From: Sialis fuliginosa
Taxonomy: Eukaryota > Arthropoda > Insecta > Megaloptera > Sialidae
DNA: 64,000 nt
Assembly (NCBI GenBank): GCA_961205875.1
Contig: OY540812.1
Span: 186,001 to 250,000, forward strand
Direction of reading: 5' to 3'
In this document: in pieces, positions 1-64,000 of the stretch
Position numbering within the stretch: the stretch's first letter is position 1
Layout of the letters: every line of letters starts with the position of its first letter
The notes under the pieces: generated by a model
The model's input: only the letters and a program-made list of their open reading frames with translations
What the model was told of the DNA's origin: nothing
The model's database searches: none
Translations under genes and position numbers: made by a program

Positions 1-135
1 TTACCTTGGAAATAAACGCAATTAAATTTAAATTGTTGTTCTAAAAATGTGTGTTATATTATTGACATTAGGATATTAGAAAACTAATATTCATAATACA
101 AAGGTGAGTTTTATTTCTTACAAATTCCATTTAAA
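1..135 (+). mobile_element. Family I fragment (3' part)
   Basis: Similar to about 10940-11045 of the full family I copy (CCTTGGAAA.AAA.GCAA.TAAAT..AAATTGT, later TTAGAAAACTAATATT.AT). The conserved ATG codons of the full copies are missing here and a GGTGAGT follows directly. It is truncated by the window edge. Confidence 0.6.
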
Positions 136-989
136 ATTTTTCATATACATATTAAAAAAATATTCACATAAATTATACGGAAACAATAAATAATCAGTAT
201 TCAAGTATTTATAATCATACCGTGTTGGAAAGTTGATTGTGTGGACCTAAATGGTCTCACCTCAAAACCAAAGCTTGTTTGCGAGTTGTATTCAGAACGT
301 TTTTTGATTCATCGTTAGAATAATACAACTTAAATTGTATAAGGAATAATATAGATGGTATATTTGTAGAGATGTCTATTAAAATAACGTATGGAGTTTA
401 TGTTTAATCTAAAAGAAGTGATATTATGTATCATTATATGAACCAGTAAAATTGGTAGCCGTCATATTTAAATAAATGTGTGTCTATAAATTATATGAAA
501 GTTTTTGCTCCACGTTGATATTTAATTAATTAACTATTTCATATCGCGTCATAGACAGTAGATTTATTTCGGCGGAGAGCGTTCGACGTACCCGCGCTTC
601 TTGTAGCAACCAGGGATGCCAAATTAAAACATAATTTCATGATATGAGGGGTGGGAATTGTATTATAAAATAATATCTCAAAAAATTTGCAAAAAAATTT
701 TTATATGAATTTTGAAAACCTCCACGGGTGATGTTTTTTTTTTTTTTTTGATAAATCTAATTAATACCTTTTGTAGATCAGACTTTTCTCTTCAAAATAT
801 ATTAATTTGTTTTGCTTTACGATTATTTTTTGCGATTAAATTTAGGGTACAAATGATCGAAAAAAATTCCATGGGCAGATTTGGAAAGATGAAAGTGTTT
901 TCTTCACAATTCGCTCAAAAATTATCGTACACAGTGATATGAAAAAAGTAAGTTTATTTATTTATTTGCCCAAAAATACTAACTTAACC
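136..989. other. AT-rich sequence without recognisable gene
   Basis: No repeat family or convincing reading frame is seen. A GC-richer patch lies at about 544-610. A frame near 712-942 encodes a poly-Phe run from a T tract and is not credible. Confidence 0.5.
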
Positions 990-1409
990 TAACCTCAATT
1001 AAATGTTCTAAATTAGAAATATTTGTTGATATTTGATTACTATCATAATCTAAAGACACTTAACTGTCTTACAGCATAATTTGATGACAATCGGCCAATG
1101 GGTGTCAAAATGGTGGACATTTAAACTAATTTTTTATTTATTAATTATTAAATTATCATAGTTTTACATTGTCTACAATTTTACCATTTATTTTATAACT
1201 ATTATGTCGTAGTACTTATTAATTCGTTATAACCAGCAAGCGTCCATTACTGGTGTTACATTATCCATTACTGGGTAAAAAACATAAATAAAATAAAATA
1301 CTATAAATTTTAAAAACAAACTATATTTGCGGACTTAATTATGAATATAATAATAAATAATTTAATACCTTGTTCTTAAAGCGTCCAAGATGGGTGCCAG
1401 TATTGTATT
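990..1409 (+). mobile_element. Family A MITE, diverged copy
   Basis: Shares the family core (TTAGAAATAT.TGTTGATATTTGATTAC; CTGTCTTACAGC; CAAAATGGTGGACATT; ACTGG.TTTAC) and a 3' end reading AAAGCGTCCAAGATGGGTGCCAGT. It has several indels and the 5' terminal repeat is not recognisable. Confidence 0.75.
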
Positions 1410-1861
1410 TTGTATTAAATTGGTAACCCTGGTTATTACATAGAGCTTGTCAAGATGGCATTTACAAAAATTCCGTATCTAATAACATTGAAAGCCCGGG
1501 GCTGTTATTATCTTTGTTAGCCACTTAACCCTTTCCATGTTACGGTCTAACCTGTCACTGACATCGCCAGCTGATTTATGTGCTATGTGAAATATTTGAT
1601 TGGATTTTTTTAGTAGCTTCATTTGGTTATTATTTCAGTCAAACTCAATTTTGTATACTCGAGATAATTATTGACCGATTTATTACAACCATGATAGTTT
1701 TTTGTATGGTTTAAAAATAAATCTCGTGTTTTTATAAAGCAATGATATCGATATGTGGATAAATTTACTATACTATATTAATTGTTAATTATATTTTTTA
1801 CTAGTTTCGTAAATTTAATACCTACTTCATATTATAGATTAATTAAAAAACATTATTAAGT
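1410..1861. other. AT-rich sequence, nothing recognised
   Basis: No repeat family, RNA gene or coding potential is visible; modestly GC-richer only around 1490-1570. Confidence 0.45.
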
Positions 1862-1866
1862 ATATG

Positions 1867-1990
1867 AACATTTGATTGTTGGGGTTGAATACCGCGTTGC
1901 ACTTTATTGTCACTTGACGTTTCGACCAACATCTCGTGGTCTTCTTCAGAAGAATGCAACGCGGTATACAACCCAACAATCAAATGTTTA
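1867..1990 (-). ncRNA. Fold-back module with a hammerhead-ribozyme-like core
   Basis: Read on the minus strand. The pieces occur in the order expected for a type I hammerhead: an outer 12-bp stem (complement of 1955-1966 with 1890-1901, TACCGCGTTGCA), an inner CTT/AAG helix (1950-1952 with 1913-1915), core CTGAAGA (complement of 1943-1949), a GACC/GGTC stem II (1938-1941 with 1924-1927) with one extra base before it, core GAAAC (complement of 1919-1923) and a cleavage-type triplet GTC (1916-1918). Stem III is absent as an internal hairpin, but ACGT is self-complementary, which is the layout of dimeric minimal hammerheads. A further inverted repeat (about 1867-1890 with 1966-1988) surrounds it. 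Such ribozymes are known from Penelope-like retroelements. Activity is untested. Confidence 0.55.
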
Positions 1991-2519
1991 TACAATTGAA
2001 TAACCGCGAAAGTCTACGTTCAAAAATTATTAAGTATGGTTAATAAAATTAATTTTTTTAAACTGAATTAATAATTTTTTTTCATATAATTTATTTAGTG
2101 CCCAATGATAAGTTACATGATGACTTCATTATAAGTCATTTGAGTGTCATTTTAGTTTACAATTAATCAAAATGCTTAAATTGAGTGACTTACTGTCTTT
2201 TATTTCTGGAAAAAAAATCAGTAAGATGTGGTTTTACTGCATTTGTATTCTGTAACAGAACTAGTGCTTTTTTCCACTGTTTTAAATATGTAAATAGTTG
2301 AGAGGTAAAACACAGTAATGCAGAATAAAAATTCAGTTGAGATCAAAATAAAAATCAATAATCTTTGTGGATTACAAAATCTTAAATAGTAAATAACATT
2401 TATTGATCTTTGTTGAACAAATAACGAAAAATTAATTTGTATGGCTCTTAATAATTATAAAGTGATTGAAGAATAATTACATTGAAAAAAAAAAAACTGT
2501 ATTATTTAAATGAAGTATA
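1991..2519. other. AT-rich sequence, nothing recognised
   Basis: Low-complexity A/T tracts only; no coding frame and no family seen elsewhere in the window. Confidence 0.45.
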
Positions 2520-2529
2520 GATCATTTTT

Positions 2530-3475
2530 GAAAACTGTAAGGTTATTAAAAATTTTTTATTTGATATTTAATAAAGATAAATTTCAGGCAATATACTAGA
2601 AAATTTTAAGTGAAAAATTTTCCTTTGTGTTAGAAATTTATTTGGTTTTATAAATAAAATGCATATAAGGTGCAGTGGGGTAAGTGCAGAAACGGGTTCT
2701 TTTTATTATAATACGAGTGAAATTGTAATAGCTAATATGTAGTGAACTACTAAAAGTTAATACCAACTTGTTTAAAAAGTTCACTACTCCAAAACTAAAC
2801 AACGTATCTTGATGCGGTAAAAAGCATTTTATACTAGGCGTATTCACAATTCTAGCATATGAAATAATGCTTCAAAGCGTTTTTAACTACCGGTAATGCA
2901 CTTGCCCCGAAAATGGGGCAAGTGCACTGTACTTGACATATTTTACAATTTCCTATCATAATGCAAATATACAAACAAAATTGGCGTCCTATTCAATTTA
3001 AACTAGTCAGTAATAACTGCACAATCATTTGATACTGAAAATATTAAGTATTTATATAACAGATTGAAAATATATGGGTTCAAAGTCCAACTATGCAAAA
3101 ACCAGTCTGCTCTTACCCCACTGCACCTTAATGCAGGATTTTAAAGTAATAAATTTCAAGCAATATATTCGCAAAGTTTAAGTGAAAAATTTTCCTTTAT
3201 GTTAGAAATTTATTTGGTTTTATAAATAAAATACATATACTATATTAAATCCAGGATTTTAAAGTAAATATCATACCTAAGGAATTTAAAAATATATCAT
3301 TTATATAAAAAAAGGTTAAATATCTTATATTATTTTTTTATTTGACATTTAATAAAGATAAATTTAAGGGAATATACTCTCAACTTTTATTTAAAAAATG
3401 TTCTTTTGTGTATGAAAATTTTATTTTATAAATAAAATACATATAATATATTAAATGCAGGATTTTAAAGTAGTT
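2530..3475 (+). repeat. Three-unit diverged tandem repeat, interrupted by a transposon
   Basis: The motif series GCAATATA.T..., AAGTGAAAAATTTTCCTTT, GTTAGAAATTTATTTGG, TATAAATAAAATACATATA, ATTAAAT.CAGGATTTTAAAGTA recurs at about 2585-2667 (resuming at 3131), 3160-3265 and 3370-3475. The first unit is split by family O at 2668-3128. Units drift in length, so the array is old. Confidence 0.65.
2668..3128. mobile_element. Family O: 461-bp TA-flanked MITE
   Basis: Terminal inverted repeats AGGTGCAGTGGGGTAAG and CTTACCCCACTGCACCT are flanked by TA on both sides (2666-2667 and 3129-3130), the Tc1/mariner-type signature. The neighbouring tandem unit provides an empty site. Internally there is a second short palindrome around 2900-2925 (GCACTTGCCCC and GGGGCAAGTGC). 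No coding capacity. Confidence 0.8.
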
Positions 3476-3841
3476 TTGGAATTTTAAAGACAAAAAAATT
3501 TTTAGATCAAATTATATGTATTTCTATTCCTCGAGGACAAATTTTTAAAATTAGAAAATATATCATTTATATAAAAAAGGGTTAAATATCTATTATAAAA
3601 ACAGTCTAATTTTAAAAATACTACGTTTCTAAAAGCATTTTAAATGTCATTTAAAAAAAGTAAACGCTTTCTTGGAGAAAATATAATTATGAACAAAATG
3701 TGTAATAACAGCTCAGCTAATACAATAATAAATAGTTGCTGTTATAAGAGTTTAAACCATTTCATTGTCTCTGTAACAGAAAGTATATGTTTAAAGTAAA
3801 AACAAAGATCTTTGGCACCGTTATAATGACATAATAGCAAC
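3476..3841. other. AT-rich sequence, nothing recognised
   Basis: A stretch resembling the tail of the preceding tandem units (TATCATTTATATAAAAAA) occurs near 3560; otherwise no features. Confidence 0.45.
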
Positions 3842-3849
3842 ATACATGG

Positions 3850-4263
3850 CAGTAGCGTAGGAACGGGGGGGGTTTTGGGGTCGAAACCCCCCACCCCGAA
3901 ATTTTAAAAGATATGAAATTAGTATAACAATTTTGAATTAACTTACCTTTTTGTGATAATAACACCCCCCCCCCCCCCCGAAATATTCAATGTTATTAAA
4001 ATATGCGAAAAATTTTGAACTTTTTTTTTTTGATCATATAGTTCATTTTATTTAATTATATGACTAAAAAAAAAAGGTCTTCAATAATAATTATAATTTT
4101 CAATTGTGGGACCTTTTTTTTTTTTTTTTAGTCATAAAATTAAATAAAAATTTTTTTTAGCTTATTTGATTAAAAAGTTTAATAATAATTTCAGATATTT
4201 TCGGAATACCAAACTTACCCCCCCCCCCCCACCCCCCCGAAAATATTTCTTACTACGCCACTG
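3850..4263. mobile_element. hAT-like non-autonomous element with poly-C/poly-G ends, 414 bp
   Basis: Starts CAGTAGCGTAG and ends CTACGCCACTG (10 of 11 inverted-repeat match). The flanks ATACATGG (3842-3849) and ATACATAG (4264-4271) are an 8-bp duplication with one mismatch, typical of hAT. Inside lie G and C runs and an inverted pair of poly-A/T tracts around TAGTCATA. No transposase. Confidence 0.75.
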
Positions 4264-4371
4264 ATACATAGACACAGGTTGTTTGAGTTTAGTATGTTTT
4301 TATTTTTAATGGTTGTCCAGCTGGAATTATAGACCTGACGACAAAAATCATAGACAGTTTAAAATATACTT

Positions 4372-4656
4372 ATTAGGGTGTTTTTATTTTTTATTTTTAT
4401 TTTTTCGGTCCCGCAGGCCTATGTTTTAGCTTTGGATCAAAAGTTAATTGTCCCAAAAATTCAGACTCGTAGATCAAACCTGTGGACGGCACAAACCGAG
4501 TCTTTTTCCACATGGGAAAAATTACTTTTTTACTTATGCGTGAATATCTCGTTGAAAAATGTATTTATTTTAATTTCTTACAGCAGCATATCATAGAGAA
4601 TTAAATTTCTTACAAAAAAGATCCCAATTGCTCAATTCATAGATCGAATATTTTAA
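4372..4656 (+). mobile_element. Family F, single arm of a fold-back element
   Basis: Matches one arm of the complete family F palindrome at 37220-37772: TTAGGGTGTTTTT end, TAGCTTTGGATCAAAAGTTAATTG, GATCAAACCTGTGGACGGC, GTGAATATCTCGTTG. The 72-codon frame inside it is a by-product of the repeat. Confidence 0.75.
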
Positions 4657-4702
4657 GTCCGCAAATATAGTTTGTTTTTTAAATTATAGCCTTTTATTGC
4701 TA
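4657..4702 (-). mobile_element. Family A fragment
   Basis: GTCCGCAAATATAGTTTG followed by TATAGCCTTTTATT is the 3'-internal part of family A in reverse orientation, abutting the family F arm. Confidence 0.6.
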
Positions 4703-5058
4703 TTATTTAAAGACAAACATCATCGGTTATCTTTTTCTATCAAGTTTAATATATTTAAATACTAAAATTCGGAATATCAAATACTTATTTCCACAAAATT
4801 TACTTATACAATTTTCAATAGATTACATAATAATTTAATTGCACAAATATATATGAGTACCTATTATAAACGAAGAGTAGTTCTTTATCTAGCAAATTAA
4901 TTTCTAAATATCTGTCTTTGTTTGATACATGGAGAAATGATTTAAATATTATAATTGCACAAATGGGAGGAGCCTCTACTAAGTTTGTGATAAACGAAAA
5001 TTAATACAATCTGCAAGACTGTACATAGTTCTAGTTGAAGAAGTGGACATGATAAAAC
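4703..5058. other. AT-rich sequence, nothing recognised
   Basis: Two loose copies of AATTGCACAAAT with similar surroundings (about 4838 and 4952) hint at a small duplication; no gene. Confidence 0.4.
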
Positions 5059-5059
5059 T

Positions 5060-5155
5060 CTATTGATATTTATGAAAATTCTTGGATAATTAACTACCTT
5101 TGGTGAATTTAGCACGAGAAAGCACTTGCCAGATGTTTTTACACAATAGCTCTGT
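5060..5155 (-). mobile_element. Family N fragment
   Basis: The reverse complement carries AAAAACATCTGGCAAGTG, TTTCTCGTGCTAAATTCACC and TTAATTATCC, matching the starts of the N copies at about 32630 and 54244. Confidence 0.65.
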
Positions 5156-5728
5156 TTTTTTATTTATAGCAATTAAATCAAATCCATTATAATATGTATA
5201 AAACTTATGGCATAATAAAACCCATAAAATAGTTACCTACCTTTTATTATAGATTGATTAAATACTTAACAACATGTTATTTGTTCCTAAAACGGATCAA
5301 CTTGTATTAAAAATAAAAACTATTAGGTACATAGAAAACAATATAAAAATAAATGTATAATTGAAATTAAACGTAAATATGTTAATATCGATAAGGTAAA
5401 CAATATACTATGGTAATAAATTATGCATAAACCCTAATTGAAATGTTAATCGCTAATATTTTATAATACTGATTATAGACATTAAAAAAATTATCGGTTA
5501 AAAAATTCATCCTATTCGTAAGATAGGCGTCGCCTGTATGTTATTGTCTCGTAGCGAAGGTTTTAATTACGAAAAAGCCAATAATTAAATACCATATGTC
5601 ATCGTGAACGTGGCACTGAACCAGCGGAATTGTGTTACATAATAATTATTATAAATACAGCCCTGTCATTCGCCATATTATAAATATCAATTCATAAATT
5701 GAAACTCTTCTTCTAGTTGAATATTAAA
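5156..5728. other. AT-rich sequence, nothing recognised
   Basis: A GC-richer patch at 5525-5640 has no coding frame. No repeat family is recognised. Confidence 0.45.
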
Positions 5729-5730
5729 TA

Positions 5731-6021
5731 AGGTACTAGCTCCAGTCTTGGATATTACCCCAGTAAAATGTACTGTATTAGAAATATGTGTTGATATTTG
5801 ATTACTACCATTTCTGAATATTAATCTATATACATTTAACTGTCTTACAGCGTGATTTGATCACATGAGGCCAATATGTGTCAAAATGGTGGACATTTTA
5901 ATTAATTATTATATTATCATAGCAACTGCTTTACATTGTTTCAAATTTGATGATTTTCTTTTATATCTTTTGTGTCGTTAGCAAGTGTCCATCACTGCGT
6001 GCTCATTACTGGTTTTATAAC
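5731..6021 (+). mobile_element. Family A MITE, 3'-truncated
   Basis: Starts at the TA-flanked 5' terminus (AGGTACTAGCTCCAGTCTTGG) and carries the family core to the ACTGGTTTTA motif, then homology stops. Confidence 0.8.
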
Positions 6022-6225
6022 AAGAATAAGAAAGTGGAGTAGTAGCAATAGAAAATAAAAAGTAGTAATTTAATTTCGGATTGTGATCGTCATATGGCGT
6101 TGTCAAAACAATATTTATTGTTTAAAGCAGAGACTCCTGGCTGCCGCAGTGTATATAACTCGTGTTTACTATGTTTACACACAATACACTCAAACAGTCT
6201 TGGACAATAATACCCCAGTGTTGGA

Positions 6226-7105
6226 CACAGTGAATTTTTTAATAAGGGAAGCATATTTTGTCAATCCTCTCCCTCCTATTAACAAAAAAACTAGTTATGA
6301 AACACCTTAAGTTCATCCTTTTACGTTTTTAAATAAATTCTTATATATTTATATAGTAACCAAATGATTATACGTCTTATTTTATTGTATTTTAGTCGAT
6401 ATTTGTATGACGAGTTGGAGGAAATTTCACTAAAAAATTTTCAATTTTTGATTTCGTTAAAAGTATGTTTCTTGTATAGAAAATGACGTGAAAAGTTGTT
6501 TGTTTCAAACCGCAGGTCCGTATCTCAAACCGTTCTCGAGATATGACCTCTCAAAGTTTTAGTTTTTTCAAAATTTTGAAGAAAAATGGCCATAACTTTT
6601 GAATGTGTGGTTGGAATTGATTTTAGTTGACGGATTTGGAATCAGCGTAGCAAAATCTATATAATGACATGTATAATACTTTAAAATCCGACAAAAAAAT
6701 TTTGGTCAAAAATCGACATTTTTTTAAGGTATACCCCTTTGAATTTTTTCGATTTTTCGCGAAATTTTTTTTTTCGAGTTTTAAGGTATTATACATGTCA
6801 TTATATAGATTTTGACACGCTGATTCCAAATCCGCCAACTAAAATCAATTCCGACCACACGTTCAAAAGTTATGGCCTTTTTTCTCAAAAAATTTCAAAA
6901 AACTAAAACTTTGAGAGGCTATATCTCGAGAACGGTTTGAGATACAGACCTGCGGTTTGAAACAAACAACTTTTCACGTCATTTTCTATACAATAAACAT
7001 ACTTTTAACGAAATCAAAAATTCGAAATTTTTTAGTGAAATTTCCTTCAACTCGTCATACAAATATCGACTAAAGACAAGAAAATAAGACGTAGAATCAT
7101 TTTAT
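6226..7105. mobile_element. Family C: long fold-back (palindromic) element, copy 1
   Basis: Two arms of about 370 bp (about 6365-6735 and 6745-7104) are near-perfect reverse complements, meeting at a short spacer that reads AAGGTATACCCCTTTGAA. A further left-arm part (6226-6364) has lost its right partner. The arms include ATATTTGTATGACGAGTTG and CAAACCGTTCTCGAGATAT. An apparent 71-codon minus-strand frame lies across the palindrome and should be ignored. Its left edge corresponds to the CAGTGGCG-ended terminus of copy 2. A transcript through it would fold into a long hairpin. Confidence 0.85.
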
Positions 7106-7179
7106 GTTATTATGTTAATAATATAGAATCGATTAATTGACTATTAAATATCAAAATTGTTTTTGAACAATCGAGTTTT

Positions 7180-7483
7180 GGTCAAATTTAACGATGTGTG
7201 ATTGGTGCATTTTGAAATGCCGCCTCGAAACTAACTGATAAATTTGAAATTAATCAACAGTATTTTGTTTTCAATTTTAATGAAATTAAAATAAGCATCC
7301 TAGATAAAATTATAACAATATTTTTTGGCAGATATAAATTGGAAAACAAAATACTAATGACTATTTTATTAAATTTTGTGGCGGCATTTCAAAATGCACC
7401 AATCACACATCGTTAAATTTGACCAAAATTAAAATTGCCCCCATGTTAAATTTCCTATGTCTTAATCAACTACGAATACACTG
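7180..7483 (+). mobile_element. Family D MITE, left end lost
   Basis: Inner inverted repeats of about 45 bp (GGTCAAATTTAACGATGTG...GCCGCC and its complement) flank a short core. The right outer end GAATACACTG followed by TA at 7484-7485 is intact; the left outer end is missing. Confidence 0.8.
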
Positions 7484-7489
7484 TATAAT

Positions 7490-8077
7490 ATGTATTACGT
7501 AATATTATGTATAAAGTGTTATATGTATGTTACATATAAACGTAGAGGGTACTCAACATACAATAGACAGAGCGGGCTGCTGTGTGCTGGACCACATTGT
7601 ATCAGATTCCTGAATCGAGATGCCAAACTGCAAGACATGTGTTTAAAAAATATTTCATCGAATTCCTTACGTTTTTTGTAGCGACTTCAGAACCGCCTTT
7701 ATGTCGTCCCTCGCGCCAAAACATACTACTGGACACTGGACCTAAGCTATTTTGTAAATTACATTATTAATTGTTATACATCAGGCGCGTAGCAACTTTG
7801 GGGAAAAATAAAAAAATTAAATTAGTAGATTTATTTATATTGAAATTGAAAATAATTTGATAGATTGATATTTTGTTTAACGATTTTATCCAGTATTATA
7901 AATAAAAGTATACTCTGAAACGGGGTATAAAATTTTGCCCGGTATTTAAAATAAATAATTGTGAAAATTAAACAAGAAATATCTGGTTTTTGTATTATAT
8001 TTTTTGAAACTTTTGGTTTGTTTTTTGCAATTTCCATGATGAACTCATGTTAGTAATAATACAAGTACCTCTTTTTT
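7490..8077. other. No recognised feature; GC-richer patch at 7555-7740
   Basis: Two overlapping short frames at about 7490-7770 have no recognisable domain and no splice context. The rest is AT-rich. Confidence 0.4.
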
Positions 8078-8450
8078 AAATCAATTTATTTACCAAAGTT
8101 CACAAATATAGTTGATGTTTTTTCTCCAGTAATGGATAAAGTAAAACCAGTAATAGACACATAATAATGATAAGTACTACGACACAAAAGATATAAAAGA
8201 AAGAATCGTCAAATTTGAAACAATGTAAAGCAGTTGCTATGATAATATAATAATTAATAAATAAATTAGTTAAAATGTCCACCATTTTGACACCTATTGG
8301 CCTCATGTGATCAAATCACGCTGTAAGACAGTTAAATGTATATAGATTAATATTCAGAAATGGTAGTATGTAATCAAATATCAACACATATTTCTAATTC
8401 AGTACATTTAATTAAAAATTTGCCGTTCTGGGGTCCTTGCCACTATTTCT
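8078..8450 (-). mobile_element. Family A MITE
   Basis: A reverse-orientation copy from the internal TTAATCAATTT/GGTAAC end through CCACCATTTTGACACCTATT to GGGGTCCTTGCC. The outermost terminal repeat at both ends is lost. A 68-codon minus-strand frame inside it recurs in other A copies and is a repeat artefact. Confidence 0.85.
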
Positions 8451-8460
8451 TTGTAACGTA

Positions 8461-8700
8461 CACGGGTAGAAAAGTTGACTTTGGCCATGAAATCCTTGTT
8501 TTCTATATAACGAAAACAATATTTTCTTAATTTAAGAATATACTCTTAATCCAGAAAATTGTTGTTTCTCTTTAAAGAAATATTGTTGGACGAAAACAAT
8601 AATATACTTGAATTAAGAATACATTATTATATTAAGAAAATATTGTTTTCGTTATATATAAAACAAGATTTTCTTGGACCAAGTCAGTTTTCTACCTGTG
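8461..8700. mobile_element. 240-bp palindromic MITE with TA duplication
   Basis: Begins CACGGGTAGAAAA and ends TTTTCTACCTGTG, flanked by TA at 8459-8460 and 8701-8702. The inverted-repeat arms extend almost to the centre and include ACGAAAACAATATTTTCTTAA. It is the only copy in this window, inserted directly beside a family A copy. Confidence 0.8.
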
Positions 8701-8702
8701 TA

Positions 8703-9049
8703 TTCTATATACAATTCAATAAAATCATCACTGAATACCTCAACTCTATATGTATTGTTATTAAATACAACATTCACACAATATCGCTGTGTTGTATTAT
8801 CACAATAAATATATACACAGACTCCGTTATATAAAAGTATCAAAAACAAAAATAAATAATAGCAAGGGCAGACTCCGTGCTGAGGCCGGCGGCGCACGTT
8901 CAGCTACACACGAGGCCCGGTGCACGCAAGGGCCCGGTCACCTCGGGGGCCCAATGTCGGCCCTGCAACGCCCACACGTGCCCACAATAATTACCAACAA
9001 CAAATACCTGGAAAAACATTTCTAAAAATAATTATATATCACGTGTTAT
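8703..9049. other. AT-rich sequence with a GC-rich patch at 8865-8985
   Basis: The patch, read in reverse, starts GCAGGGCCGACATTGGGCCC, which resembles ends of hAT elements, but no partner end or duplication was found. The short frames across it are not credible. Confidence 0.35.
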
Positions 9050-10012
9050 TTAATTAAATGCACTCAATTATAAATATTTGATTACTATACCATTTCTGAA
9101 TATTAATCTATATACATTTAACTGTCTAATTACAGCGTGATTTGATCACATGAGGCCAATAGGTGTTAAAATTGGTGGACATTTAAACTAATTATTATAT
9201 TATCATAGCAACTGTTTTACATTGTTTCAAATTTGACGGTTCTTTCTTTTATATCTTTTGTGTTGTAGTACTTATCAATAGCAAGTGTCCATTACTGGTT
9301 TTACCTTTGCCAATACTGGAGAAAAAACATGAACAAAATAAAAGGCTATAATTTAAAAAAACAAACTATATTTGCGGACTTTGGTAATTAAATTGATTAA
9401 ATAAAGAGTTAGTTGTTTTATTAGTAACATGAGTTCATGAGAATTACAAAAAAAAAACAGTAGGGTCGAGCGGGGTAAATATGAAATACCAAAAAAATGG
9501 GGTAAAAGTGAAACAAGCTTGCAACTAAAAAACTAATTTGTTTATAGGAGAATTATAAACACTGACATCATCATTAAAGGTTTGTTAAAGCTTACTGAAA
9601 ATATGAATCGGCTAATAAGTGATGTGTCACCCCTTCTACACCCTGTTAGTTAATTATTTACACATAACTTTCTGTATAGCTCAGATATTAATTAAAGTTA
9701 CAATTTCACATTGATATGCCACAAAGAAGATAAATCAAACTTGCCAAACTAGCTTTTCTTTTAAGAATATTTTCCATTAGAGGCCTGTTTCACTTTTTCC
9801 CAAATTAGATGTTAAAAATGAAACACAGTTTTTTGATTTTTAAAGTCCGTGTTGTATCGTACAGTTCAAATGACGTAATGGTTATTCATAAGCGCATCTA
9901 GTAGAACAAAATTAAAGTATGAATTTGTATCGTTAACTGTCAAAAAACATTAAAATAATTGTATTTTGTTTCACTTTTACCCCAGTTGACCCTATACCTT
10001 GTTTTTAAAGCG
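9050..10012 (+). mobile_element. Family A MITE split by family B
   Basis: The A core runs from 9050 to about 9460, is interrupted by the B element at 9463-9992, and resumes as ACCTTGTTTTTAAAGCG, the same 3' junction seen near 1370-1382 in another A copy. Confidence 0.85.
9463..9992. mobile_element. Family B: 530-bp TA-flanked element nested in family A
   Basis: Ends GGGTCGAGCGGGGTAAATATG and TTTTACCCCAGTTGACCC are imperfect inverted repeats, with TA at 9461-9462 and 9993-9994. A second, reversed and truncated copy is at 33248-33453. No coding capacity. The CGGGGTAAA-type ends recall those of family O. Confidence 0.85.
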
Positions 10013-10459
10013 ACAAGTACGTTATAAAGCTATAATTTCATATTGATTATTTCTAAAAACTCGGTTAGCCAAAACAATAAAAATAAATCACGTTATAAAT
10101 TTAGACATAATAAATGTACAAAAAATCACGAAACTGTGTCGTGTAGACGCGGTGAACAATCAATTGCGGCCGATGCGAACTCGGGCCGACAACCTGTGGT
10201 TATATTTTATTGGCTATTGGAATTTTTGTTAACCCTTCTAACAGAATAGCTATTTATTAAAATCAGTTTTTTTTTTTTTTGGTTTTTTTTTTGAATTGTT
10301 ACCTGCGCCACCTGACCTGGGGCACTTCTACTGGAGGAACGCGTCGTCGCATGCCGGCTTGTGTCAACCAGTCCACTGTTATTATCTCGGTCTATTCTCA
10401 GATATACTTTTAAACGCAGATGTGAAATCTTTTGAATGAGAATTTTTTTGTAATTTTGA
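10013..10459. other. Unique sequence without recognised feature
   Basis: GC-richer patches at 10138-10200 and 10300-10400, separated by T-runs. Short frames on both strands lack domains. Confidence 0.4.
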
Positions 10460-11202
10460 AATATTACTTCCATGTTCTGAAAGAAATGGAAGTATTGTAA
10501 TACCATCGAAAAATCGTGTCCGAGAAAATGACAAATTCTGATTGTACTAACTTCAAAACGTAAAGAAAAGTTAATTTCCGCATGGCGGCTGTGCGTGTGT
10601 CAGGATGTAGAATTTTCTTTCGTTCACGGATAACTAATGTAAAAATGCACCGATCTGAATTATTTTTGGGGAAAATGTTTGTCTCAGTGAGTACTCCAGA
10701 CCTATTGTTTTTGGTGCTAATCGGATAAGGGGTTTTGGAAATATTCGAAATTTTGTAACTTTTTTCGTCTAAAAAGTGAATATTGCGAGTATTATCTCAC
10801 TAATTTTGATAAGATTTGGTACATTTGCAGTTCAATTGAATCTAAGGGACATTTATTATTTGTACGTGCCTAAACAGCCATTAAAGGGGTGAAAAACACA
10901 CTTAAAATTTGAATTTTAAATACTAATATGTCATTAATTCATGTTGCCTTGGAAACAAATGCAACTAAATTCAAATTGTCAAATTAGTTTTTCTACGAAT
11001 GTGTTTTATGTTTTGGACATTAGAAAACTAATATTTATATACAAATGGCAAAAAGAGCTGTAACCGTCGTAAGTATATATGTTTTTTTAATGTATTACGA
11101 TATGTATATTCATAGTAGTAGGTTATATAAATAAAATATTTAAAAAAATGTATATTTAAAAAGATAGAAAGAACATGGAAGTCATGTATGGTTCTCCATA
11201 CA
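10460..11202 (+). mobile_element. Family I: mobile unit with ATG and splice donor, copy 1
   Basis: Nearly identical to 23400-24141 across about 740 bp while flanks differ, so it has moved as a unit. It begins ATTACTTCCATG and ends GATATTTT; ACTTCCATGTTC near the start recurs inverted near the end. At 11045 an ATG opens MAKRAVTV, followed at 11069-11074 by GTAAGT, a perfect 5' splice-site consensus; both are retained in copy 2. It may be the 5' part of a larger element or a captured first exon. Class unknown. Confidence 0.7.
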
Positions 11203-11374
11203 GATATTTTAATATTGTATTATTATTGCCATGAATTATCTTACAGATGGGTTGTTTAAATTCTAAAGCAAGTAGGTAATATTAATTTGTACTTATTTAT
11301 TGAAGTGAAACTTTTTTAGCGACACTAGTAAATTTGAATTACCTCGACAAGTTTTAAAGATGGAACGCTAATTG

Positions 11375-12196
11375 TAAGATATATATGTATATAAATCTCA
11401 ACGTCTCTCTGTCTGTCTGTCCGTTAGTGGTTTCTTTTTTAATTCATAGGTACGTTCTCTGGCCAGGTTATAGGCTATATTTTGTTACGTTAGGTAACAT
11501 AACAACTAAGCAGTGACGATAATTGTAAATCAAGCCGGAAAAAATTTTGCCGTCGGCGCGCTATTTTGCAATACGCTGCCTAAACCGTTCAATATTGAAC
11601 AAAATAATTGTGTAGAATCAAAAGTTCTACAATAAAGTCAGCGACACCATATATCTAACTTTTATATTTAAGCCACAATGACTGCTTTTATGGTACAAAG
11701 AAAATTTAAATTTTACGTGGACTTATGACCTGCAAAACATTAATCCTTATCGAAATAAATGATTTCGTCGTCATAAGTACTTAATGTAGATATAATTTGC
11801 CATTTACAGCATCCAATTTGGTCGTATAATTTAGAAAATATCGAAATATACATACGGGAACATATTATTCGCGCGATGACAACCCGTGTCGCGGCGTGCG
11901 GTAAGGAGGGAGCGTGCCGAGTAGACGGGAATGATCACAGGCTTTTGATTGTCAATTTTTTATTTTGTTTTCAATAATTAACTTTTAAATTTAAAAAGAA
12001 CAAAAATTATTTGTACTTTTTGTTCTGATTCGTTTTTTTGTTAGGGTAGGTAATTTAAGTGTTGTTTGGTTTTTATATATTACAATAATAACTAACCGTG
12101 TTTGTACTTATGTTAATTCAACTATATATTTTAAAAAAATCCTAAACAATAATTTCGTAGTCCACGCGAGCGAAGCCGCGCAGGCCCAGCTAGTAT
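11375..12196 (+). mobile_element. Family M dispersed repeat, longest copy
   Basis: Runs from CAACGTCTC plus (CTGT)n and CCGTTAG to GCGAGCGAAGCCGCGCAGG and CCCAGCTAGTA. These two ends are typical of widely dispersed insect repeats. Inside are TTTTGTTACGTTAGGTAACATAAC, also seen inverted near 17840, and a GC-richer patch at 11860-11930. No reading frame; element class uncertain. Confidence 0.6.
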
Positions 12197-12689
12197 TTTT
12201 TTGTAAATTTTATAATTATATATTTTTTTGACTTGTCCTATGCATTTTTGTATGTATACATATATAAATATAATCCATCTATTAAATAAATAAATATTAA
12301 TTATTTCGTACCAAAATTGCCCTTTTCTGACGTACCTACATATCTAGTAAATTATTTAAATGTATACAGTTTAACAATATATTATTTAATTACATACTTT
12401 AAGTAAACACAACCTTAATTACATATGTCCGTTACTTATATATATGTATGTATATAAGTAATATATATATATATATATATATATGTAGAATCTAGATAAA
12501 ATATATTTTATTATAAATGCAAAATAAAAAAAAATGGTTCACGCCAGAGTGAAGTTATTTCTATTATAATAAACAATATCATGGCTGACAGCATTGACAC
12601 AACTTCTTAATATAAAAAAGCGTTTATCAGCCATCTTACATGAGTCACTTGAAATTGAAAACATAGTTAAGTGGCTCCATCTGATGGTA
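12197..12689. other. AT-rich sequence with a TA microsatellite
   Basis: (TA)n at about 12456-12484 and several ATATATGTATG tracts; nothing else. Confidence 0.5.
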
Positions 12690-12697
12690 GGTACATC

Positions 12698-13267
12698 CAG
12701 GGGCGCCGACTACATGGGGCTTGAGGGGCTCAAGCCCCCCCCAATATTACCGTCGGGGGGACTGAGCCCCCCCAATAAATGTATGCCTACTGCCTGTGTA
12801 GTTGATTATAATAAAAGTATATGAAAAGCATACTAAACAGTTAATTGAGAAAAATATTTTAAGCAAAAAACTCTATATTAAATATAATATAATGCATTCG
12901 ACCAATCATGAATTTTTTCTATTATATTTTACTTTGTATTTAGATTCATTTATATTATATTAAAAATAATTTTTATAATAAGAATTTATTATAATTTTAT
13001 CTTACAGATACATTTTTAAAAATTATTTGAGAAATGACGGTAAACACAATTAAAACAACTTAGCTGTTTGTTAGGTTAATAAATAAAATTATTAATTACT
13101 TAAACGAAAACAAAATCCGTGAAAAAAATTGTTTATGTTATGAAAAGCATCTTACGTCAACTTAATTGAGGGGAGGGTACACTATATTATTATTTTGTCT
13201 TATATAAGGGAGAAGGAAGTCAAAAAAATTTGGGCCCCCCAATATTTTTAACAAGTTGGCGCCCCTG
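12698..13267. mobile_element. hAT-like non-autonomous element, 570 bp, perfect 8-bp duplication
   Basis: Ends CAGGGGCGCC and GGCGCCCCTG are perfect inverted repeats. GGTACATC is present on both sides (12690-12697 and 13268-13275). The interior is AT-rich with two runs of C and G near the ends (CAAGCCCCCCCC and TGGGCCCCCCA). The frame at 12594-12824 crosses its left boundary and is spurious. The terminal sequence is related to the element at 61635-61913. Confidence 0.88.
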
Positions 13268-13275
13268 GGTACATC

Positions 13276-14137
13276 GATATATGTAGTGGCTTTACGACGG
13301 CTACCTCAGCGGGCGTGTTACAATACATGAATAACGTTTTAAATGGTTTCTATTGTCTGCTAAGAATTTGACTTCAAGTCAAACTCGGAAATCACGCGAT
13401 GTTTTTACATTCTGTTAGATTACATTCATGTATATACATGTGTATTTATTGTGTATGCAGGGAAAGGGTTAACTCCATATTAAAGGTGTTTCATGCGTTG
13501 AATAACTTTTTAAGACAAAAATAAAAAAAAATTTAAATTTAATTTTTATTTAAATTTTTTTTTTTTTTTCACTTTTGAGTGACGTATCTTTGAGGTTATG
13601 GTCAGATTTTGATAAAATTTATATGGGATCACCTCGAGAGTATATTCTTTCAAACAAATACAAAATTATCCAAATATTTGTCGGAGTTAAGCCCGAATAT
13701 TCTCGTATTGTTTAATTTTTAAAATTTTATTTTAACGACATCTTTGCTCGAGGATTGTGAGAATGAAGTTTTTTAGTTATTTACAAAATCTGGAATTATT
13801 CCTGATATTTTTCCGAAAATATCTTAAAAATGTAGGGAACATAGAAATTGCACAAATAAATTTTTTTCTTGTACTTATTCTTATTTTACAAAGGCTGTAA
13901 TATATGTACTTTGAAAAAAAATAATAGAAAAAAAATCGTGTCTCTACACCTTGTTTACATTCACCAAGTTTTATAAAAATATCTAATATAATTTCGGAAT
14001 TATTAAAAAAAAAAGAAAACATATTTTCAAAAAAATCATTCTTTATATCAAAAATAAAGCGAAAACGGACCTATATTTATTTGAACTTTTTGTCTTAAAA
14101 TCATGCACAGATCAACCCCCTTCAATATTGAATTTCA
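13276..14137. other. AT-rich sequence, nothing firm
   Basis: TTTAAGACAAAAA near 13510 and TTTTTGTCTTAAAA near 14088 are inverted matches that could be ends of another decayed element; too weak to call. A minus-strand frame at 13777-14022 is low-complexity. Confidence 0.35.
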
Positions 14138-14653
14138 AGTGGCACCAGTCTTGGCAAGGACCCCAGTAATGGCACATTTTATAATTAAATGTACTGAATT
14201 AGAAATATGTGTTGATATTTGATTACATACTACCATTTCTGAATATTAATCTATATACATTTAACTGTCTTACAGCGTGATTTGATCACATGAGGCCAAT
14301 AGGTGTCAAAATGGTGGACATTTTAACTAATTTATTTATTAATTATTATATTATCATAGCAACTGTTTTACATTGTTTCAAATTTGACGATTCTTTTGTG
14401 TCGTAGTACTTATCATTAGCAAGTGTCCATTACTGGTTTTACTTTATCCATTACTGGAGAAAAAACATGAACAAAATAAAAGGCTATAATTTAAAAAAAA
14501 AACTGACTTTGGTAATTAAATTGATTAAATAAAGAGTTACTTGTTTTATTAGTAACATGAATTGATGAAAACTACAAAAAACAAGCCCATTAATTTAAAA
14601 AAAAACAACGAAAACTTGCTCTTATAGCGGCCATCACTGTGGTGCCTTTACCT
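14138..14653 (+). mobile_element. Family A MITE, nearly complete
   Basis: Carries both terminal repeats: GTGGCACCAGTCTTGG at the left and GTGGTGCCTTTACCT at the right, followed by TA at 14654-14655. The core has a small deletion near 14395. Confidence 0.88.
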
Positions 14654-14720
14654 TATATTGTTTTATGATTAACTTCACGTGTTCTTTATATTAAAACTTA
14701 TATCGCATTGGTTTTATTAT

Positions 14721-14816
14721 ATTGTTTTATTAGTAACATGAGTTCATAAGAATTACAAAAAAAAAACAATTAATAAAAAAAAAAACGAAAACTTGTTCAT
14801 TTAGCGGCCTTTACCT
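14721..14816 (+). mobile_element. Family A 3'-end fragment
   Basis: Repeats the last 100 bp of the adjacent A copy (TTTTATTAGTAACATGAGTTC to GCGGCCTTTACCT), probably a partial tandem duplication of the A terminus. Confidence 0.75.
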
Positions 14817-15640
14817 TATTGAATACATTTCAAAGTGGTTACATTTGTATCGATTTGAGACGTATAACTTTTCGATTATGGAACGCCACTGTATATATAT
14901 AATACATATATACAATGTATAGTAGGTATTATATTATGTGGAGACACGAATCGAGTCGAGTCCGCGGCTACTGTGGGATATTGCAGCCAGTAGCTACCGA
15001 AGATCGTTGTCTCGCGACAGACACACAGACACACACACACACACACTAGCGTGTTCTCTCTGTCTTGTTGTTGAGTTCTTCACGTAGTCATTCATCCTGC
15101 GTGCTATATTTTTAATACGTCAAGTACACTATAACTTCTCTCAGCTTCTTTGTCTATGAGCGTAATCGCCGTTCGTTCTTGTGTGTTTTGTATTCAATAT
15201 ATATATATATATATGTATGTGTATCCACACACGTTCACGATGTCGTGGTGTTCCGGTCGTCAGGGACGTAACTGTAGTGAAGTTGGAGGAAAATACTTCA
15301 TAATTATATATATGAATATTTCGATGGAGAAAAACTGGTACCAAATTATATATTATAGCGGTTCTTAAACTTATCTAGTCTAGGGACCCCCTTATTTTAA
15401 GAAAATTTTAAAACTGCAAGACCTTATTTTTGCTCCATACTTACAATTTTTGCTTTTACAACTGCAATGATCTTTTTTCAACACATTTTATTATTTTATT
15501 TATTTATTAAACATTGTTTCAATTTTTTGCGCTACACAAATTTGTTTTTACAACTGCAGAAACAAGTAACTCACTAAAATAACCCCTGCCTTCCTGATAG
15601 AAAAACAAAGAAGGTCGTTAGGTACTAATTAATCACTGGT
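14817..15640. other. Unique sequence with a CA microsatellite; possible hAT end at 15358
   Basis: A GC-richer stretch (14940-15290) with (CA)n near 15020-15045 and (TA)n near 15200. From 15358, GCGGTTCTTAAACTTATC and TAGGGACCCCC resemble the left end of common hAT elements, but no right end was found. Opposing short frames around 15150 are not credible. Confidence 0.4.
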
Positions 15641-15649
15641 AAATATAAA

Positions 15650-16070
15650 TGTAAAAAAGTATCACTGAAATTATGATTTTAAATAATGAAATAGGTTAAA
15701 AATATTCTAAATAATGTATTTATTTTTATATTAAAAACGAGATTAATATGATTTTTGTTAAAATAAAAACGCAAAATGTTAGATAAAACACCAGTCAAAG
15801 TGGATGACGTCACGGCTAAGTAAACATCATTTTTGTTTGATTAATATCTGCACTGTTTATAAATTATTTTGTGGTTTTAAATTATCAATTTGCTGAGTTT
15901 TGTGTTACCAAAACTAAAACCGAGAAACGTTAGCGATGGAACAAGGATTTATTATTGTTGACAAGGATTGTTTACATAGGTGTGACGTCACATATACGCC
16001 ATGACACCTGCGAGCGTTTTGGCGTCAAATTCAAAATTAGTTTTAAAAGAGTCAGTTTTTGTGATTAAAC
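15650..16070 (+). mobile_element. Family G MITE, ends lost, two TGACGTCA sites
   Basis: Homologous to 26338-26802. Perfect TGACGTCA octamers lie at 15805-15812 and 15983-15990. The terminal repeat GGCATGATG is not present. Confidence 0.8.
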
Positions 16071-16221
16071 CTTTATTTTCTGCAGAAATAAATATTTTTT
16101 TGGTAAAAATTATTCATTTCAAGAAAAAAGTATACAAATTTAAATTGACGAGCAAAAAAAGGTAATTGAATTGAAAGTAAGTAAGAAGTGTAATTTTTTT
16201 CTTCAAATTATGACCAAAAAA

Positions 16222-16323
16222 ATGTCATCTCGATCACTTCTTGCCCCCGAGCCTCAGGGAATTTTTAATCTGTGGTCAGGGAAAGTCAGGGAATTTTATT
16301 TTAAAAAACCAGTGGACACCCTG
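16222..16323 (+). mobile_element. Family H fragment
   Basis: GATCACTTCTTGCCCCCGAG, CAGGGAAAGTCAGGGAATTT and the terminal CAGTGGACACCCTG match the right part of other H copies (21925-22158, 39843-40228). Confidence 0.7.
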
Positions 16324-16351
16324 ATAAATAAAAAACTTATATTGTATCAGT

Positions 16352-16625
16352 AGAGATAGGAAAAATAGTTTTTCAACTATTGCGTAAAAATGCATTTATT
16401 GTAATTTTTATTACATATCTCCACCGTTTTCAAAAAACTGGTTTGATTGAACACAATTTGAAATCAACTATTTGCAACTTCCTTTCTAACTATTTGCGAC
16501 ACTTTTTACTGCTTCGTTTGTACTAATTATTATTAAATCGTAAAAAAAACTATTTACCAACTATTTTCCGAAAAAAAATTTAACTAGTAACTATTTCATT
16601 GAAAATAACTATTTTTCCAATCTCT
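16352..16625. mobile_element. hAT-like MITE, 274 bp
   Basis: AGAGATAGGAAAAATAGTT and AACTATTTTTCCAATCTCT are inverted ends. Flanks GTATCAGT (16344-16351) and ATATCAGT (16626-16633) match 7 of 8, as expected for a hAT duplication. AACTATTT-type motifs recur within. Confidence 0.7.
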
Positions 16626-16789
16626 ATATCAGTATTGATTTGAGGCATTGCCTCTTGATTGGACGTCCATGTGACCGCGGAAGCCTTACATTACAGTAGC
16701 TACTTCGATAAAGTACAATGACAGTACATTCAAATCTATATATTTTATTTAAAAAACGCAGAACGTATAAAAATAATAATAATATAAAT

Positions 16790-16990
16790 AATGTGGTATG
16801 TAATTTTTCGTGACAGTAAGAACGGCGTGCGTGACGTCGTTATGTAGAGGTAGAGGGTACGGAGGCGCGTGATGTAACCTGGACAGCGTGACCAGAGTGT
16901 CAAAGGCGAACCCGCTGGGCATCGAACCCGTGCCCGTGTCAACTAACATACAACTTCCACGCTCAATAGCTTCTCGTATGAGCTCTGTAT
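16790..16990 (-). mobile_element. Possible tRNA-derived SINE fragment
   Basis: On the minus strand, GGTTCGATGCC (complement of 16918-16928) matches an RNA polymerase III B box, and an A-box-like segment sits about 35 bases upstream. No second copy in this window and no full tRNA fold, so this is tentative. Confidence 0.3.
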
Positions 16991-17545
16991 ACTTTTATGA
17001 TTTACTTCTCAGGCCGTGCCACTGATTGTGGAAATTGATACGGAGAGAATGCAGTGGCGCCCTAGAAAAAAATGGCAAAAAAAAATTTTTTTTACATTTG
17101 AAAAATATTTGAAAAATTATTTTCAAAAAGGGGAGCTCGACTCTTGACACGTTCTCGTATGAGCTGTATTGTTTTATGATTTACTTCTCAGACCGTGTCA
17201 CTGATTGTGGAAATTGATACGGAGAATGCAGTGGCGCACTAGAAAAAAAATTCCATTCAATTGTACAACTTACGAAATTTGAAAAAAAATATTTTTTTTA
17301 CATTTGAAAAATTATTTTCAAAAAGGGGAGATCGACTCTTGACATGTTCTCGTATGAGCTGTTTTGTTTTATGATTTACTTCTCAAGCCGTGTCACTGAT
17401 TGTGGAAATTGATACGGAGAATGCAGTGGCGCACTAGAAAAAAAGTCAACCAATTGTACGATCTATAAAATTTCAAAAAAACATATTTTTTTTTTACATT
17501 TAAAAAAATATTTGTGAAAAATGGTTTTCAAAAAAGGGAGGGGGT
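16968..17545 (+). repeat. Three-unit tandem repeat, about 180-195 bp period
   Basis: Units start at TTCTCGTATGAGCT near 16971, 17152 and 17346. Each carries TGATTTACTTCTCA, GCCACTGATTGTGG-type and AATTGATACGGAGA, GCAGTGGCGC, then a poly-A/T part and AAAAAGGGGAG. The unit contains GCAGTGGCGC as in hAT ends, so it may be an amplified transposon fragment. Confidence 0.85.
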
Positions 17546-17657
17546 GCATAAAGAATATTCCGCTCCGGGAGATTGTTTTAGCATATATCGTTGTGTGGTT
17601 TAAGCCGGTAAGATATCAAAAATAGTTCGACTTAATTTGTAATTATTATATTATAAT

Positions 17658-17890
17658 ACTAGCTGTACCCGCGGCTTCGCTCGCTTAAATATAAAAGTTA
17701 GATATATGGTATCGCCGAATTTATTTTAGATTCAATTCTTTACTACACTAAATTTTTCAATATTTAACGTATTGCTGCCGGCAAACTTTTTTCCGACTTG
17801 ATTTACTATTATCGTTACTGCTTATTCCTTATTTTACCTAACGTAACAAAATATATACTAAAACCTGGGAAAAGAACATAAGATATATAT
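17658..17890 (-). mobile_element. Family M fragment
   Basis: Starts CTAGCTGTACCCGCGGCTTCGC and shares AAAAGTTAGATATATGGT and ACCTAACGTAACAAAAT with the inverted long M copy at 11375-12196. Confidence 0.65.
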
Positions 17891-18781
17891 TATATATACT
17901 TATGTTCATTTATATATTATTATATTGAATTAAGTTTATCGATTTTACTTCTAAATAATTTATATCATGTAATTTTCACTGGACTTAAATATCGCATATT
18001 TTAATGTAAAATCTACAACATAACTGACGGACTTTTAATTTAAAACTCTTTAAGATGTCAGGGGCCCCACACTAGACGAGAGTTAAGCGGTATGCAGCCT
18101 AATTTCAGTTATTCATATAATACACATGTTGTGTATTATATAAATATTAATATGCAAAGACAAGCGCACGCGTTGTTGTCAGACACACACAGTAGCTATG
18201 ATCTATAAGTGCAGTGATCCATCAAGATCTCCGTAGATCCGAGAGTCGCATCGATCCAGGTGACACGTTCCGATCGCTCGCACATTTGTTTGCTTGGTCT
18301 GCTTATCACTCACTGTCTTACCCCGCGGTACAGGCCAACTAGCAGACCAGCACCAGCGGTACTCAATATTTACAAATATATACCTCAACTAGGATCCTAT
18401 GTTATCCGAGGATATGAGTTCCAAAACTTGTTCGTTTCATTTTAAAAAATAATCAAAATTAAATTTTTGGCATTTCATTAATTTTGATTCTTTCGTAAAT
18501 TAGCCTCTGTTAATTCATATATTCAACTGACATTGAAGTTAGGTTATGAATCATTGAGAGATTATTATCATGCGTGATGATTTTCTATTTATTTAAATAA
18601 TTAATTAGTTTTTTTTAAATTGTTCCAATTTTTGACATCAAAAATAAAATAATAACCTTAGATTCTGTCATAGCTTATTGTTAGTTAAGAAGTGAATTTT
18701 CACTAATTCAAGTAGTAAATATTCACTATGAATTAGTGATTTCTGATTAATACAGTTTTAGAGAGTAATTAAATTGATTTA
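17891..18781. other. Unique sequence; GC-richer patch 18060-18380
   Basis: The patch has balanced composition and short overlapping frames on both strands but no domain or splice context. It could be regulatory; nothing in it identifies a function. Confidence 0.4.
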
Positions 18782-19530
18782 AGGGTGTATGGAACGTACA
18801 GTCTGAGTCAAAAATAATGTAAATCTAGATGCAATCAACGATCAAAATCAAATGATCAATTATTCACTTTAAATGCTTATAAGAAAGTCAAATTGGTTTA
18901 TATACTACATAAACTATAAAAATACATTTGTTTAAAACCTTATTTCCCATTATTGACTGTTATTTTAGAATTTTAGCCAAAAAATTAATATTTGTGTTGA
19001 TAATACGAAAAAATTTGATTCTGAATTCATCTGTCAGATATAAAAACAAAAGAAGTATTTTATTGTTATAAATGACATAAATTAAAATATTTTTAAATAA
19101 CACTATTTAGAACATACAAAATAATAATATTAGTACTTCATATATGTAAAAATATGTAATAAAAACAAATCATTACATTTCAGTACGCCATTTTTTTTTT
19201 TTAATGTTTTTCACCAATAATTATTTTTTTTTCACAATTTAGTTCTGTATGTGTATAATTTTTTTTATGAAACTTGTTGCTAAATATGTAAGTGACGTGT
19301 TGTGAAAATTTCAGAATTTTCTCGATGCTTGAACCATGTGTTTTATAGGACTTTAACCGTAAATACACCATTCTGCCATAAGAGCCCATGTTAATTTAAA
19401 AAAATAATAGCTTTGAAACTATGTTGTAAAACCTTTTGAAATTTTGTGTGGATACTTAAGATTTATAAACGAGTAACTTCTCCAAATTTCAACTATTTCT
19501 CGTTAAAATTAGATACCTGCCATACATCCT
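18782..19530 (-). mobile_element. Family J: 749-bp TA-flanked element, intact copy
   Basis: Ends AGGGTGTATGG and CCATACATCCT are inverted repeats with one mismatch, flanked by TA at 18780-18781 and 19531-19532. The interior matches 22903-23398 in reverse orientation. No coding capacity. Confidence 0.8.
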
Positions 19531-19536
19531 TAATAT

Positions 19537-19620
19537 TTTATCAGTAACATAAGTTCATATAAGATTTACAAAAACCAGTATATCTTGCACTTAAAACGTC
19601 CAAGACTGGTGCCAGTACCT
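19537..19620 (+). mobile_element. Family A 3'-end fragment
   Basis: ATCAGTAACATAAGTTCAT followed by AAACGTCCAAGACTGGTGCC and AGTACCT, then TA; abuts family J. Confidence 0.7.
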
Positions 19621-20184
19621 TATATACGAATATACACATGCAGTGAGTCCTCCACAAGCTATTGTTTGAATACCACTGATCCCCAACCTAACCAATAGAT
19701 CGACTGTTCTAAACTTTCTTACGTCTCAATGCAATATCTACATATTATTCCCCTTATGTTTTTATTCATTAGTGAATATTATTTACATCAACAAGTAAAT
19801 TATTCGATACAGAGAGAGAGAGAGAGAGGGCAGGTGTGTGATAGACACATCACCGATAACCCCATCTTCGTCTATCGTTCCATATCGCTTGTTTTATTTA
19901 TTATTTTGCTACTGTATAGAATAAAATCAACAGGTCTGATTTGAAATTATTATTATTCTGTTTTCATAATGTAGCATATGGATCATTCTGATACATCATT
20001 TGTCAATCTAAGTGCTTCGTATTTTTTTTCTATTTTGTTCCGCTCGGTTTTTTTTTATTATGTATGTGTTTTAAATAATATTAATGTGGCTTGTTTTAAC
20101 TTTATTAATGTTGACATTAATTATTTTACTTGTTTAACTATCTATCAATCATAACATTTGAGTTTTGTAACAGATTCACTGCAC
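19621..20184. other. Sequence without recognised gene; GA microsatellite
   Basis: (GA)n at about 19811-19829. The short frame across it is an artefact of the simple repeat. Confidence 0.45.
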
Positions 20185-21639
20185 CAGTGGTATTCAAACT
20201 TTGTCGATTCACGAGACCCTTAGTACGATTAGTGTCCCAATGATTTCTCGAAAACTACTCGGTCGATCGGTCTGAAATTTTAACCACATGTTTGTTACAT
20301 ATATAGGCATGGCTGGAACTAGGATTATGTCAAAATTCAATTTTTTCTATTTTTTTACAAGGAAAAACCAAGAAAAAAAGGGTCTTTTTCGATTCCGTTT
20401 GTTCAAACAGCCGCCATTTTGTTATTTTTGCCCCAAAAATTAAAATTCTAGTTCAGGCCATAGCCAACCACCTACTGAATAAAAGACATATCTTGTTTTG
20501 TGTTTCAGGTGTTTCGTTCCTGCTAAAACACTGGGATACTGCGCACCTGTTTTTTTTTCATACCTGCATACATGGCTGCATTATACAGATATATGTATAG
20601 TAAAATTAATTAAAAAAATTTTTTTGTGTACTTCAATAGTGCATTTATTAAACCCAAAAAGATTTAGAAGGATATCTGTCATAGATTGCTGGAAAAAAAT
20701 TCGTGAAAAACACCTTTTTTTTGACCGATAAACTAGCATAGCCCCTTAACTTCCCCCCATACTTTTTATCTCAAAATAATATTCAAAGTAAATCAATGTT
20801 GAGTATGGATATTTTATGTCCACAGAGAAACATAGAGTTTTTAATAAAAATTACAATTTCAATTTTGTATCAAAAAATACTGTCAATTCTGTAACTTTTA
20901 TAATCTCCATTGTAATTTTTACTATATTCGTAAATATCATTAACATGATTTATTCTTCATAGGTTGAATTATTTGTTAAGTGCTATACAAATTATTTCAT
21001 TTCAATTGTTAGTACATTTTTCTATTCGATACTTAAATTTATATTAATAGTATATTTTTTATTGGTATAGCAAATAAAGTAATATAGATTTATATAAGGT
21101 AAAGGCACCAGTTATGGCCGCTATAAGAGCAAGTTTTCGGTTTTTTTTGGATTAATGGGTTACTAATAAAACAACTAACTCTTTATTTAATCAATTTAGT
21201 AACCAAAGTTTGTTTTTGAAATTATAACCTTTTATTTTATTTATGTTTTTTTCTCCAAAGCAAAACCAGTAATGAGCACGCAGTGATGGACACTTGCTAA
21301 TGATAAGTACTACGACACAAAAGAATCGTCAAATTTGAAACAATGTAAAGCAGTTGCTATGATAATATAATAATTAATAAATAAATTAGTTTAGATGTCC
21401 ACCATTTTGACAGCTATTGGCCTCATGTGATGAAATCACGCTGTAAGACAGTTAAATGTATATAGATTAATATTCAGAAATGGTAGTAATCAAATATCAA
21501 CACATATTTCTAATTCAGTACATTTAATTAAATTATTTATATTTTTTAATTAATAAATACTAATTATTATCATATTTCGAATATGTATTTTGATTCGCGG
21601 GGTTCCGGGATTACGCAGAACACAGTTTGAAGACCACTG
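20185..21639. mobile_element. Decayed hAT-like element, about 1.45 kb, containing a nested family A
   Basis: Left end CAGTGGTATTCAAACTTTG is the near-complement of the right end CAGTTTGAAGACCACTG, and both continue into GA-rich or GGG/CCC text typical of hAT termini. An 8-bp duplication is not clear. No transposase remnant was recognised. The insertion of family A (21097-21535) accounts for about 440 bp. Confidence 0.55.
21097..21535 (-). mobile_element. Family A MITE nested in a hAT-like element
   Basis: Starts at an intact TA-flanked terminus (AGGTAAAGGCACCAGTTATGG, TA at 21095-21096) and runs through the whole core in reverse orientation; the distal terminal repeat is lost after ACATTTAATTAAA. 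Confidence 0.85.
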
Positions 21640-21924
21640 TACCATACCAATGTGTTATTTAATTTGAATATATTATGTTAAATGCTTCTGCTAAGTTTTG
21701 CTCAGAGCATTTCGATATTTTAATATGATGTATGCATATAATAGTCATTATTACCGGATGAAGGTCTCTATATAGTTTAAAATAGGAGGCTGACAATGAG
21801 ATATTATTCAAGTTTAAATGTTGCCATCTGTTTTGATTATAAAGTTTAATCTACTTATTATATAATATACATATAGTATGGTATAAAATGTCTGTCTGTC
21901 CGTTAGTGCGCTTATCACTCTAAA
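21640..21924. other. AT-rich sequence ending in a CTGT microsatellite
   Basis: TGTCTGTCTGTCCGTTAGTG near 21889-21908 is the start of family M; homology ends at once where family H begins. Confidence 0.45.
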
Positions 21925-22158
21925 GTGGTCAGGGAATTTCTTTAAAATTCTGAAAAGTCAGGGAATTTATTAATTTTTTTGGGAAGTCAGGTAATTATTA
22001 TAAAAAAAAAATTTATAATAAAAAAAGGTCTTTTTTTTTGCACATTCTGGGGGCCCCTCGATCACTTCTTGACCCCGAACCTCTAGTGGTCAGGGAATTT
22101 GAATCTGCGATCAGGGAAAGTCAGGGAATTTTATTTTCAAAAAACAGTGGACACCCTG
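21925..22158 (+). mobile_element. Family H copy
   Basis: Repeated TCAGGGAATTT phrases, GATCACTTCTTGACCCCGAA and terminal CAGTGGACACCCTG match other H copies. Confidence 0.7.
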
Positions 22159-22170
22159 TTAATATTTAAT

Positions 22171-22592
22171 CAGTGGTCTTGATATCTTTTTGTGGTGGGG
22201 GGGGGATATGACTTAGTATTTAATCTCATATTTTTGGTTGAGGGACCCTCAATACGTGTAATTCCGTTCAAATCTCGAGTTGGATTTTTTTCATGATTAC
22301 TATACTTTATTATACAGTACATTTCATGTATGTATAATAAAAAATATAAAATAAACGTTAAAAAAAATTAATTTACCTTTTTAAAACCGAATAAAAAGCT
22401 GAAAATAAAATTCTATTAGACTCTTTTCGTACTAACTATTACATTTTAAAAAAAGTTGATTTTGTTCATACTAGAAGAGTTTAAAAAAATGTCTCTGAGT
22501 TAAAAAAATGTCTGAGTTTCCTCATGAAGAAGACTCATAGAGAGGGGGGGGGGGGTTGATCCCCTTGATCTCCTCCCCTATCTACGCCACTG
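22171..22592. mobile_element. Possible hAT-like remnant with G-runs
   Basis: Ends ATCTACGCCACTG as the element at 3850-4263 does and begins CAGTGG, with G-runs near both ends. No 8-bp duplication is visible and only six terminal bases agree on the left, so the left edge is uncertain. Confidence 0.35.
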
Positions 22593-22902
22593 ACTATATA
22601 AAGTTATTTTAATTATAAACATTGCATTAATGTTATTCAATTTATACATATGTAAGTACCTATAGACATATTATGTAATGCATTTAATTCCATTCACTGT
22701 TTATTAACAATTAATTTATTGTATATAATACATGCATATTGATTATTCAATATAGTAGAGACAATACATAATATTATGTACTTGCAAAATTAATATTCAT
22801 ATCAACTTTTAGAAGAGTGAACAAGATAAGTTTTGCTAGTTTCAAATTACCATAATAAACATTATTCTCTTGTAAAAATATAATAATAATAAAATTTATT
22901 TA
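22593..22902. other. AT-rich sequence, nothing recognised
   Basis: Only low-complexity A/T tracts. Confidence 0.45.
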
Positions 22903-23398
22903 AGGATGTATGGCAGCTGTATCTAATTTCAATGAGAAATAGTTGAAATTTGGAGAAGTTACTCCTTTATAAATCTTAAGTACCCACACAAAATTTCAAA
23001 AGGTTTTACAACATAGTTTCAAAGTTATTATTTTTATAAATTAACATGGGCTCTTATGGCAGAATAAAACACATGGTTCAAGCATCGAGACAAATCTGAA
23101 ATTTTCACAACACGTCACATACATATGTAGCAACAAGTTTCATAAAAAAAATTATACACATACAGAACTAAATTGTGAGAAAAAAAATAATTGGTGAAAA
23201 ATATAAAAAAAAAATGTAATGATTTGTTTTTATTACATATTTTTTCATATATGTAAGCATATGAAGTACTAATATTGTTATTTTCATTACATTTGTATGT
23301 TCTAAATTTTCATTTATAACAATAAAATACTTCTTTTGTTTTTATATCTGACAGATGAATTCAGAATAAAAAAATTTCGTATTATCAACATAAATATT
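22903..23398 (+). mobile_element. Family J, copy split by family I
   Basis: Begins AGGATGTATGGCAG after TA at 22901-22902 and follows the intact J copy until the family I insertion. J sequence resumes as AAATAACAGTCAATAAT just after 24141. Confidence 0.8.
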
Positions 23399-23399
23399 A

Positions 23400-24141
23400 A
23401 TTACTTCCATGTTACGAAGGAAATGGAAGTATTGTAATACCATCGAAAAATCGTGTCCGAGAAAATGACAAATTCTGATTGTACTAACTTCAAAACGTAA
23501 AGAAAAGTTAATTTCCGTGTCAGGATGTAGATTTTTTTTCGTTCATGATAACTACTGTAAAAATGTACCGATCTGAATTATTTTTGGGGAAAATGTTTGT
23601 CTCAGTGAGTACTCCAGATCTATTGGTTTTGGTGCTAATCGGATAAGGGGTTTTGGAAATATTCGAAATTTTGTAACTTTTTTCGTCTAAAAAGTGAATA
23701 TTGCGAGTATTATCTCACTAATTTTGATAAGATTAGGTACATTTGCAGTTCAATTGAATCTAAGGGACATTTATTATTTGTACGTACCCAAACAACCATT
23801 AAAGGGGTGAAAAACACACTTAAAATTTGAATTTTAAATACTAATATGTAATTAATTCATGTTGCCTTGGAAACAAATGCAACTAAATTCAAATTGTCAA
23901 ATTAGTTTTTCTACGAATGTGAATTATGTTTTGGACATTAGAAAACTAATATTTATATACAAATGGCAAAAAGAGCTGTAACCGTTGTAAGTATTTATGT
24001 TTTTTTAATGTATTACGATATGTATATTCATAGTAGTAGGTTATATAAATAAAATATTTAAAAAATGTATATTTAAAAATTATTTGAAAAGATAGATAGA
24101 ACATGGAAGTCATGTATGGTTCTCTATACCGATATTTTAGT
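23400..24141 (+). mobile_element. Family I: mobile unit with ATG and splice donor, copy 2, inserted in family J
   Basis: Near-identical to 10460-11202. The ATG (23964) and MAKRAVTV codons are retained, with GTAAGT at 23987-23992. J sequence on both sides proves this is an insertion, with about 25 bp of J missing at the junction. Differences from copy 1 include loss of a short GC-rich phrase near 23517 (10583-10597 in copy 1). Confidence 0.75.
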
Positions 24142-24159
24142 TAAATAACAGTCAATAAT

Positions 24160-24845
24160 TATTATGATACCGAATTATCTTATACGGAAAACATACGGCT
24201 TTTACTATGGTTACACATTGTGTTGGGCAGTCTTCTTGACAATGAACTGCAGCTGTCAAATACATTCCGACAGACAGACACACAGACACACACAAGCGCG
24301 CGTGATGGGCGGCTATAGGTATATCGAAAACAGGCAATCAACCGATTTATCGACAATTGAATCTAATTGGTTTCACCTTGCTAGGGGGGGTTCTGGTGGT
24401 CCCACAACCGAACCTTGAGTGTAGTAGATCCTACACCGCTCCGGGGAACCCGCTGTATTACAACAACAGCAACAGCAACAGCAACAACCGAAAGTGTACC
24501 CCGTAGCCCGGAGAGACTATATAGTCTATAGGTATACTGGGTAATTTTTATTATATATGTATTATTTTTTTCGTCGGACGATATTTCTCGGAGAATATAA
24601 TTATTTAGTAAAGTGGCCATTACTGGTCGTAGGTAGGATGGTTTACTGTCGAATGTTGTATGAAATTTGAATAAATAATGACCGTACAGTGCGGGGTATG
24701 TACGTATCGGTGGATTATATTGATACGTATTATTATATCTATGTGGTTTTTTTTTACTCTCTTGATTTTTTTGCATGGACTATTAAATTGTAAACAAGCT
24801 TACATTCAGAAGTTGTGTTAAAAATCTATTATTATCTATAATATA
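24160..24845. other. Unique GC-richer patch with a CAACAG microsatellite
   Basis: Contains (CAGACA)n near 24270-24290 and (CAACAG)n at about 24458-24486. A 131-codon minus-strand frame (24381-24776) encodes a Val-Ala run from the microsatellite and no known domain. Not convincing as a gene, although a lineage-specific exon cannot be excluded. Confidence 0.4.
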
Positions 24846-24847
24846 TA

Positions 24848-25250
24848 TAAAATGCAACATCTGTCTGTCTGTCTGTCTGTGTATTTGTCTTTACTTGATA
24901 GATATGTTCTTTGGTCAGGTTTTAGTATATATATACATATATATTAGGGTGATCCTTAAATGGGGTTAGGACGAATTTTGACCTGGCTGTCCCCCCCCCC
25001 CCTTAAATCAACTCCAAATAATTCAAAAAGAATGTGGAAAAAGTTTCAGCCCTCTATCTTAAGGGGGGTGATTTTCCCATTTAAAATAGACGTGTTTTTT
25101 TCGATTTTTCAAAGACCTGCGTACTAGAGTGTCTTAAACTCTTTCTAAAAATCTAGAATACTCATGAAAGCATTCCTGGTACTCATATTCCATATCTAGA
25201 TGGATAAATTAAATTTGTGATTCAACGTTGACAGCTATATGGGCCATTAT
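24848..25250. repeat. Family M start and an unassigned repeat-like stretch
   Basis: AAATGCAACATCTGTCTGTC begins a family M fragment (to about 24930). From 24947, TAGGGTGATCCTTAAATGGG and a run of C (24991-25004) look like the end of another repeat, but no partner end was found. Confidence 0.4.
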
Positions 25251-25252
25251 AT

Positions 25253-25700
25253 TATTAAATAATGAAATAAGTTAAAAAGATTCTAAATAATGTATTTATT
25301 TTTATATTAAAAGCGAGATTAATATGATTTTTGTTAAAATAAAAACACAAAATACAGCAATCCGCCATGTTAGATAAAGTGGATGACGTCACGGCTAAGT
25401 AAACATCATTTTTGTTTGATTAATATCTGCACTGTTTATAAATTATTTTGTGGTTTTAAATTATCAATTTGCTGAGTTTTGTGTTACCAAAACTAAAACC
25501 GAGAAACGTTAGCGATGGAACAAGGATTTATTATTGTTGTTTTACATAGGCGTGACGTCACAAATGCGCCATAACATCTGCGAGCGTTCTGGCGTCAAAT
25601 TCAAAATTAGTTTTAAAAGAGTCAATTTGTGTGATTAAACCCAATAAGAGACACGTAAGATCATCATAAAATAGTTTTTAAAAATTAAGCATCATGCCTA
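25253..25700 (+). mobile_element. Family G MITE with two TGACGTCA sites
   Basis: Octamers at 25384-25391 and 25553-25560. The right terminus reads AAGCATCATGCCTATTC, facing the opposite-orientation copy that starts at 26338. Confidence 0.82.
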
Positions 25701-25703
25701 TTC

Positions 25704-25736
25704 TGAGGTATTGTCCAAGACTGGTGCCAGTACCTC
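25704..25736 (+). mobile_element. Family A terminus fragment
   Basis: TGTCCAAGACTGGTGCCAG plus TACCT, the 3' end of family A, with AGGTA before it; probably a solo terminus. Confidence 0.5.
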
Positions 25737-26335
25737 AACTGTTTAGTTTGAACCATGTCCTCGAGTCGAAACAACCAATGCAAAATATTAATAATAAAGT
25801 GTCATTATTTTAAATACAAACATTTAGTCACAGCATCGACTATCTATATAATAATAGAGAGGGGTGTTGAAGGGGGGGAAGAGAACACATAAAAAACAAA
25901 ACTGGTATGTATACACCTACATACATGTATATATATATATATACATATGGCATCTTCTTCAGCAGTCTCTGGACAGGCTATAATCAGCGATCGATTCGTG
26001 GTCCGGTCCTGGCCGCGGGGCCCTCGGTAGCGAGTATTATACGCACGACCGGTAATTATATACTACACTTAACCCGCCCCTGGCGATCACAGATTTCGTC
26101 TGATACGGCCCGCGATAATATGTACTTATGAATAATAAAATGTGTTACGATTGGTAGACGATTTCGTGTTTTTGTTGTTACACTCATTGTGTTTAATAAA
26201 ATCATATCAAAATACCAGTTTCGGTTCTTTAATGGTTTTTGCATTTTTTTTTTGTTTCTGATTGATGAATTTTGATTATATACTTAAAAATAGTGTAAAT
26301 TGGAAACGTTCTGAATTATTTTATATATTATAGAA
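25737..26335. other. Unique sequence; GC-richer patch 25970-26110
   Basis: (TA)n at 25926-25945, then a GC-richer patch with short frames on both strands but no domain. Lies between two inverted G copies. Confidence 0.4.
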
Positions 26336-26337
26336 TA

Positions 26338-26802
26338 GGCATGATGTCTAATTTTTAAAAACGTGTTTCTTATTTCCAAAAAAAACACTTATTTCTGGGT
26401 TTAATCACTAAAATTGACTCTTTTAAAACTGATTTTGAATTTGACGCAAAAACTCTCGCGTATATGTGACGTCACGCCTATGTAAAACAACAATAATAAA
26501 TCCTTGTTCCATCGCTTTTAGTTTTGGTAACACAAAACTGAGCAAATTAATGATAATTTAAAACCACAAAATAATTTATAAACAGTGCAGATATTAATCA
26601 AACAAAAATGATGTTTACTTAGCCGTGACGTCATCCACTTTATCTAAGATGGCGGATTGCTGTATTTTGCGTTTTTATTTTAACAAAAATCATATTAATC
26701 TCGCTTTTAATATAAAAATAAATACATTTTTTAGAATATTTTTAACCTATTTCATTATTTAAAATCATAATTTCAGTGATACTTTGTTACTGGCATCATG
26801 CC
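26338..26802 (-). mobile_element. Family G MITE, complete 465-bp copy
   Basis: Inverted ends GGCATGATG and CATCATGCC with TA on both sides (26336-26337, 26803-26804). TGACGTCA sites at 26467-26474 and 26626-26633. Internal phrases include AACAGTGCAGATATTAATC and AAGATGGCGGATTGCTG. Confidence 0.88.
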
Positions 26803-26804
26803 TA

Positions 26805-27350
26805 TTAAAAATATTAGTTGATATTTGATTACATTTTTAAAACCAATGTTCAGGGTAGATCTGTGTCATTATTTTGGAGCCGATGTGAACATACGTGATT
26901 GGATACGGTAAAAAATAATTTAATTTCTTGTTTTCTTATCTTTCAGATGATATTTCTGTGAAATTTTTAAAAATTTTATTATAATAAATATTGTAAAAAA
27001 AATTCTCCTTAAAAATCCCTCTGTCTGAAAACAACACAATACATGGGGGGGGGGGCTAAATACATGTTCCATGAAGGTATAACGCGTCACTGAAAAAGTA
27101 CACATATATAAATTCATAGCTGAAATAAAATCATGTCGATTTAAATTGCAGGGTTTGAATTTTCGGTTCTAAATTATAAACATTGTTGCCACAACACAGT
27201 TAATTAATAGTATCAAAGTGAATGAAATATTCAGCATACCAACGGCGTAATAACCTTAAATAAATCATCAACAATCGAATATCCAAAAATCATTTTGTAT
27301 TTTATAAGATCAATACTTTCTGAAAACATAATTAAAACATGACATAATTC
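26805..27350. other. AT-rich sequence, nothing recognised
   Basis: A G-run at 27046-27055. The minus-strand frame at 26920-27117 has no recognised feature. Confidence 0.4.
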
Positions 27351-27351
27351 T

Positions 27352-27466
27352 TGAGGCTTCCGCGGTGATCTTTGGCACTTTGTCCACTGCAATGTGTGAC
27401 GAAACGTTGGCCGACAACACGACCAAACCGACGCGGTTTATACCCAGAAGCCAAGATCCATAACAT
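27352..27466 (+). repeat. Family K module (Penelope/hammerhead-like), core degenerate
   Basis: Contains TGTCCACTGCAATGTGTGAC, GAAACGTTGGCCG and the arm GACGCGGTTTATACCCAG ending AGAAGCCAAGATC, which pairs with GATCTTTGGC upstream. The CTGA part of the core is lost. Confidence 0.6.
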
Positions 27467-27623
27467 AATTAATATTTAAAATCTAAAAATAAATTTGCTA
27501 AATTGTAAGTCATAATTATCTTCACAATATTATTAAATAGGTATTTGATTTCGCTTTTTAACTTACTGTTATGCAATTTTGTTTTATTATTGATACATAT
27601 GTTTTTAATAATACTTAAAAGTG

Positions 27624-27665
<42 letters not shown>

Positions 27666-27954
27666 TGTACGTAAGAATAACAAATATAAAATGCTGTCAA
27701 TGAAAGTGAGTGTTGGTAAGATTTAATGATACATTAAATTACTTAATTCAATTAATCGTATCGTTTCAAATTAATTGATTGATTCTTATTTGATAAATTA
27801 ATATAATTACATTTTTTTTTTTGTAATGGAAATTAAAATTTTTTAACCTAACTTACATCATACCATTAAATTCAAACAGATTTTGATTTTATAATCATTG
27901 AAGGAATAATATTAAAAATAATTTATTGAACCTTTTAAAAATGTATGGCAAATA
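27467..27954. other. AT-rich sequence with TA microsatellite
   Basis: (TA)n at about 27626-27656; no gene. Confidence 0.5.
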
Positions 27955-28321
27955 TAGTTTGTTTTTTTAATTATAACCTTCTATTTTGTTAATGTTTTTT
28001 CTCCAGTAATGGATAAAGTAAAACCAGTAATGAGCACGCAGTGATGGACACTTGATAATGATAAGTACTACGACACAAAAGATATAAAAGAAAGAATCGT
28101 CAAATTAGAAACAATGTAAATCAGTTGCTATGATAATATAATAATTAGTTTAAATGTCCACCATTTTGACACCTATTGGCCTCATGTGATCAAATCACGC
28201 TGTAAGACAGTTAAATGTATATAGATTAATATTCAGAAATGGTAGTAATCAAATATCAACACATATTTTAATTAAAAATTTGCCATTACTGGGGTCCTTG
28301 CCAAGACTGGTGCCACTACCT
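27955..28321 (-). mobile_element. Family A MITE with intact 5' terminus
   Basis: Reverse orientation; ends GGTCCTTGCC, AAGACTGGTGCCACTACCT, then TA at 28322-28323. The 3' terminus is cut at the AATATAGTTTG motif. Confidence 0.85.
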
Positions 28322-28329
28322 TACAAGGA

Positions 28330-28752
28330 TATAAGAAAAAATTGACTCTTTTAAAACTAATTATGAATTTGACGCCAAAACGCTCGCAGGTGTCATGGCG
28401 TATATGTGACGTCACGCCTATGTAAACACTCCTTGTCACTTATAATAAATCCTTGTTCCATCGCTAACGTTTCTCGGTTTTAGTTTTGGTAACACAAAAC
28501 TCAGCAAATTGATAATTTAAAACCACAAAATAATTTATAAACAGTGCAGATATTAATCAAACAAAAATGATGTTTACTTAGCCGTGACGTCATCCACTTT
28601 ATCTAAGATGGCGGATTGCTGTATTTTGTATTTTTATTTTAACAATAATCATATTAATCTCGCTTTTAATATAAAAATAAATACATTTTTTAGAATCTTT
28701 TTAACCTATTTGATTATTTAAAATCATAATTTCAGTAATACTTTGTTACTGG
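28330..28752 (-). mobile_element. Family G MITE with two TGACGTCA sites
   Basis: Octamers at 28407-28414 and 28585-28592. It directly follows a family A copy. Terminal GGCATGATG is missing on the left; TGGCATCA remains on the right. Confidence 0.82.
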
Positions 28753-29300
28753 CATCAGTAAAAATATGAAAACGTTTTTAACATTTGATATCCGAGTCAC
28801 TTGTATCAAAGAACACGTGTCTGAAGGAATGCTGCAGATGTGGTCCAGCATGTAACACACACACACACGCACAGAGAAAGGGGCGTCTTGAACCGCAAGT
28901 CCGGTAGCCGGCAGGCGAGCCTCTGGTCAGTAATGACGGCGCCCACGCCCCCCCTCAAACCGTGAGTTAACATATATGTGTAGAATGGATTTGTAATATG
29001 TATTGTTGATAATATAAATAATACATGTAATTGTAGTTTTGTTAGTAGCTAGTGAGTACAATACTGGAATCTTGGGTATTATGATATAGGGGGGGAGGGG
29101 GGGGGAGTTAGGGGTCAGATTAGACATAAAAAAGTATCACTTTGAATTCTAGAGGTTGTAAAGAAATATAATTTTCTGACTCTTGGTTTATAAGAAGTAA
29201 AAGATATAAGTTAAAAGATTTTTTATTTTTCCGTTTATATAAAAAGGCTTTTAAACACGTTTTACATATTTACTTAAATTATAATTTTGATTGTACAAGT
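28753..29300. other. Unique sequence with GC patch and G-run
   Basis: (CA)n near 28855-28870, a GC-richer patch to 28970, and a G/A-rich run at 29088-29111. Short minus-strand frame is Pro-rich from the C-run complement. Confidence 0.4.
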
Positions 29301-29301
29301 C

Positions 29302-29423
29302 TTGAGGCTTCCGCGGTGATCTTGATTTCGGCCAACGTTTCGTCACACATTGCAGTGGACATCTTCATAGGGCTCTTCTAAAACGACCAAACCGACGCGG
29401 CTTACACCCAGAAGCCAAGATCT
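29302..29423 (-). repeat. Family K module, longest arms
   Basis: Read in reverse: AGATCTTGGCTTCTGGGTG, GCCGCGTCGG, TGAAGATGTCCACTGC, GTGTGACGAAACGTTGGCC, GATCACCGCGGAAGCCTCAAG. Stem II pairing GTC..CAC with GTG.GAC is kept; the first core base is altered (ATGAAGA). Confidence 0.6.
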
Positions 29424-29552
29424 ATAATTTTGATTGTAAAAATAAAAAATATTACAACTGTCAGTTTATTTTCTAGATTTTCTTAAATTATAATATTTAT
29501 CCGATCTTTGGGAGAATTTTCCAGACTTTCTTAAACTGTTATAACATTAATC

Positions 29553-29972
29553 CAGCGATTCTCAGCCTGTGGGGCGTGCCCCTCTAGGGGGGGCGTGAGA
29601 AAACTAAATGGGGGGGCGCGCACATTACATGTCCAGAAAAAATATTATTAAAAAATGTATTTAATTTACTGAAAGAAAAGAAATAAAATACATTCTGACG
29701 TAATACAAAATAAAATACACGTTTGCATTTACACTGATATAATACACTAGGATTGTACCAGAACTTACTGCACAATGTATTTAATAATTAACTTACCAAT
29801 ATTAAATTAAAAACAAGATTTATTAAATTATTAGTGACTCCTTTGGGCCTATCTTGCAGAGCAAAGTTTTTCGAAAGAAGGTTTAATATAATTATTGTAT
29901 TGAGGGGAGGGGGGGGGATGAGAATTCTGGTTGAAAATTGAGTTGCAAATACTAAAAGGTTGAGAAACACTG
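29553..29972. mobile_element. hAT-like non-autonomous element, 420 bp, perfect 8-bp duplication
   Basis: CAGCGATTCTCAGCCTGTG and AAAGGTTGAGAAACACTG are inverted ends. CATTAATC occurs at 29545-29552 and 29973-29980. G-runs lie inside each end. The reading frames within it have no transposase similarity that I recognise. Confidence 0.85.
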
Positions 29973-30045
29973 CATTAATCCGATCTTTGAGATAACTGTT
30001 GGCTTTTAGTTAACTGAAACTAAAAAAAGCCTATATATATACAAA

Positions 30046-30074
30046 TATACATAACCTGAAAGGTTATGTATATA
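30046..30074. repeat. Small perfect hairpin
   Basis: TACATAACCT and AGGTTATGTA are separated by three bases. It could be a cruciform or the remnant of an element; no copy elsewhere. Confidence 0.55.
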
Positions 30075-30088
30075 CTGTACGGGTAGAG

Positions 30089-30285
30089 CATAGACATAGA
30101 GAATGGACAGTGCATTCTGTATTAACTCAATGGTGTAACATCTGTTCAAAAAAGGAGAGAGAGATGCAGTGTAGTTTGGAACATAGACAGAGAGTTACAC
30201 AGTTATTCCAAACCTGTTTCTATCTCTTTCTTTTGACACGGTTCTGTGTTCGAGTCAGATGCGTGCTCCATTCTCTATGTCTATG
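30089..30285. mobile_element. 197-bp MITE with 19-bp inverted ends
   Basis: CATAGACATAGAGAATGGA and its exact complement delimit the unit. GGGTAGAG (30081-30088) and GGTTAGAG (30286-30293) give a 7-of-8 duplication, suggesting hAT. The plus-strand frame over it is not credible. Confidence 0.72.
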
Positions 30286-30293
30286 GGTTAGAG

Positions 30294-30632
30294 GTATATT
30301 TGCAATTAAACTAAGAGAGAGAGAGAGTGGATGAATAATTCAGAGATGGAGTAGTTACTGTGTAGTTTTGTCTAGGGGAATGAGGTGGTGTGTTAGGTTG
30401 GCAAGCCCGCAAACGACACTGCGTTCAGATAAAGTAGAAGCATTGGGTAAACCGCACTCGAGTGTTAACTAACACACTAACTTCTACGACAATTTGTGTG
30501 TTAATAAACTACCAACACTTACCCTAATATGTTAATCACCCTGTATATATTTACTAGTTTTACCTGTGACTTCACTTGCTTAGATGTATGGTGTCGCGGA
30601 GTTTATTTTAGATCTTTTGATTCTACACAATC
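30294..30632. other. Sequence with family M fragment at 30553-30632
   Basis: (GA)n near 30316-30326; CTAGTTTTACCTGTGACTTC onwards resembles the reversed M end. No gene. Confidence 0.4.
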
Positions 30633-31586
30633 TTTCATATTTTGTCAATCCTATTAACAAAATAAAACTATGAAACACCTTAAGTTCAAGCTTTTACGTT
30701 TTTAAATAAATTCTTATATATTTATATAGTAACTAAATGATTTTATTTGTATTTTAGTCGATATTTGTATGACGAGTTGAAGGAAATTTCACTAAAAAAT
30801 TTTGAATTTTTGATTTCGTTAAAAGTATGTTTATTGTATAGAAAATGACGTGAAAAGTTGTTTGTTTCAAACCGCAGGTCTGTATCTCAAACCGTTCTCG
30901 AGATATAGCCTCTCAAAGTTTTAGTTTTTTCAAATTTTTGGAGAAAAAAGGCCATAACTTTTGAACGCGTGGTCGGAATTGATTTTAGTTGACGGATTTG
31001 AATTCAGCGTGTCAAAATCTATATAATGACATGTATAATACCTTAAAACTCGGAAAAAAAAATTTCGCGAAAAATCTAAAAAATTCAAAGGGGTATACCT
31101 TAAAAAAATGTCGATTTTTGACGAAATTTTTTTGTCGGATTTTAAAGTATTATACATGTCATTATATAGATTTTGACACGCTGATTTCAAATCCGTTAAC
31201 TAAAATCAATTCCGACCACGCGTTTAAAAGTTATGGCCTTTTTTCTCCAAAAATTTGAAAAAACTAAAACTTTGAGAGGCTATATCTCGAGAACGTTTTG
31301 AGATACGGACCTGCAGTTTGAAACAAACAACTTTTCACGACATTTTCTATACAATAAACATACTTTTAACGAAATCAAAAATTCAAAATTTTTTAGTGAA
31401 ATTTCCTTCAACTCTTCATACAAATATCGACTAAAATACAAGAAAATAAGACGTAGAATCATTTGGTTACTGTATTAATATATAAGAATTTATCTAAACA
31501 AATGTTTCATAGTTTATTTTTATAATAGGAGGGGGAGGATTGACAAAATATGCTTCCCTAATTAAAAATTTCACGCCTCGCCACTG
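30633..31586. mobile_element. Family C: long fold-back element, copy 2
   Basis: Inverted-repeat arms of about 440 bp (from ATATTTTGTCAATCC at 30633 to GATTGACAAAATAT near 31550), spacer in opposite orientation to copy 1. The right terminus TTTCACGCCTCGCCACTG ends like a hAT. Two opposing frames of 86 and 89 codons that encode nearly the same peptide are a by-product of the palindrome. Confidence 0.88.
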
Positions 31587-31670
31587 ATGTACATACTTAT
31601 TACTACCCATATATTAAGGATTAGTGAAAACAAAAGAAGTTTCAATTCAACCATGCGCTTATATGGTTAA

Positions 31671-32164
31671 GGCGGCTATTACACTATCAAATAAATATGT
31701 CAAAGATCTTTGACAAAGATTTGATCATATTTCTTTGATAAAATACGAGATTTTGTTCTATTACACTACATAAAATATTTGATAATATTTTCTTAGTATT
31801 ATCTAGGGATATTATCTTCTTTTTTGGTGCCTTTTGAATATCAGTGCGTGGATGTTCGTCAATTGACGCGATCGAGGTTTGAATTTACAACCGTGTATTG
31901 TGGTTTTTATAATCAATAAGAAGATTATCATATAATACTGGATTTTGTTGATATTCATATATTAATAATTATGTAACTGTAACTGTCAGTGATAACTTGG
32001 TAGTCGCCATTTTGTTTTGACGTCAAAAAAATTTGATCAAATATAAGAGACTGTCATTAACTATGATCATAGAAATATTATGAAGGTAAATATTATAAAA
32101 ATTGACTTATATTTCTTTGATCAAAGAAATTTTATCATATTTCTTTGATAGTGTAATAGCCGCC
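31671..32164 (-). mobile_element. Family E: PIF/Harbinger-like MITE, 494 bp
   Basis: Ends GGCGGCTATTACACTATCAA and GATAGTGTAATAGCCGCC. Flanking TAA at 31668-31670 and 32165-32167, i.e. TTA on the other strand, the three-base duplication typical of PIF/Harbinger. Near-identical in length to the inverted copy at 45007-45501. Inside are palindromes of TTTGATCAAA type; no transposase. Confidence 0.88.
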
Positions 32165-32167
32165 TAA

Positions 32168-32629
32168 GGCATACACCATTTAACACTAAAAACCCCAAAC
32201 AATTTATTTTATAGATTTTTGTGTATACACTTGGATTAGGTACATACATATCGCAGGTTACATATTATTTAAATTAATTTATTCTCATGTATTATTTATA
32301 GTAGACAACACCAGTACTTATTTGTGATGTAAATGTGAACTAATGCACTGCGTATATATGTAGCTAGAGAGATCGAGATGGGTAGGTTTATCTAGCTAAT
32401 ATCGCAGTATATATAGGTATACATATCTAACTCATTTGCAAATGTTGTGACTTTGATGTTAGTCTGGTTTAGCAACATTTAGTGTCTTAGGATGGAAGCG
32501 GTTTTAGTTCTAATTCGCGGTGCGGTTTTATCAATTTGCATTTAGTTTTAGTTTGATGATTGGGGGTTGTAAATTGTAATGTCATAGATAACTTTGTTTA
32601 GTTTCGTAGTAAGTACGCTGGAAAAATTT
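32168..32629. other. Unique sequence, nothing recognised
   Basis: Balanced-composition patch at 32450-32600. No frame or family. Confidence 0.4.
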
Positions 32630-33247
32630 GTTAAAAAAACATCTGCCAAGTAAATGTACAGTGCTTCCTCGTGCTAAATTCACCAAACGTATAGTTAATT
32701 ATTCAATAATTAAAAAAAAACCGATAGTGTTTATATAAATTGCCTGGAATTGGTTAATTTAATTAATTTTTCTTAAAACGCACCTGATTATTTTTTCATA
32801 ATTTTTAATTTTTTGGAATATTCAATATAAATCTAAATTTATGCAAATGTCAAAATGACATTTAATACTATATATCCAAGCAATATCAATTAAGAAAAAC
32901 AAAACACGAATTTTTAAAATAAATTGAGATAAATCTTTGTAAGGGAATATTTTACAACAAACGTTGTAGACCCATATTATAGGAAATTTAATGCTTTACA
33001 AAAAATATTCTATACAATTTTCACGTAACATGTGTCGTTCTTGAGATATCTTGAAAAAAGAAATATTTTGGAGTGTCACCCCTCCCCCTTACATACGATT
33101 CTGATGATTTTGAAATGGGACCGTCCTCAAACCAAACCCAACCATCCGACCAAGTTTCAATAATATCGGTTCAGTGGTTCATGAGTTATGCGTGTGACAA
33201 GGATTCAGGGGACAGACGGACGGACGGACACACGGACAGACAAACAG
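32630..33247 (+). mobile_element. Family N dispersed repeat
   Basis: Matches 54244-55070: AAAAACATCTGCCAAGTAAA, CCTCGTGCTAAATTCACC, ATGCAAATGTCAAAATGACA, GTGTCACCCCTCCCCCTTAC, AAGTTTCAATAATATCGGTT, ending in (GGACGGACA)n. The 102-codon frame over it follows the repeat and has no domain. Homology to N stops at the microsatellite. Confidence 0.75.
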
Positions 33248-33453
33248 ACAGAAAGTTATGTGCAAAGAATGAACTAACAGGGTGTAGAAGGGGTGACACA
33301 TCACTTATTAGCCGATTCATATTTTCAGGTCGCTTTAACAAACCTTTAATGATGATGTCAGTTTTTATAATTCTCCTATAAACAAATTAGTTTTTTAGTT
33401 GCAAGCTTGTTTCACTTTTACCCCATGTGTTTCATATTTACCCCACTCGACCC
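33248..33453 (-). mobile_element. Family B, truncated copy
   Basis: Ends TTTACCCCACTCGACCC with TA at 33454-33455; matches the left 210 bp of the full B element reversed, joined to family N through the GACAGA tract. Confidence 0.8.
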
Positions 33454-33455
33454 TA

Positions 33456-33944
33456 CAAGATATATTTCATATAAAAATCTACCGTACTTTAGCATTTATT
33501 AATGTTAATATATATATATGTATATATAAAAAAAAAAAACATTAGTTACAAAATTAATAATTCCGATATATATTATATAAACATAAAAATGATTACCATA
33601 ATCCTATTTAAGCGTGTTTTTACAAATAAAATATATTGTCAAGTGCACGGGGGGGCTCCCGGCTCCCGGCTCCGACAGACACTAGACAAATTGTAGCTGT
33701 TTATAAATCTAATCTATTTTTATATTCTATTCAATGAAGTGTTTAGAATAAATATTAGGTAACGCGTTCCAAAGGTGAATGCAATAATACACACACCCTT
33801 GTAGCTATTGTCATAATTAGCATAAATTACAATTATTTAAATTGAAGGATGCTTTAGGATAGAGAGTGTCCTTAAAGTCTGTGTGTTTTTTTTTAATTTA
33901 ATACGCCAGTGCGAAGAAAAATTAAAATTATTATATTTTTTTTT
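33456..33944. other. AT-rich sequence with GC patch 33640-33690
   Basis: A tandem GGCTCCC triplet in the patch; otherwise low complexity. Confidence 0.4.
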
Positions 33945-33945
33945 T

Positions 33946-34008
33946 CGTGGTAGTAGCCCTGAAGATTTCCACTGCTATGTGTATTGAAACGTTGATCGAT
34001 AACACAGG
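33946..34008 (+). ncRNA. Family K hammerhead-like module, core retained
   Basis: CTGAAGA at 33959-33965 and GAAAC at 33986-33990, followed by GTT. Between them CCAC..GTG can pair, with weak closing pairs. Candidate Penelope-type hammerhead, probably decayed. Confidence 0.4.
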
Positions 34009-34019
34009 GTGTCCTTAAA

Positions 34020-34165
34020 CAGGGTGTCCACTGTCTGGAATGACAGGGAAAAGTCAGAGAATTTATAATTTTTTTTTAGAAAATCAGGGAAAAAAAAGAA
34101 AAGTAAAAGTAAATTTTTAATTATGACCAAAAAAAAGGTCTTCAAATTTTATTTCTACACATTCT
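34020..34165 (+). mobile_element. Family H left-end copy between two K modules
   Basis: CAGGGTGTCCACTGTCTGG, then CAGGGAAAAGTCAGAGAATTT. A second CAGGGTGTCC lies just before it near 34005. Confidence 0.65.
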
Positions 34166-34181
34166 TGCTCCGTATTTTTTT

Positions 34182-34280
34182 CCGTGGTAGTGTCGTAATA
34201 AGAACCCTGAAGATGTCCACTGCTATGTGTATTGAAACGTTGGCCGATAGCACAACCAAATTGACTTGTATAGTTTTGAA
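34182..34280 (+). ncRNA. Family K hammerhead-like module, best K core
   Basis: CTGAAGA at 34207-34213, stem II GTCCAC/GTG..., GAAAC at 34234-34238 and GTTGG, with CC before the first core able to pair with GG after it. The layout is that of a minimal type I hammerhead with self-complementary AACGTT for dimer formation. Activity unknown; the GTT triplet is less usual than GTC. Confidence 0.45.
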
Positions 34281-35915
34281 ATTTTTTTTTGGGTTTTTTT
34301 AGCAAAATTTTTTATTGATTTTAAAAAAAATATTATATAATTAAATTCTAAACAAGATTTTGACGGATAAATTGGAATAATATTCGTAATAGTTTTTGGT
34401 ATAAAGTATCACGATAAAAAAAAATATCAAGGTTCTTTTAAAATTTAAAAAATTTATATTTACATAAATTTCAATTATTTTTTTTAAATTGTAGCCAAGA
34501 TTTTGACGGGTTAATTTATATAGGTATTGAGAATTTAAATTGTGACTATATATAATTTAAAAACCAGTAATTTAAATATAGATTTACTAGTACGAATATG
34601 GTGAGAGAATTTTGTTATGATATAAATAAATTAAAAGACTAGTTCTATGTGACTTAAATGAAAAATTACATAAAAAATATTTAAAATTATTGTTTGTTAT
34701 TTGAACCTTTTTTTTAATTTAAAAGTCTATTTATTATATAGAAAATGATGTAAAAATTTGAAATTTTTAAACCGCAGGTCTGCATTTCAAACCGTTCTCG
34801 AGATATAATCACTCAAAGTGTAAAAAAAAAATTCCGAAGAATGTCTCTCCTCAACAAAATCAAATTTGCCTAAAACGTGCCACTAGTTAGGGGTTGAATT
34901 TCCGAAAATCCCTTCTTACGTCATTAAAGAAAGACACACATTTAATATTTCTATACATCTCAAGGTTTTATCTGTATGCTGATGAGTCAGGCAGGACAAA
35001 CTTTTTTATACATAAATGTAAATTTATTTGCATTCCTTACAAAATACTGTAGAATAAAATTAAAGTGAAATTATTTATTGTTTTTATTACCCAAATAATT
35101 ACAGAGTGCCTAATATTTATAAAATATCAATTATAAAATGAGGGAATATATAATTATGTTAATGTATAATAAATTACAATAATTGAAATGCTTAGTAAAC
35201 CACAACGTGCACACCCTTTATACTACATATATACAGCTGTACATGTGTTTTCGTATTTAAATTAAATGTTAATTTGTTTAATAACCCATAACCAAAGCAG
35301 GTGTCAAAATAAAATCACTCGCTTCAATGTCTATGTCCCTTTTAAATATTATACATTTTATTGTTAATGATAATTTACATAATTTTAAAACTAATTATGT
35401 AATTATAAAAAATAAAAAATATCAATGCTTCATTTAATATGGAAGTCACTTTGGGGATTATTTAGATAAATTTATAACTGGAAAACTGTAAGACCCTGGT
35501 CCAAACTTGGTATAGTGAATTTGTACGTAACATTATGACACACCAAAATAATGATAAAAAATACCACATTTTATAGGTACTTTTGGGGGAAAAGGTAATT
35601 TTCATAAAAATTTTCAAAAAAATAAATATATTTTTTGACTTTGATGAGCAATAACTCTGAACTGGAAACAGCTAGCAATAACTCTAATACTGAAAAATAC
35701 GTTAGTTAATTACCTATCAAACTGACTCATTCTGGTTGCTCTAGTTACGTTACTTTGGAAGTTATGAGATAATCTTTGTTTGTAAATACTACTCTGAAGG
35801 GAGTTTTTAAACATCCTGTAACTCAGAGGGTGTTGAAGATAGACCCCACCTTCCCGTACATTTTTTTACTCACAATGAGCCAAGGAATCAGCTATTAAAA
35901 TATCTGTATCCCAAG
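34281..35915. other. AT-rich gene-free stretch with a family C fragment at 34718-34815
   Basis: AACCGCAGGTCTGCATTTC and AAACCGTTCTCGAGATATA mark a decayed family C arm. The rest shows no gene or repeat known from this window. Confidence 0.5.
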
Positions 35916-35917
35916 CC

Positions 35918-35990
35918 GGTGTTATCGGCCAACGTTTCGTCACACATTGCAGTGGACATCATCACTCTTTTAGAAGAACCCTCATATAAA
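35918..35990 (-). repeat. Family K module
   Basis: Reverse reading: GATGATGTCCACTGC, TGTGACGAAACGTTGGCCG, ATAACACCGGCTTGG. Stem II is intact; the first core base is G rather than C. Confidence 0.5.
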
Positions 35991-37215
35991 CAGTTTTAAT
36001 TTTACATTTGTTTAAAAATTAAATTCGTGTATTTAATTTAGATGATGCTGCTGTGATCGGCCCATAAGCAACATCCAAATCCTCTTCGAGTCTTCGTTTT
36101 TCCAACAGCATGAAGTAAAGGTAAGAGCCATTATTTTTTTATCGATATTTTTATGGACCTCTTTGTTTTATTATATTATTTAAAATGATTAATCTTTTTT
36201 CATTTAAGAACAAATATACTAGATTTGAGAATTCGTATCTTATGAAATTTCAATAATTGACCGTACGAAACGGTTTGAAAAATAAATAATAAATTTATTA
36301 AAGAAATACGAATGTATAGTTGAACATTTAGTTAGTAGATGGCGCTACCGGTCTCGTTAGAAGCGCACGGCCATGCGGTGGTGGAAAGCGTAACTAAAGC
36401 GACAATTTCTCGTGAAAATTCCGTCGGTTTGTTTCTGAAATTAGGAAGAAAATTTTGATCATATTATTTATAATTTATAACATACATTATTAAATATGAT
36501 AATTTTTTTATATGGTTAAAAACTTTTTTTTATAGTGAAAATATTTGAAAAATAGTTTGGTAAATTATAGATTGAAATTTAATAAATGCTATAAAATATA
36601 TATTTATTATACAACCAAAAATACAAAACACAAATTCGATGTATTTAAAAATGTGTAGATTTTACTGCCATTTTGGTAAAGAATACTTTCGTTTTCAAGT
36701 TACGAAAGTCAACCCTGATGTTTGATTTTTTACGTTGAAAATTTAAAAAATAACCTAAAAATTATTCTTCAAAGTATTTATAAAAAAAAAATCTAATGTA
36801 AAATTAACTTTTTGTCGTTTGATTGAAGTCAATTTGTTGCTATCCCACTCAAAAATTAACTAGATTTTTTGTGTTGAACATAACATCGAATATTTTTACT
36901 TATACTACAGTTAATTTTTTTTTTAATAACTACAGAGAAACACAAAATAATTTTATATGATTTTTGCTGTAATCAAAATTCATCGAATTATTTTTGTGTT
37001 CACTCTCTTAGAGTTACTCTAGTAAGAGTTATGACAGCGTCGCGATTTATTCAAAAATTCTTTCGTGTATTATTTTTAGTAAGCATAAAAATTAAAATTG
37101 AACGTAATATTAATAATATGAAGTAATAATTTAAATATGATTCAGAAATCGATTTAGGGTGTCAGAACTCTTACTACGAGCAACTCTACACCCTCCCAAG
37201 AGCTCCATATGTATG
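35991..37215. other. Unique sequence; GC-richer patch 36325-36430
   Basis: The patch contains TAGATGGCGCTACCGG, resembling the Drosophila CTCF core AGRTGGCGC, at about 36337. No repeat or frame. Possible regulatory element, speculative. Confidence 0.35.
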
Positions 37216-37219
37216 TATA

Positions 37220-37772
37220 TTAGGGTGTTTTTTTTATTTTTTCGGTCTATGTTTTAGCTTTGGATCAAAAGTTAATTGTCCCAAAATTTCAGACTCATAG
37301 ATCAAACCTGTAGATGGCGCAAACCATTTGATTAACATGGGAAAAATTACTTTTTTACTTACGCGTGAATATCTCGTTGAAAAAATTTTTTTTTGAAAAT
37401 TTCTCAGGGGATTATTTTGTAGAGAATTAAGTGCTCAATTCATAAATCCAATAAATTTTAAGAAATGTTTGTTTAAAAATTATCATAAAAATTGGATTTT
37501 ACTTTTTATGATAATGTTTAAACGAACATATCTTTAAAAATATTCGATCTATGGGATCTTTTTTGTAAGAAATTTAATTCTCTATGATATGCTGCTGTAA
37601 GAAATTAAAATAAATATATTTTTCAACGAGATATTCACGCATAAGTAAAAAAGTAATTTTTCCCATGTTAATCAAATGATTTGCGCCGTCCACAGGTTTG
37701 ATCTATGAGTCTGAAATTTTGGGACAATTAACTTTTGATTCAAAGCTAAAACATAAAAAATAAACACCCTAA
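37220..37772. mobile_element. Family F: complete fold-back element, 553 bp
   Basis: Ends TTAGGGTGTTT and AAACACCCTAA with TA at 37218-37219 and 37773-37774. The arms (about 240 bp each) include GATCAAACCTGTAGATGGC/GCCGTCCACAGGTTTGATC and GTGAATATCTCGTTGAAAA. Long hairpin potential; no coding capacity. Confidence 0.88.
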
Positions 37773-38880
37773 TATACATTATACACTTTTGATTTTATAA
37801 CTTGTTCCAAGAATTGTGTATTAAATATATATATACATAGGTACAATATGTTGAACTAAGAATATAGATGATATGTTTTGACAGATATTGAACAAATATA
37901 TCAATTACTAAGAATTCTAGTGTAGGTACATATTTGGCTGTTAACAGTTAACAGTTAATAGAAACAACAAAGTGTAAACTGTAGGATTATTTGAATCTTT
38001 TAAACCAGGTAGTTTATGAGATTACGTGTTAAAATTACTGTTCAGACGAAATGTCCCAGATGTTTGTATTTATATATTCTGTGAATTCTAAGTACCTACC
38101 TATTACCTACAGACAATTTACAATATTTGTTTTTATATAGGTACATGTACACTGTATACCAGTGCTTCTGAAACTAGGCTTCGTTTTGATCTAGTAAAAC
38201 CATATGAATGGGGGGATGGGGTAGATTACTAAAGCTTAAAAACTGCTAAACTTATGTCCGGTATCATAAAGGACTTAACAAATTTGCTAGCTTGCAAGCA
38301 CTTTCAAATGAGATATATATCAAATTTATATGACAGTTCTTTTGGAGTTTGTTGATGACTTTGACAAGTTTCGCGCACGCGTTGTAGTAAGTAAATACAA
38401 ACGGTATTAAAACAGTGGTGATGTTATGAAAATTATTTTGTACGGTCAAAGATGCCAACTGTGTTACAATTAGTTGAAGTGTCACTGCTCTAAATTCCAT
38501 AGATACTAGTACAGAATTAATACCCCATTTGAATGTAATTGCTAGCTAACAAATTTTGTTAGGTTCTTTATAATACCGGGCATAAACATACAATGTAATT
38601 AGGCTATATAAAATTATTTTTTTTAGAAATCGAAGAGAATACAAAAATAAATTGAACTGAGTATCTTTTAAATTAAATCACGTACGACCATTATCTCAAT
38701 GTCTGTCTGTCTGTTTATCTGTTAACGCTCTACATCCAAAACGGCGAAATTATAAGAAACATGAAATTTAAATGTTAATATTCTATTTTTGAAGATTATG
38801 CAGGAAATAGATATTTAATATTTAAGAAAAATTAAGTTTCATATTAATTTAGTCTCAATTTGATTATGAAAGTTTATAAG
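37773..38880. other. AT-rich gene-free stretch
   Basis: A direct repeat GTTAACAGTTAACAGTTAA near 37940 and a CTGT microsatellite at 38701-38715. The minus-strand frame at 38264-38500 has no recognised feature. Confidence 0.45.
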
Positions 38881-39362
38881 CTACTGGCACCAGTTATGGC
38901 CGCTATAAGAGCAAGGTTTTGTTTTTTGTAATTCTCATGAATTCATGTTACTAATAAAACAAGTAACTCTTTATTTAATCAATTTAATTATCAAAGTCCA
39001 CAAATATAGTTTGTTTTTTTAAATATTCGCCTTTTATTTTGTTTATGTTTTTGCTCCAGTAATGGCAAAGGTAAAACCAACAGTGATGGACACTTACTAA
39101 TGATAAGTACTACGATACAAAAGATATACAAGAAAGAATCATCAAATTTGAAACAATGTAAAGCACTTGCTATGATAGTATAATAATTAATAAATTTAAA
39201 TGTCCACCATTTTGACACCTATTGGCCTCATGTGATCAAATCACGCTGTAAGACAGTTAAATATATATATACAGATTAATATTCAGAAATGGTATAGTAA
39301 TCAAATATCAACAAATATTTCTAATACAGTACATTTAATTAAAAAATTGCTGGTGTCTTATC
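38881..39362 (-). mobile_element. Family A MITE
   Basis: Starts CTACTGGCACCAGTTATGGC and covers the full core to ATTGCTGGTGTCTTA; the distal end is degenerate. A 75-codon minus-strand frame inside resembles those in other A copies and is a repeat artefact. Confidence 0.85.
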
Positions 39363-39842
39363 CAATATATGTTATCGCTTAACCCTGCTGAATAATCCGT
39401 CAAAAACTATTGCAGATATAAACGTCATGTTAATTACCTGTAATATAAAGTCATTTCTCGTTCACAATATAAGACCAAACTGTGAGAGGATAGAGATTTA
39501 AATATACATAATACGTAGGTATAAGTAAAGACGAACTTGTTGCTATATATGTGTTAGTGTTTGTGTGTCCATAGCCGGTGTGCCTAAGGTGCGACAGGGG
39601 TGAACACAAAGGGATGATGGTACAGGGGTGAAAACACCCGTTGTTATAACTGACATACATAAATCGCCAGGGCTGGACAACAATGTATGTAATGTTACTA
39701 TATTTAATTATTTTTAACTGAATGTACCTTAAAAAAATATGTTCTTCAATAAAACTGTACAGTAGAATTTCATTAGTACGTTTTTTTTTGGGGAAGGGGG
39801 GGGGGCACGTAGTAATTAGATAAACATACTATAAGAATAACT
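39363..39842. other. Unique sequence with a G-run
   Basis: GC-richer 39500-39680. G-run at 39797-39806. No gene seen. Confidence 0.4.
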
Positions 39843-40228
39843 CAGGGTGTCCACTTTCTGGAAAGTCAGGGAAGCCTAAAGTGGTCAGGGAAAGTCAGGG
39901 AATTTATTATAAATTCTGGGAAGTCAATGAAGAAAAAATAAGTGTATAAATTTAAGTTGACGAGCAAAAAAAGTATTTTTGCATATTCTAGGGACCCCTG
40001 GATCACTTCTTGCCCCTGAGTTGTCAGGGAATTTTGAATCTGTGGTCAGGGAAAGTCAGGGAAGCCTAAAGTCAGGGAATTTATTATAAATTCTGGGAAG
40101 TCAGTGAAGAAAAAATAAGTGTATAAATTTAAGTTGACGAGCAAAAAAATGTTTTCAAATTTTTTTACATATTCTAGGGACTCCTCGATTACTTCTTGTC
40201 CCCAAGTTGTCAGGGAATTTTGAATCTT
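39843..40228 (+). mobile_element. Family H, two partial tandem units
   Basis: CAGGGTGTCCACTTTCTGG, then the block AATTCTGGGAAGTCA.TGAAG, AAGTTGACGAGCAAAAAAA, TTCTAGGGAC occurs twice about 185 bp apart, each followed by TTGTCAGGGAATTTTGAATC. Confidence 0.75.
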
Positions 40229-40696
40229 GCAATGGCTGAGGTGTTCCTTAACCGTCGCAAAGAAACGATAAATCATTAAGTATGTAGACGAGAATCCTAC
40301 AACATCGCTACATTCTTACCTTGTTATAACGAATTGTAGACCAACCTAACCTTTATATAACAAACCTCACTGTAACAAATTACGAATATTTTCTACTTCC
40401 CTTGAGTTTTGTTATATCGAGGTTGCACTGTATTATAGTGTACACGTGTTGTACCTACTTACTATATAAGTTTGTAGTTGTAGCAACCCTGGTCATCTCG
40501 TTTAGAATTACACAAAGCTGTAACCCCGTAGCCACTGGGTCACGGACAACCTGGAACCCAGTATGTATGTATCCCTAAATACCTGACAAGATTCAAAATT
40601 ACATCAACTGTTCAAATATACATACCTATCTATGTCATTTGTACATTACATATACCTCATAATATACTACAGAAAATAAATAAATATATACAAAGT
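40229..40696. other. Sequence without recognised feature
   Basis: No repeat family or coding signal. Confidence 0.4.
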
Positions 40697-41012
40697 AAAT
40701 GGCACCCAGTCATGGACACTTGTTAATTATTATACAAAATGATAAGTACAAAGACACTAAAGTTATAAAAATAAAGAATCGTTAAATTGTAAACAATGTA
40801 AACCATGGCAGTTGCTATGATAATATAATAATTATAAATAAATAATTAGTTTAAATTGATACGACCTCATGTCATCAAATTAAGCTGTTTTAAAGTTAAG
40901 TGTATATAGATTATGATTCAGTAATCAAATATCAACAAATATTTCTAATTAAGTACATTTAATTAAATTTGTGTTTTTTGTATTGTCCAAGACTGGTGCC
41001 AATACTTTACCT
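40697..41012 (-). mobile_element. Family A MITE, diverged
   Basis: CACCCAGTCATGGACACTTG at the left, core ACAATGTAAA and TGCTATGATAATATAATAAT, terminus GTCCAAGACTGGTGCCAAT at the right. Confidence 0.75.
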
Positions 41013-41299
41013 GTATATTAAAAATTACCTGTTAAGTTATACATTTAGTAAAATTTAGATATTAAATATTTAGATTGAATACTAAATATTGTTCTTAAAT
41101 TAAGTAAATAATATTTTTAGCGAAATAAAACTTGTTAAATTAATATTATTAACGGTGGAAATTTTAAATCAAAAATGGGCCATTTTAAGCAATAATTATA
41201 CACCATTAAAATCATTATTTCAAGTCGCTCCGAATGGTGTTTTCAACATAGCTATTCAATGGACTTATATTACAGTAAAACTTCTGTCATACTGACTAA

Positions 41300-42060
41300 A
41301 ATCAATGATGTACACAAGTAGCTTAATACCCCCCCCCCCCCCCTCTAGAAATATCTAAAGACCTTACAAAATATTATAAAAAATTAAATTAATTATTCTT
41401 TCTTTGATTTATGAAATATTAGTTTTATAACGTATATTATATTAATTTTTATATAAAAATCAATGATGTACACAAGTAGCTTCATCCCCCCCCCCCCTCT
41501 AGAAATATCTAAAGACCTTACAAAATATTGTAAAAAATTAAATTAATTATTCTGTATTTGATTAATTAAATATTAGTTTTTTAACGTATATTATATTAAT
41601 TTTTATATAAATATCAATGTACACAAGTAGCTTAATACCCCCCCACCCCTCTCTAGAAATATCTAAAGACTTTACAAAAGAACGTAAAAAATTAAATTAA
41701 TTATTTTTTATTTGATTAATGAAATATTAGTTTTATAACGTATATTATATTAATTTTAATATAAAAAAATGATGTACACAAGTAGCTTAATACCCCCCAC
41801 CCTCCCCCCCTCTCAGAAATATCTAAAGACCTTACAAAATATCGTAAAAAATTAAATTAATTATTGTTTATTTGATTAATTAAATATTATATTAATTTTT
41901 ATATAAAAATCAATGATGTACACAAGTAGCTTACCCCCCCCCCCCCCTCTAGAAATATCTAAAGACTTTACAAAATATCGTAAAAAATTAAATTAATTAT
42001 TCTTTCTTTGATTTATGAAATATTTAGTTTTATAACGGATTATTAATTTTAATATAAAAA
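41300..42060 (+). repeat. Five-unit tandem array, about 155-bp period, each with a C-run
   Basis: Units begin at GATGTACACAAGTAGCTT (or close variant) near 41307, 41464, 41617, 41771 and 41914. Each has a C-run of 7 to 15, TCTAGAAATATCTAAAGAC and ATTAAATTAATTAT. Units differ by few substitutions, suggesting recent amplification. Confidence 0.9.
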
Positions 42061-42562
42061 AGTTTTGGCGATAGATACGGTTGTATGTACATCGACATTT
42101 GAAAGGGTTGCAGGGGTGATGTGCCATTCTAAGGTAGAACAACCCCTCGGTGACCTTAGGAAGACCCGGTTTGGCCACCCTAAGACTATATGTGCTTCAC
42201 GTGCATCTTTGTATTCGACAAAATACAACAGCGCACTTTGTAGTCGGGTAGAATTTCAAGTTACGTTTCAAAAAAATATAAAAAATATATATATGGATGT
42301 TCTATTTAATTTATACCGGGTTAACGTATCGATTTTATTTAAGAGTAGTTTAAGATAGTTTTAAACAAACTAACAAACAAAAATTAGCAACTTTATACAC
42401 TCGAATATAAATTTTTATACTTGATGTTTTAAAATTTTTAATGTGATTTTTTATATTTTAACCTTACAAAAGCTAACCAACCTCTCTTCGCCCCAATAGA
42501 TGCCCTATATAACCAAGAACAGTTAACGCGTACATTATTAGAGCATCTGATTGTGAGTAACT
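42061..42562. other. Unique sequence; possible hAT end
   Basis: The complement of 42160-42186 reads TAGGGTGGCCAAACCGGGTC, resembling hAT ends, but no partner was found. Overlapping frames of 97 (plus) and 61 (minus) codons have no domain. Confidence 0.35.
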
Positions 42563-42563
42563 A

Positions 42564-43036
42564 AGGTAGTGGCACCAGTCTTGGTAAATTTTTAATTAAA
42601 TGTACTGAATTAGAAATATGTGTTGATATTTGATTACTACCATTTCTGAATATTAATCTATATACATTTAACTGTCTTACAGCGTGATTTGATCACATGA
42701 GGCCAATAGGTGTCAAAATGGTGGACATTTCAACTAATTTATTTATTAATTATTATATTATCATAGCAACTGCTTTACATTGTTTCAAATTTGACGATTC
42801 TTTCTTTTATATCTTTTGTGTCGTAGTACTTATCATCAGCAAGTGTCCATCACTGGTTTTACCTTTGCCATTACTGGAGAATAAACATGAACAAAATAAA
42901 AGGCTATAATTTAAAAAAACAAACTATATTTGATGAGTTTGGTAATTAAATTGATTAAATAAAGAGTTACTTGTTTTATCAGTAACATGAGTTGATGAAA
43001 ATTACAAAAAACAAGCCATAACTGGTGCATTTACCT
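42564..43036 (+). mobile_element. Family A MITE, complete reference copy (473 bp)
   Basis: Both termini intact: AGGTAGTGGCACCAGTCTTGG and CATAACTGGTGCATTTACCT, with TA at 42562-42563 and 43037-43038. The 70-codon frame within is shared by other copies and lacks any transposase motif. Confidence 0.92.
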
Positions 43037-43224
43037 TATGTGTATACATGCTTGTGAAGTTATACCGGCATATTCTTCTATACGAGTTAAAATTTAGTGC
43101 AAAGTATTAAAATTTATGTTTGAGTGTAAAAAGTGCATACTATCAAAATTTTTAGTGCAATTATCTATAAATATGAATGAATATTATAGAAATAATTATT
43201 GTATCTTTAAGTAAAGATTGGGTA

Positions 43225-43945
43225 AGAGGGGGGGGGGGCTTCATCAAAATCTTATAAATCATTTAAAGGACGCGTGTGGCTAGAAAATTTCAAAAATTAT
43301 AAAATTTTAGTGGCATTATTTTTAAGGGGGGTGGAGAGTTCATCAAAATCTTATAAATCATTTAAAGGACGCGTGGGGCTAGAAAATTTAAAAAATATAA
43401 AATTTTTAGTGCCATTATTTTTAAGGGGGGGGGGAGTTCATCAAAATCTTATAAATCATTTAAAAGACGCGTGGGGCTAGAAAATTAAAAAAATATAAAA
43501 ATTTTAGTGCCATTATTTTTAAGGGGGGGGGGGGGGGGAGAGTTCATCAAAATCTAATAAATCATTTAAAGGACGCGTGTGGCTAGAAAATTTCAAAAAT
43601 TATAAAATTTTAGTGCCATTATTTTTAAGGGGGGTGGAGAGTTCATCAAAATCTTATAAATCATTTAAAAGACGCGTGGGGCTAGAAAATTTAAAAAATA
43701 TAAAAATTTTAGTACCATTATTTTTAAGGGAGGGGGGGGGGGGAGAGTTCATCAAAATCTTATAAATCATTTAAAGGACGCGTGGGGCTAGAAAATTTAA
43801 AAAATATTAAATTTTTAGTGCCATTATTTTTAGGGGGGGGGGGGGGGAGAGTTCATCAAACTCTTATAAATCATTTAAAAGACGCGTGTGGCTAGAAAAT
43901 TTCAAAAAATATAAAAATTTTAGTGGCATTATTTTTAATATATAT
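43225..43945 (+). repeat. Seven-unit tandem array, about 100-bp period, each with a G-run
   Basis: TTCATCAAAATCTTATAAATC (or variant) recurs near 43241, 43338, 43437, 43542, 43640, 43748 and 43852. Each unit carries GACGCGTG.GGCTAGAAAAT, GCCATTATTTTTA and a G-run of varying length. In-frame translations repeat the same peptide and are not genes. Confidence 0.92.
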
Positions 43946-44587
43946 ATTGCAGAGATGTTTATTTGAATTTAATCTAATTGTAAGTAAGTGTGCAGTTGAT
44001 GTTAATTACACAGAATAAAAAGCAGTTAAATGTATGTATGTCTGTTGTGTAAAATGGCCGAAAGCTAAATTACAAAGGACGGTCATGAGAAACACATTAA
44101 TATTTAAAATAAAAATATGAAATCACGACTTACTGCTTATTAGACCCGAAAAATTGCGTGATTGTAGTCGGATTTATCATTCGTAAAAAGCATTTTTGTT
44201 ATATGATTTTAGTTATTTTTTACGGTTCGTTTGTTGTGGTACTTTCTATATATACACAAGCGTGTTCAAGGTGGTCTTTAAGACATCCTGTTATGATTTA
44301 ACAAGATAAAACAGTTGAAATTATAAAATACATACATTGAAATCTAAGATTTAGATAATACAATAAAGCTGTTACCCGGGAATCGGTTTTTAGTTTCCTA
44401 TTTACACGCTAGATGTCTATGCAAAAATAGTATAACCTATCGCACATATGTACTGCCAAATTTCATCCAGATCGGTTGAGCGGTTATCAAATTCATATTA
44501 GAATAAATAAAGTGATTTTAATCTGACCGATTTTTAAATTTAGTTAAAGGCTCTTTAAGACGGTCAGTTCAGTTTCGGTTTCAGTCG
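43946..44587. other. AT-rich gene-free stretch
   Basis: CCAAATTTCATCCAGATCGG near 44455 is the reverse of a phrase common in family M repeats (see 52700); otherwise nothing. Confidence 0.4.
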
Positions 44588-44631
44588 TAGTAAAGAGCAC
44601 CCAGTGATGGACATTTGTTAATGGTTTAAAG
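44588..44631 (-). mobile_element. Family A fragment
   Basis: AGCACCCAGTGATGGACATT is a family A internal phrase, cut by the family D insertion. Confidence 0.5.
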
Positions 44632-44633
44632 TA

Positions 44634-45523
44634 CAGTGTATTCCAAGTTGATTAAGACATAGGAAATTTAACATGGGGGCAATTAGAAGTGTGGACAAAT
44701 TTAACGATGTGTGATTGGTGCATTTTGAAATGCCGCCACAAAATTTAATAAAATAGTCATTAGTATTTTGTTTTCAAATTTATATCTGCCAAAAAAATAT
44801 TATTATAATTTTATCTAGGATGCTTACTTTAATTTCATTAATGTATTTAATTGTTGAAAAACAAAATACTGTTGATTAATTTGAAATTTATCAGTTAGTT
44901 TCTAGGCGGCATTTCAAAATGCACCAATCACACATCGTTAAATTTGACCAAAGGTTACTACAACATTTTTTTTTTTTTGTCTCCATGTTAAATTTCCTAT
45001 GTCTTAGGCGGCTATTACACTATCAAAGAAATATGATAAAATTTCTTTGATCAAAGAAATATGACAGTGTAATAAGTCAACTTTTATAATATTTACCTTC
45101 ATAATATTTCTATGCGATCATAGTTAATGACAGTCTCTTATATTTGATCAAAGTTTTTTGACGTCAAAAACAAAACGGCGACTACCAAGTTATCACTGAC
45201 AGTTACAGTTACATAATTATTAATATACGAATATCAACAAAATCCAGTATTATATGATAATCTTCTTATTGATTATAAAAACCACAATACACGGTTGTAA
45301 ATTTAAACCTCGATCGCGTCAATTGACGAACATCCACGCACTGATATTCAAAAGGCACCAAAAAAGAAGAAAATATCCCTAGATAATATTGAGAAAATAT
45401 TATCAAATATTTTATGTAGTGTAATAAAACAAAATCTCGTTTTTTATCAAAGAAATATGATCAAATCTTTCACATATTTATTTGATAGTGTAATAGCCGC
45501 CTTAATCAACTTGGAATACATTG
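44634..45523. mobile_element. Family D MITE carrying a nested family E
   Basis: Ends CAGTGTATTCCAAG and CTTGGAATACATTG with TA at 44632-44633 and 45524-45525. Inner inverted repeat GTGTGATTGGTGCATTTTG etc. as in 7180-7483. Without E and its duplication, D is about 392 bp. Confidence 0.9.
45007..45501 (+). mobile_element. Family E: PIF/Harbinger-like MITE, 495 bp, nested in D
   Basis: Ends GGCGGCTATTACACTATCAA and GATAGTGTAATAGCCGCC, TTA at 45004-45006 and 45502-45504. The D copy at 62649-63015 reads TCTTAATCAAC at this point and shows the empty site. Confidence 0.92.
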
Positions 45524-45525
45524 TA

Positions 45526-45858
45526 TGTACATAATGACACAGTAATACTTAATTTTATTAATAAGAAATTAACAATTCATCCGTTGAATAAAATATAAGC
45601 CGGCGAGATTAATTATTAAGACAAACAAATAGTAAATTACTTGAAATTATACAAAACTATGCAGATATACATACATTCCCCCCCCATCTCCCCCCTCCCC
45701 CTACTTATATACAAATGCATACTGATTTATATCCAAACCACTTAAGTCATACAGCACATAAAGTGTTAATATTATTAATGATGAATACAAATGTCTAAAC
45801 TGCACCAGCTACTGTGTTGTGGTGTACATATGTATAATATTTACAGCTGTTTTAAACC
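45526..45858. other. AT-rich sequence with a C-run
   Basis: C-runs at 45678-45713; nothing else. Confidence 0.4.
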
Positions 45859-46799
45859 CAGTGGTGGCTCGTCAGGGTTTTCATTGTTATATATATATAT
45901 ATAAAAAGTATTAAATAATATCTGTAATCTAGTGTTTATAAGAACTTATTTCTGTATCAGAATTCACGTCTAAATATTATATTTTAAATATAAATACATA
46001 GATTATTATCTTTAATTAATATAACATGGTATTTATTTTAAAAAATACATTAAATTATAAAAATTGTGTTTTCTACATATTCTGTAATTTTTACAGCTTC
46101 GTAAAACTATTTGTATAGCATACGTTCTTTTCGATCGAATTTAATTAAATTTATAGTGTCAATATATATATAATAATATAATAGTAGTGACGTTAAAATA
46201 TTATATATAATTATTTTCAAAATTTCAGAAAAAATGTTTCAGTCAGGCGAAAAAGGGCGCTAAATATTGATACTACGGCGTGACGTTAGAAAGGTTCCCT
46301 TGAAGGGTTTTCAGGTTTTCTTTTTCAAATCAAAATTTAAACCTATATTTTTGTTACAGATTCGTAATTTAAATATTTTTAAAAATGTCCATTTTTTTTA
46401 TATGGAGCAAACTAAACAATAATTTTTTACTCGAAAACTATCAATTGGACGTTTTTATTTTAATTGTTACAGAAAAGTAGATTAAAAAAAATAATACCAT
46501 TAATTTTAATAGCAGTGAAAAAAATTGATTTCCTATTTTTCGGTTTTAGAATTCTACAGGACAAGTTTTATAAAATATTTATTCTGATCAAATTTTTAAT
46601 TTCGAATTATAACTAACGCCTGGAAAAATGACACGGCCTGCGCCTGACTTTAATTCAAATACCTATATCTCATTCAAATTTACATTATTCAACATTTATA
46701 TTAAGATATTATAATTAAATAAATAAATGTATTAATAAAATCATATCTAAGTAACTAATTTGACTGTTTAAAAATAAAGATCTAAACGAGCCGCTACTG
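45859..46799. mobile_element. Old hAT-like remnant, about 940 bp, upstream of the POU gene
   Basis: CAGTGGTGGCTCGTCAGG at the left and CGAGCCGCTACTG at the right are imperfect inverted ends. No 8-bp duplication and no transposase frame remain. Confidence 0.45.
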
Positions 46800-47399
46800 A
46801 TGTATTGTACGAGTACAAACAGTAGCTAGCATGTGTATACGCGGTATTCATATTTCAAACCAATTCGTTTTAATATTTTTGCATATCTAATACAATTATC
46901 TAACAAGTAAATGTCTATATATTTATTATCTTGTTGACTTGCGAATGCATACATTACTTTTATTACATATCTACATATTTGAGGTAGGTTACAAATGGAC
47001 TGTGTTTATTTTATAAATCTACGTTTATTGACAACAAACAACACTCATTAATTATATTATATATCCATATTAGTCAACAAATTAATATATATACACTACA
47101 CTAATCAATAGAAGGACAAAATTATATCGGTAATAAAAATATATAAGAATTACTTTTTTATAGCCTATTAAAAATAAATATAGAAATATAAAAATTGTAA
47201 AAAGAAAAACACTTTCTTCAAAAAGAAGAGTGATTATAATAAAAAATTATTTAATTTTATTACCATTTTTTTTATATCTCGAAACGAGTGCAAAACTTTT
47301 TTTTTTTTTTTTAAATTAAATTAAATTTAATATGTAATAGCTACTTGAAATATTTTTGAGCGTAAAGGTATATATTTATTGGGGAGGTAAAGGACAGAA
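46800..47399. other. AT-rich upstream flank of the POU gene
   Basis: No transposon family recognised. May hold enhancers; no specific site can be supported. Confidence 0.4.
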
Positions 47400-47930
47400 T
47401 GCAAACATAGATAATATTTGTGCGTCTATCCGGCCGGCGGCGCACACCTGTGTATAGCGGGAGCTCGACGTGTGCATCAGAGCGTGGCGCTATCAGAAAA
47501 TCAGTGGCCCGGCATTCACTCACACATCTACATATCCACAACAGACCATAATGTACATCAATTCATCCATCCATCTAGCGTGTGTACACACGGACTCGTC
47601 ACCGGCGTTGCTATAGTGTGCCTGTGCTGTCCCCCTCGCGTTGCTACGTTACACACATCCCCTCCACCACAGCGCTAACAGAGCGCTATCCCCACCACAC
47701 ACTCGCCGTGCGGTAGGCGTGGCTGGTGCACGCAATCGCAGTGCGCGCTGCGCGTGACGTCACACACAACCGACCACTCACACGCCGCCAATGGCGTTCG
47801 GAGTGGGGGACAGCGCTAGCTAGTGGTGACACCGCACTGGTTCCCCTTGAACCACGGCGACTCTCCGATGCCTTGCCGTGTCTCAGCCGACTCGAATCTA
47901 GTCAGTTCTGAGATGACTGTATGTAAAGAT
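47400..47930 (+). promoter_or_regulatory. GC/CpG-richer block upstream of the POU gene, putative promoter region
   Basis: Base composition changes sharply from the AT-rich flank to a CpG-containing block of about 500 bp. It lacks the repeats seen elsewhere and continues towards the GC-rich coding start. It contains a perfect TGACGTCA palindrome (CREB/ATF or bZIP type) at 47755-47762, a GC-alternating GTGCGCGCTGCGCG just before it that resembles an NRF-1/Ewg site, and a CCAAT box at 47788-47792. An initiator-like TCAGT lies at 47902-47906. No convincing TATA box or DPE was found. The small reading frames across this block, on both strands, look like GC-rich shadows. The transcription start is inferred. 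Confidence 0.55.
47755..47762. promoter_or_regulatory. Perfect CRE palindrome TGACGTCA in the putative POU promoter
   Basis: An eight-base perfect bZIP-type palindrome about 620 bp before the POU start codon, inside the GC-rich block and 26 bp before a CCAAT box. The same octamer occurs twice in each family G transposon of this window, but no G sequence surrounds this one. Confidence 0.4.
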
Positions 47931-48381
47931 AGAATCATATTAAGCGCAACACTCTGACACACTTGTCTGTCAACTTTAGTTCTATGTTTTTGTGTAATCG
48001 TTTCGTGTTCTATTCGTGAGTGATATTTCGAATTGACATTTACAATACCTGCAAACAGTGACTTTGGTTTATATTTGTGTGTTGGTTTTAATTAGTTTTA
48101 CAATTTATTCAAGGACTTTCGAAAAAAACAAACATTGTTTATGTGGATACATATTGATGAAATGCTCAGCTTGCAAGACGATTAATTGTACAGAGTATTT
48201 TGTAGTTGAATTGAAATAATATACAAAAGATTGAAATAGAATTATCAGTGCAACTGTTTGATGGATGAAGTGTATTCCAGAGGATGATATTGGATAGTGA
48301 CGTAAAGTAAACTCCAGTAGGTGACAACACCAAGCAGTCAAGCTGGAGTGCGTAAGCGCGCCTAATCGGGCGCATAACCTG
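47931..48381 (+). other. Probable 5' untranslated leader of the POU gene, with upstream ATGs
   Basis: Repeat-free sequence between the GC-rich block and the start codon. It contains several short upstream ATGs, for example one at 47912 that opens a 14-codon frame ending in TGA, and later ones around 48158, 48260 and 48281. If transcription starts near 47900 these would be upstream ORFs that could damp translation. No convincing splice-acceptor-and-exon arrangement is obvious, so a contiguous leader is the simplest reading. Confidence 0.4.
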
Positions 48382-49599
48382 ATGTCCGCGGCGACCTACC
48401 TGCCGGCGTCAGGAGATCTAGATGGCTCCGTGGTCGGTATGAACGTGCTCGGTCACTACGGCGGCGGAGGCGCCGGCCACGGAGGCGGCGGGGCTTCACC
48501 GCGCTCCGCCGCCGACGCCGGCGAGATGAAGTACGTCCCGACACAACACCACCATCACCACCACCACCATCACCAGGTGGCCAGTTCGCCGTCGCCCGGG
48601 AACCATCCGGTATCGCATCCGTGGGTCAGTCTGCAAGCGGGCGCCGCAGACCCGTGGGCCGCGTCGATGGGAATGCACAGCCACCACCAGGACGTGAAAC
48701 CGTTGCAGGAGCACCATCACCGTCAGCAGCAGTGGCACTCGCCGGCCGCGCATTACAACCCGGGTGCCGGCAGTCCGCTGCAGCACTATCACGCCGCTAT
48801 GAACGGCATGCTGAGCCACCATCACCAAGCGGCGGCCGCTGTCGGACCCGGTGGACAGATGCACCACGCAGTCGGTGCTCTCAGAGATATGCATTCACCG
48901 GGGGCCCTTCACGGTCACGTGCCCTCGCATCCCTCCGAGAGAGACGTCAGCGGCGGTGAAGAGGACACGCCGACTAGCGACGACTTGGAGGCGTTCGCTA
49001 AACAGTTTAAACAACGTAGAATCAAGCTGGGTTTCACCCAGGCGGACGTGGGGCTCGCGTTGGGAACCTTGTACGGTAACGTGTTCTCCCAGACCACGAT
49101 ATGTCGTTTCGAAGCGCTCCAATTAAGTTTTAAAAATATGTGTAAATTAAAACCCCTGTTACAAAAATGGTTGGAGGAGGCCGATTCAACGACAGGGTCA
49201 CCGACGTCTATTGATAAGATAGCGGCGCAGGGACGCAAGAGAAAGAAACGAACGAGTATCGAAGTTAGCGTTAAAGGTGCTTTAGAACAACATTTTCATA
49301 AACAACCTAAACCAAGTGCACAAGAAATCTCATCGTTAGCGGACAGTTTACAGCTTGAAAAGGAAGTGGTTAGAGTTTGGTTTTGTAACAGAAGACAGAA
49401 AGAGAAGCGGATGACGCCGCCGAATACTTTAGGGGGCGAGATGATGGATGGTATGGGAGCACCCCCGACACACATGCACGGGGGTTACCACCACGCGGAC
49501 ATGCACGGTAGTCCTATGGGCGGCCAGAGTCACAGCCACTCGCCGCCCATGTTGAGCCCTCAAGCGATTGCCGCGGGTCACCAATTAGCTGCACACTAG
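48382..49599 (+). CDS. vvl: Class III POU-homeodomain transcription factor (vvl/drifter/POU3F type), single exon
   Basis: Nuclear sequence-specific DNA-binding protein of 405 residues. Seen: a Gly-, Ala- and His-rich N-terminal region with nine consecutive His at residues 56-64; a POU-specific domain at about 194-268 with the recognition-helix motif [11 protein letters not shown] at 236-246; a short linker at about 269-285; and a POU homeodomain at about 286-345. The homeodomain has a basic N-terminal arm (RKRKKR) and the helix-3 motif WFCN at 333-336, with Cys at homeodomain position 50 as in all POU proteins, followed by RRQKEKRM. The tail is Met-, His- and Gly-rich and ends GHQLAAH. Known: in flies this class directs tracheal, glial, neuronal and wing-vein development, and class III genes are often intronless, as here. 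The start chosen is the first in-frame ATG after a TGA at 48322-48324; its context is weak (C at -3), and Met19 is an alternative. No frameshift or missing key residue. The first half uses GC-rich codons, and the codons become more AT-rich from about 49100. Orthology to vvl is inferred from the domain class. Confidence 0.95.
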
Positions 49600-51016
49600 C
49601 ATTTCCTTTCTTGGGCCTCATCCAACGGTGTTCATCATACCCCTGATGTGCACCAGCACCACGACCACGGGTAAACCCTACCCGTGCGTTCAAACAAGGT
49701 GACAAACTTCTACTAGCAACATACTGAGGTATCTTTTGTAATAGAACCGCATTCTGTCCAAGCTCAACAAGGATGTGGCGGCGGATCTCTTCAGAGTGCG
49801 AATGTGAAACACAAAATAATGCGTGCGTGAAATCAAAAATTTATTCCATAATGGCTGCGCTCGTTTCACCAAAAATCGGTGAGCAAAATTTCATTTCTTT
49901 TGCTCGATAGCTAAGATACATAAATCCCTTTTCAAAATTTTTTTATATATATTTTGAGCTTGCATTACATTTTACCAATTTTGAAAATTTGAGCCATGTA
50001 TGCCGACGGCATATACATTTTTTTTCGATGAAAAGTATCTCGCATTCGCGTTTCTAGAGTAAAATATATTTTTCTCTACCTCATGTTTTGAATTTGTCAT
50101 TAGAGGCCCAAGGATAAGATTATTAAATAAGTGTGCGTGCAAAACAAAGACATGTAAAACTAGGTTATTTTAAAACAATTTGTAAATATGACAATATATA
50201 ATTACGATGTTGTACACAATTTTTGTAAAAATAGATACGCAAACAAAGAGAAAGTAAAAAAAACTGTAAATATAATTAATAATAACAAAATACGATAAAA
50301 TTAAAAGAAGTGTGAATGACGTGTATAAAATTATAAACAAATGTGACTTTGTAGAGATTTTAAGGGAGACAACAATTGTATGTTTTTATGTTGGTATATA
50401 AACTTTGTAAAATTATACCTATTTTTGTCAAAAAATTCAACGAACTTTTTATATTTGCGTTTTAATTTTTTTTTTAATATTATTTAGTTAATTTACACGA
50501 ATCACTCGTAAATAATTATTGTTTATTTTCTGTGAAAATCAAGTGCAAATTGTTAGCAATGTTTATTAATTAATATTATTTGTTTTTTTTTTATGTAATA
50601 TTTCTTGTTGGATGACAAAAACTTTTAGATTTAGTTTATTTTTGCCGTACTTTGTAATATTTTTTTGCATTGTATTTTTGCTGCATTAAACAAATTATGT
50701 TTTGTGATTTTTGAAATAATTTATTTTTTAACGTCGCGATCTCGAATTGTAATAATTATTCAGATACATTCATTGACTAGTCATAGATGAATTAAAATAG
50801 GAAAAAAAATGTCACAAAGTATTTTCATATATATTACATTATTGCTAGTCACAATGATTTTTTGATTTTGTTTGGGTAATTTGTTTAATTCAGCATAATT
50901 TGTTTTATATAGTTTCACAAATCTAATAGTTAAGTATTTGAGAAAAACTGACCTTAAGAAATGACCCCCGTTGAGCTGTATACATACGTGTGTATTGAAC
51001 TCTTTTCATAAATAAA
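49600..51016 (+). other. Probable 3' UTR of the POU gene
   Basis: About 1.4 kb of AT-rich sequence directly after the TAG stop contains none of the transposon families that fill the rest of the window; the first repeat (family A) starts at 51251. It holds two exact Pumilio-type elements TGTAAATA (50181-50188 and 50265-50272), U-rich tracts, a K-box-like TGTGAT near 50702, and ends at an AATAAA at 51011-51016. Absence of repeats plus these motifs suggests a selected, long 3' UTR as in other developmental regulators. Extent and motif use are inferred. Confidence 0.5.
51011..51016 (+). terminator. Candidate polyadenylation signal AATAAA for the POU gene
   Basis: A canonical hexamer preceded by a long U-rich stretch and followed by a GT/T-rich stretch within 40 bases (GTGTATATATTT). 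It is the clearest candidate before the transposon at 51251. An earlier ATTAAA near 50684 is an alternative. Confidence 0.4.
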
Positions 51017-51250
51017 GAAACTATGATTATATAAGTGTATATATTTATGATTAAATAATAATTATTACCTATATTTGTTGTACGGTGTGACAAAGAGTAA
51101 AATTAAATTGAGAAAATGTTTTTAAAAAATACCAAATGTCTTTTATTTTTTGATAATTTCATTCATTTTCTTTTCAGGTTTTTCAAAAAAAAAAAAAATT
51201 ATTAGTGCATAAAAAATATAATAAATTGGTGAAAAAGGTATACAGAATTA

Positions 51251-51518
51251 AGGTACTCTGGCACCAGTCTTGGACTGTACCCCACAGAATGGTGGACATT
51301 TAAACTAATTATTTATTTATTAATTATTATATGTATTATCATAGAAATTGCTTTACATTGTTTCAAATTTTACGATACTTTATTCTATAACTTTTGTGGT
51401 GTCCATTACTGGTTTTACTTTATCCATTATTGGAGAAAAAACAAACAAAATAAAAGGCTATTTTTATTAGTAACATGAGTTCATGCTTTTAAAGTGGCCA
51501 ACACTGGTACCAGTACCT
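51251..51518 (+). mobile_element. Family A MITE, internally deleted, both termini intact
   Basis: AGGTACTCTGGCACCAGTC and GGTACCAGTACCT with TA at 51249-51250 and 51519-51520; the 5' core up to GGTGGACATT is missing. First repeat after the POU 3' UTR. Confidence 0.85.
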
Positions 51519-52565
51519 TATAAGTTACTAAAAAAATATTAAGAAAAAAATTTAAAAAAAGATCCTGAAATTATCTTCGAAGAAAATATTTCAAAGATAA
51601 AAATCAATTTTACGTAAAAATAACAATTCTAATAAATATTTTTTAAAACTATTTCAGAAATATTTTATTAAAATCAAAAAAATTGTGAGTATATCTACAA
51701 TAAGTACCTATGCCTTTTGTGTAGGAATGTGTCTATATATAAGATACTAATTAGCTTCAATTATATTTAGACAAATGTAAGTGACATTTTTATTTACAAA
51801 CGAAAAGTTAAATATTAAAAATACAAATAAAGAAATATACGTTATCAGTTGTAGGGATTTTTTTAATAAACATTTGTACTGTTTATAACATACAAAGATA
51901 TAAATTGAGTAATTTTGAACTATAATATATATTTTAAAAAATTTAGAAATAATTTCGATATTTAAAAAACTTGTTAAAATTTTTAACAGTATATAATTTT
52001 TTTGACGTACACTTGTATTTTTTAAATTCCTATACTGATAAACACTTACACCTGACCCCCTGCATTAAGATATAAATTAATTTAAATAAGTCGCAGTTAC
52101 GTGATATATAAATTATATTTTTTAATAATTTTTTTTGAATGAAATAAAAAAATTATTTTGTAACAGTTATTTCTAGAAAATGTAGGTTTTAAACTTTATT
52201 ATTGGTTATTAATGACATATAAAAAGAATACATAAATATTATGACAAATTTTAAATGACATAACACATCAAAAATTTAAATAAATGCCAAGGTTTTACTT
52301 TGATCAAATAAAAATCAGAAGCTAACTAAGATAAAATTAAAATGTGTTTTTTATTAGCCAGGTATGAAAAAATATAATAATTTTGAAGGACACATACTCT
52401 ATGTTCATTTTAACTAATAAAAAATAAAGTTATAACATTAATATATTATATAGAATTAAAACAAAATAAAAAATTAAAGTTAAACTATAAATATATTGAT
52501 TTTACCTCTCTTTTATGGATAGTTAAAAACCGTTTCCTGTTTGGCAACATAGTACTTTGAAACTG
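51519..52565. other. AT-rich gene-free stretch
   Basis: About 1 kb of low-complexity A/T DNA without family or frame. Confidence 0.5.
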
Positions 52566-53062
52566 TAAATATAATAAAACGCAACGTCTATCTGTCTGTC
52601 TGTCCGTTACAGAACCACTACGTGTTTTTTTTAAATGTTCTTTGGCCAAATTTTAATATATAATTTTTGACTGTTTGTTACCTTTTTACGGCTAAACCGA
52701 TCTTGATGAAATTTGGCAGGGAGGTAGCTTACATCCTAAGGAAGGACATAGGTTACTTTTTTATGTCTGAACGATGTCGCGGATAACAGCAAGTTATTTA
52801 TATAAATTACATTTGAATACGAATTATTTTGGACGCCGCGCCGATGTTAATTTATCTACATTAAGTTTAGGTCTGTAGTAAATGATAATATTATAAAACG
52901 CAACGTCTGTCTGTCTGTCCGTTAATGCACTTATCACTCAAGAACCACTACGTATTTTTTTTTTTTAGTCAGGTTTTTGACTGTTACCTTTTCACGGCTA
53001 AACCGATCTTGATGAAATTTGGTAGGGAAATAGCTTGTATCCTAAGGAAGAATCGTGGGTAA
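52566..53062 (+). mobile_element. Family M, two partial copies in tandem
   Basis: AAAACGCAACGTCT plus (CTGT)n, CCGTTA, AACCACTACGT, CGGCTAAACCGATCTTGATG, AAATTTGG.AGGGA.TAGC and TCCTAAGGAAG occur at 52577-52755 and again at 52895-53050. Confidence 0.7.
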
Positions 53063-53063
53063 C

Positions 53064-53552
53064 AGCATAGATCAAACCTGTGGACGGCGCAAATCATTTG
53101 ATTAACATGGGAAAAATTACTTTTTTACTTACGCGTGAATATCTCGTTGAAGAATATTTTTTTGAAAATTTCTCAGGGGAATATTTTGTAGAGAATTAAG
53201 TGCTCAATTCATAAATCCAATAAATTTTAAGAAATGTTTGTTTAAAAAGTATATTACCTACTTTTTATGCTAATGTTTAAACGAACATATCTTTAAAAAT
53301 ATTCGATCTATGAATTGAGCACTTGGAATCTTTCTTGTAAGAAATTTAATGCTCTATGATATGCTGTTGTAAGAAATTAAAATAAATAAATTTTTCATCG
53401 AGATATTCACGCTTAATTTTTCCCATGTGGAAAAAGACTCGGTTTGCGCCGTCCACAGGTTTGATCTATTAGTCTGAAATTTTGGAACAATTAACTATTG
53501 ATCCAAGGCTTGCGGGACCGAAAAAATAAAAATTAATAAAAAAACACTGAAG
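53064..53552. mobile_element. Family F fold-back element, left end truncated
   Basis: Starts within the left arm (AGATCAAACCTGTGGACGGC) and runs through the palindrome to ACCGAAAAAATAAAAATT and AAAAAACACTGA. Confidence 0.8.
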
Positions 53553-53629
53553 CAAGAGAAAACAATCGTCTTCCAAATATTGTTTCAAATAAATAAAGAA
53601 ATGTTTTCATCTAACAGTGGAAAGGGGGT

Positions 53630-53790
53630 AATAAGTAATTTTTCCCATGTTAATCAAATGGTTTGCGCCGTCCACAGGTTTGATCTATGAATCTGAATTT
53701 TTGGGACAATTAACTTTTGATCCAAAGCTAAAACATAGGCCTGCGGTACCGAAAAAATAAAAATAAAAAAAACATCCTAAATACATAGTA
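53630..53790 (-). mobile_element. Family F, solo right arm
   Basis: GTAATTTTTCCCATG, GCGCCGTCCACAGGTTTGATC, GATCCAAAGCTAAAACATAG, AAAACATCCTAA. Follows the previous copy at 78 bp. Confidence 0.75.
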
Positions 53791-54243
53791 AAGGAGTAAG
53801 TAATACATATTTAAAATAATTTGGTTTCACTGCGATATCTATCGGTTAAATAAGTTTTATCAACGGATTAATTAGCGCGGTATAAGATGTACAGAATGCT
53901 ATTACCTGGCTGTCGCTTCGGGGACTTTCGATTGTACAAAAAATCTGTCCGCTCTAACTGAATTATAGCATATAATAGTAGTAAATAATAGCTGAAACCC
54001 TGTACATAATTCCAGTGGTAGGATTGCTCCAAGCTAAATTGTTACGGACTTCTTGTTCGAACTGTGTACAGACAGACGGACGCGGGGACAATAAGGTATT
54101 TGCAAATTAATGAATATTGTGTTTAAATGATTATTATAATTCTACTAAAATGGGTTTTGTTATTTATAGATACACGTTTTTGTTTTTAACTAGTTTTGAT
54201 CGGGGTTATTTAAAGTGATTTTAACAATAATTAGATTTCGTAT
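53791..54243. other. Sequence without recognised feature; GC patch 53870-54095
   Basis: No frame or repeat seen. Confidence 0.4.
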
Positions 54244-55070
54244 TAAAAAAACATCTGCCAAGTAAATGCACAGTGCTTCCTCGTGCTAAATTCACTAAAA
54301 CCGATAGTGTTCAGATAAATTGCCTGGCATTGGTTAACCATTTAATTTTTATACAAATTTTACTAAAAAATCTTAGTTCGAATTTTTTCTTAAAACGCAC
54401 CTGAATATTTTTTCATATATTTTTAATTTTTTGACAATTTCAATCTAAATCTAAATTTATGCAAATGTCAAAATGACATTTAAAACGCCAAAGTGACATT
54501 TAAAACGTCAAAATGACACTTAATATATCCAATCAAATATCAATTTAGAAAAACAAAACACGAATTTTTAAAATTATTTTAGATAAATCTTTGTAAGAAT
54601 ATTTTACAACAAACGTAGTAAACCCATATTATAGGAAATTTAATTCTCTACAAAAAATATTCTATAAAATTTTCTCGTAACATGTGTCGTTCTTGAGATA
54701 TCTTGAAAAAATAAATATTTTGGGGTGTCACCCCTCCCCCTTACACACGATTTTGATGATTTTGAAATGGGACCGTCCTCAAACCAAACCAAACCATCCG
54801 ACCAAGTTTCAATAATATCAGTTCAGTGGTTCATGAGTTATGCGTGTGACAAGGATTCAGGGGACAGACGGACGGACGGACACACGGACACACGGACGGA
54901 CAGACAGACAGACACGGAACGAAAAGTGTTTGTCTTGACGTGAAACGGATAAATAAATTTAAAATTTTGAAATTGGAGAACTTTTTTTTTGTCTCAATCT
55001 GAAACGATCACAAAGCTTCTCGTATCTTCGATATTGCGAGGAAGCAAAAATAAGTAAAACCGATTTAAAA
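54244..55070 (+). mobile_element. Family N dispersed repeat, longest copy
   Basis: From AAAAACATCTGCCAAGTAAA through CCCTCCCCCTTACACACG, (GGACGGACA)n at 54868-54915, CGAAAAGTGTTTGTCTTGAC to ATTGCGAGGAAGCAA. Contains three near-copies of AAAATGACATT-type phrases at 54464-54520. Confidence 0.78.
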
Positions 55071-56030
55071 AAAATGCTAAAATGTATATAATAATTATTT
55101 GAAGTCGGTTTTATATTTTTCTTTCTTATTAAATTTAATTATTAGGTACTTTCTAGTATAAATTTTTATTTATTTTAATGTATTTCTAAAATCAATAATA
55201 CATACAAAACTAAATCAGTTATCATGTTATGATCTAAAACAATCGATTCAACTGTTCTAAATGTAAATGTATAGATGTAAATATCATATTCATTAATTTT
55301 CGGTTAGTTTCGAATTCTGGTAAATATTAAGTATTAGAAAAAAATTGGAATATTTTTTTGTATGATTATAAATTAATTTTTTTTGCAACACATATCTGAT
55401 ATTTATTTAATATTGACGGTGCAAGTGAAAAATAAATAAATATATAAGTGACACTGTCATGCACTAAAGCTTGCAGTTGGATAAAAAAATATTTTTTTCA
55501 TATTTTTAGTAGAATTAGTTGTTTTTTTTAGCTTATTAAATTTGTGATTTGTTATGTCACTTATTTTTTAGTGAAAATGGTTTTACTGTAATATAATATA
55601 TGATATTTTTACCGACGTAATATACATTATTATAATATTTTTATACAGTGTATATTTTTTTTATTCGTTTATTTGTATTAAATATATAATAAGTTTCGAT
55701 TAAATATAATGATATAGTATCGACGATAACTGTCATTACAGAAAAATAACTCATCGTAGTAATAAAATTGTAATTATTATAATTATAATTGTTCTTATAT
55801 GTCGAGTTAAAAAAACCGTATATTACATATCTTACCTTTATACATATATGTAATTATATACTATATATAAAAAACCAAACAGGAGCTCTTCTATAGCATG
55901 TGTAATATATGAATCACATAATATAGTTTTTTTATAATTTAATAATCGTATTGGAAAAAGACTGGAGATATTTAATCTATGTAAAAGCAAAAATACCCTA
56001 AATTCTAATTTGTTATTTTTATTTTTAAAT
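55071..56030. other. AT-rich gene-free stretch
   Basis: Very AT-rich; the minus-strand frame at 55838-56095 runs into the satellite and is not credible. Confidence 0.45.
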
Positions 56031-56034
56031 TTTG

Positions 56035-57005
56035 ATACTAGTCGTACATACATACAAATCATGCAATAAACCGCTAAAGTGTTAATAAACGTCAAGGAAC
56101 TGTCTTATAAGATTGATTCCACGTTTAAAAATCTTTGCAAGCTAATTTTTTTTATAATACTGGACATTTTGTATTTTAATTTCGTATTTAGTCTATCGAT
56201 TGAATATCTTATGAAGTTAGTACTCGCAAATACATACAATAAAACAATAAAGTGTTAATAAACGTCAAGGAACTGTCATATAAGTTTGATATCCCGTTTT
56301 AAAGTGCTTACAAACTAATTTTTAGTTTTTTCTGGATATTTATATTTTAATTTCATATTTAATCTATTAATCGAATGTCCTATGAAGTTAGTACTCGTAC
56401 ATACATACAATAAACCAAAAAAGTGTTAGTAAACGTCAAGGAACTGTCATATAAATTTGATACCCCGTTTTAAAGTGCTTGCAAACTAATTTTTAATTTT
56501 GTTTTGGATATTTATATTTTAATTTCATATTTAATCTATTGATCGAATGTCTTATATAATTAGTACTCGCACATACATATAATGAACCAATAAAGTGTTA
56601 GTAAACGTCAAGGAACTGTCGTAAATGTTTGATACTCCGTTTCAAAGTGCTTGCAAACTGATTTTTAGTTTTTTTTTTGATATTTATATTTTAATTTCAT
56701 ATTTAATCTATCGAACGAATGTCTTATGAAGTTAGTACTCATACATACATATAGTAAAACAATAAAGGGTTAATAAACGTCAAGGAACTGTCGTATAAGT
56801 TTGATACCCCGTTTTAAAGTGCTTGCAAACTAATTTTTAGTTTTTTTTGGATAGTTAATCTATCGAACGAATGTCTTATGAAGTTAGTACTCGCACATAC
56901 ATACAGTAAAACAATAATGTGTTAGTAAACGTCAAGGAACTGTCATATAAGTTTGATATCCCGTTTTAAAGTGCTTGCAAACTAATTTTTTCGATTTTAA
57001 TTTTA
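56035..57005 (+). repeat. Six-unit satellite, about 172-bp period
   Basis: AACGTCAAGGAACTGTC recurs near 56089, 56262, 56433, 56606, 56777 and 56927. Other unit markers are CCCGTTTTAAAGTGCTTGCA, ATCTAT.GA.CGAATGTC and ATGAAGTTAGTACTCG. The last interval is about 150 bp because of a deletion. Confidence 0.92.
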
Positions 57006-57860
57006 ATTTCATGAAGTTAGTATATATTGGTATATACAATATTGTTTTTTGTCGACTACTATTTTGTAATGTTGTGTTGTGTGCTATCCAAATAGACATA
57101 GAAACATGTTTGTCAAAGACCTACCCAGACAGAGTAGCTGCTAGCTGCTAGCTGTGCATTCGTTCAAATAACTGTTCGCTTGTGTTTTTTTTTACCGTTG
57201 TTGTCTGTTCGTAGGCTTACCGTATTTCTTTGCCAGTTCTCCGATTTATTGATATTCCGACCGAATTCAAATATTAGAATTAGTTGCGGACATGTATTTT
57301 GAGTTCTCAGAAATGGCGTGATTAAAATTCCAGCCAGTCGCAGATTTTATTTTTGTAATAAAAATAAAGAAGATAAATATTTGGATATGTTAAATTGAAC
57401 TTAGAGGATTCTGTGGTGATGTTTGGCTACTGGGTGTAAGTAGCGTCTTATTGTTGGTTATGTAATATGTGTAGAGACGTGCTTGGATATTTTGAGGCCT
57501 GAGGTATAAAGGTATCTATATAATTTTTGCAATAATTCTGTCATATTTTTTTAATAAAAAAAAAAAAAAAATGAATTCATTGTTTTATTTCTTTGGTTTG
57601 ATTTAAAAATTGCACGAGTTTTTCTAAAAGTTTGACTGTTTTTATATGTTCTCTATGGATATTCAAGCATTTGAATGTATCAATGATTTTACTTCTTATT
57701 TTTTTGTATTAAAAAATTGAAAATTTCAACATTTTCACGTAATTTTCTATATAAAAACATACTTTTAATCAAATCTAAAATTCTAAATTTTTGGGTTCAA
57801 TTTCATTAATCAAATTTCAATTTGTCATAGAAATATCGACTCAAATACAAAAAGATACAT
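57006..57860. other. Gene-free stretch with fragments of families K and C
   Basis: 57402-57460 (GAGGATTCTGTGGTGATG, GGCTACTGGGTGTAAG) is a family K arm; 57720-57860 (TTTTCTATATAAAAACATAC, AGAAATATCGACTCAAATAC) is a decayed family C arm; poly-A at 57555-57570. Confidence 0.5.
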
Positions 57861-58304
57861 TTATTGTTGATAAATAAATCAATACATATAATGTGTATAT
57901 TTTATATAGGTATGTGTTATGATTTTTAATAATTTTAGTATATTGCAAATAAAAATTTACATTCTTAGATTTTCTTGTTTCAATATTAAATTTTAAACTT
58001 ATTCTCATTTTAATATTTCAGTATTGAATAAGATTCTAAATTGTTAAAATTATATTGTAATAGAATATCATCTTAAACATTGCAAGAAAAAAATTTTGTA
58101 CCGTGTTAAAAAAATTTAGTCCATATTTGACGTAGTTTAGTCATAATTGTTTTTTTATGATTTATTTTATTCTTAAAAACATATTCAAGCGCGAACATTT
58201 CAGTGGACAGGGGTGGCTTGAAAATATATTTTGTATATTGTTTTAAACAAATCAAAATTTAAAAATATGTATGGAATTTTTCAATTCAAAAAAATTATTA
58301 AATT
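57861..58304. other. AT-rich gene-free stretch
   Basis: No family or coding signal recognised. Confidence 0.45.
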
Positions 58305-58695
58305 TTTACTTACGCGTGAATATCTCGTTGAAAAATTTTTTTTTGAAAATTTCTCAGGGGAATATTTTGTAAGGAAATAAATGCTCAATTCATAAATCCA
58401 ATAAAATTGGATTTTACTTTTTATGATAATGTTTAAACGAACATATCTTTAAAAATATTCGATCTATGGGATCTTTTTTGTAAGAAATTTAATTCTCTAT
58501 GATATGATACTGCAAGAAATTAAAATAAATAAATTTTACAACCAGATATTCACTCGTAAGTAAAAAAGTAATTTTTCCCATGGTTTGCGCCGTCCACAGG
58601 TTTGATCTATGAGTCTGAAATTTCGGGAAATTAACTTTTGATCCAAAGCTAAAACATAGGACCGAAAAAAAATTAAAAAAAACATTCTAATATGC
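58305..58695. mobile_element. Family F fold-back element, left end truncated
   Basis: CTTACGCGTGAATATCTCG to GATCCAAAGCTAAAACATAG and AAAAACATTCTAATATGC, with a shortened centre. Confidence 0.8.
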
Positions 58696-59379
58696 ATACT
58701 TGGTATAAAAATGCCTTAATCAGTACCTGCAGACCGAACCTTATAGAGAGAATAATATACATAGGTGGGTTCCTCATAGCTCTGGGCTGTTTTAAGCCTT
58801 TATGTGTTCGTTGGTTCTTTTTGTTATTTTTTTCAGGTCCAACTGCTCTGCCCCGATCTCCCCCCCCCCTCCTAAAGATCAGTTTTATATAAGTCTGTCT
58901 GAGTATCTATACACAAGGTTTGACTTGGGGCAGTAAATAATATTATTATTTTGTTGTGGTTTTAGAAAATACCTATGATTACGTAAATTAGTGTGTCGCA
59001 TTTATTGGAATTCTTGAGATTTTTTATTTTTTATTTGTTGTTCAGATTTCGACGTTGGTTGTGTTTTTTTAACTTATACCATGTATATATGAAATATACA
59101 TATTACTACACAGAGAGAAAAGTCATGATAGTTTTTATACAGAAAATCTTAGAAAAATTACTGTGCTCTCTTATAATGCGTGCGCAATCGACGATACAAG
59201 TAAAAAATATTTATACGTCCATATAAAAATTATCAGTGCTTACATTATATAAATTGCTTTTTTATCACGGTAGAAATTACGGTGCTAGCATGGTAATATT
59301 TGGAACGCTGTATCAGAAAACTGCCTTACCGGCCTTACCGATTCAGTAAAATTTCTATAGCTTATTATTTTTTTTTTCA
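58696..59379. other. Sequence without recognised gene; C-run
   Basis: C-run at 58859-58869. Short frames at 58692-58892 and 58993-59226 are low-complexity and lack domains. Confidence 0.4.
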
Positions 59380-60530
59380 AACAGAAAGGTAAAAACAATA
59401 AAAAGCAATTTCATTTTAAGAAAGTTATCGATTTATTTATATAATATACATTGTTTTGAATTTTACAACTAATAATAGTTTACAAATATAGTTGTAGAAC
59501 AATTTACATAAAGATATGACAACCAATACATGTGCAAAGAGACCGATTCACAGAACAAATTAAATATAAAATAACGTATTTTCAATATCTAAAATCTAAA
59601 CTAACCTATATCTGTCAAAACTTATTTTACAAATAAAACTTCTAAAAATAACACATTAAAACCGAACAAAACATTATTGTAAAACATTTATCACCCACAT
59701 TCATTTAAAATTCGCACAAAACAATAATTTTAATAAAATAAAAACAATCATAGCCATTTTAAATCTAAATATGCTACACGTCCCGCTTTAAATATTATTC
59801 ACACTAAAAACAATTTTGAATATAAATTAAAATATAATACTTTAAAATCACGATAACATAGAAAAATATCTTTAAAATAGAAAACACTACACAATTACAA
59901 TATGTACTTTTAAAACAAATATACATTCTAAATATGTATGTAACTGTCAGCTTATAGGCCGTCGGAAGATCGAAAATAGCCGACTGTACTCGAACCTTAC
60001 TACCTTGTTTATGCTGATAGTAAAATTTGCTTTATATCCTAACTTTCTATTAAGATATATCGAAAACCATAAATCTGAGATCTAGACATGATGCGTATGA
60101 TTTTTAGAGAATCGTTTTACAAACAAAATAAAACCATACATACATCTCCACGATAAACAGTTAATGAGATATCACATTTTTAGTTTTTGTGTTTTCAACA
60201 TAATTGGTATCTTCTGTCTTTTTCTTTCTTTCTGCTTTTGCCAGATATCTTTGAAATATCATTGAATTTTATAAGTCAGTATTGTAAAATTTATCAGACC
60301 GCCTAATAATTTACATCAACTTAAATAGCATTTTTTTTAAGAAAAACTATTAAAAAATACAAATTTGTCGAGATAGGAACTTTTTACTGTGCTGTTTTAT
60401 AAATTTCGCTGGCCTGTATTTTAAAAAATACTATTGTGTCCTTTACTTTTTATATTATGAATTTTAATTTTTCTTATTTTACCGTATAAAATTGAAAGAT
60501 TTTTCTCTCCGTGTATAGTGAAGCCGATTT
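59380..60530. other. Repeat-free AT-rich stretch, possibly transcribed from the minus strand
   Basis: About 1.1 kb with none of the window's repeat families. On the minus strand it is U-rich, with AATAAA-type hexamers near its far end (complement of TTTATT near 59432). That could be a 3' UTR of a minus-strand gene lying beyond, but no coding exon was found, so this is only a possibility. Confidence 0.25.
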
Positions 60531-60534
60531 TTTT

Positions 60535-60850
60535 CGAAATCCGGATTTTGATGGAATTATCCATTTTGACCTCACCTGAATCCATTCTGACTGTTTTCGC
60601 CATGATGTCTGTGTGTCCGTCTGTCTGTCTGTCTGTCTGTAAGCGCTGTATTTAAGATTAATTTTTGTCTGGGAAGAAAACGTCCTATTTTTGAAAACGA
60701 TCTTTCAACCGGATACGGATGTTTACCTACGTCGAATTTTGAATTTTTCAAAAGGGAAGTCCGAGACACTAGTATTCGAGAACGAATTGATTTACCTACT
60801 TCAGGACCGTATCAAGAAAAATCAACAATTTTTAATAAAAATATTTAATG
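60535..60850. repeat. CTGT microsatellite and unassigned flank
   Basis: (CTGT)n at 60617-60641, preceded by GACTGTTTTCGCCATGATG. Overlapping short frames on both strands lack domains. Confidence 0.5.
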
Positions 60851-60854
60851 CCAT

Positions 60855-60968
60855 ACAAGTCTTGAGGCTTGGCTTCTGAAGAATCAGAGTCCACTGCAAT
60901 GTGTGACGAAACGTTGGCCGAAAACACGACCAAACCGACGCGGCTTACACCCAGAAGCCAAGATCTAT
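60855..60968 (+). ncRNA. Family K hammerhead-like module
   Basis: CTGAAGA at 60876-60882, GTCCACTGCAATGTGTGAC, GAAAC at 60908-60912, GTTGGCCG, then arm GACGCGGCTTACACCCAG and AGAAGCCAAGATCT. Extra bases (ATCAGA) sit between the first core and stem II, so the fold is probably impaired. Confidence 0.4.
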
Positions 60969-61560
60969 ATTAAATAGCGCGGGTATTCTATTCAGTCGAG
61001 AATAAAGTTTTAATATAAAACACTTTTCATATTCCACATATGATAATTAATGTATTTCATTTGCATATGCTACAAAAAAAAAATAAATAAATACACCTGT
61101 TATTTTTCTAGGCAAATAAAAAAACAAGCGTAAATTTTGTACGAATGCAAAATAATATACCGTTATGCAGTAGTGGATATCAATATACACATATATATGT
61201 TGATGTTAAAAACGCCCCTATTAAACGCGGTGAAAAAAAAACCTGCACAAACTAGATATTTACAATTTAAATTTTATACAATTTCAGATACGGTTATAAA
61301 ACAGAACAGCATAATGTATCATCATGAAGCTACCTACATTCACTGTATTTAATTTATCAAATATTATTATGTGTATTTTGCTAAAAACACTTATTTTTTA
61401 TAATATATGCAAACATTAAGTCGGTTATTTATATATAGATTGTATTCTTTTTGTTCTATCGAATTCGTGCATAAAATGGTAAACTTTGTTAAGTGATAAA
61501 TGATAAATTAAAAACAGTTTTTATGCCACACAAAAAACCAAGTCGTGGATCATACACATA
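60969..61560. other. AT-rich gene-free stretch
   Basis: No repeat family; the 71-codon frame at 61137-61352 has no feature. Confidence 0.4.
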
Positions 61561-62095
61561 CCCCAGTGTTGGACTATTGTTTAATTAAATGTAATATAAA
61601 TATTTGTTGATATTTGATTACATACATACATACTCATGGGCGCCGGCAGAATTTCTTTTAGGGGGGTTCATTTAGATATATGAGATGAAAGTATATACGA
61701 AAAAATTTTTTTTATGGAAGTTAACATGAGTAAAAAAAAAAAAAAAGGTCTTCAGTTTTATATTTATAACTTATTATATGTTTTCCAATTTGCCAGGGGG
61801 GTGCAAATGTATTAAATGTATTAAATTTTAAAATAACAATTGTATTTCTTAATTATTTCATTTGCCAGGAGGGTGCAAGTGCACCTCCTTGCACCCCTCT
61901 CCCGGCGCCCATGTACATACTGCAATTACTGAATTATAATCTATAGACACTTAACTCTAAAACAGCTTAATTTGATGACAATCTATCAATCAATTAATTA
62001 ATTATTATATTATCATAGCAACTGATTTGTATTGTTTCTAATTTTACCATTCTTTATTTTATAATTTTTGTGTCGTAGTACTTATCATTTTGTAA
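61561..62095 (+). mobile_element. Family A MITE split by a hAT-like element
   Basis: A core text ATATTTGTTGATATTTGATTA before and TATTATATTATCATAGCAAC plus GTGTCGTAGTACTTATCATT after the insertion at 61635-61913. Both termini are lost or degenerate. Confidence 0.8.
61635..61913. mobile_element. hAT-like MITE, 279 bp, perfect 8-bp duplication, nested in A
   Basis: CATGGGCGCCGG and CCGGCGCCCATG are perfect inverted ends; TACATACT occurs at 61627-61634 and 61914-61921. Inside are GGGGGGTTCA and GGGGGGTGCA phrases. Related by its GGGCGCC end to the element at 12698-13267. Confidence 0.92.
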
Positions 62096-62195
62096 TCATC
62101 TGAACTTTATAGGTAGAATAGTTCAGTAATCAGAAGGCTGTGACCGACAGAGAGACACAGTATTGATTGAATTCAAAACTATCATTTTTTTGTAC

Positions 62196-62640
62196 CCCTA
62201 TTTTTAATAAGACAATTTGAATCAAAATCTAAATTGACGCAAATGTACAAATGACAATTGAGGTAAATATTTGCAAGGGAATATTTTACAACAAGACCTA
62301 TATTATAAGAAATTGAATGGTCTACAAAAAATATTCTATACAATTTTCACGTAACATGTGTCGTTTTTGAGATAGTTATCTTGAAAAAAAATTTTTTTTG
62401 GTGATTTTGAAATGGGACCATCCTCAAGCCAAACCCAACCATCCGACCAAGTTTCATTACTATCGGTTCAGTGTTTTATGAGTTATGTGTGTGACAAGGA
62501 TTCACTCGACAGACAGACAGACACGGAACGAAAAATGTTTGTCTTGACCTGAAACGGAAAGATCAATTTAAAATTTGAAATCGGAGAACAATTTTTTTGG
62601 TCTCATTTAAAACAATCACAAATTGCGAGGAAGCAATATT
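62196..62640 (+). mobile_element. Family N dispersed repeat
   Basis: ATCCGACCAAGTTTCATTAC, TCGGTTCAGTGTTTTATGAG, (GACA)n, AAAATGTTTGTCTTGACC, TTGCGAGGAAGCAA; the octamer found in other N copies is mutated here (ACGCAAAT). Confidence 0.75.
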
Positions 62641-62648
62641 TAAATATA

Positions 62649-63015
62649 CAGTGTATTCCAAGTTGAATTTAACATGGGGACAATTAGAAATGTAGTCAAA
62701 TTTAACGATGTGTGATTGGTGCAATTTGAAAAACCGCCTCGAAATTAACTGATAAATTTTAAATTAATCAACAGTATTTTGTTTTCAACAATAAAACAAT
62801 GAAATTAAAATAAGCATCCTAGATAAAATTATAATAATATATTTTGGCAGATATAAATTTGAAAACAAAATACGAATGACTATTTTATTAAATTTTGTGG
62901 CGGCATTTCAAAATGCACCAATCACACATCGTTAAATTTGACCAAAGGTTACTACAACACTTCTAATTGTCTCCATGTTAAATTTCCTATGTCTTAATCA
63001 ACTTGGAATACACTG
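62649..63015. mobile_element. Family D MITE, complete outer ends
   Basis: CAGTGTATTCCAAG and CTTGGAATACACTG with TA at 62647-62648 and 63016-63017. Inserted just after the N copy. Lacks E, providing the empty site for 45007-45501; its left inner arm is degenerate. Confidence 0.9.
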
Positions 63016-63017
63016 TA

Positions 63018-64000
63018 TAAATGTTTATACGAATTATTATTTAATATATGTACATGAAATAAATATTGCCCTTGAAGCCCTCCACAATGACTCACGAGTT
63101 TCATTTAAAATAAATAAAAATTGACATCACTATTATGGTTTATAAATAGCTAAAAAAAAATATTAAAAATACAATACTATAATAAAGAGCTAACCATTTC
63201 GTCGTACAAAACCACATAATATGTAGTATTTGATTGACATCGCAAGTTTAAAGTCAACTAAATAGGGTTACATTTGTACGTATTGTGCATTTAAATTTTA
63301 TTGTATTGTAGAGGTACAGAATTTTTACATAAATTAACTAAATATTTGCATTTAGACACAGCTGGCTGCATATATTTTTTTTGCCGCACTAACTTTGCGT
63401 ATAAACAAATATAAATATAATTTTCAAAAATGCTAATGAGATTTTGAATAAAATTCGGGTTTTTGAACCGTGATTACGTAATTTTTTTAAAATTAATAAT
63501 CATGAATTGATTTTAATTAATTTTGTTGTTTGTGTCGATGCAGTTTTCGGATTAGTGGTTACAAAATTTGTATTTTATTTGTTTTCGATGGGAGAGGGGT
63601 CGGGGGGGGGGGAGGATATCACATAGGTAATTTTATTTATATATTTTTGTTTTAGGGATGTGATTTTACGTGGAAAAATTAAAAACATGTTTTAATTAAA
63701 TAAAAAATTAACAAAAAATGCTCATTGAACTAAATTTTTTTACGTAAATAAAAAATATAAATTATATAGGTAAAATCGACGAAATATAAATTAGAGACAC
63801 TTCAATTAGAGTTATTATTTATTTAATTATTAATTAATATTAGATAATTTCTATTTGGATTTTTTTTACCATTAAAAACCATCAGCAAATGCTACAAATT
63901 TTTTTTTTTTAAATGATGCATTTTCTTAGCCAACTGTTATGCGGTTCCAAAAACAAAAAAAACGTTAATATTTGACCTACTTTTCGAAAAAAATTAATTC
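63018..64000. other. AT-rich gene-free stretch
   Basis: G-run at 63602-63611. No family or frame. Confidence 0.45.

Follow-up and report, generated by a model that had tools for sequence, protein, structure and literature searches.

A Penelope-like relic in Sialis fuliginosa with a minimal hammerhead motif and inverted repeats suggestive of two target-primed reactions

The 64,000-nucleotide stretch of Sialis fuliginosa DNA analysed here (GCA_961205875.1, contig OY540812.1, positions 186,001 to 250,000; hereafter the window) contains a short inverted-repeat module whose minus strand reads like a hammerhead ribozyme. This raises three questions: whether the fold is real, to what kind of element it belongs, and how its two arms came to lie in inverted orientation. 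We consider it very probable that the module is a dead 162-bp insertion of a Penelope-like element (PLE), with one minimal type I hammerhead and with inverted repeats that stem from two target-primed reactions. By itself, the locus is ordinary for a PLE-rich genome.

A preliminary description of this DNA had recognised on the minus strand, correctly arranged, every piece that a type I hammerhead requires. Reading positions 1952-1913 letter by letter confirms this, and the pieces are as follows.

1913-1952, minus strand: hammerhead core, CTT - CTGAAGA - A - GACCA/TGGTC - GAA - AC/GT - C (1916) - AAG
1952-1950, minus strand: 5' strand of stem I, CTT
1949-1943, minus strand: CTGAAGA
1942, minus strand: extra base A before stem II
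1941-1937 and 1928-1924, minus strand: stem II, GACCA paired with TGGTC, 5 bp
Loop II of the core, minus strand: CGAGATGT
1930-1932, minus strand: ATG in loop II, the likely start of the PLE open reading frame (ORF)
1923-1921, minus strand: GAA
1920-1917, minus strand: stem III, AC/GT, a zero-loop ACGU
1916, minus strand: C, with the predicted cut on its 3' side
1915-1913, minus strand: 3' strand of stem I, AAG

Stem II was described earlier as GACC/GGTC; these pairs are present, and the stem is 5 bp long, one pair more than the four then given. The self-complementary, loopless stem III is there as ACGU and matches the minimal PLE hammerheads as reviews portray them. The window letters contain the core CUGANGA ... 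GAA with A15.1-U16.1, and they depart from the canonical type I form in two respects, a stem III without a loop and an insertion between A9 and stem II; because of this zero-loop ACGU and one extra base, we do not class the core as a canonical type I hammerhead. A single match to the core pattern CTGAAGANGACC-N4..30-GGTCGAAACG exists in the 64-kb window, and none of 100 shuffles contains one. Rfam and core pattern scans of the window, including its four tandem arrays (16971-17521, 41298-42060, 43223-43938 and 56060-56990, with periods of about 195, 154, 99 and 172 bp), returned no Rfam hammerhead and the core pattern only at 1952-1913. From the ATG in loop II, the frame of the window's own family (F1) begins MLVETSSDNKVQRGIQP.. 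and resembles the frame MRVETSSLKIRQRGQQP.. of a second family (F2), so that the terminal repeat outside the core looks like the beginning of a PLE ORF.

The covariance-model check that had been proposed for this fold went the other way. The Rfam hammerhead models gave no match at gathering score in the whole window or in 11 relative loci, and no hammerhead match was obtained when 1840-2060 was scanned with E values up to 10. The matches that this permissive scan did return, microRNA hairpins, a Yfr17 and a SNORD74, lay far below gathering scores and were rejected as generic hairpins because the six alignments shown pair the arms of the inverted repeat. Furthermore, energy minimisation folds the window copy into a plain hairpin and not a hammerhead (full arm, –63.7 kcal/mol against –57.0 kcal/mol with the core enforced). 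The missing Rfam match (window, 1840-2060 and 11 relative loci) and the plain hairpin as best single-strand fold are what speaks for a chance assembly of hammerhead-like pieces in an unrelated inverted repeat, such as a foldback element or MITE. We read the missing match instead as a limit of the Rfam models, since relatives with covarying stems fail Rfam as well; the motif would then be a ribozyme readable from the raw sequence where standard models miss it.

These relatives were sought in 20 further loci around divergent GIY-YIG matches, which were scanned for cores. A core was present in 14 of them, and the core scans of the other six found none or weak candidates only. For 15 of the 26 GIY-YIG matches listed in these 20 loci, the core lies 61-236 nt downstream on the same strand. 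The scan was keyed on CTGANGA, GAA and some required pairing, so the core letters are invariant by construction and the pairing counts lean towards structure; the position of the core downstream of GIY-YIG ORFs is independent of that key. With F1 included, nine motif families were recognised in this one genome. The inner four pairs of stem II read GACC/GGTC, GACT/AGTC, GGGC/GCCC, GACT/AGTC, GATA/TATT, GCTG/CGGC, GATT/AATC, GAAT/ATTC and GTCC/TGAC. Stem III reads ACGT in five families and ACACGTGT in another two; of the remaining pair of families, one has AGCT and the other a longer form.

MAFFT misaligned the families with a longer stem III, and covariation was therefore counted on rows cut to equal length. 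Among the nine families, 88.9% of the cells on these rows are paired, a proportion that falls to 21-38% when the partner is slid by 1-3 columns, and 31 cells carry double changes against a shuffled mean of 9.8, a value reached by 0 of 500 shuffles. The number of pairs with any double change is only mildly above control (9 vs 6.1, reached by 7 of 500 shuffles). In stem II, 97.2% of the cells are paired and three of the four pairs show changes on both sides; position 10.1 is G in all nine families, opposite C in eight and T in one. Stem I at family level has double changes in all five of its pairs, with 77.8% of cells paired. A15.1-U16.1 is A-U in 9/9 families, and H17 is never G (C, C, T, C, A, T, T, A, T), one of the three core scans having excluded G at this site. 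In the seven families whose position links them to a GIY-YIG ORF, 70 of 77 cells are paired. The compensatory changes in stems I, II and III thus support a real hammerhead motif in these PLE families, and conservation and covariation across divergent families bear out the hammerhead reading with which this work began.

Two families, F7 and F8, have no positional tie to a GIY-YIG ORF. Three shuffles of the loci in blocks produced no match at a score of at least 20, one at 18 or more and three at 16 or more; F7 scored 18, level with one shuffled match, and F9 was found only by a relaxed scan that had no null of its own. F7 could be a separate small element with no tie to the PLE ORF. A 36-bp fragment in the window (46162-46197, minus strand) matches sequence lying some 90 nt downstream of the F7 core.

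The single extra base before stem II had been mentioned in the preliminary description, which treated it too cautiously. It is present in the window and in 9/9 families (A, A, T, G, T, T, T, A, T), which makes it a shared trait of these ribozymes rather than a flaw: a one-base core variant kept across nine motif families of one genome. One divergent locus (L065) carries an inverted pair of cores at 1477 (minus) and 2219 (plus) with a 7-bp stem II and a possible 5-bp stem III closed by a 4-nt loop, which brings it closer to a complete type I hammerhead.

The core is also repeated throughout the genome. In a search of 392 Mb on 20 contigs, the core alone (34 nt, up to 3 mismatches) had 172 + 151 = 323 matches against 0 for a reversed control, and the window query had at least 114 matches with 40 of 414 first-look candidates scored. 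A chance assembly would be hard put to account for these 323 copies, for a pattern found in 0/100 shuffles, for a core whose three stems show compensatory changes and which adjoins GIY-YIG ORFs across divergent PLE families, or for the tail at one end described below, which a DNA transposon would not leave; we consider it highly improbable.

Of 38 places inspected, 17 had the core (up to 6 edits) on both strands and so in each of the inverted arms, 20 had it on a single strand and one lacked it. Longer copies have coding sequence between the arms. One of them (L012) encodes a GIY-YIG-like peptide that itself has at least 151 genome matches (150 of 886 candidates scored), and another (L051) carries the family's 303-aa frame with the reverse transcriptase (RT) motif YVDD, followed by a GIY-YIG region. 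Pfam found no domain in the 303-aa frame alone. Aligned over 303 positions, this frame shares 46% identity with a 974-aa PLE ORF in which Pfam detects RVT_1 (1.1e-16) and, below its cut-off, GIY-YIG (5.8e-4). A frame with YVDD and GIY-YIG that is 46% identical to an ORF with Pfam RVT_1 identifies F1, by its sequence, as a Penelope-like element, and the window copy as a short relic of it. The link to Penelope-like elements drawn earlier is thereby substantiated by GIY-YIG and RT coding sequence in longer copies, the RT having been read in one copy. The F1 copies read here are all less than full-length, and the window copy has no coding sequence beyond the ORF start. The ends of the window copy agree as well, with a 30-nt tail and a 12-bp target-site duplication (TSD) where a tail of 30-40 bp and a short TSD are the mark of PLEs.

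This identity bears on two further readings. A MITE or foldback DNA transposon, suggested by the terminal inverted repeats, was rejected in view of the GIY-YIG and RT coding sequence between the arms and of the tail at one end. The second reading, a non-autonomous retrozyme, would be a small hammerhead repeat spreading through circular RNA and unrelated to PLE coding sequence. The feature is indeed short, high in copy number and of the type I hammerhead kind, and such elements occur in many animals (PMC7229834). Yet PLE coding sequence lies between the same arms in longer copies of the family, and the 24 copies in which both ends could be recognised are inverted insertions, 19 of them with clear flank duplications, not tandem repeats; we therefore give a retrozyme very little credence.

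Other PLE traces and unrelated features lie nearby. Partly decayed matches to the F9 hammerhead region occur in the window at 33955-34005, 34201-34260, 35917-35976 (minus strand) and 60889-60973; to the left of the match at 60.9 kb, inspection by eye shows a short stretch resembling a tail (about 60856-60870), and CTGAAGA in this match falls at or near the junction. Near a contig start (C10:2264-40799), PLE units with 896-aa open frames recur about every 3.6 kb in an array that flips its orientation midway and is possibly a chromosome-end array. The window also holds, at 48382-49599 (plus strand), a 405-aa ORF in a block of 50% GC; this is a POU homeobox gene, with a POU domain and a homeodomain (Pfam 1.6e-38 and 6.1e-20).

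How the inverted shape arose can be approached from the limits of the insertion. A 12-bp direct repeat, ATTATTAAGTAT, absent from the preliminary description, flanks the module. Because this exact repeat bounds everything, the inserted piece is 1864-2025, 162 bp long, with the core enclosed by inverted repeats in two stretches of 26 nt (88%) and 20 nt (95%). The parts of the insertion, with the cDNA arms and RT start sites as we interpret them, are as follows.

1852-1863: left target-site duplication, ATTATTAAGTAT, an exact 12-mer found only at 1852 and 2026 (94% as a 16-mer)
1864-1952, minus strand: B arm, putative cDNA from a proximal RT start site (B) to just upstream of the core, reaching template position –91
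1953-1954: junction of the two presumed cDNA arms, 2 nt, the element length minus the summed arms being 2
1955-2025, plus strand: A arm, putative cDNA from a distal RT start site (A), stopping 40 nt past the end of the repeat
1996-2025, plus strand: PLE 'tail' of 30 nt, ending ..GTTCAAAA, at the A end only
2026-2037: right target-site duplication, ATTATTAAGTAT, an exact 12-mer

The outer 12-bp stem I of the preliminary description does not survive this reading, since its pairing is the inverted repeat produced by the insertion, in the two stretches given above. What the window copy retains of stem I has been cut down to 3 bp, because the B cDNA arm appears to have ended just upstream of the core. 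The same arm end makes the window core energetically worse than a native one: the isolated 59-nt core of the window has a minimum energy of –13.9 kcal/mol against –5.7 kcal/mol with the hammerhead enforced, whereas the isolated core of a native family copy differs less (–13.2 vs –11.9 kcal/mol). Judged by its letters, the window copy is probably a weak ribozyme or an inactive one, and activity, if any, would be expected from native family copies. The Anolis PLE hammerhead showed no cleavage without the PLE protein (PMC11167929).

The unequal ends of the window copy recur throughout the family. Both ends were classified at 46 places (49 loci, with 3 duplicates dropped). An A end runs to a fixed point, ..GTTCAAAA, and a B end stops about 30 nt earlier, near ..TATACAA. 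Each of the 24 two-ended copies combines an A end with a B end, none being A/A or B/B, while independent choice at the observed end frequencies would give about half mixed pairs. The A end is on the right in 14 of these copies and on the left in 10. Flank strings of at least 8 nt are shared in 19 of the 24, compared with 41 of 552 mismatched flank pairs. Only one end was recognised in 21 other places (13 A, 8 B), and no end in one place. A search for a tail opposite the 13 A ends found no second tail at any, and a tail lies opposite the B end in two of the eight B places (L038 and L049). Two other families gave readable A/B ends: one F2 copy (L060) with a TSD of 15 and a tail of 32 nt on one side, and one F4 copy (L076) with a TSD of 12 and a tail of 31 nt; a further four inverted pairs could not be read. 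Two PLE relics of F9 in the window likewise have a tail at one end only, at 27336-27461 with a flank match of 11 nt (or of 8 nt adjoining the tail) and at 29296-29422 with a flank match of 16 nt.

Site A falls at ORF nt 102 and the predicted cut 17 nt into the ORF, which places A 85 nt past the cut. Site B is put at about ORF nt 72 by arithmetic; the first TATACAA of the ORF, at 48, is not site B.

The arms were measured against one copy used as a 498-nt ruler, in 22 copies (21 of the 24 pairs and L040). The A arm reaches 40-498 nt along the template and the B arm 58-498 nt, and the two are unequal in length in 21 of 22 copies. Their sum equals the element within –8 to +14 nt in 18 of 22, exceeding it by 34-224 nt in the other four. 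In 22/22 copies the arms cover an overlapping region of the template, which contradicts twin priming of the L1 kind on one RNA, where the pieces would not overlap; twin priming may nevertheless apply to L035, whose A arm consists of hardly more than the tail, and to the F9 copy at 27.3 kb. Diagnostic variants are discordant at 6 of 65 comparisons between the arms of one copy and at 944 of 2730 between copies. Since the arms usually share these variants, both would come from one source, and the alternative of two different template RNAs per insertion is mostly contradicted by the same 6/65. In L040 the arms differ at two diagnostic sites and the right end is ragged.

These measurements also bear on self-priming, in which a genuine PLE hammerhead element would owe its inverted shape to a cDNA or antisense RNA folding back on itself. 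Such an origin would explain why both arms usually share diagnostic variants (6/65 vs 944/2730 discordant), and it was put forward in 2013 for rotifer PLEs (PMC3846280). It does not lead one to expect arms that are equal in only 1 of 22 copies and joined by simple end-to-end joining within –8 to +14 nt in 18, and it leaves unexplained why in 24/24 the second end should stop at a fixed point about 30 nt before the first; moreover, in Anolis the purified PLE protein acts on both strands, cutting and extending them (PMC11167929). On balance we think self-priming unlikely, if less remote than the other alternatives weighed here.

The simplest account is a pair of target-primed reactions, one for each broken strand, which started at different sites and whose products were truncated and joined. 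The RNA of the source element would run from the pLTR through the hammerhead to the ORF start; loop II would hold the ATG, and the cut would fall 17 nt inside the ORF. Intact source elements would use the ribozyme to cut a tandem or read-through transcript, probably as a dimer held by the self-complementary ACGU stem III and perhaps aided by the PLE protein. At an AT-rich target, both strands would be cut about 12 nt apart, and each 3' end of the target would prime reverse transcription on element RNA, with site A, the distal one (ORF nt 102), as the start of one cDNA and the proximal site B (about nt 72) as that of its partner. Truncation of each cDNA, followed by joining of the pair, would leave inverted repeats with the tail at one end only. 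The fold pieces, the covariation, the PLE identity, the TSD, the two end positions and the unequal arms from which we start are read directly in the letters; that the ends mark RT start sites, and that the steps followed in this order, we infer from them.

A bolder proposal is that every inverted-repeat PLE insertion arises from two target-primed reverse transcriptions, one at A and one at B and never from one site twice, and towards this we incline by a narrow degree. If it is true, the tail is no longer optional, being the fixed offset of 30-32 nt between the two reactions, as an asymmetric dimer working on RNA from a single source would be expected to produce. With the hammerhead cut placed 85 nt upstream of site A, cleavage would then determine whether an arm can run past the ORF start. 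The one-A, one-B rule would turn an 'optional tail' into a measurable constraint on the insertion of a poorly understood class of eukaryotic retroelements. We regard this end rule as the part worth following, and the purified PLE protein reported earlier makes it open to direct testing.

The hammerheads of PLEs, their inverted pLTRs and the 'tail' have all been described before, and F1 adds a new family to this known anatomy. PLE hammerheads are reported without helix III (PMC6155905) and as possibly cleaving as dimers (PMC7761336). The cores found here resemble the minimal PLE hammerheads (Cervera and de la Pena, 2014; Lunse, Weinberg and Breaker, 2017), as reviews present them, in their type I order, in their missing or self-complementary stem III and in their site in PLE terminal repeats. 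Set beside these minimal hammerheads as they appear in reviews, the Sialis families have one extra base between A9 and stem II in 9/9. A hammerhead with an extra A, between A9 and G10.1, is said to have been described by De la Pena and Flores in 2001 in chrysanthemum chlorotic mottle viroid. In that viroid the extra base reportedly belongs to one ribozyme, whereas here it is a trait of nine families.

The Penelope elements of the rotifer Adineta vaga resemble those described here in their inverted pLTRs, one of which bears a tail, and in an ORF that starts within the pLTR (PMC3846280). The same paper calls the tail optional and ascribes the inversion to self-priming, whereas in Sialis the tail is on one end in 24/24. 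A rule of different start sites for the two ends was not found in the PLE literature searched, which covered few subscription papers.

The closest comparison is with PAc, a Penelope/Poseidon element of Anolis carolinensis (PMC11167929). The pLTRs of PAc were reported as direct tandem repeats, whereas all 24 two-ended copies in Sialis are inverted, and PAc showed no apparent difference in start site between the strands, in contrast to the one site per end of these 24 copies (PMC11167929). In other respects the two systems are alike. The ORF of PAc starts at stem II, with its start codon there, and the cut falls inside the ORF in both (26 nt in PAc, 17 nt here); PAc, too, has two RT start sites with a 'tail' between them (PMC11167929). 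Its protein cuts and extends both target strands, as we propose for Sialis, and from the cut to its commonest RT start (ORF nt 111-118) the distance is 85-92 nt, a range that includes the 85 nt between the predicted cut and site A in the family described here (PMC11167929).
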